From NCBI GenBank assembly GCA_020849295.1, contig JADLGN010000015.1:1-64000 (forward strand): a stretch of 64,000 nucleotides of DNA. Reading direction: 5' to 3'. Made by a program: the position numbers and the translations under genes. The notes under the pieces are model-generated. The model worked only from the letters and a program-made list of their open reading frames with translations. It did no database searches and was not told where the DNA came from. The stretch comes from Bacteroidia bacterium. Lineage in GTDB: Bacteria; Bacteroidota; Bacteroidia; NS11-12g; UBA9320. Shown here piece after piece: positions 1 through 64,000 of this stretch; position 1 is the stretch's first letter; every line of letters starts with the position of its first letter.

Positions 1-1
1 G

Positions 2-1132
2 TTATCGGTCAGCTTAAAAGACGACAGTGCATAAAATAAACAGACGACAAGAAAAGAAAATATGATACCTGACTACCAATCAATAATGCTTCCAATGCTC
101 CGACTTGTTTCGGACAAGAAAGAACATAAGTATCGTGACTTAATTGAAAACTTGGCGACCGAGTTTAAAGTGACAGACGAAGAACGCAAAGAACTTTTGG
201 CAAGCGGACTGCAAGCAATTTTTGACAACAGAGTTGGTTGGGCAAAAACTTATCTCAAAAAAGCGGGACTACTTGACTCTCCCAAACGTGCAACATTTGT
301 AATCACACAACTTGGACTTGACACCTTAAAGAAAAATCCCGACCGAATTGATGCAAAATATTTAAGACAGTTTCCTGCATTTCTTGAGTTTCAAAATGCT
401 AGCCGTAACGACAACAACAATGACGAAGAAGTAACAACTCAAGAACCGAGCGACCAAACACCCGAAGAAAATCTAGACAAAGCATATCAGAGAATACGCA
501 AATCGTTAGCATCTGAACTGCTCAACAAAGTTGTTGACCTATCGCCAACATTTTTTGAGCGACTTGTGGTTGAACTGTTAGTAAAAATGGGTTACGGTGG
601 TTCAATCAAGGACGCAGGTAAAGCAATTGGAAAAAGTGGTGACGAAGGAATTGACGGAACAATAAAGGAAGATAAACTTGGACTTGATATTATTTACGTT
701 CAAGCAAAGCGTTGGAAACCGGGCAATGTTGTCGGACGACCAGAACTTCACAAATTCGTTGGTGCTTTAGCTGGACAAGGTGCAAAAAAGGGAATTTTTA
801 TAACGACATCTAATTTCACTAAGGAAGCGTTGGACTACACACCAAAGAATGAAACTAAAATTGTTCTCATTGACGGTGAACAATTGGCTCAACTAATGAT
901 TGACTACAATCTTGGTTGCACGACACAACAGATTTACGAACTTAAAAAAATTGACAGTGACTATTTTGGCGAAGATTAACGGACACGACCGAAAAGAAAG
1001 CCGAACCGATAACAACGGGTTTAAGAAATTGGCGGTGACGTGCTTAATTGAACATTTTACCTCGCATCAACTTTTGTGGTGTATTGACAGTTTTGTGCTC
1101 CGAAACCCGCCACTGCGCCAAGCACCAAACCG
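2..1132 (+). mobile_element. Putative integron gene cassette 1 (Mrr cargo)
   Basis: The window opens with GTTATCGGT (1-9), and its exact reverse complement ACCGATAAC stands at 1005-1013, after the ORF and at the foot of a hairpin. In integron cassettes the first bases (TTRRRY side) pair with the cassette's own R'' site because both belong to one attC in the circular form. The right boundary is taken as the G/TT step at 1132/1133. The cassette holds one ORF, the Mrr-like gene. The integrase is not in the window, so this rests on structure only. It could instead be another kind of hairpin-bounded mobile unit. Confidence 0.6.
62..979 (+). CDS. mrr: Mrr-type restriction endonuclease
   Basis: 305-aa protein of the Mrr family, a type IV-like DNA endonuclease that cuts modified or foreign DNA. 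The N-terminal ~100 residues form a winged-helix Mrr_N-like region (IMLPMLRLVSDKKEHKYRDL). A linker rich in Asn, Glu and Thr follows. The C-terminal ~145 residues are the PD-(D/E)xK nuclease domain, starting at LSPTFFERLVVELL. It carries the catalytic pattern GDEGIDG, then the YVQAKRW strand (QxK), and ends with FITTSNFTKEAL. Length matches the family. The ATG at 62 is the first start. The gene is alone in its unit, with no methylase partner, as expected for Mrr. Its role as a defence gene is inferred from the family and from the cassette context. Confidence 0.9.
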   Translation: MIPDYQSIMLPMLRLVSDKKEHKYRDLIENLATEFKVTDEERKELLASGLQAIFDNRVGWAKTYLKKAGLLDSPKRATFVITQLGLDTLKKNPDRIDAKYLRQFPAFLEFQNASRNDNNNDEEVTTQEPSDQTPEENLDKAYQRIRKSLASELLNKVVDLSPTFFERLVVELLVKMGYGGSIKDAGKAIGKSGDEGIDGTIKEDKLGLDIIYVQAKRWKPGNVVGRPELHKFVGALAGQGAKKGIFITTSNFTKEALDYTPKNETKIVLIDGEQLAQLMIDYNLGCTTQQIYELKKIDSDYFGED

Positions 1133-1138
1133 TTGGTG
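1005..1138 (+). repeat. attC-like hairpin 1
   Basis: Imperfect inverted repeat between the Mrr gene and the next ORF. Outer arms AACGGGTTT (1014-1022) and AAACCGTT (1127-1134) pair with a single unpaired G on the left arm, like the extrahelical base of attC sites. Inner arms share TTGGCG / CGCCAA. The R''-like end CCGATAAC is followed directly by AACGG, an arrangement similar to the Vibrio attC repeats. The right end GTTGGTGGC (1132-1140) is repeated inverted at 2616-2624, at the end of the next unit. Confidence 0.6.
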
Positions 1139-2735
1139 GCAAGTTTAGACGGATACTCAACCAAACGAATATAGAATGCAACATGGACGCAAAAAAAGTA
1201 TTACTTGATTTTTTAAAAAAGCCACTTGACACAGCTGACAGTGTATTTGAAATCTTTGCAACTATACCAACTGCAAAGATTTATAAAGGCAGCAAAGCAG
1301 GCGAAAGGTTTTTATTCATTAAAGGAAATCGTACTGATGCCGCTACTTTGGTAGCACACGGTGATACCGTTTTTGACGTTAGTGGTGAACACGAAATTAT
1401 TGAAGACGGTGATATTTTTCGTAGTGGTAGTTCAAAATACGGCATTGGTGCAGACGACCGTGCAGGCTGTGCAATGCTTTGGTTATTTAAAGATTTGGGA
1501 CATCACATTCTTGTGTGCGACTATGAAGAATCCACTCACAAAGATGCAATCGGTAATTGTGTAGGTTCTAAGTATTTAATGAGAGAACATCAAGACATTG
1601 CAAAGATAATAAACAACTCGTCTTTTGTTTTTGAATTTGATAGAAGGCTTGCTTATGGTAGCAGAAAAGAACATTACACTTGTTATACCTTGCCCGTTTC
1701 ACAAGAATTCCGTGATTTTATAGAGACAAATACTGGGTTTATTGATGATGATAAAAGTGGCTATACCGACATTATGGAACTCTGCACAGAAGTTTGTGGA
1801 GCAAATATTTGTGTCGGATACTCAAATGCTCATTCCTCAAACGAAAAAATAAGTATTTCAGCTTTTCAAAACACGTATGAAATAATGAGCAAACTATTGA
1901 CAAGAGAGTTAAAAAGATTTCCTTTGAAAGGGAAGGAAGGGACCACACATTTTCCACCAACAAAAACACCCGAATGGCTAAAAATAATTACGTCATTATA
2001 TCACTATGAACCAAATGATGAATTAAAAGAACAAATGAAAATGGGCATAAAAGAAAAAATGAAAATGACAGATATAGTCGATATTTTAAAAGACAGTTTG
2101 TTTTATAGTGGTTGTGGAAATGACATTGAGCCGATTACTTTTTTTGAAAAGCACATTCATTCTTTTGTTTTTTGCTTAGACACTTCATATAATTTGGAAT
2201 ATGATTCTGAATTTCCAAGTGTTAAAACACAACTAAAACAGAATAATTTTAAGAAAAGAGTAAATATTGACTTGGATATTAATTTTTTGATACAGAATGG
2301 TTGGTTTCAAAAAGGTGACGATAGATTTAACAATGAATTAAAAGCTAATTGGAGCATTTGGGAAAGAAACAACGGCTTTTTTAGTTTGGTGTTTATTTAC
2401 TGCGATTCATTTACTCTTTGGAAGAACTTATACAAAAGCAATCAATCTTATCCAATAATATTTTTCTTTCAAGGAATGTTTGACGCTTGGAAAGGTGGAT
2501 TGGGGAAAAATGAAGGCGGTGAATTTGTTGTAAACTCAGAAATATATTGTGACGGATTTTCTGTTTATAGAAACACAAATTTTATAAATCAGGATAGAAA
2601 ATGAATAAAAAACCAGCCACCAACATCGTATTGGCAATAGGCGGGCTGAACGACTTCGTATCAACAGAAGTGCAAAATTCAACTTCTGTTCTTCGATTGA
2701 ACTTCAGTGCTAAAATCCCGCCCATCGCCAATACG
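1133..2735 (+). mobile_element. Putative integron gene cassette 2 (peptidase cargo)
   Basis: The left edge GTTGGTGGC (1132-1140) has a perfect 9-base reverse complement, GCCACCAAC, at 2616-2624 immediately after the ORF. A 19-base near-perfect hairpin follows. This is the same self-complementary logic as cassette 1. The right boundary is uncertain because the expected GTT is replaced by GTGG at 2735-2738. Confidence 0.55.
1183..2604 (+). CDS. M20/M28-like zinc peptidase with unknown C-terminal domain
   Basis: 473-aa protein from the ATG at 1183. An in-frame upstream start at 1048 would lie inside attC-like hairpin 1 and is unlikely. The N-terminal ~270 residues carry the ligand set of co-catalytic zinc aminopeptidases and deacylases: VAHGDTVFD (His and catalytic Asp), GIGADDRAGCA (bridging Asp), CDYEES (Glu-Glu pair), SGYTDIMEL (Asp) and SNAHSSNEK (His). 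The remaining ~200 residues (for example FHAWKGGL-like and WSIWERNNGF-like stretches) match nothing I recognise. A hydrolase of peptide or N-acyl bonds is likely, but the substrate is unknown. As cargo between two attC-like hairpins it may serve defence, but nothing in the sequence shows that. Confidence 0.7.
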   Translation: MDAKKVLLDFLKKPLDTADSVFEIFATIPTAKIYKGSKAGERFLFIKGNRTDAATLVAHGDTVFDVSGEHEIIEDGDIFRSGSSKYGIGADDRAGCAMLWLFKDLGHHILVCDYEESTHKDAIGNCVGSKYLMREHQDIAKIINNSSFVFEFDRRLAYGSRKEHYTCYTLPVSQEFRDFIETNTGFIDDDKSGYTDIMELCTEVCGANICVGYSNAHSSNEKISISAFQNTYEIMSKLLTRELKRFPLKGKEGTTHFPPTKTPEWLKIITSLYHYEPNDELKEQMKMGIKEKMKMTDIVDILKDSLFYSGCGNDIEPITFFEKHIHSFVFCLDTSYNLEYDSEFPSVKTQLKQNNFKKRVNIDLDINFLIQNGWFQKGDDRFNNELKANWSIWERNNGFFSLVFIYCDSFTLWKNLYKSNQSYPIIFFFQGMFDAWKGGLGKNEGGEFVVNSEIYCDGFSVYRNTNFINQDRK

Positions 2736-2740
2736 TGGCC
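2616..2740 (+). repeat. attC-like hairpin 2
   Basis: The left arm at 2627-2645 and the right arm at 2717-2735 are reverse complements over 17 of 19 bases, the two differences being G-T pairs. The R''-like foot is GCCACCAAC (2616-2624). The loop holds a smaller hairpin, AACAGAAGT / ACTTCTGTT. The 3' foot reads ACGTGGCC instead of the expected ACGTTGG, so the recombination point may be mutated. Confidence 0.55.
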
Positions 2741-2872
2741 CGTCAAACTGTCTAAAAACTAAAAAATGAAGCGATTTTTAAATAAAATACTCGGAAACCT
2801 ATCTTTGAAAAAATTATATATTCGATTCTCGAAAGGTTCATTTTGGGTTTTTAGACAGACTGGCGTTAGGGG
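2741..2872 (+). repeat. attC-like hairpin 3, without an ORF
   Basis: Perfect 12-base arms CTGTCTAAAAAC (2748-2759) and GTTTTTAGACAG (2847-2858) enclose about 87 bases of AT-rich DNA with no convincing gene. The right foot is GGCGTTAGGGGC, close to the classical attC core GTTRRRY. It lies directly behind hairpin 2, so it may be the remnant of an empty or deleted cassette. Confidence 0.45.
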
Positions 2873-5628
2873 CAATCAAATGAAGACAACACCTCGACAA
2901 AATAACAATGATTGAAATTCCAAATTGACGACAACAAAATGTCTCTAAAAGAAGAACTGATATACATTGACGGGAGCAACAAAACTGATGATATTGTTTC
3001 TTACCGCTTCATTGGAATGGGTTTCAACAAAGACAAATGTGCTATCAAATTTAAAAACAATAATAAAGAATACATTTATAATGCGGACAAGGTAAAAATA
3101 GTAAAATCTGCCATTAACAGCGAAAAATCAAATAATCTCTTTCAATATCTCAGCGAAATTGCAGAAACTGTCGGTCTTACAACCGAAGAAGGAAAAAATA
3201 TACTTGCTGACAGTTACTCAAAAATCACATTCATACCCGAATACTCCATACTTGCCAATTTTCTAAACGGGGCGCAGCCGAAAGCAAATAATTTTAGAAA
3301 CCCGATTGAAATATTTCCTTTTGGCTTCAATGTAAGTCAAAAAGAGGCAGTAAACAAAGCATTTCATTCGTCTTTAAGTGTAATTGAAGGACCTCCTGGA
3401 ACGGGCAAAACACAAACAATTCTGAACATTATCGCCAACGCCGTAATGAACGGACAAAGTGTTGCGGTTGTGTCGAGCAACAACTCCGCAACAAAAAATG
3501 TCTATGAAAAATTACAAAAAAACGGAATTGAGTTTATTGCCGCTTTACTCGGAAATTCTACCAACAAAAAAGAATTTATTGATTCTCAAACAGACATTCC
3601 CGATTTGTCGCAATTCAATTTGTCGGACAAAGAAAAATCAGGCATAAAACATAGCTGTGAAAACCTTTTCAATCAACTTTCGGATTATCTCCTACAAAAG
3701 AACGAATTGGCATTACTAAAGCAAGAACTCGACTGTCTGACAACGGAATATAAACATTTTCAAGATGAGAATAAAATAGAAAATGATATTGATTTTTTAA
3801 TGAACAGAACAGCCGATAATATACTTGGGCTTTGGGTTGCGATAGAAAATCATGCATTAACGAACAAAAAACTAACTTGGTGGCGCAAATTGCGATATTG
3901 GTTCAGATATGGAAGAAAAGGAAAAACCTTATATGATATTCCTACTGAGAAAGCAATACTTATTTGTCAATCAAATTATTATCCCGTAAAAATCGAAGAA
4001 CTTAAAAACAGGCAAAATGTATTAGATACTTCTCTTAATCGTTTTTCTTTCGATGACAAAATGCAAGAATATAGCCAACTTGCTATGCAGCTTTTCAAGT
4101 CGGAGCTTTACAAAAAATACAATCGAAACCAACGAAAAAGATATGAAATTTGGGAGTTGCGTTCAAGTTCGGAAAAATTCCTAAAAGATTATCCTGTTAT
4201 TATGAGTACAACTTATTCATTACGAAGAAGTTTAGCCGAAGAAATAACTTATGATTTTGTGATTATTGACGAATCTTCTCAAGTTGATTTGGCAACAGGC
4301 GCACTTGCTCTTTCTTGCGCTAAACGAGCTGTGATTGTTGGAGACTTAAAACAACTTCCGAATGTAGTTGACGACAGAATGAAAGAAAAAACTGATGCTG
4401 TTTTTGACATTTTTTCTATTCCTGAATCCTATCGCTATTCCAATCATAGTCTGCTTGCCTCAATTATAGAAACATTCCCAAGTGTTCCCAACACACTTTT
4501 GAGAGAACATTATCGTTGTCACCCTAAAATTATTGAGTTTTGCAATCGAAAATTTTATGATAGTCAACTCATTATACAAACGGAGTCTAAAGGTGAGCGA
4601 GAGCCATTGATAGTTTACAAAACTACGGCAGGTAATCATGCACGCGAAAGAACAAATCAACGCCAAATTGATATGATTATCAACGAGATTATTCCAAACG
4701 AAAAGCTCGAAGGCATTGATTTGGGCATTGTGACTCCTTATCGGAATCAAACAAACGCCTTGCAACAAGCATTTAACAACACACAAATCAAAGCCGACAC
4801 AGTTGATAAATTTCAAGGAAGAGAGAACGATGTCATTGTTCTTTCGACTGTTGATAATGAAATTTCAGAATTTACCGACAACCCTAATCGATTAAATGTG
4901 GCTATTTCGAGAGCAGTCAAACAACTTATTTTGGTTGTGAACGGTAACGACAGCGACAAAGACAGCAACATTACTGACTTAATCCTTTATATTGACTACA
5001 ACAACTTTTCCGTAAAAGAAAGCAAATTGCGTTCTGTTTTCGATTATTTGTACAAAGGTTACGAGCAAAAACGTGCTGAAATAATATCAAAAAGTGGCAA
5101 TAAATCCGACTTTGACAGCGAAAACTTAATGTACGTATTAATTTCAAACACACTCAAACAGGACAAATTTTCAAAATATGATGTTACTTTACACTTTCCT
5201 TTGCGCAATGTTATTAGGGATTTTTCCTTGCTTACAGACGAGGAACAAAAATACGCACGACACTATAACACACATTTGGACTTTTTAATTTACAATAAAC
5301 TTGGTAAAAATCCGATACTTGCAGTTGAAGTTGATGGGTTTGAGTACCACAAAGCAGGAACAGAACAATCCGAGCGAGACAAGAAGAAAGACAGGATTTT
5401 AGCAAAATACGAGTTACCATTACTTCGATTTTCCACAACAAGTAGCGGCGAAAAGCAAAAATTGATAGACAAATTGACAGAAATAACAACATAAAAAATT
5501 GACTGCCCCTAACACGGTGTCATACGCCATAAGGGTTTTATAGCAATTTGCAAGTGCATCACTCGCTGGCAAAGTTTGTAACGATGGATAGGAAAGTGTC
5601 CACGAATTCCCTTACGGCGCATTCACCC
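2866..5628 (+). mobile_element. Putative integron gene cassette 3 (helicase-nuclease cargo)
   Basis: The left edge GTTAGGGGCA (2865-2874) has an exact 10-base reverse complement, TGCCCCTAAC, at 5504-5513, ten bases after the ORF ends. A hairpin follows. The unit thus obeys the same rule as the two preceding ones. Its right end is irregular: the expected GTT foot is replaced by an inverted copy of the hairpin 3 end. Confidence 0.55.
2912..5494 (+). CDS. SF1 (Upf1-like) helicase with C-terminal PD-(D/E)xK nuclease
   Basis: Protein of up to 860 aa, probably a DNA-processing defence enzyme. Helicase motifs in order: Walker A GPPGTGKT (~160), VIIDESSQ (~450), GDLKQLPNVV, HYRCHP (~532), IVTPYRNQ, TVDKFQGRENDVIV and NVAISRAVKQL. 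This is the Upf1/Dna2-like SF1B set. The last ~90 residues form a DUF2726/Vsr-like nuclease fold with LDFLI, AVEVDGFEYH and RDKKKDRIL, followed by PLLRF. A TTG at 2912 gives the longest frame, but the ATG at 2939 (MSLKEEL) is an equally good start. No ribosome binding site decides. Single-protein helicase-nuclease fusions of this kind are often found in defence islands, so a defence role is inferred. Confidence 0.85.
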   Translation: MKFQIDDNKMSLKEELIYIDGSNKTDDIVSYRFIGMGFNKDKCAIKFKNNNKEYIYNADKVKIVKSAINSEKSNNLFQYLSEIAETVGLTTEEGKNILADSYSKITFIPEYSILANFLNGAQPKANNFRNPIEIFPFGFNVSQKEAVNKAFHSSLSVIEGPPGTGKTQTILNIIANAVMNGQSVAVVSSNNSATKNVYEKLQKNGIEFIAALLGNSTNKKEFIDSQTDIPDLSQFNLSDKEKSGIKHSCENLFNQLSDYLLQKNELALLKQELDCLTTEYKHFQDENKIENDIDFLMNRTADNILGLWVAIENHALTNKKLTWWRKLRYWFRYGRKGKTLYDIPTEKAILICQSNYYPVKIEELKNRQNVLDTSLNRFSFDDKMQEYSQLAMQLFKSELYKKYNRNQRKRYEIWELRSSSEKFLKDYPVIMSTTYSLRRSLAEEITYDFVIIDESSQVDLATGALALSCAKRAVIVGDLKQLPNVVDDRMKEKTDAVFDIFSIPESYRYSNHSLLASIIETFPSVPNTLLREHYRCHPKIIEFCNRKFYDSQLIIQTESKGEREPLIVYKTTAGNHARERTNQRQIDMIINEIIPNEKLEGIDLGIVTPYRNQTNALQQAFNNTQIKADTVDKFQGRENDVIVLSTVDNEISEFTDNPNRLNVAISRAVKQLILVVNGNDSDKDSNITDLILYIDYNNFSVKESKLRSVFDYLYKGYEQKRAEIISKSGNKSDFDSENLMYVLISNTLKQDKFSKYDVTLHFPLRNVIRDFSLLTDEEQKYARHYNTHLDFLIYNKLGKNPILAVEVDGFEYHKAGTEQSERDKKKDRILAKYELPLLRFSTTSSGEKQKLIDKLTEITT

Positions 5629-5640
5629 AACGCCAGTCTG
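5504..5640 (+). repeat. attC-like hairpin 4 with inverted right end
   Basis: The left arm at 5516-5535 (GGTGTCATACGCCATAAGGG) pairs with the right arm at 5609-5627 (CCCTTACGGCGCATTCACC) with a few mismatches. Right of the stem the sequence AACGCCAGTCTGTCT (5629-5643) is the exact reverse complement of 2853-2867, the right foot of hairpin 3. The helicase cassette is therefore framed by a 15-base inverted repeat. This looks like a recombination or inversion scar at the array end. Confidence 0.5.
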
Positions 5641-5781
5641 TCTCCCGCCAAGTCGGGACAAGTCAAAAACCTCTTTTATTTTCATAATTCTATTCAAAAA
5701 TATCAGAATAAATCAATTATAAGAGAGTTTTATTTAAAATAAATTTTAGTTTGTAAGTATAAAAGTTGAAAAAGATAATAG

Positions 5782-6212
5782 TGTCTTGTCCTAAAATAGG
5801 TTTACACAAAAAAGTGTAAAACATGGACAAAAAAATCATTCAAAAAGCGGGTAAATATTTTACCGAAACAGAAAAACATTCAATCATTCAGGAATTAATT
5901 TCAAGTGGCTGTACCAAAGCAGAAATTTGAGAGAATTATACTTGACAAGACGAAGAACATGGTCAATTACTAAGGTGGATGCGGCAATTAGGCTACAACA
6001 CCGGAATTTAAACCAGATGACCTCACATGAGCATAGGTAACTTTACTTCAAACTGTATTCATCATTCAAAAACTAAAATCAAAACAGAAAGATTTTGGAA
6101 GAATTATTATCGAAAATAAACTACTATTGTAAACCCAATTCAGGACTAACAATGAATTGTAAACTTATTACAGGATTAATAAATAAAAACTGTAAACTTT
6201 TTTAGGACGAGT
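5782..6212 (+). mobile_element. Decayed insertion sequence
   Basis: The left end, TGTCTTGTCCTAAAAT (from 5782) running on to GGTTTAC, matches the reverse complement of the right end (6191-6212, GTAAACTTTTTTAGGACGAG) with few mismatches, giving ~23-base terminal inverted repeats. Inside are the broken start of a transposase gene and, near the right end, three spaced TGTAAAC motifs, each followed by an AGGA. The element is far too short to be complete. No target duplication is clear. It marks the edge between the cassette region and the core genes. Confidence 0.65.
5823..6012 (+). pseudogene. Transposase OrfA remnant
   Basis: The ATG at 5823 opens 35 codons (MDKKIIQKAGKYFTETEKHS) and stops at TGA 5928-5930. 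The same frame continues with ENYT, another TGA, then QDEEHGQLLRWMRQLGYNTG, which is the helix-turn-helix region of IS3-type OrfA proteins as I know them. At least two nonsense codons and the loss of everything downstream make this a dead gene. Confidence 0.65.
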
Positions 6213-6220
6213 CAGAAAAA

Positions 6221-9109
6221 TTATTTCAAAGCATTATAAATTACGTCCATTATGTCGGTTCTTACATTTTTAGATATTAGTAGTTTATTTTCTGCACTTG
6301 GATGAACGCGGTTTGATAAGAAAACATAAACAAGTTCTTTGTCGGGGTCTATCCAAAGGCAGGTACCTGTAAAACCGGTATGTCCAAAACAATTGTCGGA
6401 AGCCATAGGAGAAACCGGACTTGATTTTCCGGGAGAATTTTCAGCTTTATCAAAACCGAGCCCACGGCGGCTGTTTTTATTTTGCCTCGAGCTAAACTCG
6501 ATAATTGTACTCTGTTTTAATAATCTTTTACCATTATAAAAACCATAATTTAACAACATCTGACCAATTTCTGCAAGATCGTGTGCATTAGAAAACAAAC
6601 CGGCATGTCCTGATATTCCTCCAAGAAGTGCAGCCGATGGGTCATGCACATAACCTTGAAGTATGCCTTTTCTGAAATCGGGATCTTTTTCGGTAGGTGC
6701 AATTTGATTTTTTGAAAACTTATTAATTGGATTGAAGGTTAAAAATTTCAAATCCATTTGCCTGTAAAACGTTTGCTCGAGATAGTCCTCAAATTTTTGA
6801 TTAGTTATATTTTCAATTACAAAACGCAGCATTATCATTCCCAAATCGCTATATACATATTTGCCTTTTTGCCCTAAAGGCGAAGCAGCTATTTCATTTA
6901 TAATTGTTTTCTTGTAGTTTTTATTCACATATAAATGATTTCCTATTTCAAAGCAAAATTTATCACTTTTTTTATCTGACAGTATGCTGTCACGCATTTT
7001 AGGATTATTTTTAAACGAATTATAAAAAGGGATAAAATCTTTTAAACCCGATTCGTGAACAAGAATTTCTCTAATAGTTATATTTTGTTTATTGCTGCCT
7101 TTCAATTCGGGTAAAAACTTATGTAGTGAATCATCAATATTTAATTGCCCGTTTTCTTTAAGCTTCATTATTGCAAGCGTTGTAGAAGCAATTTTTGTAA
7201 TAGAAGCAATGTCGTATAATTGATTGTTGTCAATTTTTACCGATTTATCGTAGCTTTGATAACCAAAAGATTTTGAATAAACAATTTTTCCTTTATGTGC
7301 AACTAAAACCTGGCAACCTGGCATTGCTTTTTGTTTTATTGCTTTATTTACTATGCTATCAATTTTAAGAAGTTTTTTTTGTTTTAAACTTGTTGATGAG
7401 CCGGCAATTAATTTATCACTTTTGTAATTAGTGACTCCTGAATTTATTTTATACTCATTGCTTACGGTTATACTTAGTTTTGCATCAGCTTTTTTCATCC
7501 CCCATAGCACATCTGCAGCGGCTTTGTGGTAAGGTTCTTCATCGTTAAAAGCAAAAACACAAGTGGCAATACCCGGAAAATTTCTCATTGAATACGGATT
7601 GCCAAAACACACAAGAGATACATTAGTTTTTTCTTTAAGTTGGCTTACAAGATTACAGGCATCGGTAGTTATTCCATAATTATCTTTTGGGTATTTTCCT
7701 ACTTGATGCAGCCCAATAACTACAAGGTCGTAAACTTCGAGTTGTGATACAATATTAGTGCAGTATTCAACCCCAAAATTTTTGCCAACTGTAAACAAAT
7801 CACAATTGCCAAGTTCTTTAGTATATTTTTCAAAATAGGTAGGAGTATTATTGCCCAATGCTAGTACAGCTATTTTTTTGAAAGGTTTTGAGAATAGAGG
7901 AATAATTCCCAAATCATTTTTCGCAATACAAATTTCGCTTTCTATAAGTTTGTTATATAAGTTTAAGGCATCTGTATTATTTAGGTCTTCAATAATTCCA
8001 GGATAAAACAAATTTGTATTTTTATTAAGACCGGCAAATACTTTTGCTTCCAAAACTTTTTTTACTCTTAAATTTAATTCTTCAATTGAGAAACGACCAT
8101 TTGCAACGGCTGCTTTAATGGTGTCAATAGCAAGTGGTACATTTGAAGGACAAAGTAAAATATCATTTCCGGCCAAAAGTGCTTTTAGTTCAAGTGTTCC
8201 AGGTGCAAAAAACTTTGAAGCTCCTTTCATATCAAGGGCATCAGTAATTGCAAGACCTTTAAAATTAAGGTCAGTTTTTAGTAATTTTTTTACAGCTGTT
8301 TCTGATAATGAAATTGCCAAATTTGTTGTTGTATCAATTGAAGGCATATATACATGGGCAGTCATTATACTCATCACGCCACTATCAATTAAGTATTTGA
8401 AAGGTTTTAGCTCAATAGAGTCAAGTCTTGCTCGGTTGTGTGCTATTATAGGTAAATCTTTATGCGAATCAGTTTTGGTATCTCCATGACCTGGGAAATG
8501 CTTGGCACATGCAATTACACCTTCGTCTTGCATACCTTTAGCATATAGCCAGCCTTTGCGTGCTACATTGTCAGGGTTTTCGCCAAATGATCGAAAATTA
8601 ATAACAGGATTTTCAGGATTATTGTTTACATCTATTACCGGTGCAAAATTTATATGAATACCTAATCTTTTACATTGTTTGCCAATATCTCTACCCATAA
8701 GATATATCAAATTTTCATCTTGAATTCCTCCTAAGCCAACTTGATATGGATAAGTGATAGTATTGTCTAATCTCATTGATAACCCCCATTCTCCATCAAT
8801 ACTTATTATTAGAGGGATTTTTGAATTTGACTGATATTTTTGAGAAGTCAAAAAAAGATTTTGAGGGTCAGTTTTGAAATAAATCAATCCTCCAATTTTA
8901 TATTTTGTAACTAAAGTGTCAACAAAATCAAGATGCTTTTGACCCTTTGATGGTCTAACTTCGGCAATTATTAATTGAGCAATTTTTTCTTCAATGCTCA
9001 TTTTTGATAACACCTCATCAACCCATCGTAATTTGCTGGTACCTTTTAAAGAATAAGGATTTTGGGCAAATCCAACAAAAACAATCAATGTAAAAATTAA
9101 CCAGCGCAT
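6221..9109 (-). CDS. Glycoside hydrolase family 3 / beta-lactamase-type serine hydrolase fusion
   Basis: 962-aa exported protein with a short N-terminal signal peptide (RWLIFTLIVFVGFAQ). Residues ~30-590 form a GH3 beta-N-acetylhexosaminidase-like unit. It has the NagZ signature KHFPGHGDT with the DSH catalytic loop (~203-218) and the nucleophile Asp in ITDALDM (~288), followed by the GH3 C-terminal domain. Residues ~590-962 form a class C beta-lactamase/penicillin-binding-like domain with SITK (~636), YSDLG and HTGFTG. Both halves keep catalytic residues. The fusion is known from Bacteroidota genomes and points to peptidoglycan turnover in the periplasm. No promoter element is obvious upstream. 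Confidence 0.9.
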   Translation of the reverse strand: MRWLIFTLIVFVGFAQNPYSLKGTSKLRWVDEVLSKMSIEEKIAQLIIAEVRPSKGQKHLDFVDTLVTKYKIGGLIYFKTDPQNLFLTSQKYQSNSKIPLIISIDGEWGLSMRLDNTITYPYQVGLGGIQDENLIYLMGRDIGKQCKRLGIHINFAPVIDVNNNPENPVINFRSFGENPDNVARKGWLYAKGMQDEGVIACAKHFPGHGDTKTDSHKDLPIIAHNRARLDSIELKPFKYLIDSGVMSIMTAHVYMPSIDTTTNLAISLSETAVKKLLKTDLNFKGLAITDALDMKGASKFFAPGTLELKALLAGNDILLCPSNVPLAIDTIKAAVANGRFSIEELNLRVKKVLEAKVFAGLNKNTNLFYPGIIEDLNNTDALNLYNKLIESEICIAKNDLGIIPLFSKPFKKIAVLALGNNTPTYFEKYTKELGNCDLFTVGKNFGVEYCTNIVSQLEVYDLVVIGLHQVGKYPKDNYGITTDACNLVSQLKEKTNVSLVCFGNPYSMRNFPGIATCVFAFNDEEPYHKAAADVLWGMKKADAKLSITVSNEYKINSGVTNYKSDKLIAGSSTSLKQKKLLKIDSIVNKAIKQKAMPGCQVLVAHKGKIVYSKSFGYQSYDKSVKIDNNQLYDIASITKIASTTLAIMKLKENGQLNIDDSLHKFLPELKGSNKQNITIREILVHESGLKDFIPFYNSFKNNPKMRDSILSDKKSDKFCFEIGNHLYVNKNYKKTIINEIAASPLGQKGKYVYSDLGMIMLRFVIENITNQKFEDYLEQTFYRQMDLKFLTFNPINKFSKNQIAPTEKDPDFRKGILQGYVHDPSAALLGGISGHAGLFSNAHDLAEIGQMLLNYGFYNGKRLLKQSTIIEFSSRQNKNSRRGLGFDKAENSPGKSSPVSPMASDNCFGHTGFTGTCLWIDPDKELVYVFLSNRVHPSAENKLLISKNVRTDIMDVIYNALK

Positions 9110-9253
9110 TTTTAATTAAAACTACAATGTTAAACCCTAATTGAATATATATATTGTATAAATTATCAACGCAAGTAGAATAAGTTTGTTTTTTTTAAAC
9201 AGTACAATTTTTATTAACAAACAATATTATTTAAAATATTTCTAAATAAGTAT

Positions 9254-9261
9254 TAGCTTTG
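9254..9261 (+). promoter_or_regulatory. -7 promoter element of feoAB
   Basis: TAGCTTTG fits the Bacteroidota -7 consensus TAnnTTTG. The leftmost possible feoA start (TTG 9259) overlaps this box, so translation must begin downstream. Confidence 0.6.
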
Positions 9262-9270
9262 CAACTCAAT

Positions 9271-9492
9271 TTGAAACTTTCAGAACTAAAAAAAGGTCAA
9301 ACTGCCGAAATTTTATCATTTGAAAACGATGAACTTAAGCTGAGATTTTATGAAATGGGCTGCCTGCCGGGCGAAAAAGTACAAATAGAACTTGTTGCAC
9401 CACTTGGCGACCCAATAGCAATAAACATAAGCGGGTATTTACTAAGCATAAGAAAAAGTGATGCTAAATGCATTAAAATAAGACCTGAATGA
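9271..9492 (+). CDS. feoA: Ferrous iron transport protein A
   Basis: 73-aa SH3-like protein from the TTG at 9271 (MKLSELKKGQTAEIL). The TTG at 9259 would add four residues but lies in the promoter box. The core LRFYEMGCLPGEKVQI and the ending ISIRKSDA-type strand (LLSIRKSDAKCIKI) are typical of FeoA. It is a small cytoplasmic partner that stimulates FeoB-mediated Fe(II) uptake. The stop overlaps the feoB start by four bases (ATGA), so the two are translationally coupled. Confidence in identity is high; the start codon is less certain. Confidence 0.88.
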   Translation: MKLSELKKGQTAEILSFENDELKLRFYEMGCLPGEKVQIELVAPLGDPIAINISGYLLSIRKSDAKCIKIRPE

Positions 9493-11564
9493 ATAAGGGA
9501 GAAAAAGTATTGAATGTATATCTTGCTGGCAATCCTAATTGCGGAAAGTCTTCAATATTTAATATTCTTACAGGACTGAAGCAGAAAACCAGCAATGTAC
9601 CGGGCACAACTATTGAAATTCGCAGCAGTACTATTATATCTGAGTCCGGAAAAGCTGTCAGATTATATGATTTGCCTGGAATATACAGTATAAATCCTGT
9701 AAGCAAAGATGAGCAAATAGCTTGCGAACCTTTTTTAAATCCCGATCATAAAAAATTTCCTGACCATGTAATAATTGTAGCCGATGCTTCAAACCTCAAA
9801 AGAAACTTATTGCTTTTTACTCAAATTGTAGATCTTGGGATACCGGTTTCTTTAGTTTTAAATATGGCTGATATTGCCGAAAAAAAAGGAATTGTTATTG
9901 ACATTGAAAGGCTTGAAAAAGAGCTTGGAGTAATAATAATTAAAACCTCTGTAAGAAATAATGAGGGAATTGAAAAATTAAAATCACTTGTTTTTAAAGA
10001 AGGATTTAAGTCACACTTTAAAAGTTACGAGCCTCCATCTCTTAAGCAATTTATTTCAGATACAGACATTGATCTATCAAAATATAATGATTACCAGGCA
10101 TTGCAGCTTGCATACCGCAATACCGAAATAGTAGGGGCTAAAGCTCATCGTAAAATTTTCGAAGAGCAGAGAGCTATGGAAGTTATGGTTAGGTATAAAG
10201 CAATTGATAAATTAATATCAAAAACAATAAGGATAAAAGACCATAGTAAGTTGTTTTCTGAAAAATTAGATAAATATCTAACTCATAAAATTGGTGGTTA
10301 TTTAATTTTTTTAATTATTCTAACAGTTATATTTCAATCGGTTTTTAAAATTGCCGAATATCCAATGGGACTAATTGAAGATATGTTTAATTATCTTGGC
10401 AATTATTTTTCAGAAATAATACCTGACGGGATTTTTCAAAGTCTTGTTGTAAATGGAGTTTTAGCAGGATTTTCAGGTGTAATTACATTTATACCGCAAA
10501 TAATTATATTGTTTTTCATTTTGGCAATTTTAGAAGATTCGGGATACATGGCTCGTGTTAGTTTTATTTTTGATAAAATAATGCGAAAATTTGGTATGAA
10601 CGGAAAATCAGTCTTACCAATTATAAGCGGAGCAGCCTGTGCAATACCAGCTATAATGAGTACCAGAACAATTGAAAACAAACGCGACAGGCTTATCACT
10701 ATACTTATAACACCATTTATAAGTTGTTCGGCAAGATTGCCAGTTTATGTAATGATGATAAGCATAATTCCTATAGACTATAAAATTTTAGGAATTTTTA
10801 ATCACAAAGGATTTTTACTTATGGCTATGTATCTTTTAGGAGTTGTTACTTCTTTAATAGCTGCAGTAGTTTTAAGTAAAATTATTAAAAACAATGAACG
10901 TTCGGGTTTTATTATGGAAATGCCCAATTATCAGCTACCGCGGGCAAAAAACATATTTACTACTTGCTATATAAAAGCCAAAAGTTTTGTTTGGGAGGCT
11001 GGTAAAATAATATTTCTTATTTCGATGATACTTTGGTATCTTACATCTTTTGGTCCAACAGAAAAAATTAAAAAAATAGAACAGAATATTGCAGAAAAGG
11101 TATTGAATGGAGAAATTACACACGAAGATGCATCGCACCTTTTATTGTCTGAAAAACAAAAATATTCTTATGCAGGATACTTTGGTCGTACGATAGAGCC
11201 ATTAATAAAACCCTTAGGATTTGATTGGCGAATAGGAATTTCATTAATCACATCTTTTATTGCCCGTGAAGTATTTGTAGGTTCTATGGCTACAATATAT
11301 GGAGCAGCCGAAGATGATTACATAAATATTAGAGAAAAATTGCAATCAGAAATAAATCCTGAAAGTCAAAAGCCGTTTTTTTCAGTTGCAGTATGCTTGT
11401 CAATTATGATATTTTATTCTTTGGCAATGCAATGTGCAAGCACCCTCGCCGTAGTTTATAAAGAAACCAAACACTGGAAATGGCCAGTTATACAGTTTGT
11501 ATTGATGAGTATTACAGCTTGGTTGGCAAGTTTTGTAGCTTACAATATTTTTTCAAAAATTTAA
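9489..11564 (+). CDS. feoB: Ferrous iron transporter B
   Basis: 691-aa inner-membrane Fe(II) transporter. The N-terminal GTPase domain has G1 GNPNCGKSS, G2 with GTTIE, G3 DLPGIYS and G4 NMAD. After ~250 residues come the membrane domains with the two Gate motifs (SGAACAIPAIMSTRTIEN and the later AREVFVGSM region). Length is normal for the family. It forms a feoAB operon with no feoC. The start overlaps the feoA stop. No Fur box was recognised. Confidence 0.95.
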   Translation: MNKGEKVLNVYLAGNPNCGKSSIFNILTGLKQKTSNVPGTTIEIRSSTIISESGKAVRLYDLPGIYSINPVSKDEQIACEPFLNPDHKKFPDHVIIVADASNLKRNLLLFTQIVDLGIPVSLVLNMADIAEKKGIVIDIERLEKELGVIIIKTSVRNNEGIEKLKSLVFKEGFKSHFKSYEPPSLKQFISDTDIDLSKYNDYQALQLAYRNTEIVGAKAHRKIFEEQRAMEVMVRYKAIDKLISKTIRIKDHSKLFSEKLDKYLTHKIGGYLIFLIILTVIFQSVFKIAEYPMGLIEDMFNYLGNYFSEIIPDGIFQSLVVNGVLAGFSGVITFIPQIIILFFILAILEDSGYMARVSFIFDKIMRKFGMNGKSVLPIISGAACAIPAIMSTRTIENKRDRLITILITPFISCSARLPVYVMMISIIPIDYKILGIFNHKGFLLMAMYLLGVVTSLIAAVVLSKIIKNNERSGFIMEMPNYQLPRAKNIFTTCYIKAKSFVWEAGKIIFLISMILWYLTSFGPTEKIKKIEQNIAEKVLNGEITHEDASHLLLSEKQKYSYAGYFGRTIEPLIKPLGFDWRIGISLITSFIAREVFVGSMATIYGAAEDDYINIREKLQSEINPESQKPFFSVAVCLSIMIFYSLAMQCASTLAVVYKETKHWKWPVIQFVLMSITAWLASFVAYNIFSKI

Positions 11565-11587
11565 ACAAATTTTTAGAATAATTGTTA

Positions 11588-11595
11588 TATTTTTG
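11588..11595 (+). promoter_or_regulatory. -7 promoter element of rpoD
   Basis: TATTTTTG matches TAnnTTTG 65 bases before the rpoD start, giving the sigma factor gene its own promoter and a leader of about 60 bases. Confidence 0.55.
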
Positions 11596-11660
11596 CAAAT
11601 TCTTAAATTAAAGAAATAAATTTATCACTTTAAACGTCTTTCTAATAGAAAAAAAACAAA

Positions 11661-12524
11661 ATGAGGCAGCTTAAAATCAGCAAACAATTTACAAACCGTG
11701 AAAACAAGTCTTTAGATAAATATCTGAACGAAATTTCAAAAGTACCGATGATTGATGCTCAAGAAGAAGTAGAACTTGCAAGAAGAATCCGCGAAGGAGA
11801 TCAGGCTGCTTTAGAAAAACTTGTTAATGCAAACTTGCGATTTGTAGTTTCGGTATCAAAACAATATCAAAATCAGGGATTAACTTTAGGAGATCTAATT
11901 AATGAAGGAAATCTTGGATTAATAAAAGCTGCAAAAAGATTTGATGAAACCCGTGGTTTTAAGTTTATTTCTTATGCGGTATGGTGGATTCGTCAATCAA
12001 TTCTTCAGGCTCTTGCAGATCAATCAAGAATTGTAAGATTGCCATTAAATAAAGTTGGTTCAATAGGTAGAATATCTGCTATGGCAGCCAAACTTGAACA
12101 ACAACATGAGCGTGAACCAACTGCCGAAGAAATTGCACAAGCTTTGGATATTCCATTAATAGAAGTTGAAAATGCACTTCGTTCAGCCGGCCGTCATCTT
12201 TCTATTGATGCACCACTTACAGAAGGAGAAGACAATACTTTACTTGGTGTTTTAGATAGTAATGATGAGCCTCGTCCTGATTCTACACTTATTAGCGAAT
12301 CATTACAAAAAGAAATAAGCCGTGTAATAAGTACTCTTAGTGATAAAGAAAGAGATGTTTTGAAATATTACTATGGACTTGACGGAGGACCAACTCATAC
12401 ACTTGAAGATATAAGCGAAAAAGTAGGTCTTACACGCGAAAGAGTTAGGCAAATAAAAGAAAAAGCACTTAGAAGACTTCGCAAATCTTCAAAAAGCAAA
12501 ATTCTAAAATCTTATTTAGGTTAA
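11661..12524 (+). CDS. rpoD: Primary RNA polymerase sigma factor
   Basis: 287-aa sigma-70. It lacks the long region 1.1 of proteobacterial RpoD, as is usual for the housekeeping sigma of Bacteroidota. Region 1.2 ([14 protein letters not shown]), region 2 ([16 protein letters not shown], then [14 protein letters not shown]), region 3 ([13 protein letters not shown]) and the region 4 helix-turn-helix ([19 protein letters not shown]) are intact. It directs transcription from the TAnnTTTG promoters found throughout this window. It stands alone, convergent with the lipoprotein gene behind it. Confidence 0.95.
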
Positions 12525-12535
12525 TAAAAAGCTGA

Positions 12536-13093
12536 CTATCCTTTTACTTTTATATTACTAAAAACGCCGTTAGTAATATCTACAGAATCTGTTTTTAATG
12601 GTTTATTTGGATCAGTAAAATCAAGAGTATATGCTTTTGAACTAAAAGTACCTGAAACTGTATTTGAAGAATTTTTTGTAATAGTAATTTTACCACCATC
12701 AAAATACCATTTCTTTTCTTCTGACTGAAGATAAAGGCTTCTGCCGGTATATTGAAATTCGCCAATTGTAAACGGTTTGTCTGTTATAAGCACATTTTTT
12801 AAAGCAGGTAAACCCATATCTAAATTGTAATCGCTGTTTTTGTCATATCCGGTAAAATAAATTTTACCGCCGTAAAGCGCTTCTATTTTTGAAAAAGTAA
12901 TTTTATTTCCATTAAAATAAAAACTAAAATTAGGGTTTAAATTTATTCCTGTTTCGGTATTTCCTCCGCCTCCACCACCATTATTTGTAGTATCTTTTGG
13001 ATCAATAGGAGGAGCGTCATTATTGTTTGATGTACAAGAAGTAAGAAACGAAAATAACGCAATAAGTAGCAAGTTTTTGGCTTTTTTTAACAT
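12536..13093 (-). CDS. Lipoprotein of unknown function (DUF6252-like)
   Basis: 185-aa lipoprotein. The signal peptide ends in a lipobox, FLTSC (Cys ~20). A low-complexity Asp/Thr/Asn linker with a run of six Gly follows. The remainder is a predicted all-beta domain of ~140 residues (NFSFYFNGNKITF, YTGRSLYLQS, VSGTFSSKAYTLDF). The pattern resembles the DUF6252 family of Bacteroidota, but I hold this loosely. It is likely anchored in the outer or inner membrane leaflet. It converges on rpoD with only 11 bases between the stop codons. Confidence 0.7.
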   Translation of the reverse strand: MLKKAKNLLLIALFSFLTSCTSNNNDAPPIDPKDTTNNGGGGGGNTETGINLNPNFSFYFNGNKITFSKIEALYGGKIYFTGYDKNSDYNLDMGLPALKNVLITDKPFTIGEFQYTGRSLYLQSEEKKWYFDGGKITITKNSSNTVSGTFSSKAYTLDFTDPNKPLKTDSVDITNGVFSNIKVKG

Positions 13094-13215
13094 ATCAAAA
13101 ATTATAAACGGCGAAACTAATTAGATAGTTCAATTTTTTGAAAATCTTTTATTAACATAAAGTTGAGAAAATTTACTTAAAACTAAAACAGAATGTAGTT
13201 TAAATAAAAATAAAT

Positions 13216-13223
13216 TATGTTTG
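13216..13223 (+). promoter_or_regulatory. -7 promoter element of lpxH
   Basis: TATGTTTG, followed by CACCC, matches TAnnTTTG. It overlaps the leftmost possible start codon (TTG 13221), so lpxH more likely starts at GTG 13230 with little or no leader. Confidence 0.6.
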
Positions 13224-13229
13224 CACCCT

Positions 13230-13973
13230 GTGGGCAGTTTGTATTTTGCATCTGATTTTCATCTCGGTATTCCCAGTGCCGAAGAAAGCCTTTTAAGAGA
13301 AAAAAAAATAGTAAAATGGCTTGAAACAATAGCTCCAGAAGCAGAAGAGATATTTCTTGTAGGAGATATATTTGATTTTTGGTTTGAATATAAATATGTA
13401 GTTCCAAAGGGTTATACAAGATTACTTGGTTGTCTTTCAAAATTGTCAGATTCAGGTATTAAATTCAGAATATTTAAAGGGAATCATGATATGTGGATGT
13501 TTGGATATTTCGAATCAGAGTTTGGAGCAAGTATTTATGGAGATGAATACATTTTTGAAAAAAACGGTAAAAAATTTTACACTCATCATGGCGATGGATT
13601 GGGCAATGGTGATAAGATTTTTAAGGTTTTGAGAAAAATTTTCAGAAGCAAATTTTGTCAAAAATCTTTTGCATTTTTTCATCCTTCCGTTGGTTTGTCA
13701 ATAGGAAATTATCTTTCATCAAAAAGTAGATTGGCACAACAGAAATACGAAAACGAAAATATTGATATACAAAGTGAGTGGCTTGTACAACATTGTAATG
13801 AAATATTGAAAACACAGCACTTTGATTATTTGATTTTTGGGCATAGGCATCTTGCTCTTGATATTAAATTAGGAGAAAATTCGCGTTATATTAATCTTGG
13901 AGATTGGTTTAAATATTGTACTTATGGTGTTTTTGACGGAGATAATTTTGAACTGAAAAAATTTGAAATTTGA
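13230..13973 (+). CDS. lpxH: UDP-2,3-diacylglucosamine diphosphatase
   Basis: ~247-aa metallophosphoesterase that hydrolyses UDP-2,3-diacylglucosamine to lipid X in lipid A synthesis, at the cytoplasmic face of the inner membrane. Motifs in order: SDFHLG, VGDIFDFWFE, KGNHDMW, HHGDG and FGHRHL. The N-terminal position of SDFHLG favours the GTG at 13230 (VGSLYFASDF) over the TTG at 13221, which lies in the promoter box. The following gene overlaps its stop codon and is probably co-transcribed. Confidence 0.9.
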   Translation: MGSLYFASDFHLGIPSAEESLLREKKIVKWLETIAPEAEEIFLVGDIFDFWFEYKYVVPKGYTRLLGCLSKLSDSGIKFRIFKGNHDMWMFGYFESEFGASIYGDEYIFEKNGKKFYTHHGDGLGNGDKIFKVLRKIFRSKFCQKSFAFFHPSVGLSIGNYLSSKSRLAQQKYENENIDIQSEWLVQHCNEILKTQHFDYLIFGHRHLALDIKLGENSRYINLGDWFKYCTYGVFDGDNFELKKFEI

Positions 13974-14764
13974 AAATCTTAAATAAAATATTACTTCTTT
14001 TTATATTATTTTTTTTAAGTAGTTTTATTTTTCAATCTAAAGAAATAAACGGAGTATTTAGGTTTTTTACTACAGATAATATTGGCAATATTTATGCAAT
14101 TACTGCAAAAAATGACATTGTAAAATACGATAGAAATGGAAATAAAAAAGCTGAAATTAATTTGAAAGTTTTTGGAGAAATTACCTCAATAGATGCGGTA
14201 AATCCTTTTGAAATATATGTTTTCTATCGCGATTATGGTAAAATTATATATTTTGACAACAATCTTAATAAACTTGGTGAAACAGACTTATACAGTAGTT
14301 TAGGCAAAAACAATATACAGGCTGTTTGTCGCAGCTACGACAATGGATTTTGGTTTGTTGATTCAGAAACATTAAAACTAAAGAAATGTGATAAAAAAGG
14401 TATTGTTCAAACAGAGTCGGTATTTCTTTCAACCTTGTCTGATTCCACTTTTATACCTCAGTTTTTGATAGACGATGGCAAGTTTGTTTATTTAAAATTC
14501 AGCAATAATAAAATAATGAAATTTGACGGCTTGGCAAATTTTATAAGTACATATAAGTTACCACAGTTTACAACTTTTCAGTTAAAAGATGAAAATATAT
14601 ATTTTAAAACAAATGAATCATATTTTGTATTAAACACTATTACATTCGAAATTTCAAAATTTCAATATGAATTTGAAAAAAAATACTTAAATATTAGAAA
14701 CGAAGGAAAAACCATGTATTTACAAGATACATCATCAATAAAAGTAGTTTACTTAAAAGATTAA
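13970..14764 (+). CDS. Exported protein, probable beta-propeller, unknown function
   Basis: 264 aa from a TTG that overlaps the lpxH stop (TTGA), with no ATG available in the N-terminal region. The first ~22 residues are a hydrophobic signal peptide (ILLLFILFFLSSFIF). The rest shows repeated short beta blades of the type GNIYAITAKNDIVKYDRNGN and VYLKFSNNKIMKFDG, consistent with a six-bladed propeller. No catalytic motif is seen. Coupling to lpxH and closeness to prfA suggest a housekeeping transcript, but the function is unknown. Confidence 0.75.
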   Translation: MKILNKILLLFILFFLSSFIFQSKEINGVFRFFTTDNIGNIYAITAKNDIVKYDRNGNKKAEINLKVFGEITSIDAVNPFEIYVFYRDYGKIIYFDNNLNKLGETDLYSSLGKNNIQAVCRSYDNGFWFVDSETLKLKKCDKKGIVQTESVFLSTLSDSTFIPQFLIDDGKFVYLKFSNNKIMKFDGLANFISTYKLPQFTTFQLKDENIYFKTNESYFVLNTITFEISKFQYEFEKKYLNIRNEGKTMYLQDTSSIKVVYLKD

Positions 14765-14784
14765 TTTGAGTTATGCTTTTTAAT

Positions 14785-14792
14785 TATTTTTG
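14785..14792 (+). promoter_or_regulatory. -7 promoter element of prfA
   Basis: TATTTTTG followed by CACCC. The prfA ATG (14798) lies only six bases after the box, so the transcript should be leaderless or nearly so. Confidence 0.65.
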
Positions 14793-14797
14793 CACCC

Positions 14798-15871
14798 ATG
14801 CTTGATAAGCTTGAAGCAATACATGCGAGATTTAAAGAAGTTGAACTGCTGCTAAGCAGTGCCGATGTGATGTCGGACATGAAAAAATTCAAACAATTAA
14901 ACAAAGAGTATGTTGAATTAAAAGAAATTGACGAAATTTTTCATAAATACAGAAATATATTATTCAATATAGATGAAGCAAAGCATATACTTGCAAATGA
15001 AAAAGACGATGAGTTGAAAGATTTAGCAAAATCTGAACTTGAAGAGCTTACAATTAATCAGGCAAATTATGAAAATGAAATTAAAACCTTGTTATTGCCT
15101 AAAAATCCAGAAGACGGCAAAGATGCCATTCTTGAAATTAGAGCAGGTACAGGTGGCGATGAAGCAAGTATTTTTGCTGGAGATTTACTTAGGATGTATT
15201 TAAAATATTTTGAAAAAAAAGGTTGGCAAAGTGCAATTTTAGATGAAAACGAAGGTACGGTAGGCGGATATAAAGAAGTAATAGTAGAGGTGAAAGGTAA
15301 AGATGTATATGGTATTCTTAAATTTGAAAGTGGAGTACACCGTGTTCAAAGAGTTCCTGATACTGAAGCAAGTGGCAGAGTTCATACCTCTGCAGCTACC
15401 GTTGCTGTATTGCCAGAGGCAGAAGAAGTAGATTTTTACTTAAATCCGGCAGATGTAAAAATGGAGACTTCACGTAGTGGTGGTGCAGGTGGGCAAAATG
15501 TAAACAAAGTGGAAACAAAAGTTCAGTTAACGCATATTCCTTCAGGAGTTGTAGTTGTTTGTCAAACAGAACGTACACAGTTGAAAAATCGCGAAAAGGC
15601 TATGGATATGCTCAGGTCAAAGTTGTATGAAGAAGAGGTGCGAAAACATGAAGAAGAAATAGCCGGCAAACGCAAAACAATGGTTAGCACAGGCGATAGA
15701 AGTGCAAAAATAAGAACATACAATTATCCTCAAGGAAGAATTACAGACCATAGAATTGGCCTTACATTATATAACCTGCAAGAAGTAATGAATGGAGATA
15801 TTCAGCATATAATTGACCAATTGCAAATTGCAGAAAATTCAGAAAGACTTCGCGAAGGAGGTATTTCCTAA
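14798..15871 (+). CDS. prfA: Peptide chain release factor 1
   Basis: 357-aa class I release factor that reads UAA and UAG. The catalytic GGQ is in [14 protein letters not shown]. The domain 2 segment [19 protein letters not shown] and the C-terminal [13 protein letters not shown] are typical of RF1. Length is normal. The start is ATG, leaderless by promoter position. It is followed 15 bases later by the RidA-like lipoprotein gene. Confidence 0.95.
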
Positions 15872-15886
15872 AAAATTTTTTAAAAA

Positions 15887-16336
15887 ATGAAACTTTTTAA
15901 AGGTATTTCATATTTAATATTTATTTCTGTTTTATTATCAAACTGTAAAAGTACATCAATGAAAAATATAATTATTACTCAAAAAGCACCTGCACCAATT
16001 GGTCCATATAGCCAGGCTGTTATGTCAGGAAATACTCTATATATATCAGGCGCTATAGCCATTGACCCTAAAACTAACAATATGGTTCAGGAAAATATTG
16101 AAGCCGAAACTAATATGGTTATGAAAAATTTGGGGGAAATTCTAAATGCTGCCGGTATGAACTATTCAAATGTTGTAAAAACAACAATTTTTGTAACTGA
16201 CCTTGCAAATTTTTCTAAAATCAACACTATATATGGAAGTTATTTTAAAGATAATTTTCCTGCAAGAGAAACTGTTCAAGTATCAGCTCTACCTAAGGGA
16301 GCCAATGTAGAAATTTCTGCTATAGCAGTTAAATAA
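15887..16336 (+). CDS. RidA-family protein with lipoprotein signal peptide
   Basis: 149 aa. Residues ~25-149 are a full RidA/YjgF/UK114 domain: QKAPAPIGPYSQAV, SGAIAIDP, VVKTTIFVTDL and PARETVQVSALPKGANVEI, with the conserved substrate-binding Arg in the last motif. RidA enzymes deaminate reactive enamines or imines. The first 24 residues are unusual: MKLFKGISYLIFISVLLSNC is a clear lipobox signal, so the product should be a periplasmic or surface lipoprotein. An internal ATG at 15959 (MKNIIITQ) would give a normal cytoplasmic RidA, so both forms might be made. It follows prfA by 15 bases. Confidence 0.85.
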   Translation: MKLFKGISYLIFISVLLSNCKSTSMKNIIITQKAPAPIGPYSQAVMSGNTLYISGAIAIDPKTNNMVQENIEAETNMVMKNLGEILNAAGMNYSNVVKTTIFVTDLANFSKINTIYGSYFKDNFPARETVQVSALPKGANVEISAIAVK

Positions 16337-16377
16337 TTTTTTCTTAAAAATTTATTTGTATAAGTAATTTTTATTAT

Positions 16378-16385
16378 TACGTTTG
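16378..16385 (+). promoter_or_regulatory. -7 promoter element before the 16406 gene
   Basis: TACGTTTG matches TAnnTTTG, 20 bases before the ATG at 16406. Confidence 0.5.
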
Positions 16386-16405
16386 TATGATAAAAAAAAT
16401 AATTT

Positions 16406-16828
16406 ATGAAAAAAATAATTAATTTACTTAGCCTTTTGGCTTTACCGTTTCTTAGTATTTCGGCTACTAATGATTTTTCTTACAACAAAGAAGCTTTGTC
16501 AAATGATTTTTCAAAACTCGAACAAATTTCTGTATTTGTTGACCAAAGCAATGTAAGTTATTCAGAGATATCAAAAAATCCTGTTTTTAAAGGAAATCTT
16601 GATTTAACAAGTCATATTTCTGTAAAACCAAATTTCAGTTTTGATGAAATGGACTGGATATCTTTTGCTTGGGGATTTCTTTGCTGTCCTGTAGGATTTT
16701 TTATTGTTGTACTTGATGATGATAAAACAAAAGAGGAAAAAACCTCATTTTGGATTGGAGTAATTGCAAGCGTTGTATTAAGCACTATAAGCTCAATTGC
16801 ATCAGCAAGTATGGGATACGCTTATTAA
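16406..16828 (+). CDS. Small exported membrane protein, unknown
   Basis: 140 aa. It has an N-terminal signal peptide (NLLSLLALPFLSISA), a polar stretch of ~70 residues, then two membrane segments (ISFAWGFLCCPVGFFIVVL and FWIGVIASVVLSTISSIASA) separated by a charged loop (DDDKTKEEK). Similar signal-peptide plus two-helix proteins are common in Bacteroidota, but I know of no function. It has its own promoter and ends before a strong terminator hairpin. Confidence 0.7.
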   Translation: MKKIINLLSLLALPFLSISATNDFSYNKEALSNDFSKLEQISVFVDQSNVSYSEISKNPVFKGNLDLTSHISVKPNFSFDEMDWISFAWGFLCCPVGFFIVVLDDDKTKEEKTSFWIGVIASVVLSTISSIASASMGYAY

Positions 16829-16840
16829 TAACAGAAAAAT

Positions 16841-17530
16841 TTATTTTTTAGAAAATGCAAAATGGACTGAAATTTCATTTTGCATTTTTTTTTCGTTCAA
16901 AAGTTCGATAGCATTATTTAAGTGCATATAATTTTTAAGGTAATTCTCAGGACTTAAATGCCTTAGTTTAATTTTAAATTTCTTTATTATTTCTCCTGTA
17001 AATTCAAAGCAATGTTTTAAGAAGTTTCTCTTTACAAGACCTAAAGTCGCAGTATTGTTAGTGTTAGCTTTGCTTAAGTAAAATTTTAAAGCTAAATCAG
17101 TCATAGGGATTTTTGATGATTTTCGTGCATTATACTTAAAACAATGGCTATTAAAAGCATTTTTCCATGAAAAGATATAATCCTGACAATTTTCAAGTTT
17201 TGAAAAATGAGTAAATAATATTGAATTTTCGTTAAGCAGTTGAACGTCTCTAAGAACTTTTAATGTATCAAAACCAAGATTTAGCAAAGCACAAATATTA
17301 GCATTTCGTATTGTAACTGCCCTGTCCCATTTTTCTTTATTTTCTGTAACTTTTGTCCATTTTCTGTTATATTCATCAATAAATGAAGTATCAGTTTTAT
17401 CATAAAACCATTTGTAATTTCCGTTTTGGTCGCGATATCCCCAGTTCTTTTCAGTTTTATTATTTATTGTAGCAAAAATTATATTAGAAAAGCTTAAGAT
17501 TAAAAGAGCTAATACAATTATTTTTTTCAT
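16841..17530 (-). CDS. Exported protein, unknown function
   Basis: 229 aa with an N-terminal signal peptide (KKIIVLALLILSFSNIIFA). The mature part is soluble, with several Trp/Tyr-rich segments (NWGYRDQNGNYKWFYDK) and five cysteines, and no domain I recognise. The last codons encode MQNEISVHFAF and double as the terminator hairpin of the convergent gene. The kup gene begins its end 20 bases upstream on the same strand, but the two are probably separate transcripts in the order kup then this gene. Confidence 0.65.
   Translation of the reverse strand: MKKIIVLALLILSFSNIIFATINNKTEKNWGYRDQNGNYKWFYDKTDTSFIDEYNRKWTKVTENKEKWDRAVTIRNANICALLNLGFDTLKVLRDVQLLNENSILFTHFSKLENCQDYIFSWKNAFNSHCFKYNARKSSKIPMTDLALKFYLSKANTNNTATLGLVKRNFLKHCFEFTGEIIKKFKIKLRHLSPENYLKNYMHLNNAIELLNEKKMQNEISVHFAFSKK
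16852..16893 (+). terminator. Rho-independent terminator inside the end of the opposing gene
   Basis: A perfect 13-base stem AAAATGCAAAATG (16852-16864) / CATTTTGCATTTT (16876-16888) followed by a run of T to 16893. It terminates the plus-strand gene ending at 16828, yet it lies within the last codons of the minus-strand gene 16841-17530. Confidence 0.8.
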
Positions 17531-17550
17531 AACACAATAGTTTGTATTTA

Positions 17551-19509
17551 TTATTTTAAATGGTTCTCAGTTCTTTTAAGAGGAAATTCTTTAACTTTTC
17601 TGTTAAAAATCAAAGGATAAGATTCTGTAGTTACAATAGCAGGGTCAAGCCCAAAGCCTTTTTCTTCACTAAGCCCAATTTTTTTAATAATAGAATGACC
17701 AAACACTAAAAGTTTGTCAAAAAATTGCATTTCGTTTTCGTAAGAAAATTCTTTTTTAATAAGTACATATCTAAAGTCACCACCCACAAAACTATATTGT
17801 GTGCGATACTTAAGATCAATATCAAGTTCATTGCTAGCAATCATATCTTCAATAACTTTGCGAAGCAGGATATTTATTTTTTGTTCAACTCTAAACCCAA
17901 GTTTAAAATCAACTCTGATAATATCATTAGGTACAATTTGATTTACACTATATTCGCATGTAAAAGGATGGTCTTGTACATCTACATGTACCAACCAATA
18001 TACATCAGCACGTTTGGGCTTATTTTCAAAAATGGAGTAAATAATTTTCTTTTCAACACGGTCATTTCTTTCGCTACTTGTAAGAAAAACCAGATTTGTA
18101 GCGTATTTAGGTAAAGTTTTATCATTGCTAAGTTTATGTAGCATTGGTATAAAGGGATTTAGTTCAACAAATTCTACCAGTTGATTTCTGATTTGTCTAG
18201 CTCTGAACCATATAAGCATTAATGAGACAATACTTGCAGTAATAATTAGTGAAATATAGCCTCCTTTTGAAAATTTTTCGAGATTTGCAGTTATGAATGC
18301 AACATCAATAGTAAAAAATATGGTTGCATATAAAATTGTATAAATAGGGTTCAATCTTAGTTTAGTTCTTATATAAGCTGTAAATAGAATGGTTGTCATG
18401 GTCATTGCAGTACTTATTGCAAGGCCATAAGCTGCTTCCATGTGTGAAGATTCTTCGAAATAATATATAATAAAAATACAACCTGCCCATAGTAAAAAAT
18501 TAATAGCAGGCACAAATATTTGACCTTTTTTTTCAGTTGTATAAACCATACGCATTTTTGGCCAAAATCCTAATCTTATCGCTTCACTTATTAATGTAAA
18601 TGAACCTGTAATCATTGCCTGGCTGGCAACTATAGCTGCAAGAGTAGCTATTACAACACCTATTATTAGAAATTGCTGTGGTAATAATTCGAAAAATACT
18701 CTTTTTTCACCCAAAACTTCTCCTGTATGTTGTAATAACCAAGCGCCTTGCCCAAAATAATTAAGCAATAAACATGTCAAAACAAAAATCCAACTTATAC
18801 GTATATTTTTTTTACCGCAATGCCCCAAGTCGCTGTAAAGAGCTTCAGCTCCGGTTGTACATAAAAATACACCGCCCAATAAGTAAAATCCCTTAGGATA
18901 AAGTACAAGCAATTCATACGCATAACGAGGGTTAAATGCTTTTAAAACTTCTGCATTTTCGAAAATTTGATTTGCTCCAAAAAAAGCCATCATAAAAAAC
19001 CAAATCATCATCACAGGTCCAAACCATTTACCAACAGTATTAGTACCAAATTGCTGGATAATAAACAGAATACTTATAATAACAACTACTATTTGTGTAG
19101 TAGGTAAATTAGGAATTCTTGCTTCAAGACCTTCTACGGCAGATGTTACAGAAATTGGCGGCGTTATTATACCGTCTGCAAGCAATGCTCCACCACCAAT
19201 AATTGCAGGGATGAGCATGTATTTTGTTCGCCTTTTAATTAATGCAAAAAGAGAAAACATACCCCCTTCACCTTTATTATCAGCATTCAAAATTATTAAA
19301 ACATATCTAATTGTTACATGTAATAACAAAGTCCATAGCACACAACTCAATGCTCCTAAAACCAAACTTTCTTCTATAATTTTATCTCCGATTATAGCAT
19401 TAAAAACGTATAGAGGCGAAGTTCCTATATCACCGTAAATTATACCTAAGGCAATTATAACACCTGCAAGATTAAACGGAATATGATGATGTCCGTTATG
19501 ATTTTTCAT
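17551..19509 (-). CDS. kup: Kup-type potassium uptake protein
   Basis: 652-aa inner-membrane K+/H+ symporter of the KUP/HAK/KT family. The N-terminal signature ALGIIYGDIGTSPLYVF is clear. About 12 membrane helices follow (for example FGTNTVGKWFGPVMMIWF and ATLAAIVASQAMITGSFTLI). A hydrophilic C-terminal domain of ~220 residues begins near NPFIPMLHKL. Length is usual for the family. The ATG at 19509 follows a good -7 box (19526-19533). Confidence 0.93.
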   Translation of the reverse strand: MKNHNGHHHIPFNLAGVIIALGIIYGDIGTSPLYVFNAIIGDKIIEESLVLGALSCVLWTLLLHVTIRYVLIILNADNKGEGGMFSLFALIKRRTKYMLIPAIIGGGALLADGIITPPISVTSAVEGLEARIPNLPTTQIVVVIISILFIIQQFGTNTVGKWFGPVMMIWFFMMAFFGANQIFENAEVLKAFNPRYAYELLVLYPKGFYLLGGVFLCTTGAEALYSDLGHCGKKNIRISWIFVLTCLLLNYFGQGAWLLQHTGEVLGEKRVFFELLPQQFLIIGVVIATLAAIVASQAMITGSFTLISEAIRLGFWPKMRMVYTTEKKGQIFVPAINFLLWAGCIFIIYYFEESSHMEAAYGLAISTAMTMTTILFTAYIRTKLRLNPIYTILYATIFFTIDVAFITANLEKFSKGGYISLIITASIVSLMLIWFRARQIRNQLVEFVELNPFIPMLHKLSNDKTLPKYATNLVFLTSSERNDRVEKKIIYSIFENKPKRADVYWLVHVDVQDHPFTCEYSVNQIVPNDIIRVDFKLGFRVEQKINILLRKVIEDMIASNELDIDLKYRTQYSFVGGDFRYVLIKKEFSYENEMQFFDKLLVFGHSIIKKIGLSEEKGFGLDPAIVTTESYPLIFNRKVKEFPLKRTENHLK

Positions 19510-19525
19510 ATATTTTTGTAAATGG

Positions 19526-19533
19526 CAAATTTA
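19526..19533 (-). promoter_or_regulatory. -7 promoter element of kup
   Basis: On the minus strand this reads TAAATTTG, matching TAnnTTTG, 16 bases before the kup ATG. Confidence 0.55.
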
Positions 19534-19630
19534 TACCAGCAAATAATACTAAGGTAAATTTTTAAATATTTTATATTGCCTAATAATCAGTATATTGCCA
19601 TAGTTTGCTTTTATTTAAAACAAAATTATA

Positions 19631-20092
19631 CTATTTAATATATTTTTTAAGTAATAAGTATACGTGTTTATCAATTGGCAATGAAAGTAAGTCAGAATTT
19701 AATTGTTCTGGTTTTATCCAAAAAAAACTCAACTTATGTGTAGGATTTTGATAGCTCTCAATGGGAAATTTATTTATGTCAGGGCAATTTATAATATCAA
19801 TTAAATAATATACTGAGATAATTTGTTCGTTTGGATAAAAATAACTTTTCTGAAAAAAGTCAGTTGTATAAAAATGATTGATAATTTTTATTTTCATATT
19901 GAGTTCCTCTGAAATTTCTCTTTTTAGGCTATCTAAAAGCCCTTCTCCAAATTCTAATCCACCTCCCGGAAATTTCACTATTTCGATATCATTAATATTT
20001 TCTCTAACAAGCAAAAGATGACCTTGATTAATGCAAATACCATACACTCTTACATTTAATTTATTGATTTTAGAAACAGTTTTAAACATCAT
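19631..20092 (-). CDS. NUDIX hydrolase
   Basis: 153 aa. The Nudix box reads GGGLEFGEGLLDSLKREISEE, matching Gx5Ex7REUxEExGU except that the final small residue is Met. N-terminal strands RVYGICINQGHLLLV and the ending HKLSFFWIKPEQL fit the fold. Substrate is not predictable, though proteins of this size often act on nucleoside diphosphate derivatives. It is divergent from the SulP gene, 77 bases apart. Confidence 0.85.
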   Translation of the reverse strand: MMFKTVSKINKLNVRVYGICINQGHLLLVRENINDIEIVKFPGGGLEFGEGLLDSLKREISEELNMKIKIINHFYTTDFFQKSYFYPNEQIISVYYLIDIINCPDINKFPIESYQNPTHKLSFFWIKPEQLNSDLLSLPIDKHVYLLLKKYIK

Positions 20093-20146
20093 TAAAATTA
20101 AACAAATTTAATATTAAACAAACATTGATAATATATTTATGTTTTC

Positions 20147-20154
20147 TAATTTTG
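20147..20154 (+). promoter_or_regulatory. -7 promoter element of the SulP gene
   Basis: TAATTTTG, 15 bases before the ATG at 20170, matches TAnnTTTG. Confidence 0.6.
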
Positions 20155-20169
20155 AACGCATAAATTTTT

Positions 20170-22332
20170 ATGACATTCAATTCAATAAAACAAGATTTTT
20201 CATCAAGCATTGCTGTTTTTCTTGTTGCATTACCGTTGTGTCTCGGTATAGCCCTTGCATGCGGAGCCCCTTTGTCATCTGGTATTATAGCCGGTATAGC
20301 AGGTGGCATAGTTACTGGGTTAATTAGTAAATCTCATATAAGCGTAAGCGGTCCGGCAGCAGGTTTGGCAACAGTTATATTATCTTCAATAAATCAACTT
20401 GGCAGTTTTGAAATTTTTATATCTGCTGTTTTGTTTGCAGGTGTTTTTCAAATATTAATTGGAATTTTCAAAGGAGGTTTTATTGCTAATTATATACCAT
20501 CAAATATTATTAAGGGACTACTTGCAGCAATAGGAATAATATTAATTCTTAAGCAACTTCCTCATGCTATGGGCTTAAGTTTTGAAACATTTAGTGAGTT
20601 TTCATATAACCAAACTGATGGAAAAAATACATTTACAGAAATTTTTGATGTTATAAAATACTTTTCTCCTGGAGCTATCGTCATTTCTATATTTTCATTT
20701 TTGATATTGATATTTTGGGAAAAACCTTTTATAGGATATTTTAAATTTATTCCGGGAGCATTAGCAGTTGTTTTATTTGGAATATTGATGAATATAATTT
20801 ATATGAAGTTTATTCCTGAGTTATCATTACAAATCCAACATGTAGTAAAAATTCCAAAACCCAATAGTTTAACATCAATTATAAGTTTTCCATCATTTTC
20901 ATCAATTGCAAATCATGATTTTTGGATTATTGTAATTACTTTGACAATTGTAGCATCACTCGAATCATTAATCAATCTTGAAGCAGTAGAAAATATTGAT
21001 CCGCATAAACGTCAGGCTTCGCCTAATAACGAACTTATTGCACAAGGTGTAGGTAATATTTTTTCAGGATTTTTTGGTGGGCTACCTATTACATCAGTAA
21101 TTGTAAGAAGTTCTGTTAACGTAAACTCTGGTGCTAAAACTAAACTTTCAGCAATTTTACATGGAGTTTGGTTATTGGCAGGAATATTTTTTCTTAGTGC
21201 ATTTATTAACCTAATTCCACTTGCTTCTCTAGCTGTAATATTAATATTTACAGGATACAAATTAGCAAAAATTTCAATTTTTAAAGAAATTTATAAAAAA
21301 GGGTTAAATCAGTTTATTCCATTTATATTTACAGTGCTGGCTATTGTTTTTACAGATTTGCTATTAGGAATAATAATTGGTTCTGCTGTAAGTATGTTTT
21401 ATTTGCTTAAAAGCAATTTTAAAAATCCGTTTTTACTTGAAAAAGAAACATTGTATATAGGAGAAACATTGAGAATGGAATTGCCCAATCAGGTATCTTT
21501 TCTCAATAAAGCAACAATAAAAGACACACTATGGCATGTCCCGACGGGGTCTAATGTTGTAATAGATGCTACATATTGCGATTTTATTGATAATGATGTT
21601 TTGGAAACAATAGAAGATTTTAAAAATACAGTATCAGTTGAAAATAATATAAAATTAAACCTTATAGGTTTTAAGAATCAATATCAACTTGAAGACAGAA
21701 TACAATTTGTAAATGTACTTGACAAAGAAACGCAACAAAAACTTGCTCCAGAAGAAATAATAAACATACTGAAAAAAGGCAACGACCGATTTGTAAATGG
21801 AAGTATAAGCGAAAAATACCTTAAACATCAGGTAAATGCTACATCTTTTGGGCAAAATCCATTTGCTATAATTTTAAGCTGCATAGATTCAAGAACCACT
21901 GCTGAACATATATTTGACCTCGGACTTGGAGATATTTTCAGTGTACGAATTGCCGGAAACATTATTAATAAAGATATTCTTGGAAGTATGGAATTTGGGG
22001 TACACTTGATTGGTGTAAAATTGGTAGTTGTATTAGGTCATACAAGTTGTGGAGCCATTAGAGGGGCTTGTGATAATGCTAAACTTGGCAACCTTACTGA
22101 GCTTTTAGATAAAATAAAACCGGCAATTGATATTGAAAAAACAGTGAATGAAAACAGAAATGGTTCAAATAATGAATTTGTAAATAAAGTAGCCGTAAAT
22201 AATGTTTATCTTACCATAGATAGGGTACGAAACGAGAGTGAACTTATTTCTCAATATGAAAAAGAAGGAAAAATTAAAATAATTGGAGGACTTTATGATA
22301 TTGAAACCGGCAAAGTTGATTTTTTTGAATAA
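20170..22332 (+). CDS. SulP anion transporter fused to STAS and beta-carbonic anhydrase
   Basis: 720-aa three-part protein. Residues 1-~420 are a SulP permease (ALPLCLGIALACGAPLSSGI, ISVSGPAAGLATV). Residues ~433-510 resemble a STAS domain (GSNVVIDATYCDFIDNDVLE). Residues ~529-720 are a beta-carbonic anhydrase with all four zinc-site residues: Cys and Asp in SCIDSRT (~570, ~572), His and Cys in LGHTSCGAIRGA (~624, ~627). Such fusions are known and suggest bicarbonate uptake coupled to CO2 interconversion at the inner membrane. pyrC follows 21 bases later, so co-transcription is likely. Confidence 0.93.
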   Translation: MTFNSIKQDFSSSIAVFLVALPLCLGIALACGAPLSSGIIAGIAGGIVTGLISKSHISVSGPAAGLATVILSSINQLGSFEIFISAVLFAGVFQILIGIFKGGFIANYIPSNIIKGLLAAIGIILILKQLPHAMGLSFETFSEFSYNQTDGKNTFTEIFDVIKYFSPGAIVISIFSFLILIFWEKPFIGYFKFIPGALAVVLFGILMNIIYMKFIPELSLQIQHVVKIPKPNSLTSIISFPSFSSIANHDFWIIVITLTIVASLESLINLEAVENIDPHKRQASPNNELIAQGVGNIFSGFFGGLPITSVIVRSSVNVNSGAKTKLSAILHGVWLLAGIFFLSAFINLIPLASLAVILIFTGYKLAKISIFKEIYKKGLNQFIPFIFTVLAIVFTDLLLGIIIGSAVSMFYLLKSNFKNPFLLEKETLYIGETLRMELPNQVSFLNKATIKDTLWHVPTGSNVVIDATYCDFIDNDVLETIEDFKNTVSVENNIKLNLIGFKNQYQLEDRIQFVNVLDKETQQKLAPEEIINILKKGNDRFVNGSISEKYLKHQVNATSFGQNPFAIILSCIDSRTTAEHIFDLGLGDIFSVRIAGNIINKDILGSMEFGVHLIGVKLVVVLGHTSCGAIRGACDNAKLGNLTELLDKIKPAIDIEKTVNENRNGSNNEFVNKVAVNNVYLTIDRVRNESELISQYEKEGKIKIIGGLYDIETGKVDFFE

Positions 22333-22353
22333 TTTATCAAAAATTAAAATATT

Positions 22354-23688
22354 ATGAAACCTACGTTAATTAAAAATGCTTTAATAATAAATGAAGCAAA
22401 ATCATACCATGCTGATTTACTAATAAAAAACGACAGAATTGAAAAAATAAGTAAAAATGGAATAAGTGATAATAATTATGAAGTAATAGAAGCTGAAAAT
22501 TTATGGCTTATACCAGGGGTAATAGACGACCAAGTACATTTTAGAGAACCAGGGCTTACACACAAAGCCACAATAAAAAGCGAAGCTGCTGCTGCTGTTG
22601 CCGGCGGTACAACTTCTTTTATGGAAATGCCAAATACAGTCCCAAATGCAGTAACTCAGCAGTTGCTTGAAGAAAAATATGCCATTGCATCACAATCTTC
22701 ACTTGCAAATTATTCGTTTTTTATGGGTGCTACAAACAATAACCTTGATGAAGTACTAAAAACAAACCCCTTAAATGTTTGTGGAGTAAAAGTTTTTATG
22801 GGTTCTTCAACAGGAAATATGCTTGTTGACAATCCTTCATCATTAGAAAATTTATTTAAAAACTGTAAACTGCTTATTGCTACTCATTGCGAAGATGAAA
22901 AAGTAATAAAAGATAATCTGGCAAAATATTTATCAAAGTATGGAGATAACATACAACCATGCCACCATCCAGAAATTAGAAATGTAGAAGCATGCTACAA
23001 ATCTTCAAAATTTGCCATAGAACTTGCTAAAAAATATAATTCACGTCTTCATATTTTGCATATTTCCACCGGCAAAGAAATTGAACTATTCGAGAATAAT
23101 ATTGTATTGAGTAAAAAAAGAATTACTTCAGAAGTTTGCGTTCATCATCTTACTTTTGACGATAGTGATTACAATACTCTTGGAAATAAAATAAAGTGTA
23201 ACCCCGCAATAAAAAATATAACAGATAAACAAAAACTATGGAATGCCCTTAATAATGACTTTCTTGATGTAATAGCAACTGACCATGCTCCTCATACTAT
23301 TAATGAAAAAAACAATAATTATATTAATTCTCCTTCAGGTTTACCATTGGTTCAACACAGCTTGCAAATAATGATTGACCATTGCAAAAACGGTTTAATT
23401 AGCAAAGAAAAACTGATTGAAAAAATGTGTCATGCCCCGGCAGTTTGTTTCAATATAGAAAATCGCGGATATATTAGAGAAGGATATTTTGCTGATCTGG
23501 TTCTATTAAACCCTAATAAAAGTTATACAGTATCTAAAGATAACATTTTGTATAAATGTTTATGGTCGCCATTTGAAGGTAAAACTTTCAGTTCTTCTAT
23601 TGATTCCACATTTATAAATGGTATTAAAGTATTTGAGAAAAATGCTTTTATAAGTAATGTAAATGGAAGAAGGCTTGAATTTAAATAG
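22354..23688 (+). CDS. pyrC: Dihydroorotase
   Basis: 444-aa amidohydrolase that interconverts N-carbamoyl-aspartate and dihydroorotate in pyrimidine synthesis. Landmarks: IDDQVHFREPGLTHK, GVKVFMGSSTGN (carboxylated Lys), LLIATHCEDE, LHILHISTGKE and VIATDHAPHT (catalytic Asp). The metal motif is QVH rather than the usual HxH, a form I know from other Bacteroidota dihydroorotases. It probably shares a transcript with the bicarbonate transporter before it. Bicarbonate is a precursor of carbamoyl phosphate, so the pairing makes metabolic sense (inference). Confidence 0.92.
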   Translation: MKPTLIKNALIINEAKSYHADLLIKNDRIEKISKNGISDNNYEVIEAENLWLIPGVIDDQVHFREPGLTHKATIKSEAAAAVAGGTTSFMEMPNTVPNAVTQQLLEEKYAIASQSSLANYSFFMGATNNNLDEVLKTNPLNVCGVKVFMGSSTGNMLVDNPSSLENLFKNCKLLIATHCEDEKVIKDNLAKYLSKYGDNIQPCHHPEIRNVEACYKSSKFAIELAKKYNSRLHILHISTGKEIELFENNIVLSKKRITSEVCVHHLTFDDSDYNTLGNKIKCNPAIKNITDKQKLWNALNNDFLDVIATDHAPHTINEKNNNYINSPSGLPLVQHSLQIMIDHCKNGLISKEKLIEKMCHAPAVCFNIENRGYIREGYFADLVLLNPNKSYTVSKDNILYKCLWSPFEGKTFSSSIDSTFINGIKVFEKNAFISNVNGRRLEFK

Positions 23689-23873
23689 GTTTTTTACATT
23701 AAGAAAATATGGCTAATAATATTTGATGTATATTCCATAATATATGAGATTTGAAACTAACAAATTATGTTAAAAAATTACAATTTAAAAAATTAAGTAT
23801 AAACATGCTTATTATTTCACCCATTTTACACCTTTAAGTCTGAACTTGCTTAATGACATGACAGGTTTGTGTT

Positions 23874-25073
23874 TCATAATTGGTGGATTGAATATTTGAA
23901 AATAACTTGAGAGAATTTAGAATTTTTTGCTTTTTCGCATAGAACTTGATATTTTAATCCTATAGGATTAAAATTAATCGGGAAAAAAGTAAAAATATAA
24001 AGTGAATTTTGGGTTGAAAATTTCTTTATATTGAACCATAGAGGCTGAAAGTCATTAGAGATTTTTGAATTTAATTTATCTTTATCACAGTAAAAATGAT
24101 TTAATGTTGAATTAATTAACATAAATCTGTTATATGATAGTTTCCAGCTATCAATATAATATTTTTTCTCTCCATTTTCAACTTTTGAATAATAAACACA
24201 AAAAATTGAATCGTTAATTGGTACTAATTCACTTATATAGCCATATACTTCTTCAAATTTACTCAAACTATCAGTTAAAATAGAAGTACGAGGATCTAAT
24301 TGGTATTTTTTTTGTAAATGTTTTAATTTAGATTTTAATTGTGGGGGGTTAAAAATTATATTTGTGTCCATTTGAATTATTTTATTTTCTGAAATAGAAT
24401 AATAATATAATTTATAATTTCCAATTTCAGAAAATACCAAACCATTGCCAATTGGACATACCCATTCATAATTTGAAGTTATACCCAAAAACTCATCCGT
24501 TTGGTTGTCAATTACATTGTTATAATTTATATACCTTAAATTGGTATCATAAGTTTGAACTTTAGCATTGAAATTTTTTTGTGCGATGAATGCATATATC
24601 TATTAATATAAATAACAACTAAATTAGAAATAATATCTACCTTTTCATAATTTCTAATTCCTTTTATTCCCAAATTAGCAGAACTTATTAATCTATATAT
24701 GTGTCTTTTGTTGTTTTTGTTAAAATGATATATTTTTTCTGGAGTTAATATATAAAGATTGTTGTTTAAAATAGCAATATCTAAAATAAATCTTATATTT
24801 AGCCGATAACCGTCTTTGTCAAGTAATTGAAAAGTATGGCTTCGTATAGCAAAATAGTCATAAAATATAATTATCATAACTTGAAAAGATTGTAATACGG
24901 TTGTTTAATACTTTTACATGATTATCTGGCTTATATATATTTTCCATTTCACATAGAATTGTGTCTAATGTAAAAATAGATTTAGTTTGTGCTAAAGAAT
25001 AGAAACAGTATTGGAAATACAATATACAAAAGATTATAATTTTTATTGTTGTTTTCATTAATAAGAGTTGCAA
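23874..25073 (-). pseudogene. Exported beta-propeller-like protein, frameshifted
   Basis: Three consecutive minus-strand pieces form one broken gene. The first (24858-25073) has a signal peptide; using MKTTIKIIIF the true start is ~25058. The reading jumps frame near 24870 into 24536-24877, then again near 24580 in a run of seven A, after which the third piece (to 23874) can be read upstream from its own ATG as NAKVQTYDTNLRYINYNN. The joined ~390-residue product has short blade-like repeats (NNNLYILTPEKIYHFNKNN, GLVFSEIGNYKLYYYSIS). The family is not recognised with confidence; six-bladed propellers of Bacteroidota are the nearest impression. One lesion is homopolymeric and could be a sequencing error. 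Confidence 0.65.
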
Positions 25074-25111
25074 GTTTGTTAACTAAAAATAGATTTTATT
25101 TATATTATAAA

Positions 25112-25326
25112 TTAAGTTCGATAAGCAAAAAGTGCTATACAATTAATATCAACTCCCCAATCAAGTTTTCCGTCGCCAAATCAATCTCCCATTGGAATTA
25201 GTGTTCTACTTACATAGTTGCACAAGTTCCCAAAACAACCAAACTTTTCTCTACTTAAAACTTTTTCAACTGCAAATAAATTGTAGCTTATTTAAAGCAT
25301 AATAGCAATAATAACTTTTTTTTCAT
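25112..25326 (-). pseudogene. Small exported peptide gene, decayed
   Basis: The ATG at 25326 is followed by eight A, after which the signal-like frame continues as VIIAIML, a stop, then ISYNLFAVEKVLSREKFGC and FGNLCNYVSRTLIPMGD, TGA, FGDGKLDWGVDINCIALFAY. Removing a homopolymer indel and two nonsense codons restores a ~70-residue Cys-containing secreted peptide. It lies just upstream of, and on the same strand as, the broken propeller-like gene. Small exported peptides preceding a propeller gene are a known arrangement in Bacteroidales (for example NVEALA peptides). I cannot assign this one to that family. Confidence 0.5.
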
Positions 25327-25412
25327 AATATTTTAAATATTATAGGATTTTTATTAAAAACCATAATTTGACATTATACAATAAGGGCTTTAATTTGCAG
25401 TTTTATTTTCAG

Positions 25413-27125
25413 ATGAAAAAAATTGCAGTAACAGTAATAATTTGGGCTATGGTTTTATGCTTATTTTATTCGTGCAAGTCGGGTAAAACATCAAAATCTA
25501 AAAAAAAAATAAGTTATAATTCACAAAAACTTTTCAATAGCAACTATTACGAAGGTTCAAAGCAAAAAATACTTGGCAATTATAATGAAGCATTAAAAGA
25601 GTTTAAATCAGCTCTAGATATTTTACCACAACACCATGAAACTATGTATCAGATAGGGAATATTTATCTTAAACTGAACAAAATTGAAGAAGCCAAATAT
25701 TGGAGTTTGAAAGCATTGAAACTAAATAAGAGTTATAACTTTTGGTATTACGAACAACTTATAAAAATTTATAATATTAACAAGGAATACAATGAATCTT
25801 CTGAACTATATTCAACAATCATAAAAAAAGAACCTTCTCGAAAAGAAGTTTACGAAAAGGCAGCCGAAATTTTAGAATACACCGAGAATTATGAAGAAGC
25901 AGCAAATTACCTTAAAACGTATATTGAATTGTTCGGTCCCGAAGAAGATGCATGTAAAAAACTAAGCAAATATTATGATAAACTATATAAACATGATGAA
26001 GCATGTAAAATTTTAAAACTACTGTCTGACACATACCCGAGTAATACCAAATTTCTTGGACTACTTGCAGAGCTACAGGTAAAATATAGATATTTCAATG
26101 AAGCAAGATTTACATATTACAAAATATTGAAATACGATGAAAATAATGGTTATGCATTTTTTGGTTTAGCAGATATTTTTAAAAAAACAAAGAATGAAGA
26201 TTCTTCATTTTACTTTTTATGCAAAGGTTTTGAAAACAACAAAATAAATATTCAGCATAAAGTTAAAGTTATTTCATCATATTATTTTTTGATGATTAAA
26301 GATGAAACAAGTAAAAACAGAGCATTAGAACTTGCAAAAAAACTTATTACAGCACATCCTACCGAAGCAGTTTCTTTTCAGGTTTACAGTGATATGCTTG
26401 TAAATGTAGAAGAATACAATGAAGCCAGAATATACTTGAAAAAAAGCTTAGAAATAGAAGCAAATGATTATAGATACTGGCAAAAACTATTTGCAATAGA
26501 TGTAAAACTAAAAAACAATGAATATCTTTATGAAGACAGCAAAAAAGCACTTGAACTTTTTACAACTCAGCCCGGTTTGTATATAATAAACAGCTCTGCC
26601 GCATTTAGAACAGAAAGGTATGACGAAGCTATTAATATATGTAACATGGGCCTTGATATATCATTTAAAGATACAGAAAAAAATCAATTATACCTTACTT
26701 TGGCTGATTGCTGGTATGGGAAGAAAAATATAGAAAAAACTGATTTTTATTTTAAAAAAGCAATTGAAACATTACACAACAACTCACTTGCGCTAAATAA
26801 TTATGCCTATAATTTGTATAAGCGAAACGAAAAACTTGACAAAGCTGAAGAAATGGTACTAAAAGCAATTGAATTAGAGCCCTCAAGTGCGAGTTTTGCT
26901 GATACTTATGCCTGTATTTTAATGGCAAAAAACAACCTTGACGAAGCAGAAAAATGGTTTAAAAAAGCATTGGTTACAGAACCCGAATCTGCAGAAATAC
27001 TTGAGCATCTTGGCGATTTGTATGTAAAGAAAAATAACTCTGAACTTGCAATAGAAACATACAAAAAAGCATTAAAAAACGACCCCGAAAATAAATCACT
27101 AAAAAATAAATTACAAATAAAGTAG
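25413..27125 (+). CDS. TPR-repeat lipoprotein
   Basis: 570 aa from the ATG at 25413; an in-frame TTG at 25368 would place 15 polar residues before the signal peptide and is disfavoured. The signal ends in a lipobox (LCLFYSC). Almost the whole mature part is tetratricopeptide repeats: the pattern YNEALKEFKSALDILPQHHE recurs about a dozen times, ending with AIETYKKALKNDPENKSL. Probably a periplasm-facing scaffold lipoprotein. It begins the conserved Bacteroidota trio TPR / DUF4292 / EnvC, with one base between its stop and the next start. Confidence 0.88.
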   Translation: MKKIAVTVIIWAMVLCLFYSCKSGKTSKSKKKISYNSQKLFNSNYYEGSKQKILGNYNEALKEFKSALDILPQHHETMYQIGNIYLKLNKIEEAKYWSLKALKLNKSYNFWYYEQLIKIYNINKEYNESSELYSTIIKKEPSRKEVYEKAAEILEYTENYEEAANYLKTYIELFGPEEDACKKLSKYYDKLYKHDEACKILKLLSDTYPSNTKFLGLLAELQVKYRYFNEARFTYYKILKYDENNGYAFFGLADIFKKTKNEDSSFYFLCKGFENNKINIQHKVKVISSYYFLMIKDETSKNRALELAKKLITAHPTEAVSFQVYSDMLVNVEEYNEARIYLKKSLEIEANDYRYWQKLFAIDVKLKNNEYLYEDSKKALELFTTQPGLYIINSSAAFRTERYDEAINICNMGLDISFKDTEKNQLYLTLADCWYGKKNIEKTDFYFKKAIETLHNNSLALNNYAYNLYKRNEKLDKAEEMVLKAIELEPSSASFADTYACILMAKNNLDEAEKWFKKALVTEPESAEILEHLGDLYVKKNNSELAIETYKKALKNDPENKSLKNKLQIK

Positions 27126-27126
27126 A

Positions 27127-27891
27127 ATGCAAAAATCAATATACTTTTTATTAATTCTATTATCATTATACGCTTGTAGATCTACTAAAAATAAAACAAA
27201 AAAAAGGATTGTAAAGTCAACAAAAGATACAAGCAAACCTATGTTGCCTGATATTAAAAACACATTAAACAAAGAATTTGAATATGACTATTTGAGTTTT
27301 AGAGCTAACTGCGACTACAAGGATGAAAATGCTGACCAGTCATTCACAATGAATTTAAGAATGAAAAGAGACAGTATAATTTGGATTTCGGTAACTGCGG
27401 TTGGATTTGAAGTAGCAAGGGCGAGATTTGACAAAGACAGTGTAAAAATAATTAATCGTTTGGAAAAGAAATATTACATATACGATTACAATTTTGTAAA
27501 GAGAATGTTAGGCACAACACTAAGTATAAGTCAAATTCAAAATTTACTAACTGCAAATATGCTCTTTAGTCCTGAAAATTATATTTCAGCAAATATTGAA
27601 AACAAATACAGAACCAATCAAGGTTATATTGAAAACCTTATGACCATTAATGATAAACATAAAATTACAGAACAAATTTTAAAACATCTGGTAGAAAAAA
27701 CTGAGGCAACCGTATTATATTCAAATTACAAAAAAGCAGACAAGCAGCAATTTCCTGGCGAAACAGAAATAAATGTAACAACAGCAGCACGAAATATTAA
27801 ACTTTTATTAAGGTCAAGTAATATAAGCACTGACTCAATTTCAGCATTTCCATTCGAAATACAATCGAAGTATGAAAGAGGTAATAAGTAA
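27127..27891 (+). CDS. DUF4292 lipoprotein
   Basis: 254 aa with lipobox LLSLYAC (Cys ~17) and a Lys-rich linker. The core SFTMNLRMKRDSIIWISVTA, VGFEVARARF and VKIINRLEKKYYIYDY matches the DUF4292 family, which resembles LolA/LolB-type lipoprotein-binding folds. A role in lipoprotein or envelope handling is an inference from the fold. The start follows the TPR gene immediately, and the stop overlaps the envC-like start by about 20 bases, so the three are translated as a unit. Confidence 0.85.
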   Translation: MQKSIYFLLILLSLYACRSTKNKTKKRIVKSTKDTSKPMLPDIKNTLNKEFEYDYLSFRANCDYKDENADQSFTMNLRMKRDSIIWISVTAVGFEVARARFDKDSVKIINRLEKKYYIYDYNFVKRMLGTTLSISQIQNLLTANMLFSPENYISANIENKYRTNQGYIENLMTINDKHKITEQILKHLVEKTEATVLYSNYKKADKQQFPGETEINVTTAARNIKLLLRSSNISTDSISAFPFEIQSKYERGNK

Positions 27892-29149
27892 ATTTTTTAT
27901 TTATTTTTTAATTATATCGTCAATATCTATTGAGTTAAATGCTCAAAGTCGCAAAGAGCTTGAGAAATTGCGAAAGAAGAAAGAAAAAGAAATATCAATT
28001 ACCAAAAAGCAACTTTCTGATACTAAAAAAAAGAAAGAAAAATCAAACGATGTACTTACAACACTTCAGAAGCAAATAAGCCAAAAACAAGAGCTTGTAG
28101 AAGTATATCATAGTGAACTCGGAAAAATAGAAACCGAGATTGATATAATGAGCGAAGATGTAAAAGTGCTCAATAGAGAAATTGAAATACTAAAATCTGA
28201 ATTTTCAAAATTAGTAGTTCAAGGATACAAAGCTCGTCATGCCTCATCAAAAATAAATTTTCTATTTTCTTCCAAAACATTTCCGCAGGCAATTAGAAGA
28301 TTTGTGTATTTGAAAAAAATACTCCAATTTAGAAAAAAGCAAATTTCGCTAATAAAAGCAAAAAAATATGAGAAGCACCGAAGCCTTGAAAAACTCGAAA
28401 GAGTAAAAGCCGAAAAACTTGGAATAGTGAAAAAAAATGAAAAGATTAAAACTGAATTAGAAGATGATAAATCAGAAGTAGAAACATTATTGGTAGAATT
28501 GGGACAAAAAGAAAGAAATCTTCAGGAAGAACTAAAAAAGAAAGAAAAGGCATATCGCGATTTAGATGCAGCAATTAAGCGTGCTATTGAGGCAGAAATA
28601 GAAGCAGCACGCAAAAAAGCTGAATTAGAGAGAAAAAGAAAACTCGAACAACTTGAACGTGAAAAACGAAAAAAGAAAAACAATACAAACAAAACTGTAA
28701 AAGAAAAAGAATTAAAAATAGAAAAGACATTTACTGATAATGGATTTGGCGAAATGAAAAACAGGCTTCAGTGGCCAGTTAGCAATGGCAGTATAAGTCT
28801 GGGTTTTGGCAATCACAGACATCCATCTTTGCCTGATGTTACTATAATAAACAATGGTATAAATATAGCTGTAATGCCCGAAAGCAATATAAGAGCAGTA
28901 TATGATGGAGAGGTTTCGACTATATTAAAAATACCTGGAATGAAAAATACTCTTTTGGTTAGACATGGAGAATATTTTACAGTTTATTCACGACTTGAAA
29001 CTATTGATGTACAAAAGGGAGATAAAATAAAAAGAGGTCAAAAAATAGGAAAAATATGGACAGATAATGATGGAAAATGCGAATTACATTTTGAGATTTG
29101 GCAAGGCAATCAACGCCTTGATCCCGAGAAATGGTTGATTGATAAATAA
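27872..29149 (+). CDS. EnvC-like murein hydrolase activator (degenerate M23)
   Basis: 425 aa. Signal peptide, then ~240 residues of Lys/Glu-rich coiled coil (LEKLRKKKEKEISITKKQ and onward), then a C-terminal LytM/M23 fold from about residue 300 (SISLGFGNHRHPSLPDV). The usual zinc ligands are altered: HxxID is NNGINIAV, and the YxHL motif is YSRLETI. The domain is therefore probably non-catalytic, as in EnvC, which activates amidases during cell division. It closes the conserved trio and converges on the acyl-CoA dehydrogenase gene. Confidence 0.87.
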   Translation: MKEVISKFFIYFLIISSISIELNAQSRKELEKLRKKKEKEISITKKQLSDTKKKKEKSNDVLTTLQKQISQKQELVEVYHSELGKIETEIDIMSEDVKVLNREIEILKSEFSKLVVQGYKARHASSKINFLFSSKTFPQAIRRFVYLKKILQFRKKQISLIKAKKYEKHRSLEKLERVKAEKLGIVKKNEKIKTELEDDKSEVETLLVELGQKERNLQEELKKKEKAYRDLDAAIKRAIEAEIEAARKKAELERKRKLEQLEREKRKKKNNTNKTVKEKELKIEKTFTDNGFGEMKNRLQWPVSNGSISLGFGNHRHPSLPDVTIINNGINIAVMPESNIRAVYDGEVSTILKIPGMKNTLLVRHGEYFTVYSRLETIDVQKGDKIKRGQKIGKIWTDNDGKCELHFEIWQGNQRLDPEKWLIDK

Positions 29150-29150
29150 A

Positions 29151-30290
29151 TTATTTTAAAATATCTCTTGAAATTACAATTCTTTGTATTTCTGAAGTTC
29201 CTTCATAAATCTGAGTAATTTTAGCATCACGCATAAGTCTCTCAACATGATATTCTTTTACAAAACCGTATCCTCCATGAATTTGAACTGCTTCTACAGT
29301 TGTTTTCATTGCTACTTCACTTGCAAATAATTTTGCCATACTGCTTGCACGGTCGTAGTTTAAATGATTATCTTTTAACCAAGCAGACTTAAAACATAAC
29401 ATTCTTGCAGCTTCTATTTCTGTAGCCATATCAGCAAGTTTAAACTGAATTGCCTGATGGTTCATTATTTCTTTTCCAAATGCTTTTCTTTCTTTTGAAT
29501 ATTTTAAAGCAAGTTCATAAGCTCCAGATGCAATACCCAAAGCTTGAGAAGCAATACCAATTCTGCCTCCGCTAAGTGTTTTCATGGCAAAAGTAAAACC
29601 AAAACCGTCTTCACCTATGCGGTTTTCTTTTGGTACTTTTACATCTTGAAACATTAATGAATGAGTATCGCTGCCTCTTATTCCAAGCTTGTCTTCTTTT
29701 TTGCCAACTGTAAAGCCGGGCATGTCTTTAGTTACAATTAATGCATTTATTCCTTTGTGTTTTTTTTCAGGATGAGTTTGGGCTATTACCAAAAAAGTAT
29801 CAGCGGTACCACCGCTTGTAATCCAGTTTTTTGTTCCGTTTAATAGATAATAATCACCTTTGTCTTCGGCAGTAGTTCTTTGTGAAGTAGCATCAGAACC
29901 AGCTTCGGGTTCTGATAAGCAAAATGCCCCATGAATTATTCCTTGAGCAAGCGGTTTTAGATATTTTTGTTTTTGTTCTTCAGTTCCATAAGTTTCAAGA
30001 CCCCAGCAAACAAGAGAATTATTAACAGACATAACTACCGAAGCCGAAGCATCAATTTTTGATATTTCTTCCATTGCCAGAACATATGAAATTGCATCCA
30101 TACCACTGCCTCCGTATTCAGGTGAAACCATCATACCCAGAAAACCAAGTTCGCCAAGTTTTCTAACTTGTTCATGTGGAAATTTCTGATGTGTATCGCG
30201 TTCTATAACTCCTGGCAATAATTCGTTTTGTGCAAATTCTCTTGCCGCGTTTCTTATCATTAAATGTTCTTCAGATAATTCAAAATGCAT
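29151..30290 (-). CDS. Acyl-CoA dehydrogenase (short-chain type)
   Basis: 379-aa FAD enzyme that oxidises acyl-CoA thioesters to enoyl-CoA. Family signatures: CLSEPEAGSDATSQRT (flavin/substrate loop) and KITQIYEGTSEIQRIVISRD with the catalytic Glu. Length and the residues around YGGSGMDAISY resemble butyryl-CoA dehydrogenases. Chain specificity cannot be fixed from sequence alone. A -7 box lies at 30308-30315. It is divergent from the threonine dehydrogenase gene. No electron-transfer flavoprotein gene is nearby. Confidence 0.92.
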   Translation of the reverse strand: MHFELSEEHLMIRNAAREFAQNELLPGVIERDTHQKFPHEQVRKLGELGFLGMMVSPEYGGSGMDAISYVLAMEEISKIDASASVVMSVNNSLVCWGLETYGTEEQKQKYLKPLAQGIIHGAFCLSEPEAGSDATSQRTTAEDKGDYYLLNGTKNWITSGGTADTFLVIAQTHPEKKHKGINALIVTKDMPGFTVGKKEDKLGIRGSDTHSLMFQDVKVPKENRIGEDGFGFTFAMKTLSGGRIGIASQALGIASGAYELALKYSKERKAFGKEIMNHQAIQFKLADMATEIEAARMLCFKSAWLKDNHLNYDRASSMAKLFASEVAMKTTVEAVQIHGGYGFVKEYHVERLMRDAKITQIYEGTSEIQRIVISRDILK

Positions 30291-30307
30291 TATGTAAAAA
30301 TTTTCTG

Positions 30308-30315
30308 CAAAAATA
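30308..30315 (-). promoter_or_regulatory. -7 promoter element of the acyl-CoA dehydrogenase gene
   Basis: On the minus strand this reads TATTTTTG, matching TAnnTTTG, 17 bases before the ATG. Confidence 0.55.
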
Positions 30316-30383
30316 ATTATTTGATTCGGTTAAAAAATTAGTTACGGAAATTCTATTTTAGCAGATTAAAAAGAAAGTATTTT

Positions 30384-31343
30384 ATGAGCAAAGAAAAAGT
30401 GCTAATTATAGGCTCATGTGGGCAGGTTGGAACTGAACTTAGTGAATCATTACGCAACATTTACGGAAATTTTAATGTAATTTCTTCTGATTTAAAAAAG
30501 CCACAGTCAGATTTTTGGAACCAAGCTCCTTTTGAAACCCTCAATGTTTTAGATAAAAAGAATATTTCTGAAATTTTTTCTAAACATAAACCAAGTATTG
30601 TATTTCACCTTGCAGCATTGCTTTCGGCAACTGCCGAAAAAAATCCAAAGCAAGGATGGGAATTGAATATGAATGGATTGTTTAATATTTTTGATGCTTC
30701 TATTGATTTTGGAGTAAAACGAATATTTTGGCCCAGTTCCATTGCAGTTTTCGGTCCTACTACACCAAAAATTAACACTCCTCAGAAATGTATAATTGAA
30801 CCAAACACAGTTTATGGTATAACAAAACTGACAGGTGAGAGGTATTGTGAATACTATTTCAATAGATATGGTTTAGATGTAAGAAGTTTGAGATATCCTG
30901 GTTTGATAGGTTATAAGTCTGACCCCGGAGGAGGTACAACAGATTATGCAGTAGAAATATTTCACGAAGCGTTAAAAAACAAAAGATATACATGTTTTTT
31001 AAAACCCGATACAAATTTACCCATGTTATATATGCCCGATGCTGTAAAAGCAACACTTGATATAACTCACGCAGCAAGTGAAAAGATTAAAATCCGTTCG
31101 TCTTACAATTTGTCTGGATTTAGTTTTTCACCTTCAATACTCGCCCAAAAAATAAAAAATCATATACCTGATTTTGAAATATCGTATAACCCCGACCAAA
31201 GACAGGCAATAGCTGAATCGTGGCCTGGCAGTATTGATGATTTTGATGCCAGACAAGACTGGGGATGGCAAAATGATTACGATTTAGACGGTATGGTAAA
31301 AGATATGATTGAAAATCTTACTGCGAGATACAGTTCTATGTAA
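30384..31343 (+). CDS. tdh: NAD-dependent L-threonine 3-dehydrogenase (SDR type)
   Basis: 319-aa extended short-chain dehydrogenase. The NAD-binding motif is IIGSCGQVGTEL, and the catalytic YxxxK is YGITKLTGE. The loop GYKSDPGGGTTDYAVEIF and the tail QAIAESWPGSIDD are characteristic of the epimerase-like threonine dehydrogenases of Bacteroidota, rather than sugar epimerases. It oxidises threonine to 2-amino-3-ketobutyrate; the usual partner Kbl is not in the window. Single-gene transcript, convergent with the lipoprotein gene after it. Confidence 0.88.
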   Translation: MSKEKVLIIGSCGQVGTELSESLRNIYGNFNVISSDLKKPQSDFWNQAPFETLNVLDKKNISEIFSKHKPSIVFHLAALLSATAEKNPKQGWELNMNGLFNIFDASIDFGVKRIFWPSSIAVFGPTTPKINTPQKCIIEPNTVYGITKLTGERYCEYYFNRYGLDVRSLRYPGLIGYKSDPGGGTTDYAVEIFHEALKNKRYTCFLKPDTNLPMLYMPDAVKATLDITHAASEKIKIRSSYNLSGFSFSPSILAQKIKNHIPDFEISYNPDQRQAIAESWPGSIDDFDARQDWGWQNDYDLDGMVKDMIENLTARYSSM

Positions 31344-31418
31344 GCAAAAATTAGTCTTATTCATCTTAGATTGAAATTGAAATTAAAAATTTTTTTAATT
31401 ATAAATCTATGAAAATAC

Positions 31419-31901
31419 CTATTTCATCAAGTTTTTACACTTTTCCTTAATTTTAGATTTTTTAATCAAAGTATTTAATTGCTTTATCTCATTTTTAAAA
31501 ACCTTTTTATTTCCGCAATCACACATTTCTACAAGTGGATCTTTATCAATTATCATATTAAATAATTGGTCGGGCGATGGAATTTCTGCAAGATTATAAT
31601 ATTCTTCGTAAGTTAATTTTATAAAAGCAACATTCTTATTTATGCCTCTTGTATCAAGCAACCATCCGCCTTTTAATCTTTGTGGGTATTGATATTTATC
31701 GCCTCTTTTTATGTCTTCTTTTGCAGGATATGTAATAATCATATTTTTAGGTTCATCTAAAATTACCGGAACATTCTTAAAATAATCTGCTTTAGTTTTA
31801 TAAACAACAGAATGTGGTCCCGGATAAAATTCGGGTTTAAAATTTACAGATGCACATGAAACCACAACGAATGAAACAATAAATACAAAATATTTCATCA
31901 A
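31419..31901 (-). CDS. Lipoprotein of unknown function
   Basis: 160 aa with lipobox VVVSC (Cys ~16). The mature part includes KGGWLLDTRGINKNVAFIKL, TYEEYYNLAEIPSPDQLF and a Lys-rich tail with three cysteines (MCDCGNKK, EKCKN). I have the impression of a family widespread in Bacteroidota but know no function. Its ATG overlaps the stop of the C10 protease gene by four bases, so the two are coupled. Confidence 0.7.
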   Translation of the reverse strand: MMKYFVFIVSFVVVSCASVNFKPEFYPGPHSVVYKTKADYFKNVPVILDEPKNMIITYPAKEDIKRGDKYQYPQRLKGGWLLDTRGINKNVAFIKLTYEEYYNLAEIPSPDQLFNMIIDKDPLVEMCDCGNKKVFKNEIKQLNTLIKKSKIKEKCKNLMK

Positions 31902-34486
31902 TAAACTATTAGCTTTTTACTTATCAAACCTCTGTCAGTTTCTACTTTTATAAAATACATTCCGGCATTGAGCGACGATATATTTAAGTTATAAGTTGAT
32001 TTTAAATCACTGACATCATATTTTAAAACTCGTCCACTAATATCTTCAATTAATATTTCGTTTTTCAATAATTTTAAATTTTGCAAATTAATATTAACTA
32101 AGTTTTGAGCAGGATTTGGGTAAATTTTTACCAAATCTGATAATTCATTTAAATTTTTTACATCACCACTTTGAGTTCTTACAATTTCCATATCAAGTTG
32201 GTAGTTCCCGGTTTCTCCTGTAAAGTAAGGAGACACCAAAAAGTAAATTGTAGATTCACCATTAACATATATATAATCTGAAAGAGATACATCAAGAGCT
32301 TCTGACCAGTTTATACCATCTGTAGAGTATGAAAACACAGCGTCGAGGCTATAATTTTTACCATCGTTGCTGTTTGAAAGGTCTTGCAATCTTGCATCTA
32401 TTTTATAATTATAACCTGTGTTAAGATTTATTCTGTAATAATCGTAATCATTCCCTTTATGACAATTAGAACCATTGGTTTTTACAAAACTTGTATTGCC
32501 CGAAAAAGTTACCGGCAAGCTATAAGATTGACTTTTTATGTCGTTCACTTCATATACATCCGGACTAAGTGGTGGCTCAGATACAGTTACTAAAATTGGA
32601 TTTTTGAAAAATGAAGAACCTGCAAGAATCCATTGTGAGCTTGAATTTGGTTTATAAATTAAAGCAAGAAGATATGTGCCAGGTTCTGATGTTATAGAAG
32701 ATGTTTGGAATTTAACATAAGGAGATTTATATGAATATTTCGATGGCAAACCACTGCTTTCGGTATAGGTACTAATAGACTCGGCAAAAGACCCGTCTAA
32801 GTTGTATAAACATAGTTGATATTGCCCATAAAACGTATTACTGCCGTTATTTGCAATATTAATATTTGCAGATGCAGATTTGCCTTTTTCAAAAGTGCTT
32901 GGTGATAATACCATATCCGAATAAACTTCAATATCACTTGAATATTTTATTTTTATTGTAGTGTATTCATCGTAAGAACCATTTGAATAAATTTGAGTCC
33001 ATTTGCCATTTACCGGCTTGTAAAAAATATAGATATTATATGTGCCCGGAAGCAAAGTATATGAGCCTTTATATTTAAATTCAAGATTGTTTGTATAAGT
33101 ATAATTGTAAGGTAATCCGGCTTTTTCTACTAATGAATCAACATAATCAACAAATTTTTCGTTTTCATCAAAAAGAGCTGCGCAATATGTTCCATAAAAG
33201 GTATTGCTTGATTTGTTGGTTATATTTGTAAAAACAGAAAAAGTACTTCCATAATTTACTGATGAATAATTTGCGTAAACATCAGAAGATATTAGTAAAT
33301 CAGCCTTAACATTGCCTGAAGGTGGTTTAATGCCAATTATAGCTTTTTGATATGAATTAAAACCACCAGAACCACCGCCAGTGCCAAGACTTCCCGGATT
33401 TAATGCACTTAGTTTAAAATAACCGTCTGATGCTCCATCCCAGCCCCAGTTCATGTGAAAATAATTGCTGTTATCGTATCCGTCACATACAAATGCATGA
33501 CCGCCATTTGTCCCTGAACCTGCGTATTCTATTGGTCTGCCTGCATCAAGTTCTGCTTTCATTAGCGAAATCCATTGCGACTCGGTATAATCTTCTCTAA
33601 ATTTTGCTTCGGTTGATGATGCATAGCCAAAATATTCTTTTAGTGCATCTGCCACATCTTGTGTATATGCTCCGCTTCCGCCGTTGGCAGCTACTCCATA
33701 ATTTATATCAACACTTACACCACAATGATACATTAATGTAGCTACTGCACTGTTTGACGAAGTAACTCTGTTGGGCATTGAAGTCCAATCGTATGTTGTA
33801 GTTCCAAAACTTGCTGAAAGAGTTCCGTATTTTGAATGATTGTATGAATGAAATCCGGAACCTGTCTTTGGATAATTCCAAAATTTCATTATTTGAGCCA
33901 TAGCCGTTGCGACACAACCTGTTACAGTTCTGTCGCTGGCACTATAATCATAAGGGCAAAGTGCATTGTAATAGGGAGACTGATCCCATCTTGTGCTAAT
34001 CAATGGGCTTACACTTGCTTTTTTAAATAAAATTTTCTTTTCATTTCCTTTTATCAGGTCACTCCATTGGCTTGCAATTTCTGCTGTTGAATTTAATTTT
34101 TTAGTAATAATATATCTAATTTCTTCTTTGTATCCCTCCATCCACTTTAAAAAATTTGCAGGAATGTTTTCTTTGTTAAAATTATTTTGGTCAGAATAAC
34201 CTAAAACCGGAGAAATAACATCATCTGCAGCTATTATTACAAAACCTTTATTGTCTGATGTATTAAAAATATAAAAGTAATTTTCAATTAATTTATTATT
34301 GTTTATTTCTGCCGAAGTACTTGTATAAATAAGATTGAGGGTTATTGATTTTTTATAAAATACACTTTGGCTGTTTGTAATAAGAAAATTTTTGCCGACA
34401 TTTTTGGCAGTTTCAATATTTACAGGTTTGCAAAATGCAAATGACCAAATCAAAAGAAAGATAGTAAGTAATAAGGATTTTTTCAT
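31898..34486 (-). CDS. C10 (streptopain-like) cysteine protease with T9SS sorting domain
   Basis: 862 aa from the ATG at 34486 (MKKSLLLTIFLLIW), chosen because the longer frame start (34519) lies in the promoter box. Signal peptide, a ~150-residue inhibitory propeptide (FVIIAADDVISPVLGYS), then the C10 catalytic domain: Cys in VTGCVATAMAQIMKFW, His in NGGHAFVCDGYD, Trp in HMNWGWDG. Two beta-sandwich repeats follow (both with EKG/ SxGLP-type strands), then a pre-peptidase-like domain. A type A T9SS sorting domain (YPNPAQNLVNINL, ending GLISKKLIVY) targets it to the cell surface or exterior. All catalytic residues are present. Confidence 0.92.
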   Translation of the reverse strand: MKKSLLLTIFLLIWSFAFCKPVNIETAKNVGKNFLITNSQSVFYKKSITLNLIYTSTSAEINNNKLIENYFYIFNTSDNKGFVIIAADDVISPVLGYSDQNNFNKENIPANFLKWMEGYKEEIRYIITKKLNSTAEIASQWSDLIKGNEKKILFKKASVSPLISTRWDQSPYYNALCPYDYSASDRTVTGCVATAMAQIMKFWNYPKTGSGFHSYNHSKYGTLSASFGTTTYDWTSMPNRVTSSNSAVATLMYHCGVSVDINYGVAANGGSGAYTQDVADALKEYFGYASSTEAKFREDYTESQWISLMKAELDAGRPIEYAGSGTNGGHAFVCDGYDNSNYFHMNWGWDGASDGYFKLSALNPGSLGTGGGSGGFNSYQKAIIGIKPPSGNVKADLLISSDVYANYSSVNYGSTFSVFTNITNKSSNTFYGTYCAALFDENEKFVDYVDSLVEKAGLPYNYTYTNNLEFKYKGSYTLLPGTYNIYIFYKPVNGKWTQIYSNGSYDEYTTIKIKYSSDIEVYSDMVLSPSTFEKGKSASANINIANNGSNTFYGQYQLCLYNLDGSFAESISTYTESSGLPSKYSYKSPYVKFQTSSITSEPGTYLLALIYKPNSSSQWILAGSSFFKNPILVTVSEPPLSPDVYEVNDIKSQSYSLPVTFSGNTSFVKTNGSNCHKGNDYDYYRINLNTGYNYKIDARLQDLSNSNDGKNYSLDAVFSYSTDGINWSEALDVSLSDYIYVNGESTIYFLVSPYFTGETGNYQLDMEIVRTQSGDVKNLNELSDLVKIYPNPAQNLVNINLQNLKLLKNEILIEDISGRVLKYDVSDLKSTYNLNISSLNAGMYFIKVETDRGLISKKLIVY

Positions 34487-34516
34487 TAGTGATATTTTTT
34501 TTAAAAGATTGAATGA

Positions 34517-34524
34517 CAAAAGTA
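34517..34524 (-). promoter_or_regulatory. -7 promoter element of the C10 protease gene
   Basis: On the minus strand this reads TACTTTTG, matching TAnnTTTG, and overlaps the upstream alternative start at 34519. The start at 34486 is therefore preferred. Confidence 0.6.
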
Positions 34525-34543
34525 TAATAAAATATTTAAATAT

Positions 34544-34909
34544 TTAAATATGATCTTGTCTTTTTACAATAAGATAATAATTGTCTTCAAGCATGCGATA
34601 ACCGTATTCATAGCAAAAAAAGTAAGTATTGCCGGTTTTAGTATTTATTATATTAGTGTAATAATCAAAGTTAAATCCTTGCGAGGTAAGTTTTTTTGAA
34701 TGAACATTTGCTTTACCTTCTTCATTAGTGATAAGGCTTTGTAGTATTCTGCGGTTTTTTTTAAGTATATTATTTACATTTCTTACTAAAGCAGTAATAT
34801 CACTGTTTTGGCGATTGTTGTAATTGTTTCTGCAAGCATCGCTGCAAAATTTTTTATCAGAACGACCGGTAATTTTCGAATTACAATCTGGGCAATAACG
34901 GGTTTCCAT
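34544..34909 (-). CDS. Small zinc-ribbon protein, unknown function
   Basis: 121 aa from the ATG at 34909. The longer frame (34942) begins upstream of the promoter element at 34930-34937. The N-terminus METRYCPDCNSKITGRSDKK carries two CxxC-type knuckles (CPDC, then CSDAC), as in small zinc-ribbon proteins. The C-terminal part is a short alpha/beta segment (YYLIVKRQDHI). Conserved-looking but not recognised; nucleic-acid or protein binding is possible. It is divergent from ssb. Confidence 0.7.
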   Translation of the reverse strand: METRYCPDCNSKITGRSDKKFCSDACRNNYNNRQNSDITALVRNVNNILKKNRRILQSLITNEEGKANVHSKKLTSQGFNFDYYTNIINTKTGNTYFFCYEYGYRMLEDNYYLIVKRQDHI

Positions 34910-34929
34910 AAGAGATTTGAATAATACAT

Positions 34930-34937
34930 CAAAAATA
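34930..34937 (-). promoter_or_regulatory. -7 promoter element of the zinc-ribbon gene
   Basis: On the minus strand this reads TATTTTTG, 20 bases before the ATG at 34909. Confidence 0.5.
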
Positions 34938-35102
34938 ATCAAAATAATTTATCCGACAACAAACGACAATAATTAGTTATAAAAGGTTATAATTATTTTT
35001 TAACCGAATAGTATAAATCCCCAGTATAATCTTTGCGTCAGCCTTTCAATAATAAAAGATTGGTGATAAAAAAAATTAAACAATTTAAAAAAAAGTAAAA
35101 TC

Positions 35103-35495
35103 ATGAACACATTACGCAATTCAGTTCGCCTTTATGGCAATGTAGGACAAGATCCCGAAATCAAAACTTTCGAAAATGGAAACAAATTGGCAAAATTTTC
35201 GCTTGCAACTACCGAAAAATTTAAAGACAACAAAGGTGAAATGACAGAAGAAACCACTTGGCACAACCTTGTTGTTTGGGGAAAACAAGCTGACACAATT
35301 GAAAAGTATGTAAAGAAAGGTGAAAAATTAATTATTGAAGGTCGTATAACCAACCGCAGTTATGATGCAAAAGACGACAGTAAAAAATATATTACAGAAA
35401 TAATTGTAAACAAATTTTTGCTTGCTGGCTCACCAAAAGCAAAACAAACATCAGAAAACAACAAAGTTGGTGAAGAAGAAATTTTGCCTTTTTAG
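35103..35495 (+). CDS. ssb: Single-stranded DNA-binding protein
   Basis: 130-aa OB-fold protein. SVRLYGNVGQDPEIKTFENG and WHNLVVWGKQADTIEKYVKK are the canonical SSB strands. The linker is short, and the acidic tail ends EEEILPF, the Bacteroidota form of the DDDIPF partner-binding tip. It coats single-stranded DNA in replication and repair. It is followed at once by a strong terminator, so it forms its own transcript. Confidence 0.95.
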   Translation: MNTLRNSVRLYGNVGQDPEIKTFENGNKLAKFSLATTEKFKDNKGEMTEETTWHNLVVWGKQADTIEKYVKKGEKLIIEGRITNRSYDAKDDSKKYITEIIVNKFLLAGSPKAKQTSENNKVGEEEILPF

Positions 35496-35525
35496 TTAAC
35501 AAAAACATTTATTTTTTATTTTTTT

Positions 35526-35557
35526 AAGCCATCTCATATTTCTGAGGTGGCTTTTTA
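35526..35557 (+). terminator. Rho-independent terminator of ssb
   Basis: Stem AAGCCATCTCA / TGAGGTGGCTT (one G-T pair) with a six-base loop and a run of T after the stem, 30 bases beyond the ssb stop. Confidence 0.88.
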
Positions 35558-35640
35558 TTCTAAATTAAAAAATAAGTGAATATTAAAAAGCCAAAAACAA
35601 ATTAGATTTAATAATAAATTCAAATTTGCTAATTAAAAAT

Positions 35641-35648
35641 TAATTTTG
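35641..35648 (+). promoter_or_regulatory. -7 promoter element of metG
   Basis: TAATTTTG, seven bases before the metG ATG (35656). The transcript should have almost no leader. Confidence 0.6.
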
Positions 35649-35655
35649 CCAAAAG

Positions 35656-37683
35656 ATGAAAGAAGCCCAAAGATACTTAATCACCTCAGCATTGCCATAC
35701 GCAAACGGACCAATTCACATAGGTCATTTAGCCGGCGCATATTTGCCAGCAGATATATATGTGCGATGGCTAAGGAGTATTGGCAAAGATGTAATTTTTA
35801 TTTGTGGCACAGACGAACATGGTGTTCCAATTACAATAAAGGCAAAAAACGAAAACAAAACACCCCAAGAAATAGTTGACAGATATTATAAAATTATAAA
35901 TAATTCATTTGCTGAATTTGGTATTAGTTTCGATATTTTTTCACGCACTTCAAATAAAATACACCATCAAACATCATCAGATTTTTTTACCAAACTAAAC
36001 GAAAAAGGAATTTTTACAGAGAAAGAAACCGAACAATATTATGATGAGCAGGAAAATCAATTTCTTGCCGATAGGTACATAACAGGGACTTGCCCAAAAT
36101 GCAATAATAACAGAGCTTATGGCGACCAATGTGAAAAATGCGGCTCATCACTTAGTCCTGATGAATTGATAAATCCGATTTCGGCACTAAGCGGAAAACC
36201 TCCGATTTTGAAGAAAACAAAAAACTGGTTTTTACCTTTAGACAAAATTCAAAATGAATTTTTGAATGAGTATATTAATTCGAAAAAAGATTGGAAACCC
36301 AATGTGATAGGGCAGTGCAAGAGTTGGCTTAATGAAGGATTACAAGCAAGAGCAATGACACGCGACCTCGATTGGGGAGTAAAAGTACCATTACCCAAAG
36401 CTCAAAACAAAGTTTTATATGTGTGGTTTGATGCTCCTATAGGGTATATATCGGCAACTAAAGAACTTTTGCCAGATACATGGGAAAAATACTGGAAAGA
36501 CCCTGAAACTCAACTTGTACATTTTATAGGAAAGGATAATATTGTATTTCATTGTATAATTTTTCCTGCAATGTTACATAGCCATGGAGATTTAATATTG
36601 CCATCACAAGTTCCTGCCAACGAATTTTTGAACCTTGAAGGCGAAAAACTAAGCACAAGCCGTAACCATGCAATTTGGCTTAATGAATATCTTGAAGATT
36701 TTAAAGGCAAACAAGATGAACTAAGATATGTACTTACTTCAATTGCTCCTGAAACAAAAGATTCTGATTTTACTTGGAAAGACTTTCAGGCAAGAGTAAA
36801 TAATGAACTTTGCTCTATTGTAGGAAATTTTGTAAACCGCGTTTTAGTTTTATCGCATAAGTATTTTAAAGGAATAATTGTACATTACGATATTTCAAAT
36901 GCAAGTGATAAAATAATATTAACCGAAATTAAAAAAAATCAAATTGAAATATCCAAGTTAATTGGAGAATTCAAGTTTCGCGAAGCACAATCAGAACTTA
37001 TTAATATAATAAGAGCAGGAAATAAATATATTACCGACAACGAACCTTGGCACCTAATAAAAACAGATGAAAAACGTGTAGGTGAAATACTTCATACATG
37101 TTTGTTAATTACACACGGCTTTGCCGAATCGGCTTTGCCTTTTTTGCCATTTACAGCAAATAAAATTTTTGACTTATTAAATACTCCATCAAAACAAAGC
37201 ATTAAAAGCGGCACTCAATTAGGAAGTCCTGTTTTGCTTTTCGAAAAAATTGAAGACTCACAAATTGATTTGCAAATAGAAAAATTAAAACAAAAATCAA
37301 ATGTAAAAATAGTTGATGTTGTAAAAGAAAAAGCAGAAACAAATAACGAAATTAAACCAAATATAAGTTTTGACGATTTTATAAAAAACGATATAAGAAT
37401 AGCTACAATTATTGAAGCCGAAAAAGTAGAAAATACTGACAAACTTATGAAACTAAAACTAGATACAGGAGTAGATATAAGAACAGTAGTAAGTGGTATA
37501 TCCCATTGTTACCTCCCTGAAGAAATTATTGGCAAACAAGTATGTTTACTTGCTAATCTTGAACCACGAAAAATTAAAGGAATTGAAAGCAAAGGAATGA
37601 TTTTGATGACAGAAAATAATGAAGGAAAACTTGTGTTTGTAAGTTCGACAGATAAAGCAATGAATGGTGCTACAGTTAGATAA
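35656..37683 (+). CDS. metG: Methionyl-tRNA synthetase
   Basis: 675 aa. Class I signature HIGH in GPIHIGHLAGAY. The zinc knuckles are CPKC and CEKC. The KMSKS loop is present as GEKLSTSRN, a variant usual in this phylum. An anticodon-binding helical domain and a C-terminal Trbp111-like tRNA-binding domain (FIKNDIRIATIIEAEKVEN to RKIKGIESKGMIL) complete a full-length dimeric-type enzyme. doxX follows after 18 bases, then a tRNA-Arg gene, all probably on one transcript. Confidence 0.95.
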   Translation: MKEAQRYLITSALPYANGPIHIGHLAGAYLPADIYVRWLRSIGKDVIFICGTDEHGVPITIKAKNENKTPQEIVDRYYKIINNSFAEFGISFDIFSRTSNKIHHQTSSDFFTKLNEKGIFTEKETEQYYDEQENQFLADRYITGTCPKCNNNRAYGDQCEKCGSSLSPDELINPISALSGKPPILKKTKNWFLPLDKIQNEFLNEYINSKKDWKPNVIGQCKSWLNEGLQARAMTRDLDWGVKVPLPKAQNKVLYVWFDAPIGYISATKELLPDTWEKYWKDPETQLVHFIGKDNIVFHCIIFPAMLHSHGDLILPSQVPANEFLNLEGEKLSTSRNHAIWLNEYLEDFKGKQDELRYVLTSIAPETKDSDFTWKDFQARVNNELCSIVGNFVNRVLVLSHKYFKGIIVHYDISNASDKIILTEIKKNQIEISKLIGEFKFREAQSELINIIRAGNKYITDNEPWHLIKTDEKRVGEILHTCLLITHGFAESALPFLPFTANKIFDLLNTPSKQSIKSGTQLGSPVLLFEKIEDSQIDLQIEKLKQKSNVKIVDVVKEKAETNNEIKPNISFDDFIKNDIRIATIIEAEKVENTDKLMKLKLDTGVDIRTVVSGISHCYLPEEIIGKQVCLLANLEPRKIKGIESKGMILMTENNEGKLVFVSSTDKAMNGATVR

Positions 37684-37701
37684 AATTCATATCTTTGGAA
37701 A

Positions 37702-38109
37702 ATGAAAAATACATTTATTGATAATTATAACTTGAACGACTGGTTGTTGTTGTTATTAAGAGTTTCATTGGCATTGCTGATGATTACACACGGTTATCCA
37801 AAGTTGGAAAAATTGCTATCAGGAGAAGAAATAAAGTTTTATAACTTTATGTATCTGGGACCAAAAATATCATTAATACTTTGCATAATTGGTGAGTTTG
37901 TAGCTCCTTTGTTTGTAATTGTAGGATATCAAACAAGGCTTGCGGCTTCTGTTTCAGCAATAGGAATGTTTGTGGCAGCTTTTGGAGCACACTACAATGA
38001 CCCGCTTTCTGACAAAGAACATTCGCTTCTTTTTGCAATAGGATTTATTTACATTTTTATTGCCGGAGCCGGAAAATACAGTTTATCAAAATTGATTTCC
38101 AATAAATAA
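37702..38109 (+). CDS. DoxX-family membrane protein
   Basis: 135-aa inner-membrane protein with four predicted helices (LLLLLRVSLALLMITHGYPK, ILCIIGEFVAPLFVIVGY, SAIGMFVAAFGAHY, LLFAIGFIYIFIAGAGKYSL). The RVSLALLMITHGYPKL start and GAGKYSLD-like end are DoxX hallmarks. Family members are linked to quinone or redox stress functions; the exact role here is unknown. Confidence 0.88.
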   Translation: MKNTFIDNYNLNDWLLLLLRVSLALLMITHGYPKLEKLLSGEEIKFYNFMYLGPKISLILCIIGEFVAPLFVIVGYQTRLAASVSAIGMFVAAFGAHYNDPLSDKEHSLLFAIGFIYIFIAGAGKYSLSKLISNK

Positions 38110-38129
38110 AGAGATTATTTTCTTATTCA

Positions 38130-38201
38130 GGTCTCATAGTTCAATGGATAGAATAGAAGTTTCCTAAACTTTTGATCTGGGTTCGATTCCCGGTGAGACC
38201 A
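38130..38201 (+). tRNA. tRNA-Arg (anticodon CCT)
   Basis: A full cloverleaf is readable. Acceptor GGTCTCA/TGAGACC, D-arm GTTC/GAAT, anticodon stem GAAGT/ACTTT with loop TTCCTAA (anticodon CCT), T-arm CTGGG/CCCGG with TTCGATT. The discriminator is A, and CCA is not encoded. It reads AGG codons. It lies 20 bases after doxX, probably in the same transcript. Confidence 0.95.
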
Positions 38202-38213
38202 CAGCTATTTTTT

Positions 38214-39167
38214 TTAAATTACAAGTTCATACCATCTTGGGCGGTGGTCAGAAATGTAATATCTCAAGTAGTTTCTCAATATATTTGGTTTATTTGTGTC
38301 CCATATTGAAGAAAACAAAGCTCCGTCAAAATCAAATACACCCGCAGAACTAATAAGTTTTTTTATACCAGGCATAAAAGCTACCTGATCGTAATTTTTA
38401 TCGTTTGAGATATTAGAAAAAATCTGACTTGCATGTTCAGGCAACTCAAAACCTCTTGATACCAATGCGTCATAAATAGGGTCTCCTTTTTCTACCTTAG
38501 GCAAATTAAAATCACCAAGAGCAATAATGTTTTCAGTAAATGTATATTTGCTTTTTCGTCTTAAATCTGCCCAGCGAGCAACTGCAAAAGTTTCTAAACT
38601 TCGCCGTTGTATTGATGTTTTTTCACTTTCATCACCAAAATATAAGTGAACATTTGCAAGAGCAAAAACAAATTTTTTAAATTGGAAGGTAGCTAAAAAA
38701 GGGCTACGACTAAATCCTGTAAAAATATAATCTATACCGGGTAATTTAATGTTTTTTAAATCTTCGGCGGCAATAGATATCTCGCCCATTTTTTCTTTAG
38801 TTTCTATTTTTTGACTATTGTATATAAATGCCATTCTTTCGTTGTTTCCTGATGGATCGGTAAAAATTACTTTATATTTTTTGTCTGAACATTTTAAAAT
38901 TTCCATAAGCCCTTTTGTATTGTCGTTCACTTCTTGAAGAGCTACTATATCAAACCACGAAATTATTTCTGCAATAATATTATAATGACTTTTTTCTCTT
39001 TTTTGCACTCCGAGATTAGCAATATTCCAAGTAGCAATAATTAAATTTTTTGCAGTACTTTTTGCTATAAGCCTTCCGGGTTTGGTGTTTTTGTAATTAA
39101 TAAGATTTTTTATTTCAGTAGTTACATCAAATTTAAGGTTAATATCGGGTTTTGGAAATGCAGGCAT
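38214..39167 (-). CDS. Endonuclease/exonuclease/phosphatase family protein
   Basis: 317 aa, no signal peptide. EEP-fold motifs: ATWNIANLG, DIVALQEV (metal-binding Glu), ALANVHLYFG, NIIALGDFNLP (GDFN) and YISDHRPRW (catalytic SDH). Substrate is open: DNA, RNA or phosphodiester. It lies on the opposite strand between two tRNA-Arg genes and has no operon partner. Confidence 0.88.
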   Translation of the reverse strand: MPAFPKPDINLKFDVTTEIKNLINYKNTKPGRLIAKSTAKNLIIATWNIANLGVQKREKSHYNIIAEIISWFDIVALQEVNDNTKGLMEILKCSDKKYKVIFTDPSGNNERMAFIYNSQKIETKEKMGEISIAAEDLKNIKLPGIDYIFTGFSRSPFLATFQFKKFVFALANVHLYFGDESEKTSIQRRSLETFAVARWADLRRKSKYTFTENIIALGDFNLPKVEKGDPIYDALVSRGFELPEHASQIFSNISNDKNYDQVAFMPGIKKLISSAGVFDFDGALFSSIWDTNKPNILRNYLRYYISDHRPRWYELVI

Positions 39168-39221
39168 AGTTTTATATTTTATTATAACAAATTTATAAAA
39201 ACCATTTATTTTATTTTAAAT

Positions 39222-39229
39222 TAACTTTG
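39222..39229 (+). promoter_or_regulatory. -7 promoter element of the tRNA-Arg(CCG) transcript
   Basis: TAACTTTG followed by CAC, 12 bases before the tRNA 5' end. It may also drive mnmH and selD. Confidence 0.65.
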
Positions 39230-39241
39230 CACAAAATAATA

Positions 39242-39313
39242 GACTTCGTAGTTTAACGGATAGAATTTGAGATTCCGATTCTCAAGGTGTGGGTTCAATT
39301 CCCGCCGAAGTCG
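39242..39313 (+). tRNA. tRNA-Arg (anticodon CCG)
   Basis: Cloverleaf: acceptor GACTTCG/CGAAGTC, D-arm GTTT/GAAT, anticodon stem TGAGA/TCTCA with loop TTCCGAT (anticodon CCG), T-arm GTGGG/CCCGC with TTCAATT, discriminator G. CCA is not encoded. It reads CGG. mnmH begins 36 bases later on the same strand. Confidence 0.95.
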
Positions 39314-39348
39314 CAAATCTTTATTTAAGTAATATAGTTTTATAAAAA

Positions 39349-40377
39349 TTGCAAATTTTAAATCCATTACAATTTTTAAGTGAGTCATTAAACGGTATAA
39401 TTATAGATGTACGCTCACCATCTGAGTTTGCTTTAGGTCATATTCCTAAGTCGGTATCGTTGCCTATGTTTTCTGATGAAGAACGAAAAATAGTGGGTAC
39501 ATTATATAAGCAAATAGGGAAACAAGATGCTATTCTTGCTGGACTCGAAATTATAGGAAAAAAAATGAAACATATTGCTGAAAATGCAATAAAAATTTCA
39601 GGAGGGAAGGCATTGTTTGTATATTGTTGGCGTGGAGGAATGAGAAGCAAAAGCATGATTCAACTTTTCGAAATTATGGGAATTGAGTGTTTTGTACTTC
39701 AAGGCGGATACAAAGCATACAGAAATTTAATTATTGAAGAATTTAAACTGCCATGGAAATTTGTTGTACTTGGCGGTATGACAGGAAGTGGAAAAACTGA
39801 AATTATTAATGAGTTAGCGTTGAAAGGTGAACAAACTATCAACTTAGAAAAACTTGCTAATCACAAAGGTTCTGCCTTTGGAAGTATAGGTGAAATGCCA
39901 CAACCGAGTACAGAACAATTTGCAAATAATTTGTATTTAAATTTATCAAAATTGAATAAACAAAAGAGGATTTGGATAGAAGACGAAAGCCAGAAAATAG
40001 GGACTGTAGTTATACCGTATGAATTTTACAGCAATTATCGTAAGGCAAATATAATTGTGCTCAATATTCCATTTGAAAGGAGATTGAATAATCTTGTAAA
40101 AGTATATGGCAAATATGATAAAATGGAAATTGTTGAATCGTTTAAAAAAATAAATAAGAAACTTGGGGGACAGCATGTACAGGCAGCCATAGAATTTGTT
40201 GCAAATGATAAACTAAAAGATGCAGCTGCTTTAGCACTCAAATATTATGATAAAACATATAAATATGGTTTGCAAAATAAAAATACTGACCAAATATTTG
40301 AAACGTCATTTGAAGAAGAAAGTATATCTGACATAACACAAAAGCTAATTGAAACAGCAAATGAAAAAATCAGTTAA
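39349..40377 (+). CDS. mnmH: tRNA 2-selenouridine synthase
   Basis: 342 aa from TTG at 39349, the only plausible start before the rhodanese domain. N-terminal rhodanese domain (IIDVRSPSEFALGHIP) with the active Cys ~93 in FVYCWRGGMRSKSM. C-terminal P-loop domain with GGMTGSGKTEI (~142-150). The enzyme swaps sulfur for selenium at the wobble uridine of tRNAs for Lys, Glu and Gln, using selenophosphate from SelD. selD overlaps its 3' end by 17 bases, which fits. Confidence 0.93.
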   Translation: MQILNPLQFLSESLNGIIIDVRSPSEFALGHIPKSVSLPMFSDEERKIVGTLYKQIGKQDAILAGLEIIGKKMKHIAENAIKISGGKALFVYCWRGGMRSKSMIQLFEIMGIECFVLQGGYKAYRNLIIEEFKLPWKFVVLGGMTGSGKTEIINELALKGEQTINLEKLANHKGSAFGSIGEMPQPSTEQFANNLYLNLSKLNKQKRIWIEDESQKIGTVVIPYEFYSNYRKANIIVLNIPFERRLNNLVKVYGKYDKMEIVESFKKINKKLGGQHVQAAIEFVANDKLKDAAALALKYYDKTYKYGLQNKNTDQIFETSFEEESISDITQKLIETANEKIS

Positions 40378-41392
40378 ACTCACTCAATACAGTACTGGCG
40401 GAGGGTGTGGGTGCAAAATAAATCCAATTGAATTAGACAAAATAATTAGCGGAATTAAAACTCAAAACGAGTTTCGGGGGTTAATTGTAGGGAACAAAAC
40501 TTCTGATGATGCTTCAGTATTTAATTTAGGCAGAGGCAAATTATTAATACAAACAACAGATTTTTTTATGCCGATAGTAGATGATCCATATACTTTTGGA
40601 AAAATTGCTGCTGCAAATGCAATAAGCGACATTTATGCTATGGGAGCAAAGCCGCTTATGGCTAATGCAATTCTTGGTTTTCCGATAGATAAGCTGCCTG
40701 CTTCAGTAGCCAATTCAATACTTAAAGGTGCTGTTGATGTTTGTGAGAAAGTAAATATTCCACTTGCCGGCGGTCATAGTATTAAAACAAGCGAGCCAAT
40801 TTTTGGCTTGTCTGTAACAGGAACATGTTCTGAAAAAAATCTTAAAACTAATAGTAATGCAAAGCCAAACGATGTAATATATATAACCAAACCGCTTGGG
40901 GTTGGAATTCTTGCTTCTGCACTTAAAAAGGAGAAACTAAATAAGCAAGGATTGAAAATACTGATAGAAAATACTACAAAAGCAAATACTGAAGGTCAAA
41001 TTATCGGTAAACTTAAGTATGTTAACTCTATGACTGATATTACTGGTTTTGGCTTACTCGGTCATTTAACAGAAATGTGCAAAGGTGCAGGAATAGGGGC
41101 TGAATTATACTCAGAAAAAATCCCTGTTATTGCAGAAATATGGGAATATATAGAACAAAAAATTATACCCGGCAATACTGCATTGAACTGGGAAAATGTA
41201 AAAAAAATTGTAAAAAATATACCTGAAAATTTAATTGAAGTTTTAAATGACCCTCAAACTAATGGAGGATTAATGATTTCGGTTGATTCAAACAGAGAAT
41301 CAGATTTTGAAATACTATGCAAAAAAAGGAGTATTTCAATTTATAAAATAGGTAAGTTTGTAAACAAAAAAGAAATAAATATTATATCGTAA
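40361..41392 (+). CDS. selD: Selenophosphate synthase
   Basis: 343 aa from the ATG at 40361. It makes selenophosphate from selenide and ATP. The glycine-rich N-terminal motif TGGGCGCKINP carries the catalytic Cys16 and Lys19. Conserved blocks DDASVFNLG, IQTTDFFMPIVDDPYTFGKI, ANAISDIYAMGAKP and LAGGHSIKTSEPIFG follow. No selenocysteine codon is used at the active site. It overlaps mnmH. The pair shows selenium is used for tRNA; no selA or selB is in the window. Confidence 0.95.
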   Translation: MKKSVKLTQYSTGGGCGCKINPIELDKIISGIKTQNEFRGLIVGNKTSDDASVFNLGRGKLLIQTTDFFMPIVDDPYTFGKIAAANAISDIYAMGAKPLMANAILGFPIDKLPASVANSILKGAVDVCEKVNIPLAGGHSIKTSEPIFGLSVTGTCSEKNLKTNSNAKPNDVIYITKPLGVGILASALKKEKLNKQGLKILIENTTKANTEGQIIGKLKYVNSMTDITGFGLLGHLTEMCKGAGIGAELYSEKIPVIAEIWEYIEQKIIPGNTALNWENVKKIVKNIPENLIEVLNDPQTNGGLMISVDSNRESDFEILCKKRSISIYKIGKFVNKKEINIIS

Positions 41393-41395
41393 AAA

Positions 41396-41758
41396 ATGAA
41401 TCCAGCACTTGAAAAAAACCTAAATAGTCTGAAAACTGATATTGAATTTTACAAACAATCAATAAGAGAGGTAAGTGAAGATATATTAAATGAAAAAGTT
41501 TCTGAATACCCCATATTTATTGCTCACAAAGAAGAAATTCCTATTGGCGAACTTATATTAAGAAATAGCGAACTTGCTACAACCTGGAGTATCAGTGCAT
41601 CTACATACGAAGAATTTACCGAAAAAAATATAATTGAAAATGATAAAACAGCTTTTTTTAAAGCAAATTACAAAAAGCCGTCAGAATATATTTGTATTTT
41701 TTTGATATACGAAACCTCAGCAAATTTTGTTTTTTTCCCTTATGAGAAAGACAATTAG
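41396..41758 (+). CDS. Small cytoplasmic protein, unknown function
   Basis: 120 aa starting three bases after selD, so in the same operon. An N-terminal helix (ALEKNLNSLKTDIEFYKQSI) is followed by strands (YPIFIAHKEEIPIGELILRN, YICIFLIYETSANFVFFPY). No signal peptide or membrane segment. I do not recognise the family. Its position behind selD may be incidental. Confidence 0.65.
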   Translation: MNPALEKNLNSLKTDIEFYKQSIREVSEDILNEKVSEYPIFIAHKEEIPIGELILRNSELATTWSISASTYEEFTEKNIIENDKTAFFKANYKKPSEYICIFLIYETSANFVFFPYEKDN

Positions 41759-41764
41759 TTTTAT

Positions 41765-43657
41765 TCAATATGCTCTTTCAATTCTTCCTTCGTAAGCATA
41801 AACAAAAGATCTAAGTGCTACTTTAGTACCTCCTGACGTAGGGTAATTACCTGTAAAATACCAATCGCCTTTGTGATTTGGGCAAGCTTTGTGTAGATTT
41901 TCTACTTTCTGAAATATAATATCTACAGTGGCTTCATTGTTTTCTGGAGTAATAATATTTCTAATTTCATCAATAAGACAATTGTCATCAAACAAGGCAT
42001 ACAAATCTTGTACTACATTGCGAACTTCATTGTTTGGCAATAGTAACTGACGTTTACATTCTTCGTAAGCTTCTTTTAATTTCGCTTTAAGATTATTTTT
42101 TTCAATAAGATTAATCAAAGCATTATATGCAACAAATTCATTAAAACGGCTCATGTCAATTCCGTAGCAATCGGGGTATTTAATCATCGGTGCTGACGAA
42201 ACTACAAGAACGTGTTTGGGGTGTAGGCGATCTAAAATACTAATGATACTTGATTTGAGAGTTGTTCCTCTCACAACAGAATCGTCAATTACTACAATTG
42301 TGTCTTTTGTGTTTTTTACAAGCCCATAAGTTACATCGTATGCCTCGCCTACAAGTTCTTCGCGGTCTTTTGCCTGCGATATAAAAGTACGCATTTTGGC
42401 ATCTTTTATTAATATATTTTCTTTTCTTATAATAATATTTATAATTTTTCTTAAATCAGATGTAGTTGCGTTATTGCCAAGTTTCTCAATTTCTTTAAGT
42501 TTCCATTCGTTAAGAAAATTATTTACACCCTCCATTAAGCCATAAAATGCAGTAGAAGCGGAGTTTGGAATAAATGAAAAAATAGTATTTTCAAAATCGT
42601 AATTAATTTTATCTATTACTTCATTGCTAAGTAAATTTCCTAATTCTTTTCTTTCTTTGTAAATATCAGCATCACTTGCTCTTGAAAAATATATTCTCTC
42701 AAATGAACAACTTTTTTTCTCTACAGCAGGTATAATGTTTACTTCACTAAGTACTCCATTTCGTTTTATAATCAAAGCATTGCCCGGCTGAAGCTCTTTT
42801 ATATCTATTCTTTTAATGTTAAATGCTGTTTGAATAGCAGGACGTTCGCTTGCAGCTACAATTATTTCATCGTCTTCACTATAAAAAGAAGGTCTTATAC
42901 CGGCTGGATCTCTAATAATAAAAGTATCGCCATGCCCAAGCATTCCTACCATATTATATCCGCCGTCAATGTTTTTAAATGAGCGTTTCAGTACTGCTAC
43001 CAAATCAAGTTCTTCTTTTATTTTCTCAGTAATTTGAATATGCGAAAACCCCATATCTCTATATTTTCTGAATAATACATCATTTTCTTCATCTATAAAA
43101 TGACCTATTTTTTCAAGCATAGTAACATTGTCTGATTTTTCTTTAGGATGTTGACCTAATTCAATAAGGTGATTAAAAAGCTCGTCAACATTGGTCATGT
43201 TGTAATTGCCTGCAAGTACAAGGTTACGACTCATCCAGTTATTTTGTCTTAAAAAGGGATGAATATTTTCAATTGAATTTCCTCCATGTGTTCCGTATCT
43301 CAAGTGCCCGAGTAAAATTTCACCTGAATATGGAAAATTTTCTTTAAGCCAATCTATATCTGAAGTTTTTGATTGATCAAGAGTATCATATTTTAGTTTT
43401 ATATCATTAAAAATATCTGCAACTGAGTTTTTGTTAACACTTCTTTTTCGTGCAATATATCTTTGTCCGTATTTAGGGTCAAGTTTAATTGCAGCTACTC
43501 CTGCTCCATCTTGTCCTCGGTTAAGTTGTTTTGCCATTAAAAGTTGCAGTTTTTTTAACCCGTAAAGTACTGTGCCGTATTTCTGCTGATAAAATTCAAG
43601 CGGTTTTTTAAGCCTAATATAGGCAACTCCGCATTCGTGCTTTATAGAATCACTCAT
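41765..43657 (-). CDS. purF: Amidophosphoribosyltransferase (long PurF form)
   Basis: 630 aa from the ATG at 43657; the longer frame start (TTG 43678) lies in the promoter box. It catalyses the first step of purine synthesis from PRPP and glutamine. The N-terminal Ntn glutaminase has its Cys in MSDSIKHECGVAYI and then LNRGQDGAGVA and LGHLRYGTHGG. The phosphoribosyltransferase half carries FERIYFSRASDADIY and the PRPP loop TIVVIDDSVVRGTT. It is some 130 residues longer than classical PurF, with extra segments in the middle and at the end (ACPNHKGDWYFTGNYPT). Similar long forms occur in Bacteroidota. It may be a paralogue of a classical enzyme elsewhere. Confidence 0.9.
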   Translation of the reverse strand: MSDSIKHECGVAYIRLKKPLEFYQQKYGTVLYGLKKLQLLMAKQLNRGQDGAGVAAIKLDPKYGQRYIARKRSVNKNSVADIFNDIKLKYDTLDQSKTSDIDWLKENFPYSGEILLGHLRYGTHGGNSIENIHPFLRQNNWMSRNLVLAGNYNMTNVDELFNHLIELGQHPKEKSDNVTMLEKIGHFIDEENDVLFRKYRDMGFSHIQITEKIKEELDLVAVLKRSFKNIDGGYNMVGMLGHGDTFIIRDPAGIRPSFYSEDDEIIVAASERPAIQTAFNIKRIDIKELQPGNALIIKRNGVLSEVNIIPAVEKKSCSFERIYFSRASDADIYKERKELGNLLSNEVIDKINYDFENTIFSFIPNSASTAFYGLMEGVNNFLNEWKLKEIEKLGNNATTSDLRKIINIIIRKENILIKDAKMRTFISQAKDREELVGEAYDVTYGLVKNTKDTIVVIDDSVVRGTTLKSSIISILDRLHPKHVLVVSSAPMIKYPDCYGIDMSRFNEFVAYNALINLIEKNNLKAKLKEAYEECKRQLLLPNNEVRNVVQDLYALFDDNCLIDEIRNIITPENNEATVDIIFQKVENLHKACPNHKGDWYFTGNYPTSGGTKVALRSFVYAYEGRIERAY

Positions 43658-43675
43658 TAGTAAAATAAGAGTTTG

Positions 43676-43683
43676 CAAAGTTA
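43676..43683 (-). promoter_or_regulatory. -7 promoter element of the purF-like gene
   Basis: On the minus strand this reads TAACTTTG. It decides the start at 43657 in favour of MSDSIKHECG. Confidence 0.6.
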
Positions 43684-43720
43684 AGTATTTATTGCTTTAG
43701 TTTTCTCTTAAAATTTAAAA

Positions 43721-44347
43721 TCATTTAAGCGAAAAAAACTCTGACTCTTCGGTAGTATTGCTTTTTAAAATACCTGTCGAAATTAAATTTACAATTATTT
43801 TTGAAGCCTTGTATTTGCTAAGATTTTGTAATTTTCGATATTGATTTAATGTTATGCTGTCATTTTCTGAAAGGTAGCTGAGAAGTTTTTTTTCTTCATC
43901 AGAGTATTTTATCAAAGTACCTCTTTTATTTGAGTTTTTCTTAAATACATCTACAACAATTTTACTTGCAAGCAAAGTTTTATCATTTACCCTAATGTAA
44001 ACCATCCATTTATCGTCATCGCCCTTAGCATATACAGGTTTCTTGTTGCTTTCGTGTACTTTACATTCAATTATTATTTTTCCATCAATTTCCCATTCTT
44101 CAATTTCAATATCTACTTCCGGCATACAATATAGTTTAGCAGCCATATCAAGCATGTATTTCTCATCTTCGGTTCGTATTCCTGCAACAGTTTTATTGTC
44201 GCGAATACCTATCAAAAGTGTACCTCCCTGTTGGTTTGCAAATGCTGATATTGTTTTAGCAATTTTTCTTGCATTTGAAATTTCCTGTTTAAAGTCAAGT
44301 GTTTGGTCTTCACCGCGAATTAGAAATTTTAAAATATGATTTTGCAT
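43721..44347 (-). CDS. AlbA_2 / Schlafen-like putative DNA-binding protein
   Basis: 208 aa. The N-terminal half matches the AlbA_2 domain: LDFKQEISNARKIAKTISAFAN, then QQGGTLLIGIRDN, with a C-terminal winged-helix-like part (LNQYRKLQNLSKYKASKI). Such proteins are often regulators, though the function of this short form is unknown. It stands 63 bases upstream of the purF-like gene on the same strand and may be a separate transcript. Confidence 0.78.
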   Translation of the reverse strand: MQNHILKFLIRGEDQTLDFKQEISNARKIAKTISAFANQQGGTLLIGIRDNKTVAGIRTEDEKYMLDMAAKLYCMPEVDIEIEEWEIDGKIIIECKVHESNKKPVYAKGDDDKWMVYIRVNDKTLLASKIVVDVFKKNSNKRGTLIKYSDEEKKLLSYLSENDSITLNQYRKLQNLSKYKASKIIVNLISTGILKSNTTEESEFFSLK

Positions 44348-44516
44348 TGTAATTACAGTATAACAGAAACCGATGTAAAATTAATTTGATAAATACATTT
44401 TATAAAATCAAATTGTTTACATATTTTACACCATAATACAAAAATTGTATAATAGTTTTTTTAATGACAGAAACAGGCAGTTCTATTTTTTTATTTTTAA
44501 TTTTAATAAAATATAA

Positions 44517-44524
44517 TACTTTTG
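44517..44524 (+). promoter_or_regulatory. -7 promoter element of the yceD-rpmF-plsX operon
   Basis: TACTTTTG followed by CACCCC, about 20 bases before the first start codon. Confidence 0.6.
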
Positions 44525-44543
44525 CACCCCTGTTTGAAGAATT

Positions 44544-45065
44544 GTGGAAATGCTGAAGGATTATAATATAGAAATTGCCAAAATTAAATCAGGACACAGT
44601 GAGGTAAATTTCAATATTGATAGAAATTTTTTCAGTCTTAAAGCAAATTCACTTATTTCAGATGGCAACATTAGCGTTCTTTTAAATATATTTAAAAAGG
44701 AAGGATTATTTAGCTTTAAGTTTTCAGTTAAAGGTACAATTAGTACACAATGCGATATATGCCTTGATGATATTGAAATGCTTATTGAAGGAGAAGAAAC
44801 AATTTTTTATAAAATTACTGAAACTCCGAAACAAAGTGATGATGAATTTGTGTATATTGACGATAGTATTTTTAAAATAAATGTTTACGACAATATTTAC
44901 GAAATAATTTGCACAACTGTTCCCATGGTAAAAAGTTGTGAAAAAAATTCATTAACCCCTAAAAGTTGTAATCCTCAAATGTTAAAATATATTTCGAATA
45001 ACAATGATGATAATGATGAAAAAAAAATAACAACAAATTCAATAAAGGATAACTTAAATAGATAA
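44544..45065 (+). CDS. yceD: YceD/DUF177-family protein
   Basis: 173 aa from GTG at 44544 (ATG at 44550 is an alternative two codons in). The DUF177 core FKFSVKGTISTQCDICLDDIEMLI has the typical CxxC pair. YceD proteins always sit before rpmF and plsX and are linked to ribosome or 23S rRNA processing. Here rpmF follows after 15 bases, confirming the call. The C-terminus is rich in Asn, Asp and Lys. Confidence 0.85.
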   Translation: MEMLKDYNIEIAKIKSGHSEVNFNIDRNFFSLKANSLISDGNISVLLNIFKKEGLFSFKFSVKGTISTQCDICLDDIEMLIEGEETIFYKITETPKQSDDEFVYIDDSIFKINVYDNIYEIICTTVPMVKSCEKNSLTPKSCNPQMLKYISNNNDDNDEKKITTNSIKDNLNR

Positions 45066-45080
45066 TATAATTAAAAAATT

Positions 45081-45263
45081 ATGGCACATCCAAAGCGAAA
45101 AATTTCGAAAACAAGAAGAGATAAAAGAAGAACTCACGACGTTCTTGAATTTAAACAATTGTACAAAGATCCTAAATCAGGAGATATTTCATTGTTTCAT
45201 AGAGTAAATATGGAAACAGGTATGTACAGAGGAGTACAGGTTCTTGAACCAAAAAAGAAATAA
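45081..45263 (+). CDS. rpmF: Ribosomal protein L32
   Basis: 60-aa large-subunit protein. AHPKRKISKTRRDKRRTH is the conserved N-terminus. The C-terminal half lacks every cysteine of the zinc-binding form (SGDISLFHRVNMETGMYRG), so this is a zinc-independent L32. It lies between yceD and plsX as usual. Confidence 0.95.
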   Translation: MAHPKRKISKTRRDKRRTHDVLEFKQLYKDPKSGDISLFHRVNMETGMYRGVQVLEPKKK

Positions 45264-45301
45264 TTTTTCAATTTTTTTTTAAATAAAGAGAGAAGTAATT
45301 A

Positions 45302-46246
45302 ATGGCTAATATCCGTATAGGGTTAGATGCAATGGGCGGTGACCACACACCGTTTGAATCTGTTAAAGGAGCATTTAAAACTTCGGTACTTGCCGAGTTT
45401 GCCGATGTTGATATTGTACTTATTGGCAATAAACCTGAAATTGATCACACACTTTCAGAACAAGGAATTTCAAAAACATTCGAAATTATTCATGCTCCCG
45501 ACACTATAATGATGGGAGAACATCCAACCAAAGCAATTTCACAAAAAAGAAATTCGAGTATTATGGTTGGATTAAAAATGCTTATGGAAGGTCATATTGA
45601 TGGATTTGCCAGTGCAGGCAATACCGGAGCTATGATGGTTGGTTCGCTTTATACAGTAAAAACAATTGAAGGTATTTTCAGACCAGCAATTTCTACCATT
45701 TTACCTCGTTTATCAGGCAAACATGGCTTAATGCTTGATGTTGGGGCAAATGCTGATGTAAAACCTGATATGCTTGTACAATTTGCTAATATTGGTTCTA
45801 TTTATGCAAACCTGATTATGGGAATAGAAAACCCAAAAGTAGGATTATTAAGCATTGGTGAAGAAAAAGAAAAAGGAAATATTTTAACTCAGGCTACATA
45901 TCCATTACTTGAAGATGACAGATTTATTAACTTTATTGGAAATGTTGAAGGACGAGATTTGTTTACTGACAAAGCAAATGTAATAGTATGCGACGGCTTT
46001 ACAGGTAATGTTGTATTAAAGGCATGTGAAAGCATGTTTTACAGCTTAATGAAACGTGGAATTAAAGACGATTACCTGAATCAGTTTAATTTTGAAAATT
46101 ATGGAGGTTCGCCTATTCTTGGTGTAAATAAACCTGTTATGATAGGTCATGGAATTTCAAAAGCAAAAACTTTTGTAAATATGCTTAAACTAACCCGCGA
46201 AATTGTTGAGTCTAATCTGATTGACAGTATAAAAGCTCAATTGTAA
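45302..46246 (+). CDS. plsX: Phosphate acyltransferase PlsX
   Basis: 314 aa. It makes acyl-phosphate from acyl-ACP for phospholipid synthesis. IRIGLDAMGGDHTP at the start, HPTKAISQKRNSSI, DGFASAGNTGAMM and VCDGFTGNVVLKACE are hallmark blocks. Length is normal. It is preceded by rpmF and followed by fabH, the classic lipid cluster. Confidence 0.95.
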   Translation: MANIRIGLDAMGGDHTPFESVKGAFKTSVLAEFADVDIVLIGNKPEIDHTLSEQGISKTFEIIHAPDTIMMGEHPTKAISQKRNSSIMVGLKMLMEGHIDGFASAGNTGAMMVGSLYTVKTIEGIFRPAISTILPRLSGKHGLMLDVGANADVKPDMLVQFANIGSIYANLIMGIENPKVGLLSIGEEKEKGNILTQATYPLLEDDRFINFIGNVEGRDLFTDKANVIVCDGFTGNVVLKACESMFYSLMKRGIKDDYLNQFNFENYGGSPILGVNKPVMIGHGISKAKTFVNMLKLTREIVESNLIDSIKAQL

Positions 46247-46284
46247 TTTGAAAAAAATATTTCTCAATATTTTATTCAATCAAC

Positions 46285-46292
46285 TAAATTTG
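46285..46292 (+). promoter_or_regulatory. -7 promoter element of fabH
   Basis: TAAATTTG in the 77-base plsX-fabH gap, 31 bases before the fabH ATG, suggesting separate transcription of fabH. Confidence 0.5.
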
Positions 46293-46323
46293 CCAACTTA
46301 AATTTTTTAATAATAAAATTATA

Positions 46324-47319
46324 ATGTCTAAAATTCAGGCTGCAATTACTGCTGTAGGTGGCTATGTTCCCGAAAAAATATTAACAAACAAAGATTTGGA
46401 AACAATGGTAGAAACTACAGATGAGTGGATAAAAACCCGTACAGGTATTGAAGAAAGAAGAATTCTCGAAGAAGGAAAGGGAATGTCATATATGGCTACC
46501 AAAGCTGTAGAAATGCTTTTGAAAAAAAGAGGTATTAGTGCTTTGGAAATTGAACTTGTAATTTGCTGCACAGTAACCGGCGATCTTGTATTTCCGGCAA
46601 CTTCCAATATAGTTTGCGATTTGACAGGTATGAAAAATGCTTGGGGCTATGATTTATCTGCTGCTTGTTCAGGGTTTTTATTCGGGCTTGAAACGGGTTC
46701 TAAGTTTATTGAATCAGGAAAATACAAAAAAGTAATAGTAATTGGTGGCGATAAAATGTCAGCCATTATAGATTATAAAGACAGAAATACTTGTATAATA
46801 TTTGGTGATGGTTGTGGTGCTGTACTTTTAGAGCCAAATACAGAAGGACTTGGCGTGATAGATGGAATACTAAGGGTAGATGGTGCAGGTAGAGAATTTC
46901 TTCATCAAAAAGCTGGAGGTTCATTAAAACCACCTACTCACCAAACAATTGATAACCGCGAACATTACGTTTATCAGGAAGGTAAAACCGTGTTTAAATT
47001 TGCTGTAACAAATATGGCAGAAGTGAGCCACGAAATAATGAAAAGAAATAACCTTACAGCCAACGATGTTAATTTTCTTGTAGCTCATCAGGCAAACAAA
47101 CGTATTATTGATGCAACAGCAGACAGGATGGGAGTAAGTTCTGAAAAAGTATTAATGAATATTCAGAAATACGGAAATACTACTAATGGTACTTTGCCTC
47201 TATTGCTTTGGAATTTTGAAAACGAATTGAAAAAAGGAGATAATCTTATAGTTTCAACTTTTGGCGGAGGTTTTACTTGGGGCTCAATGTACATTAAGTG
47301 GGCTTACAATTCAAATTAA
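46324..47319 (+). CDS. fabH: 3-oxoacyl-ACP synthase III
   Basis: 331-aa condensing enzyme that starts fatty acid synthesis from acyl-CoA and malonyl-ACP. The catalytic triad is Cys in DLSAACSGFLFGL, His in VAHQANKRIID and Asn in YGNTTNGTLPLL. The end STFGGGFTWGSMYIKW is normal. The last 39 bases of the gene, including the stop, are duplicated at 52987-53025, so this copy may have had its 3' end replaced by that of an integrated element without damage. Confidence 0.95.
   Translation: MSKIQAAITAVGGYVPEKILTNKDLETMVETTDEWIKTRTGIEERRILEEGKGMSYMATKAVEMLLKKRGISALEIELVICCTVTGDLVFPATSNIVCDLTGMKNAWGYDLSAACSGFLFGLETGSKFIESGKYKKVIVIGGDKMSAIIDYKDRNTCIIFGDGCGAVLLEPNTEGLGVIDGILRVDGAGREFLHQKAGGSLKPPTHQTIDNREHYVYQEGKTVFKFAVTNMAEVSHEIMKRNNLTANDVNFLVAHQANKRIIDATADRMGVSSEKVLMNIQKYGNTTNGTLPLLLWNFENELKKGDNLIVSTFGGGFTWGSMYIKWAYNSN
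47281..47319 (+). repeat. Direct repeat, left copy (fabH 3' end; putative attL)
   Basis: 39 bases from GGCTCAATG to the fabH stop TAA. It matches 52987-53025 at 38 of 39 positions; the only difference is T to A in ACATTAAG versus ACATAAAG. The repeat stops exactly at the stop codon, and flanks on both sides differ. Confidence 0.8.
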
Positions 47320-47977
47320 AAAAATTCAATATATTTGATAGAGTATTTGGATAGGAGCAGGTAGGTTTAGTAATTCAGAATATTTGCGATTGTACAAAGT
47401 ATTAAAAGAAATATTTGAATAAAAGCAGGCTCTATCGCAAAGAACAAATAAAAGATTCTTCCACAAACTAATTATGAAAAGAAAAACAGAATACCTATTC
47501 CGACTAAAAAATAGTTTATTGACAATTTAAAAGCTAAATAAACTTCATTTAATTCAATAATGATAGCATAACCATGATGAGTTTATTAGGGTTAAGAGTT
47601 TTTTGAAATAAGTCTCAAGCGACTTTGAGTACTTTAAGATTTAAATGCTATGCATTAGGATGTTGGATAAAAAACATGATAGAAAAACTATTTTGAAAAT
47701 AACTGCAATTGATGTAAAACGTAAATGACCGGACAGATTATTTGATATTGTGAGTATTAATAATAGCCCTTTTTACTATTATAATGCATAATCTGAGGTA
47801 AAGAACATGGAGTATTGCAACTAAGCAGCAAACAAAGGTTTTCCCTTAACTGTTATGGAATTAAACCCTGAGAAAACATCTATTTTCGGTTTTGACTTTG
47901 AGGATTTAGTGGTAAAAGATTATGACCCGCATCCGAGGATTAAGTTTTCAATAGCTATATAGATACCAGTATATGCT
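47320..47977. other. Debris region without an intact gene
   Basis: 658 bases with no long ORF. One plus-strand stretch (~47600-47730) reads in pieces like the end of an IS4-type transposase (QATLSTLRFKCYALGCWI, then a Lys/Arg-rich segment) with stops and shifts. A second stretch at 47855-47962 is an open 35-codon piece (MELNPEKTSIFGFDFEDLVV, ending FSIAI). Both are probably remnants, and the identities are weak guesses. Confidence 0.4.
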
Positions 47978-50083
47978 TCAATTTACTATTTGGAATATTC
48001 CGTTGTAAGTTTTGCGGATGCTGTTGCATTGAAACGTGATTATAAATTGATAATAATAGATGCCTTGAGTTTGAGTATTGATATTAATAATTTTATTTAA
48101 TTGAAAACTTGTATTTTTTCCTTGATCTATTTTCTCTCCCCATCTGTTAAAAATAATCCATTCTATTTCCTTAATATTAGATGGGTCATTTATTTCCCAG
48201 TTTTCATTTATTTGGTCGCCATTTGGGGTAATGGCGTTAGGAATAAATAACTCTGTTTTCTTTTCGGAATATAACACCTCAAACATTTCACCCATGGATT
48301 GACATTTATTGTAAAATTTGACTTCATAATTTCCCGGAATACTTATAACCCTATTTAATGAACGATGCCCATCACTCCATTTGTAGCTTGAATAAGCAGG
48401 TAAGGTAAATGCTGTGGAAAAGGCTTCATTTTCATTACACAAAACAACATGAGGATAGTTTACCTGTGATTTTAGTTCATTAATTACACTTACTGTAAAT
48501 GTATCATTATATATTTGGCAACCATCTGTATAGCTTACCGAGTAAAAACCTTGATTGCTTACGTTAAGTTTGTTTCCCTTTGCACCATTACTCCAGTTTA
48601 CATTTTTAAATTTTGCGTCAATTATTATTTCATAAATTTCATTGTAACATAATAACGAATCTTTGATTTTTTCAATTTGCAAAGGAGGAGCAACATAGAT
48701 TACTTTAAGGGCTGAATCCATGGAGTTGCATCGCCACCTGTATATAAGCTGAACAAAATACCTCCCCGCAATACTTGGTTTAAAATCGGGTGATATAGCA
48801 TACGAATTGAGCATGACTCTACCCGTTTCATCCTTTACAACCCAATGATAGGTAGCAAAGCTATCTATATGGTTTGTTTTTAAAGTTAGTGTTTCATTTA
48901 TACAAACCGTATCTTTTGTTTCTATCCTAAAATGGGGATGGTAAAGGGCGGTGTTTGTGATGCTTCTGAATTCACCGAAAGATGGAAATAGTTTACTTAG
49001 TGATAGTTTATATACTGTATCGCTTTCTTTAATTAAGGTATAATCTTTTCCATAATAAGTGCGGATATAAAAATTTTCGTCAGGAAAAAGTGCAAATTGC
49101 GTAAAATGATTATAACCTAATGAACCTTTTTCTAAAATCCCAATTAATTTTTTTGATTTCAAAATAGAGTCCCATTGAAGGTATCTGAACGAATATTGAA
49201 TTACCGAATCGTGGCTTATGTTAAAAAGAAACTGCCCATCGGCAGAAAAGCAAAAGCTGTTATTTTCAGTTTGCAAACAAAAAAATGGATTGCTTGCCCC
49301 TATTTTTAATTTCTGACTATTAAAATGATAAAACTTTGAATATTGTTTTTTGATGCGGTCAGATTCCTTTCTGTCACATAAAGCAATAATATTGCCCTTT
49401 GGTGAAATTGCAGTTATAAAGTTAACATATTCACTGGTATAAATTATGGCTGGATTCCTGTTAAAAGCACTATCAACCTTATAAGCCTTTATTCTAAATT
49501 TTTTGTCAATAATATCAGAGGTTAGTATATAATTAAAATTGCAGGTTGGAGAGTACTCAATATATAGTTGACCCCAATTATACATATCGTCCTTAATGAT
49601 TATGGTATCTAATACTTCCGAGTTTTGATTAAACTTAATAATGTTTATAGAACCGGGATGAATATATTCAACCATAGGTCTGTAAAATTTTGCCAGCAAG
49701 GCATAGACGAATTTTGATTTATTCGTCAAAAAACCTGAATACATAATTTCGTTTTCCTTAGGTGAAAAATAGATGGGTATTCTTTTAGCCATTTTATCAT
49801 AGTAAGTGTTCTCAACCCTTGTTAAAATTGGAGTACCAAAGCTGTCACAGAACTGACTATAATTTGGCATTTTAGATTCTAATGTATCTATTTTGTAGGT
49901 ATAGGTTGTTATCAGTTTTTTGTTAAAATTATAAAAAGAAAGAGAGTTTGTATAATTATAATCTTTTAGGTTGCAAACCGAATTATAATGTTTTACTTGT
50001 GCCAAAGCACCTAAGGGGGCAATTACCCCCCCTACAAAACTGAATAATAAATTAAATATATATGTTTTACTTTTTAATCTCAA
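47978..50083 (-). CDS. T9SS-secreted protein with gliding-motility-type C-terminal domain
   Basis: 701 aa from a TTG at 50083 that overlaps the preceding gene's end by 17 bases; no ATG is available. Signal peptide (FNLLFSFVGGVIAPLGALA). Residues ~40-380 look like a beta-propeller (SPKGNIIALCDRKES, FSADGQFLFNISHDSV). Three Ig/PKD-like modules follow (TYHWVVKDETGRV, VNWSNGAKGNKLNVS, SYKWSDGHRSLNRV). The end is a type B T9SS domain: FIPNAITPNGDQINENW, then WIIFNRWGEKI. Probably a surface or extracellular protein. Its partner gene upstream carries the type A tail. Confidence 0.82.
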   Translation of the reverse strand: MRLKSKTYIFNLLFSFVGGVIAPLGALAQVKHYNSVCNLKDYNYTNSLSFYNFNKKLITTYTYKIDTLESKMPNYSQFCDSFGTPILTRVENTYYDKMAKRIPIYFSPKENEIMYSGFLTNKSKFVYALLAKFYRPMVEYIHPGSINIIKFNQNSEVLDTIIIKDDMYNWGQLYIEYSPTCNFNYILTSDIIDKKFRIKAYKVDSAFNRNPAIIYTSEYVNFITAISPKGNIIALCDRKESDRIKKQYSKFYHFNSQKLKIGASNPFFCLQTENNSFCFSADGQFLFNISHDSVIQYSFRYLQWDSILKSKKLIGILEKGSLGYNHFTQFALFPDENFYIRTYYGKDYTLIKESDTVYKLSLSKLFPSFGEFRSITNTALYHPHFRIETKDTVCINETLTLKTNHIDSFATYHWVVKDETGRVMLNSYAISPDFKPSIAGRYFVQLIYRWRCNSMDSALKVIYVAPPLQIEKIKDSLLCYNEIYEIIIDAKFKNVNWSNGAKGNKLNVSNQGFYSVSYTDGCQIYNDTFTVSVINELKSQVNYPHVVLCNENEAFSTAFTLPAYSSYKWSDGHRSLNRVISIPGNYEVKFYNKCQSMGEMFEVLYSEKKTELFIPNAITPNGDQINENWEINDPSNIKEIEWIIFNRWGEKIDQGKNTSFQLNKIININTQTQGIYYYQFIITFQCNSIRKTYNGIFQIVN

Positions 50084-51659
50084 TTTTAGTGCTAAAGATT
50101 AGTGAACCATCTGTCAAATATAAATAATAAATTCCTTGTTGCCAATTTTCTGTATGAATAGTAATATCACTATTTACTATTTGAGTGATAATGATCTTGC
50201 CAATAGTATTGTAAATTTTTAATTCCCCTTGTATTAAATGGGTAGGTTTTAGAACAGTTATTAATTTATTAGATGGATTGGGATAGCAAATTAAATTATC
50301 AATTTCTGTTTGGGGAGTTGTTCTTTTTTGCAAGTAAATATCGCAGTCTTGGTCGTTGATAGCTTTAAAACGAGCAGCACTTATTATAAATATAGTATTG
50401 GTTCCATAGCCGCAGGCATTTTTAGCTCTTATGGTAAGTGTTACATCTGAATTTGGATTAGCTGCCCAAGTTGGTCCAAACTCTTCAAAGTTTGTACCTA
50501 TTGTACCCCCTTCTAACGTAAAACTCGTGGTTCCATTATCAAATATCCATTCAAATTCTGAGCCTTCTTCGGCATTGGTAATCTCAAAAATTACATTTCT
50601 GGTAGCCACGCAAAGGTCGCCCAAGCCACCATCCCAAGTCCAGGTTGGTTTGGCAGGTACTTTGTAAGGTATTAATACCCGATGAGTTTTAGTTGAACTT
50701 CCACAGGGAGTTGTTGCCGTTACGGAAATATCAACATAACCGTTATTATCATCTGGGGTTGCTGTGGCTATTATACCAAGACAATTCAGATTGGGAGTAA
50801 AAGTAGTTACAGAAGGAAGACCTCCGCCCTTTGTATTACCACTAGTGTATCCCCAAGTATAAATGGTTGCTGTCGTGCATGTATTAATTGGTTTAACACA
50901 AAAATTAAAATTAAGGGTATTGCAAGCCTTCGTTACCTAAGGAAGACTTGGTGCAATATCCTCCTCAATTATTGGAAGTCTGCTTACATTTAAAATACCC
51001 ACAGCTTTGGTTTCAAAATTACAGCCGGTGTAGCCGGAGGTAACCTTAACCTGCTGTGATGAACCCGTACTTCCCGCCGTAGCTGTAATGGAAGAACCTG
51101 TATTGCTGCCAATAATTTCCCATCCGGTGGCGGTGGACACTTCCCAAAAAAGACTGGTTTGTCCAAATGTATTTCCAACTGAAAAGGTTTTATTCGATAC
51201 ATCGCAGCAAGCAATATTTGTCGGACCACTTATTATTAAAGGTGTTGGGCATTTTATTGTAATGTTTTTTGTGGTTGCTTGCTCGGTAACATTTTCTACG
51301 CAGGTAGTAATATCATTTATAGTTACAGGCGTAAAAGTATGACATTTGGCTGTAAATTTTAAACTTACATAATTCCCATTACCGCAGTTCCATTTAATGT
51401 TGGTAGTAAGGGATGAAGAATTCTCGATTACCGCTGCACCAGCTGGTATTGCACTCCATCCATCATTGGTAACAAAAGAATGTTTTACCGGTCCACTTGT
51501 GGGAGTGCAGGGGACATCAGCACAAAATCCGCTTACTTGCGTAAAAGTATAGGAGATATTTTCATTTGTACATGGGTCGGCTGTGCCTGAGATTGTTTGT
51601 GAGTAGGAACAAAATGTAATTCCAATTAACAACAGTGTAGTTACAGTTATTTTTTTCAT
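50067..51659 (-). pseudogene. T9SS-secreted Ig-like protein split by an in-frame amber codon
   Basis: One reading frame runs from the ATG at 51659 (MKKITVTTLLLIGITF, signal peptide) to 50067, broken only by TAG at 50937-50939 (codon 241). Upstream the frame ends PIIEEDIAPSLP; after TAG it resumes VTKACNTLNFNFCVKP and continues through Ig-like modules (TPDDNNGYVDISVTATTPCG, IFDNGTTSFTLEGG) to a type A T9SS sorting domain (CYPNPSNKLITVLKP). No frameshift is needed, so a single C-to-T change (CAG to TAG) would explain it. It encodes a ~530-aa surface protein, now probably truncated and lacking its sorting tail. The gene after it overlaps its end. Confidence 0.75.
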
Positions 51660-51802
51660 AATTATTTTATTAATGTAGCAAAGGTGCAATAACAAAATGA
51701 ATATTAAGTCCTGATTTTTAGAATTATTAATCAAAATTTGGAATAAATTTGGAAAAATTTTGCTAAACTAAATTTATTTCTGATTTTTGAAACATATATC
51801 TT

Positions 51803-52105
51803 ATGTATAACTTAAAAAAATATAGAAATTCACTTAGTATGAGTTCGAAAGAAGTAGCGGATTACTTAAATATGTCAACAAGTGCCTATAGTGCACTGGA
51901 GAGCGGTGTAACCAAGCTGGATATAGAACGGGCTGCCAAATTATCAAAGCTTTATGGAATAAAAATAGACGAATTAATAAATCCACACAATCAAATACTT
52001 GAAATTGTAGAGAACTTCTATAAGGCCGAAATTACGGACATCAAGAATGATTTATCAGAAATTAAAGAATCACTTACACAAATAAAAAACAAATTAGAAA
52101 TATGA
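51803..52105 (+). CDS. XRE-family transcriptional regulator
   Basis: 100 aa. The helix-turn-helix occupies residues ~1-60 (LKKYRNSLSMSSKEVADYLN, MSTSAYSALESGVTKLD). The rest is a C-terminal coiled coil (AEITDIKNDLSEIKESLTQI), likely for dimerisation. It is divergent from the secreted genes and its stop overlaps the next start by four bases (ATGA). It could control either neighbour. Confidence 0.85.
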   Translation: MYNLKKYRNSLSMSSKEVADYLNMSTSAYSALESGVTKLDIERAAKLSKLYGIKIDELINPHNQILEIVENFYKAEITDIKNDLSEIKESLTQIKNKLEI

Positions 52106-52827
52106 AAAATTTACTCATTTTTATCTTATGCATTTTTTTAACCATTCTCACTATGGCTCAAACCAAAGAAATATTAATTGGTTCAGGCGTTCTTATTAAT
52201 GGATACACCGGGAATGTGATGTATAGAAAATTTAAACCTGATATGCAAACGGCTTTACGATTTCAAATGAATACTTTTAACCTGAATTATGGCTCTAGAG
52301 AACCATTCAAGTCTAACTTATATAACATAAATGCTGTTTCCAATAACTTAAAGACAGATAAATCCTACTCCTTTGGTGTTGGTTTATTTTTTGGAAAACA
52401 AAAAAATATAAACACCTTAGAAAAATTTCAATTTTACAAAGGGTTTGATATTGGCTTTACAAGTGCCAGATATATAAATAATACTACAGAAAATATTAAT
52501 TATTCGTATAGTTTTGACACCACAAGAGTAAGCAGTGCTCACAGAAAAGAATCTAAACAAACCGATCTTAGCATAAATTATACTCAGTTTATCGGGGTTC
52601 AATATCAAATTGTACCCAATCTATATCTATCACTTGAACCAAGTCTTGGTTTTGAAATAAAAAGAATTGTATTTGGAAACACTTCAAAACGATATAATAT
52701 TACAGACCAAACCATTGAAGACACCCAAAATTCTGAAACCTACAATCCGAGAATTAATTATAGTTTAAAAGTTAATCCTTCAGCCAGACTTTGGATTACC
52801 TATAGGTTGAAAGGCAAGAACCAATAA
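52102..52827 (+). CDS. Outer-membrane beta-barrel-like protein, unknown
   Basis: 241 aa. Signal peptide (LLIFILCIFLTILTMAQ). The mature part has alternating beta strands typical of small barrels: SYSFGVGLFFGKQKN, FQFYKGFDIGFTSARYI, LSINYTQFIGVQYQIVPNLY, ending RLWITYRLKGKNQ. Translationally coupled to the XRE regulator. No further identity. About 160 bases without a gene follow before the right repeat. Confidence 0.65.
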   Translation: MKNLLIFILCIFLTILTMAQTKEILIGSGVLINGYTGNVMYRKFKPDMQTALRFQMNTFNLNYGSREPFKSNLYNINAVSNNLKTDKSYSFGVGLFFGKQKNINTLEKFQFYKGFDIGFTSARYINNTTENINYSYSFDTTRVSSAHRKESKQTDLSINYTQFIGVQYQIVPNLYLSLEPSLGFEIKRIVFGNTSKRYNITDQTIEDTQNSETYNPRINYSLKVNPSARLWITYRLKGKNQ

Positions 52828-52986
52828 TTTTGTATATTATCCCAGGTTATTTACTATCCATAAATTCCGATACCACATTCTTTTCTTTTTTCTATCAATC
52901 CATATTCTACAATATCTTTAATGAAATATAGTATTAAAATTAGCGGTAAGGTGTTTGGCAGATTATTTACAAATTTCAGCCAAAAG

Positions 52987-53025
52987 GCTCAATGTACATA
53001 AAGTGGGCTTACAATTCAAATTAAG
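52987..53025 (+). repeat. Direct repeat, right copy (displaced fabH 3' end; putative attR)
   Basis: 38 of 39 bases match the fabH 3' end at 47281-47319, including the stop codon. It sits six bases from the stop of the convergent DUF4249-like gene and is not attached to any coding frame of its own. Confidence 0.8.
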
Positions 53026-53031
53026 TTTTGT

Positions 53032-53862
53032 TTACCTTATTTTATTTTCAACTGAATAAGAGTAATATGCACCGAAACAACCTAAGCCCCCTTTAATATT
53101 ACTAAAAATAATATTTGGCTCACTAAAGATTCCAAAACTATTTTGTGCATTTTGAAGAGTTTTATGATATTGAAAATAATTGTAATCAGAATTAATAATA
53201 TATGCTTTTACATATATAGGTTCATTACTGAATGAATATAAACTATTTGTATAGTAATTATCGTTTTTAATTTCATTTTTACTTTTAAAATCTCCTTGAA
53301 CGTATTCATCATATTCTGAATAAACATTTATCTCACTTGAAATTCTATAATAGTTGTTTTGTGAGTTACTGTGATTATTGTATTTGTAAGTATATTCTAT
53401 TATTGTTTCATCCCAGCTATTTGTCATTGAATCTACTTTGTATAGTGCAAGAGTATTATTTTGTGTTGCGGGAACTGTACAATTTGCAAATACATTTTTA
53501 CCGTCAAGTAATTTTACTTGAAGATAATAGGTTTCTCCTTTGTTTATTTTAAATTTTGAAGTACTTATGGTGTAAAGTTCCAAATTATTATTCCATTCAA
53601 GTGTATCTGAAATATTATTATTATAAATTATAACAGATGCATTATTTATCAATTCAGGTTTTGTTGAATAAGATGTGCCAATTACAGGTAAGCTCCAGCT
53701 AAGCATTGCTTTTACTGTATCGTCGTCAGGCGAAATAAAACATTGAACTACAATTTGTTTTTCTACTTGCTTAATTTTAACATTTGTAGCTACATCTTCG
53801 CATGAGTAAAGAAATAAAGCAGAAATTAATATATATATAAATTTGTTAAAATATTGTTTCAT
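53032..53862 (-). CDS. DUF4249-like lipoprotein
   Basis: 276 aa with lipobox FLYSC (Cys ~21). The N-terminal strand KQIVVQCFISPDDDTVKAML, the two-strand VPATQNN region and the pairing with a TonB receptor four bases away fit DUF4249 proteins. These accompany CarboxypepD_reg-type TonB receptors in Bacteroidota. It is probably the surface lipoprotein partner of that receptor; the substrate is unknown. The C-terminus (GGLGCFGAYYSYSVENK) is typical for the family. Confidence 0.8.
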   Translation of the reverse strand: MKQYFNKFIYILISALFLYSCEDVATNVKIKQVEKQIVVQCFISPDDDTVKAMLSWSLPVIGTSYSTKPELINNASVIIYNNNISDTLEWNNNLELYTISTSKFKINKGETYYLQVKLLDGKNVFANCTVPATQNNTLALYKVDSMTNSWDETIIEYTYKYNNHSNSQNNYYRISSEINVYSEYDEYVQGDFKSKNEIKNDNYYTNSLYSFSNEPIYVKAYIINSDYNYFQYHKTLQNAQNSFGIFSEPNIIFSNIKGGLGCFGAYYSYSVENKIR

Positions 53863-53866
53863 TATT

Positions 53867-56317
53867 TTAGTTTTTAAATTTGAATGAATATGATAAACTT
53901 GGAATTAGCCTGAAAATACTTACTTGCTTTAATTGTCTTAAACTGTCAGAATTTCCCCAATCACCGCCCAAAATACCTTTGTATCCGCTTGTACCTATAT
54001 AGTAAAAAAACGGATTTGCTCTGTTATAAAGATTATACACGCTCAATTCAATAGTTCTTTCTCCTTTCTTTTTTTGTTTTTTGAACATAACACTTATATC
54101 GGCTCTGTGATACGGAGCCATACGCGAAGAATTTTTCCCCCCATATTCTGTAACAATCAATGAATTTATATAATAATTTTTTAATGAAGAAATCCCTGAT
54201 TGACCGGGATTATGATGAATCCCTATAAACTCTGATTGAGGTAGAGAAATAGCATTTCCTGTACCATATACCCATGTTGCCGAAATTGTAATATTTTTAT
54301 TTAGTTCATAAATTCCAACTATAGATGCATCATGTCGGCGATCGTGGCGAGGAAAAAATTCTTTGCCAAAATTTATTTCATTAAATTTTACTTTAGTCCA
54401 GCTAAGTGTATATCCAATCCAGCCTGTAAATTTTCCTTCTTTTTTCTGTAATAAAATTTCTGTTCCATAACTTTTTCCGTTTCCTTGTGTAACATTGTTT
54501 TGCCAGTCAATTGATTTGGTATCTTCACTATCTATTTCGTCAGCTACTGTTATAAAACTTGCTCCATCTTTGTATGTAATAATATTTTCAAGTAGTTTAT
54601 AATATCCTTCAATAGAAGCTGAAAATCCATAATCATAGAAGTCTTTTGCAAATCCTGCAGCTATCTGGTGGCTGCGTTGAGGTTTTACTTTATCGGTAAC
54701 CGGAACCCACAAATCGGTAGGTAAACCAATGCCGGTATTACTTAACAAATGCAAATATTGATTCATGGTAGCCCATGAAAGTTTTGAAGATAATCCAGGA
54801 GTAATTATATAATTTCCTGAAAAACGAGGTTCTATATTTATATAAGTTTTTGATGGCTTCAGTACAGAAAAACTACTTATTCTTAACCCGGTATTTAACT
54901 GAATTTTTTTCCCTATTTTCATTATGTCTTCTGTAAAAATCCCTGTTTCTATTGTTTCCAAACCTTTTTTATTTTCATAATTACTTTCTGGAAGTTCTGA
55001 ATTTTTTATTGCAATAGCACTTGGTGTAAAAAAGTGGCGGGTAATTAATATTCCTGATTTAATTGAATGCATAGTGTTGGGTATAATATCAACAGTTGAT
55101 TTTATTGATAAATCGCTTATTCCGCTGTAATATTTCAAAGTAAATTTTTCATTATCGTATTTGCTGTTTAAGTCAATTCCAAATGTAAAATTTGAATATA
55201 TCGCCGAAGTGTTTAAATAAAGCTTATTACTTAATTGGTGTGCCCATCTTGCAGTAGCTGTTCTATTTCCCCAATAAAAGTTAAATTTTTCTTCTAAAGA
55301 AATATATTTATTATCATCATAATACTTTTCTTTATATCTAAGGTACATATTATCTTTACCGAAATATCCGCTTATAAAAAGTCTGTCTTTGGGTGTAAGT
55401 ATAAAATTACATTTTGCATTGAAGTCGTAAAAATAATAACCTGACCTTGTAGTTCCTTCTGATGCGAGTAATATTATCGGTTGAGTAAGAATATCAAAAT
55501 AAGTACGGCGTGCTGAAATCAAAAATGATGATTTGCCTTTTTTAATTGGACCTTCTATAACTCCTCGTGAAGATATTGCACCAATAGAAAATTCGCCTGT
55601 TGTTTTTTCTTTATTTCCATCTTTCATCTGCATTTCTATAACACTACTTAGTCTTCCTCCAAATCTTGCAGGGAAACCTCCCTTGGTAAGCTCTACACTC
55701 TTTAATGCATCGCCATTAAAAACCGAGAAAAACCCAAATAAATGCTGGGCATTGTAAACCGGAGCATCGTCAAGAATTATTAAATTTTGGTCGGGACCTC
55801 CGCCCCTCACATAAATTCCTGTTTGTCCTTCACTTCCTTTTTGCACACCGGGTAATAACTGAATTACTTTAAAAACATCTTTTTCTCCCATTATTGCCGG
55901 TATTTCTTTCAGTTGTTTTATGGGAATATCAATATTGCTCATTTGCGGTTTGTCTGATATGGAATTTCTTTTATCTGTAATTACTATTTCATTCAATTCG
56001 TTAAACAACTCAAGTTCGGCAGTAAGTTCAATGTCTTGGTTGAGATTAATTAAAAATAATTTTTTCTTAAATCCTACATAACTGAATATTATTGTAAATG
56101 TATCTTTTGGTATTGTTATTGAATAAAATCCGTAGCTATTGGTTACAGTTCCATTTTTAATTGATGGGATATATACACTTACACCTGGTAGTAGCTCTTT
56201 GCTTCCCTTTTCTTGTACATAACCAGATATTGTATATTTTGGTATTTGCTGTGCAATAGTAAAAATTGGTAATTGTAAAAATGAAAATATTAATAAAAAG
56301 GTTTTATATTTCAGCAT
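53867..56317 (-). CDS. TonB-dependent receptor with N-terminal carboxypeptidase-like domain
   Basis: 816 aa. Signal peptide, then a CarboxypepD_reg-like domain (~25-110; YTISGYVQEKGSKELLPGVS), the plug domain (IPIKQLKEIPAIMGEKDVFK, IYVRGGGPDQNLIILDDAPV) and a 22-strand-type barrel ending in FRLIPSLSYSFKFKN. It transports an unknown ligand across the outer membrane with TonB energy. It is transcribed before the DUF4249-like gene. Upstream is the divergently unrelated copper cluster on the same strand. Confidence 0.9.
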   Translation of the reverse strand: MLKYKTFLLIFSFLQLPIFTIAQQIPKYTISGYVQEKGSKELLPGVSVYIPSIKNGTVTNSYGFYSITIPKDTFTIIFSYVGFKKKLFLINLNQDIELTAELELFNELNEIVITDKRNSISDKPQMSNIDIPIKQLKEIPAIMGEKDVFKVIQLLPGVQKGSEGQTGIYVRGGGPDQNLIILDDAPVYNAQHLFGFFSVFNGDALKSVELTKGGFPARFGGRLSSVIEMQMKDGNKEKTTGEFSIGAISSRGVIEGPIKKGKSSFLISARRTYFDILTQPIILLASEGTTRSGYYFYDFNAKCNFILTPKDRLFISGYFGKDNMYLRYKEKYYDDNKYISLEEKFNFYWGNRTATARWAHQLSNKLYLNTSAIYSNFTFGIDLNSKYDNEKFTLKYYSGISDLSIKSTVDIIPNTMHSIKSGILITRHFFTPSAIAIKNSELPESNYENKKGLETIETGIFTEDIMKIGKKIQLNTGLRISSFSVLKPSKTYINIEPRFSGNYIITPGLSSKLSWATMNQYLHLLSNTGIGLPTDLWVPVTDKVKPQRSHQIAAGFAKDFYDYGFSASIEGYYKLLENIITYKDGASFITVADEIDSEDTKSIDWQNNVTQGNGKSYGTEILLQKKEGKFTGWIGYTLSWTKVKFNEINFGKEFFPRHDRRHDASIVGIYELNKNITISATWVYGTGNAISLPQSEFIGIHHNPGQSGISSLKNYYINSLIVTEYGGKNSSRMAPYHRADISVMFKKQKKKGERTIELSVYNLYNRANPFFYYIGTSGYKGILGGDWGNSDSLRQLKQVSIFRLIPSLSYSFKFKN

Positions 56318-56359
56318 ATTGATTTTTGTTACACAATTTTATGTCATTACACCTATCGC

Positions 56360-56569
56360 TCATTTAATTAATTCAGCATTATATCCTATTTCACTTAGAA
56401 TTTTTTTAATATCATCAAATGAGAGTGTATCTGATTCTATTGTTAAAATTTTTTCAGGAGTTGATATATCAACATCCCACTTATTAATTTTTTCGGTGCT
56501 TAATACTGGTTTTACAGTGTTAATACATCCATTGCAATTAATATTTGTTTTAAATTTATATGTACTCAT
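56360..56569 (-). CDS. Heavy-metal-associated (copper chaperone-like) protein
   Basis: 69-aa HMA domain with the metal-binding CxxC at residues 12-15 (NINCNGCINTV). It is a cytoplasmic copper-binding protein that would hand Cu(I) to CopA, whose gene ends three bases upstream. Identity as a copper chaperone is inferred from the partner. Confidence 0.88.
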   Translation of the reverse strand: MSTYKFKTNINCNGCINTVKPVLSTEKINKWDVDISTPEKILTIESDTLSFDDIKKILSEIGYNAELIK

Positions 56570-56572
56570 TTT

Positions 56573-58798
56573 TTATATTTTTTTCAATTTTAATAATAAA
56601 CTATTACTTACAACACATACCGAACTCAAAGCCATTGCTGCACCTGCTATCATTGGATCAAGTAAAAAACCATTTATAGGAAAAAGCAATCCGGCAGCTA
56701 TTGGTATAGCAATTATATTATAAATAAAAGCCCAAAATAGATTCTGATTTATTGTATTTACTGTTTTTGAAGACAAATTTATTGTATCCTCAATTTTCAA
56801 TAAGTCAGATGAGTTAATAATTATTTGAGAAGCGCCAATAGCAATATCGCTTCCTTTGCCCATTGCAATACTAACATCTGCTGCTGCAAGTGCTGCACTA
56901 TCGTTTATTCCATCTCCCGCCATTGCTACAATTTTTGATTCGCTATGCAATTTTTTTATATATTCTGTTTTGCCTTCGGGCATTACTTCAGCTTTAAAAT
57001 TATCAATATTTACAATATTTGCAACTGCTTTTGCCGAATTATAATTATCGCCGGTAAGCATTATCACATCTATTCCTTTATTTCTAATTTGAGTAATTGC
57101 CTTGGCAGATGTTTCTTTTATTTTATCACTTAATGCAAAAACCGAAATTACTTTTTCATTATCAGTAAAAAACACTAATGAACTGCCTGTATTTTGATGA
57201 TTAAGTATAAAATTGTTTGTTTCATCGGTAATTTTAATATCGTTTTTCTTAACGAGTTTTAAGTTTCCTGTGTAATACTGCTTATTATCAATAGTTGAAG
57301 AGTTTCCCATTCCGGGTATATTTATAAAATTTTCAACTACAGGTAAATCAGTAGCATGTATTTTTTCTAAAATCGCTTTAGACAATGGGTGGTCTGAAAG
57401 TCTGGTTATAGCAACTATTATTTTTTTATATTTTTCATCCTCATTAAGCCATATTTCGTTTGTTACTGTTGGTTTGCCTTCTGTAATAGTACCGGTTTTA
57501 TCTATTACTAATGAATTTATTTTGTGTGCTAATTCAAGGCTTTCAGCATCCTTTATCAAAATTCCTCGCTTTGCCCCAATCCCTATTCCTACCATTATTG
57601 CTGTTGGTGTAGCAAGACCAAGTGCACAAGGGCAAGAAATTATCAATACATTTACAAAAGATAGAAATCCATATTCAATACTATGTTTGTTGCCTGAAAA
57701 AAGCCAAATAATCAAACATACAACTGCAATAGAAATCACAATAGGTACAAAAATCCCTGAAATTTTGTCGGCAAGTTTTTGATAAGGTGACTTACTGCTT
57801 TGCGACTCTTTAATCATAAGTATAATTTGAGAAAGAATAGTTTGACTACCTATTTTCTCTGCTTTATAGTATAATGTTCCTTTTTGATTTATAGTACCTG
57901 CCCATACTTTTGACAATTCACTTTTTTCAACAGCAATTGGCTCTCCGCTAAGCATACTTTCGTCAATAAACGAATTCCCTGAAATTACTATTCCGTCAAC
58001 AGCTATATTTTCACCTGGGCGAACAAGCAAAGTATCTCCTACTTTTACTAATTTTACAGGTATTTCTTCAACACTTTTGTCAGGTAAAATCAGATTTACA
58101 GTCTTTGGTTTTAGTTTTATTAATTCTTTTAATGCTCCTGCTGTATTTCCTTTTGCTTTTTCTTCAAGCATTTTACCTATTAATATGAAAGCTATAACTA
58201 CCGATGATGCTTCAAAGTAAACATGTGCATGCAATCCACGATTATGCCAAAAATCATCAAACAAGGTATTAAATATACTGAATATGTATGCTGTTGCTGT
58301 GCTTAATGCAACTAAAGTATCCATATTTGATTGTTTTTTCAATAATAGTCGGTATGCATTAATGTAGAAATCCTTTCCCATCCAGCAAACTACAGGTGTA
58401 GAAAAAATCCACATTATATAATTTGCATACTTTATATCCATATAAAACATAGAAATAACAAATACAGGTAAGGAAAAAACTATGGCACCTGTCGTGTTAT
58501 TTCTAAGTTTGCTATAATTTGATATATTTATTTTTTCAAGTTCATCTTCTTCATCTTCACTTTCGTCTATATATAAATCATAACCTGTTTTTTGAAGATT
58601 TTCACGAATTAAAACAGGGTTTGTCTTATCAGAATCGTACTCAATTTTAGCCAAAGCTCCTGCAAAATTTACTGAAGCATTATTTACTCCATTTGTATTT
58701 TTTAATATTGATTCAACACTTACAGCACAAGCAGCACAAGACATATTGAGTATCGGAAATACTTTTTTTTGAATATTGTCTTTTATTTCCGTTTCCAT
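56573..58798 (-). CDS. copA: Copper-exporting P-type ATPase
   Basis: 741 aa, P1B-type ATPase. One N-terminal HMA domain (NMSCAACAVSV, residues ~18-28). Eight membrane helices, with the ion-binding CPC at 389-391 (ISCPCALGLATPT). Phosphorylation site DKTGT at Asp433, actuator SGEP, the HP locus (RLSDHPLSKAI) and the hinge AGDGINDSAAL. The CPC and HMA types point to Cu(I) export. It is followed by the chaperone gene. A -7 box lies at 58845-58852. Confidence 0.94.
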   Translation of the reverse strand: METEIKDNIQKKVFPILNMSCAACAVSVESILKNTNGVNNASVNFAGALAKIEYDSDKTNPVLIRENLQKTGYDLYIDESEDEEDELEKINISNYSKLRNNTTGAIVFSLPVFVISMFYMDIKYANYIMWIFSTPVVCWMGKDFYINAYRLLLKKQSNMDTLVALSTATAYIFSIFNTLFDDFWHNRGLHAHVYFEASSVVIAFILIGKMLEEKAKGNTAGALKELIKLKPKTVNLILPDKSVEEIPVKLVKVGDTLLVRPGENIAVDGIVISGNSFIDESMLSGEPIAVEKSELSKVWAGTINQKGTLYYKAEKIGSQTILSQIILMIKESQSSKSPYQKLADKISGIFVPIVISIAVVCLIIWLFSGNKHSIEYGFLSFVNVLIISCPCALGLATPTAIMVGIGIGAKRGILIKDAESLELAHKINSLVIDKTGTITEGKPTVTNEIWLNEDEKYKKIIVAITRLSDHPLSKAILEKIHATDLPVVENFINIPGMGNSSTIDNKQYYTGNLKLVKKNDIKITDETNNFILNHQNTGSSLVFFTDNEKVISVFALSDKIKETSAKAITQIRNKGIDVIMLTGDNYNSAKAVANIVNIDNFKAEVMPEGKTEYIKKLHSESKIVAMAGDGINDSAALAAADVSIAMGKGSDIAIGASQIIINSSDLLKIEDTINLSSKTVNTINQNLFWAFIYNIIAIPIAAGLLFPINGFLLDPMIAGAAMALSSVCVVSNSLLLKLKKI

Positions 58799-58844
58799 AG
58801 TTTGATTTTTTTTATTAAATTTATTCTTTAAATATTTTGTAAGG

Positions 58845-58852
58845 CAAAATTA
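58845..58852 (-). promoter_or_regulatory. -7 promoter element of copA
   Basis: On the minus strand this reads TAATTTTG, about 47 bases before the copA ATG. Confidence 0.5.
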
Positions 58853-58874
58853 ACTATGTACTTGTTATAGTTTG

Positions 58875-60119
58875 TCATTTAAAGTTAAATATTAACGGAA
58901 ATACAAAAGTTACTATAATTGACCATAAACTGTATAATGGCAAAAAAGAAGCTATACTATTCTCTGCATTTTCTATTTCATCCTTGTGTTTAATTGATTT
59001 TATTAATCTTAACATTACCATTACAAGATTAGAAAGTATAAGAATGTTGCCACCTAATACAGCAAGTCTGTTTGGAGTAATTCCCCATTCAGTAATTCTG
59101 AAAAGTATAGCAGATAAAGCAATTCCATTTACAAGAATTGTAACTATAGACAAAGCAAGTAATAAAAATAAACTAAAATTACTTTTTGAGACTTTAGAAG
59201 TTTCAGCAATTGAAAAAAGAATAATTGCCATAACTCCAATAAGCAACAAATTAAAAATTATAAGAAAATCTCTGTCATTATATGGGTCTTTGCCTGTACT
59301 TATTAAAGTAAAAAGATATATTACAAGTGTAATTAATACCAGAGGAGTGAATACTTTTGCAATAACCGGTGAAACTTTACTTACCAACTGAGGATTAATA
59401 TTAATCAGGTAAGTCCCAACAATTGGAGAAGCCGCAAGTCCCCATATAACTATATATTTTATATAAAAATCTTCAATTTTTACATCTATTAAATTAAATA
59501 ATCCAAGAGTAATTCCGGTTAAAATTCCACCTGCAATAAGCACAATTGTAACAATAACAGTCAAGTCACCATTAAATCTTAAAAAATCTAAACGTTTTTG
59601 TTTGTTTTTATAATCATTACCGATAAATGAGTAGCCAAATACAGCCCATAAAAAAAATGGCAAATGAATACAGGCAAGTACAAGGGTATCGCTTTTTGCA
59701 TTTTCGGGAAGTAGATTTATGTATATTGCAGAGATTAAAAAAAGAGAAAAAGAGATAATGTATTTTTTAAAATGCAATTTTTGTTTCCATAAAAAATATG
59801 CTGACAAAAAAGGCAAAACAATAAATGCTATGTTCCTTGAGAAAAAAAAATCTTCTTTAACAATTGTAAATTCAGGGATTTTTGCAATAAATCCGGCAAT
59901 TGCTGAAGCAATTATTACAAAAATAAGTTCATTGCCTGTTTCCTTTGTTAGTTGTTCGTTATCAAAGTTTAAGCGTTCATACCATACCTGCGCTATTAAG
60001 TTGTCATTTATTTCATGGTATATTGAATTAAATTCACTTTTGAAAGTGTTTTTATTTTCACGATACAATTTTTCAAGATGTTGAGGATTGTCAATATTGC
60101 TTAATATTTCTGTTTTCAT
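58875..60119 (-). CDS. Multi-pass membrane protein (DUF4153-like)
   Basis: 414 aa from MKTEILSN at 60119; a start five codons earlier exists. A soluble N-terminus of ~75 residues is followed by about eleven hydrophobic helices (ELIFVIIASAIAGFI, IVTIVLIAGGILTGITLGLF, IILFSIAETS). The pattern, with a conserved GLAASPIVGTYLI, recalls DUF4153 proteins, but I am not certain. Inner-membrane location. It probably ends the transcript of the MFS pump and glycosylase upstream. Confidence 0.72.
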   Translation of the reverse strand: MKTEILSNIDNPQHLEKLYRENKNTFKSEFNSIYHEINDNLIAQVWYERLNFDNEQLTKETGNELIFVIIASAIAGFIAKIPEFTIVKEDFFFSRNIAFIVLPFLSAYFLWKQKLHFKKYIISFSLFLISAIYINLLPENAKSDTLVLACIHLPFFLWAVFGYSFIGNDYKNKQKRLDFLRFNGDLTVIVTIVLIAGGILTGITLGLFNLIDVKIEDFYIKYIVIWGLAASPIVGTYLININPQLVSKVSPVIAKVFTPLVLITLVIYLFTLISTGKDPYNDRDFLIIFNLLLIGVMAIILFSIAETSKVSKSNFSLFLLLALSIVTILVNGIALSAILFRITEWGITPNRLAVLGGNILILSNLVMVMLRLIKSIKHKDEIENAENSIASFLPLYSLWSIIVTFVFPLIFNFK

Positions 60120-60153
60120 TTGATTGAAAATCATTTTTGAAGTTAATATAAAA

Positions 60154-60762
60154 TTATTTAATGATAACTTTTTTGCTTACCCATTTATTGTTTTCTATAT
60201 AAAACCTAAAATTCCATTTTGCATGCTCGCCGGCATAATCTACACCAATTCTCGGGCAAGATACAATTTCATTAACATCAATATTTTTATAGTGTTCAAT
60301 AAAAATTGTATTTGAATCAAGTCTTGTTTCGTTAAGTGCAGTAGTAATACCAAGAGCTGATGAAAGAGATCCCGGTCCCGAACAAAGGTTTACACTTAAT
60401 GTACTTTTATTTTTTCTGTAAAGAATATTTTCAATCCCTTCAATTGGTTCAATAGCTCTTATAAGAACAGCATGAGGCTTATTTTCTATATTGGTAACTA
60501 CATTAAAAAGATGATGAATACCGTAGCAAAGATAAATATATGCAATACCGCCGTGGTTATACATTGCTTTATTTCGTTCGGTGTATTTGTTGTTATAGGC
60601 ATGTGAAGCTTTGTCTTGCGGTGCCATATATGCTTCGGTTTCTACTATCATTCCCGAAGTATATTTTCCATTTATGTATGTACAAAGTTTTTTGCCTAAA
60701 AGTTTTTTTGCAACATCAGTAACATCAGAATTTTGATAAAATGAAACAGGCAATACGTCCAT
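60154..60762 (-). CDS. mpg: 3-methyladenine DNA glycosylase (AAG/MPG family)
   Basis: 202 aa. It removes alkylated bases from DNA in base excision repair. MIVETEAYMAPQDKASHAYN carries the catalytic Glu and the alkyl-base pocket. YNHGGIAYIYLCYGIHHLFN and SGPGSLSSALGI are further family blocks. Full length for bacterial members. Its start overlaps the stop of the MFS gene (TAATG), so the two are coupled. Confidence 0.93.
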   Translation of the reverse strand: MDVLPVSFYQNSDVTDVAKKLLGKKLCTYINGKYTSGMIVETEAYMAPQDKASHAYNNKYTERNKAMYNHGGIAYIYLCYGIHHLFNVVTNIENKPHAVLIRAIEPIEGIENILYRKNKSTLSVNLCSGPGSLSSALGITTALNETRLDSNTIFIEHYKNIDVNEIVSCPRIGVDYAGEHAKWNFRFYIENNKWVSKKVIIK

Positions 60763-61949
60763 TATTCATTAATTTTTGCAGGTTTAAAAATACTTTTTAA
60801 ACCAAACATACTAAATATCATAATTGCACTTCCGGTAGCAAGTGGCAGTTGATAAAAAATTTGATAAAGTCCACCGGCAATTACCGGACCTATAATTCTT
60901 GCAAGTGCACCATAGCTTTGGAACGTTCCCATTATCTTACCTTGGCTGGCTACATCAGTTTGTTTACTTATCAATGACATAAAAACAGGGCTTATACAAG
61001 CATTGGCAAATGCCAAAGTTGCACAGCAAAACAAAGTAGGCAACAAAAAGAAATTTTTAGGTACAAAAGGTAATAATCCAAGTCCCACAATCATTAATGT
61101 CCAACCAGTATAAAGCATAATACGGTCATTGAATCTCCCCGATATTTTTCCAAGCAATCCACCTTGCACAATTGAAGAAACCAAGCCAATAAATGCAAAT
61201 ATCCAACCTACATCTTTTTTACTTATCCCATATTCATTTTCCCAAAGCAAAATACTTGATACCTGCATCATACTAAAAGCTGCAACAAACAAAAAATTCA
61301 ATATCAAAATTGTTCCTATTAATGGTGTTTTTAGTTCTTTAATAGCATTAAGATTGCTTTTAATAAAACCCGGGCGACTTGATTTTCCTTTTTCTTTAAG
61401 GCTTTCGGGTAAAATAAAATATATCAAAATAAAATTTAGCAGACATATACTCATTGCAAGTATTCCTACAGGAAATATACTGTCGTACTTATGCATCAAA
61501 AAACCGCCAATTGGCGGACCAAAAATAAAACCCATACCGAAAGCTGCCCCAAGTTTACCCATAGATTTTGTTCTTTCTTCGGGTTTGGTAATATCAGCAA
61601 TATAAGCTGTTGCAGCGGCTATATTTGCCGAGCCAAATCCGGCAAGTAATCGCGAAATAATCAATAACCAAATATTTGAAGTAAATGCAAAAATTAAATA
61701 TGCCGTGGCAGTAATAAATGAACTGATAAGCAATATTGGTTTACGCCCAAATTTATCGCTTATATTACCCCAAAATGCACTGAATAGAAATTGCATCAGA
61801 CTGAAAAGTCCCATCAAAACTCCACTTACAATTTCAGGATATCCAAGTGTTTTGCATACATAGTTTGGTAAAATAGGTATTACTAAACCAAAACCTAAAA
61901 TATCAATAAATATTGTGAGAAATATAATCCAGATTGCAGGTGTTTTCAT
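60762..61949 (-). CDS. MFS drug-efflux-type transporter (Tet/TCR-like)
   Basis: 395 aa, 12 predicted helices. The motif A loop GNISDKFGRKP, the helix 5 segment GAAFGMGFIFGPPIGG (motif C) and the first helix FIDILGFGLVIPILPNYV are typical of the TetA-like DHA1 group. Substrate is not predictable. The coupled glycosylase gene behind it suggests no functional link beyond shared transcription. A -7 box is at 61966-61973. Confidence 0.9.
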   Translation of the reverse strand: MKTPAIWIIFLTIFIDILGFGLVIPILPNYVCKTLGYPEIVSGVLMGLFSLMQFLFSAFWGNISDKFGRKPILLISSFITATAYLIFAFTSNIWLLIISRLLAGFGSANIAAATAYIADITKPEERTKSMGKLGAAFGMGFIFGPPIGGFLMHKYDSIFPVGILAMSICLLNFILIYFILPESLKEKGKSSRPGFIKSNLNAIKELKTPLIGTILILNFLFVAAFSMMQVSSILLWENEYGISKKDVGWIFAFIGLVSSIVQGGLLGKISGRFNDRIMLYTGWTLMIVGLGLLPFVPKNFFLLPTLFCCATLAFANACISPVFMSLISKQTDVASQGKIMGTFQSYGALARIIGPVIAGGLYQIFYQLPLATGSAIMIFSMFGLKSIFKPAKINE

Positions 61950-61965
61950 CTGTTTTTTTACAATG

Positions 61966-61973
61966 CAAATTTA
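61966..61973 (-). promoter_or_regulatory. -7 promoter element of the MFS gene
   Basis: On the minus strand this reads TAAATTTG, 16 bases before the MFS ATG. Confidence 0.55.
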
Positions 61974-62125
61974 TAATTACTTAAACAAATAAATATTAAA
62001 CAATATTTTACACGATAAAGTTGAGTTTTTTTTTTAAATTAATTAATAAATAAAAAAACAAAATTTAAAATTTGAAAGTTATAAATGTGTATTACCAAAA
62101 TTCATAACTTGCACCAAAAATTTTA

Positions 62126-64000
62126 ATGCCTGACACATTTATAGATTCTGAATTGAACGATACAATAGTTAGTAGTAAACAAGTTTACCTTAGGGTTTTA
62201 AAAATCATGACAACAGCCCGCTCAATGGCAGCAGTGTATGACCAAAACCGAAATGTGGCAAAATACGTACACAGTACAAGTTCGGGGCATGAAGCTATAC
62301 AAATAGCCTTTGGTATTAATTTGAAAACCTGCGATGTTGCATACCCTTATTATCGCGATGATTCTATGCTTTTGGCTATGGGTTTTACTCCTTATGAGCT
62401 AATGTTGCAATTACTTGCAAAAGGTGATGACTATTTTTCGGGAGGCAGAACATATTATAGTCATCCATCAAGCCTAAAAGATGATAAACCAATTATACCA
62501 CATCAAAGCAGTGCAACCGGAATGCAGGCAATACCTGCCACTGGTGCAGCCCATGGCATAAGTTATCTTGAAAGAATAAATAAGTTAAATCAGGTAGAAA
62601 AACCAATAGTATTATGTTCGCTTGGCGATGGTTGTGTAACAGAAGGCGAAGTAGCAGAAGCATTGCAAATGGCAGTATTAAAGGAGTTGCCAATTATTTA
62701 TCTTGTGCAAGACAACGGCTGGGGAATTTCAGCCAGTAAAGATGAAATGAGAGCAATGGATGCTTTTGAATATGCTGCAGGATTTAAAGGCTTAAAAAGA
62801 GAAAGGATAAATGGCTCTGATGTTATAGAATGTATAGAAAAGATTGAAAAAATAGTAAATTGGGTAAGAATTAATAGAAAACCTGTTCTTGTTCACTCAA
62901 AAGTACCTTTGCTCAATCATCATACAAGCGGAGTAAGAATGGAATGGTATAGAGACGATATTGATGAGCATAAACTGAATGACCCTATGCCTGGGTTAAT
63001 AAATTTACTAATTGACTTAGGCGAAGAAGAACATGAATTATTTACAATGCAAAATAAAATTTTTGATGAAATAAATCTTGAATTTTTTAAAGCATTCAAA
63101 AGCAATGAACCAAATACTGATTCAATAAAACTTCATGAGTTTGCACCAACACCTGTATTAAAAGAAGAAGGCACACGCACACCATCAGAATCGCAAACTA
63201 TATCAATGGTAGATGCTGCATTGTATGCAGTAGATGAAATATTAGCCCAGTATCCTGAAGCTTTGTTTTACGGACAAGATGTAGGTAAAAGACTTGGGGG
63301 AGTATTTCGCGAAGCAGCAACACTTTCAGGAAAACATGGTTCACATAGAGTTTTTAATACTCCAATTCAGGAAGCCTATATTGTTGGAAGCACTCAGGGT
63401 ATGAGTGCAGTTGGCTGTAAACCAATTGTAGAAATACAATTTGCAGATTATATATGGCCTGCAGTAAATCAACTTGTGACAGAACTTTCAAAATCATGTT
63501 ATTTGTCTATGGGAAAATTTCCTGTTCAAAGCTTAATTAGAATCCCTACCGGAGCTTATGGTAGCGGCGGACCATATCACAGTGGTAGTATAGAAAGCAG
63601 TATTTTGCAAATAAAAGGAATTAAAGTAGTCTATCCGAGCAATGCTGCCGATATGAAAGGCTTAATGAAAGCTGCTTTTTTAGATCCCAACCCAGTAATT
63701 ATGTTTGAGCATAAAGGATTGTACTGGAGCAAAGTGCCAGGTTCAGAAAAAGCTAAAACACCAGAGCCAGATAGTGATTATGTAATACCATTAGGAAAAG
63801 CAAGAATTGTTATTGTAGCATCAAATGAACAAACAGAAATAGGTAATACATGTACAATAATAACTTACGGAATGGGTGTTTACTGGGCTATGAGTGCAGC
63901 AGAGCATTTTAAAAATCAAGTTGAGATTATTGATTTGAGAACATTGAATCCATGCGACGAACTTTCGGTTTTTGAAAGTGTTAAAAAACATGGGAAAGTA
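62126..64000 (+). CDS. Fused alpha/beta E1 component of a 2-oxoacid dehydrogenase (partial)
   Basis: 625 codons from the ATG at 62126, open to the right edge, so the 3' end is missing. The alpha half (~1-340) has YRDDSMLLAMGF and the thiamine diphosphate motif SLGDGCVTEGE to VQDNGWG. The beta half starts near ISMVDAALYAVDEILAQYP and includes VFREAATLSGKHG, GCKPIVEIQFADYIWPA, PTGAYGSGGPYHSGS and MFEHKGLYW. Such fusions usually serve branched-chain or related 2-oxoacid dehydrogenases; pyruvate cannot be excluded. A near-consensus -7 (TAACTTG at 62105-62111) precedes it. Confidence 0.92.
   Translation, partial: MPDTFIDSELNDTIVSSKQVYLRVLKIMTTARSMAAVYDQNRNVAKYVHSTSSGHEAIQIAFGINLKTCDVAYPYYRDDSMLLAMGFTPYELMLQLLAKGDDYFSGGRTYYSHPSSLKDDKPIIPHQSSATGMQAIPATGAAHGISYLERINKLNQVEKPIVLCSLGDGCVTEGEVAEALQMAVLKELPIIYLVQDNGWGISASKDEMRAMDAFEYAAGFKGLKRERINGSDVIECIEKIEKIVNWVRINRKPVLVHSKVPLLNHHTSGVRMEWYRDDIDEHKLNDPMPGLINLLIDLGEEEHELFTMQNKIFDEINLEFFKAFKSNEPNTDSIKLHEFAPTPVLKEEGTRTPSESQTISMVDAALYAVDEILAQYPEALFYGQDVGKRLGGVFREAATLSGKHGSHRVFNTPIQEAYIVGSTQGMSAVGCKPIVEIQFADYIWPAVNQLVTELSKSCYLSMGKFPVQSLIRIPTGAYGSGGPYHSGSIESSILQIKGIKVVYPSNAADMKGLMKAAFLDPNPVIMFEHKGLYWSKVPGSEKAKTPEPDSDYVIPLGKARIVIVASNEQTEIGNTCTIITYGMGVYWAMSAAEHFKNQVEIIDLRTLNPCDELSVFESVKKHGKV

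Follow-up and report, generated by a model that had tools for sequence, protein, structure and literature searches.

The 64,000-nucleotide stretch analyzed here (the window; bases 1–64000 of contig 15, 182,270 bases long, in a Bacteroidia genome of 2.68 Mb and 55 contigs) opens on genes and hairpins arranged like the cassettes of an integron, which raises the question of what recombination system such an array belongs to. Positions 1–5632 comprise three cassettes, each starting with an R′ sequence that is the exact reverse complement of its own terminal R″, and because the window starts at base 1 of the contig, the contig edge coincides exactly with the edge of cassette 1. In cassette 1 (1–1131, + strand), R′ GTTATCGGT (1–9) pairs exactly with R″ ACCGATAAC (1005–1013) of attC1 (1005–1132, + strand), an imperfect hairpin with covarying consensus structure and the junction G at 1132; the ORF between them (62–979) encodes an Mrr-type (type IV) restriction endonuclease with Mrr_N and Mrr_cat domains (Pfam; PADLOC mREase_IV, 1e-92). 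Cassette 2 (1132–2741, + strand) pairs R′ GTTGGTGGC (1132–1140) exactly with R″ GCCACCAAC (2616–2624) of attC2 (2616–2742, + strand), and the 473-aa product of its ORF (1183–2604) had no match in Pfam and looks, by eye alone, M20/M28 peptidase-like. Cassette 3 (2865–5631, + strand) has the exact pair R′ GTTAGGGGCA (2865–2874) and R″ TGCCCCTAAC (5504–5513), and its ORF (2939–5494), assigned by Pfam and PADLOC searches to an SF1 AAA_11/AAA_12 helicase with DUF2726, is followed by attC3 (5505–5632, + strand; junction 5631/5632). Both attC2 and attC3 have the covarying consensus structure and match the covariance model R1 described below. An earlier note, made from the sequence alone, had read this region as an attC-like array of large cassettes with defence-like cargo. 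All three edge pairs that it listed are exact, its hairpin arm of 17 of 19 bases was located at 2627–2645/2717–2735 (89% complementary), and the endonuclease and the helicase bear out the view of the cargo. An Rfam scan of the window returned two tRNAs only, with nothing at the attC-like sites.

Self-pairing of the cassette edges goes far beyond chance across the cassettes of the genus, in agreement with the array reading. Of the 38 cassettes in the genus set, 31 had an R′ complementary to R″ at all six variable positions (6/6) and 36 at 5/6 or more; with partners shuffled, the mean was 1.6 exact cassettes and the maximum 9 in 10,000 shuffles, and an exact match of R″ with the R′ of its own hairpin occurred in only 1 of 48 cases. 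Exact pairing was also found in 48/68 cassettes from integrase-linked loci of other Bacteroidota genomes and in 42/61 from named species. The combined set therefore numbers 167 cassettes (38 + 68 + 61, with two loci counted twice, L169 = L196 and L183 = L187), with 121 exact at 6/6 and 138 at 5/6 or more. Every tested cassette was exact in L177, an array with 16 successive attC sites. About 1/6 of the cassette tests fail, probably owing to missed sites or inserted units. Self-pairing of R′ and R″ is readily explained only by a unit that was once circular and was cut at G|TT: such a circle would hold one attC cut at this point, and the R′ of the linear cassette would thus complement its own R″.

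A plain hairpin-plus-edge scan of the AT-rich genome gave 72 matches, too close to the 44–57 obtained in shuffles, and the covariance model R1 was therefore built instead, from nine attC sites aligned on the bottom strand; a loose attC pattern gave a count in the same genome that was not above that of the reversed control. Compensatory changes at 12 of the 18 consensus pairs in the nine-site alignment and a mean folding energy of −19 kcal/mol, against −11 for shuffled sequences, indicate that the attC is an imperfect hairpin of conserved structure. The bottom strand is the more stable by a small margin (0.9 kcal/mol; 119 vs 60 of 182 sites), and two conserved 1 × 1 mismatches in the stem may stand for extrahelical bases. 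R1 matches 39 sites in the window's genome and 6–25 in each of six other genomes of the genus; attC1, itself in the training set, scores 105.8 bits.

The earlier note had seen no integrase, and none lies within the window; a search of the genome for integron integrases returned no IntI above the cut-off. A single complete tyrosine recombinase is encoded on another contig, at the end of contig 9, and numerous short fragments from the 3′ end of its gene are present as well, frequently where contigs stop. Contigs 9 and 28 have 113 identical nt in common where they overlap, and the integrase frame read across the overlap spans 383 residues, with the catalytic residues present. It is followed by an untranslated stretch ending ...AATATGCGGGTATTTACTA and then by GTTATGGGC, with which a 9.1-kb cassette begins. 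The untranslated stretch is dispersed through the genome in at least eight copies (a ninth match, of 21 nt, is probably due to chance), and the six copies with sequence past the junction all diverge exactly at GTT, behind ...TTTACTA, which on sequence grounds makes it the attI. Other arrays in this genome are headed by attI copies, several with the 3′ end of the integrase gene, and three contigs stop at, or a few bases from, the attI junction. As contig 15 itself begins at an attI-type junction, another copy presumably precedes the window; it lies off the contig, with the three attI contig ends as possible neighbors and an ambiguous join. Cargo elsewhere in the genome includes one 9.1-kb cassette holding a type I restriction–modification system with an OLD-type nuclease, an EcoRI-type methylase with a GmrSD/HNH restriction endonuclease, a protein with a SIR2-Argonaute-like stretch, as well as unknown and lipoprotein-like genes.

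Orthologues of this integrase within the genus are 44–80% identical to one reference, and each has attI behind it. In a whole-protein scan, the integrases scored 190–212 bits on TIGR02249 (cut-off 265) and 199–230 on NF040815, and the TIGR02249 match was split around model positions 178–238, where the patch region is skipped. The spacing between boxes II and III is 60–67 residues in those patch-less proteins that were measured, compared with 102 in 11 of 11 IntI and 64–68 in Xer, from which it follows that the IntI patch is absent; it was found in none of the linked integrases measured. The integrase is Xer/XerA-like, with a Xer fold lacking the patch, and at its N-terminus carries ~90 additional residues that match nothing in Pfam. 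The closest solved structures are XerA (5hxy) and an archaeal Xer (4a8e), followed by IntI4 (2a3v), according to an AlphaFold model (mean pLDDT 83, pTM 0.48) that was used for nearest folds only. In the tree, the integrases and the genus's own XerC/D copies are separated with 100% SH-aLRT, and orthology to host XerC/XerD was rejected on this basis. IntI is nested within the patch-less integrases, with support of 81–93 and on a long branch; in view of this weak support and the long branch, we make no claim on descent. The integron reading of the earlier note is thus upheld in part: the array is attC-like, but the enzyme is not an IntI, nor does the array represent a CALIN orphaned from a normal integron. 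The note had proposed a search for a tyrosine recombinase with the IntI-specific patch; the recombinase present elsewhere in the genome lacks it.

The patch is regarded as necessary for integron recombination (PMC9668308; PMC8138268), and as it is absent here, the arrays might in principle be acted on by host XerC/D or by a canonical IntI passing through. The latter case, in which a patch-bearing IntI built the arrays or still serves them and the window is an ordinary CALIN, draws on the site anatomy, which is that of attC, on the class 1 IntI1 having evidently taken in a blaVEB cassette (see below), and on the frequency of canonical IntI in other parts of the phylum, namely in 105 of 395 GTDB Bacteroidota genomes. 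However, only one of these falls in the window's class, and across the 395 genomes canonical IntI showed no positive association with R1 sites (33 with both vs 44 expected). R1 sites occur in 167 of the 395 genomes (96 of the 171 genera sampled) and the patch-less integrase (E ≤ 1e-60) in 116, and the two are found together in 94 genomes vs 49 expected (odds ratio 12, p = 2.7e-24); in the window's class, 20 genomes have attC matches without a strong integrase match and 8 show the reverse. Considering also that R1 misses the class 1 attCs of R388, that the window's genome has no IntI above the cut-off and that the linked integrases measured are all patch-less, we regard service by a canonical IntI as very unlikely.

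Linkage was assessed with 80 named relatives, R1 sites being present in 36 loci and the upstream flanks serving as internal control. All 98 sites lay 3′ of the integrase gene and were co-oriented, with 0 upstream. An R′ behind the integrase gene matched the R″ of the first attC over 7–9 nt in 30 of the 36 loci, mostly at a distance of 70–170 nt from the integrase stop codon, and in relatives and on plasmids attI stands next to the integrase with cassettes inserted there. The attI core reads TATAAnnnA|GTT and has A at −8 throughout; there is also an inverted repeat about an axis at −19 and a direct repeat with copies 43 nt apart. In 18 integrase-linked loci, the integrase gene is oriented towards the array in 14 and is divergent in 4. 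These observations bear on the other candidate, host XerC/XerD, which would move the cassettes as they do pdif modules, the linked patch-less recombinase being incidental. Both enzymes are present in these genomes, and the recombinase is itself a Xer relative, with XerA as its best solved match; yet the strict adjacency and orientation of attC with respect to the integrase, the conserved attI behind its gene, the genome-level association with R1 and the joint travel of integrase and attI on plasmids leave this explanation with very little probability.

Cassettes are shared between unrelated hosts with exact edges, the identity being confined to the part inside G|TT. One is common to Flavobacterium denitrificans, where it is the first behind attI, and a Bacteroidia MAG, where it lies inside an array; the two copies are 94.4% identical between the G|TT edges, compared with 52 and 62% outside (the alignment background). 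Genomes G113 and G233, from different families, have a cassette 96.8% identical inside the edges vs 59/60% outside, and in two more genome pairs common cassettes are 88.6–90.9% identical. Two related Chryseobacterium plasmids are 89.7% identical along 3211 nt that take in integrase and attI, diverge exactly at ...ACATATAAACAAGTT (GTT) and continue with different cassettes. The earlier note had proposed comparing related strains for gain or loss of cassettes at the window's own junctions; the exact-edge variation was seen in the loci of relatives, which were the ones compared. Numerous as the hairpins are (39 in the window's genome), and despite a true MITE-like 123-nt unit at the junctions, the notion that they are ordinary dispersed REP/MITE-like repeats flanking genes by accident, unconnected with gene edges or variation, is extremely improbable and is refuted by the self-pairing cassette edges, the exact edges of common cassettes and the one-sided linkage to the integrase.

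We consider it highly probable that the arrays are cassettes of a Bacteroidota integron-like site-specific recombination system with a patch-less Xer/XerA-type recombinase, a reading drawn from sequence evidence: the cassette edges, the attC family, attI, linkage, exact-edge transfer and the absence of the patch. As the catalyst, the patch-less integrase would excise cassettes as circular intermediates by recombining folded attC hairpins, and the folded bottom strand of attC would recombine at G|TT with double-stranded attI, so that circles would enter at G|TT in every case, ~70–170 nt past the stop codon of the integrase gene. This gene faces the array in most species. In the window's genome, where the integrase is on another contig and attI copies are scattered, some including the gene's 3′ end, arrays such as that of the window would be served in trans, following what may have been a dispersal of attI by IS-like elements. 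The system would be integron-like in its working, yet it is not an IntI integron, since the defining patch proved absent on testing. It is best read as a phylum-wide patch-less platform overlooked by IntI-based surveys; those requiring canonical IntI recorded almost no Bacteroidetes integrons, with one complete case, in Salinibacter (PMC9024848). The open-access papers searched contained no previous description of the Bacteroidota system, which is apparently undescribed so far.

Classical integrons and the patch-less system have in common tandem cassettes of an ORF and an attC hairpin, the R″...R′ arrangement with crossover at G|TT, an attI beside the integrase, a single cassette orientation, cassette exchange, and defence and resistance cargo, including a blaVEB cassette found on both platforms. 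The Bacteroidota integrase differs in lacking the ~40-residue IntI patch, in falling below the IntI cut-off and in its additional N-terminal part; the attI is located at the 3′ end of the integrase gene, the attC sites are a separate sequence family with two conserved 1 × 1 mismatches instead of obvious bulges, and the cassettes reach 9.1 kb. In the chromosomal integrons of Treponema, the integrase is transcribed towards attI, in the cassette direction (PMC3607928), the same direction as in most Bacteroidota loci; these integrons are reported with intI (PMC3607928) and are set apart here by description, not by sequence. The fold, the catalytic residues, the lack of the patch and NCBIfam NF040815 are common to the Bacteroidota integrase and XerA/Xer, but Xer targets dif sites, whereas the integrase gene heads cassette arrays.

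Resistance genes tet(X) and blaVEB are present as cassettes in the patch-less system. On Acinetobacter plasmids, a 3′ piece of a patch-less-type integrase is followed by an attI-like stretch, tet(X3) and then a cut attC, and the "tyrosine-type recombinase" of the xerD-tet(X)-ISCR2 context of Acinetobacter is this same 3′ piece; that context differs in that the integrase is a broken fragment and movement is now due to ISCR2/IS elements. The tet(X) copies of Empedobacter, Myroides and two Riemerella plasmids are homologous to the tet(X3) copy from exactly G|TTATGTGC onward, and all four are preceded by R1-family attC ends. In Myroides, the terminal attC of tet(X2) scores 74.6 bits with R1, and its R″ pairs with the R′ at G|TTATGTGC; R″ and R′ are mismatched (3/6) in the Acinetobacter tet(X3) and Empedobacter copies, which indicates that the end has been altered since. 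In Klebsiella, a similar integrase piece and attI precede blaVEB-3, in a cassette 99.7% identical to that of blaVEB-1 in an E. coli class 1 integron, where the blaVEB-1 attC is the sole R1 match (45.7 bits) in the stretch examined. We infer that class 1 integrons acquired blaVEB from the Bacteroidota cassette pool.

Should the system function as inferred, cassettes can be captured without the IntI patch, and the origin of integrons becomes testable. A Xer-like ancestor has been speculated to have acquired the I2 helix (PMC4792948). Patch-less integrons may, as a tentative and rather doubtful extension, be an older or independent form, in which a Xer-like recombinase ran folded cassettes before the patch existed, IntI came from that lineage and the Bacteroidota pool still feeds class 1 integrons, as with blaVEB. 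The system suggests a route by which tet(X) and blaVEB turned mobile, and the R1-type model offers a tool for searching out a large pool of cassettes with defence and resistance genes.

Between cassettes 2 and 3 lies a palindromic 123-nt unit, GTCAAACTGTCTAAAAAC...GTTTTTAGACAGACTGGC (2742–2864, no strand assigned), which is MITE-like. Eight complete copies were present in those stretches of the window's genome that were examined, each behind an attC junction, and the unit's 3′ end is the point from which new cassettes begin. An inverted end of the unit (5632–5645, no strand assigned) is located directly behind the third junction, giving the inverted pair 2853–2870/5626–5643 (94%).

A palindromic unit of 123 nt (GTCAAACTGTCT...AGACAGACTGGC; window 2742-2864) lies directly after an attC junction, and in the window's genome the same unit was found immediately 3' of attC junctions in six further stretches (L018, L020, L024, L107, L109, and L123), with one variant measuring 113 nt. 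Its 3' end is a frequent start point of new cassettes in this genome, and the unit is either an attC-targeting MITE or a cassette lacking an ORF. The sister genome, G001, carries GTCAGACTGTC at the corresponding place. In the genomes of the fetched stretches L175 and L173, the same 9-mer (GTTCAGCAA or GTTGAAGAA) follows many attC sites and is a further genome-specific element at cassette junctions.

The cassette array is adjoined by an IS-like remnant (TGTCCTAAAATAGGTTTACAC...; window 5781-6215), which is also present upstream of several scattered copies of attI (L024, L025, and L026) and may have spread attI together with the 3' end of the integrase gene.

The patch-less integrases, which lack the IntI-specific patch, carry an N-terminal extension (residues 1 to about 90, e.g., in L073:5485-6594) with a conserved KWS...W motif. 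The extension is predicted to consist of mixed strands and helices, had no match in Pfam, and is missing in IntI1 and XerC/D. In L173-L176, the patch-less integrase genes diverge from their arrays, which is the classical arrangement, and these integrases form a small separate group in the tree. Canonical IntI scored over the cut-off in 105 of the 395 genomes of the GTDB Bacteroidota sample, nearly all of them from outside the window's class.

Pieces of patch-less integrase genes with attI directly precede tet(X3) on Acinetobacter plasmids (L277 and L278) and blaVEB-3 on a Klebsiella plasmid (L279). Sites of attC that match R1, the covariance model built from this system, occur on plasmids (L282 and L284 from Riemerella; L281 from Myroides) in regions that carry aadS, ere(D), a gene for a class D beta-lactamase, catB, and tet(X), and these resistance clusters therefore look like arrays of the patch-less integrase system. 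Chryseobacterium sp. SNU WT5 has its array on a plasmid, and within this array lie a gene for an IS110-family transposase and a group II intron (L265 16281-20063).
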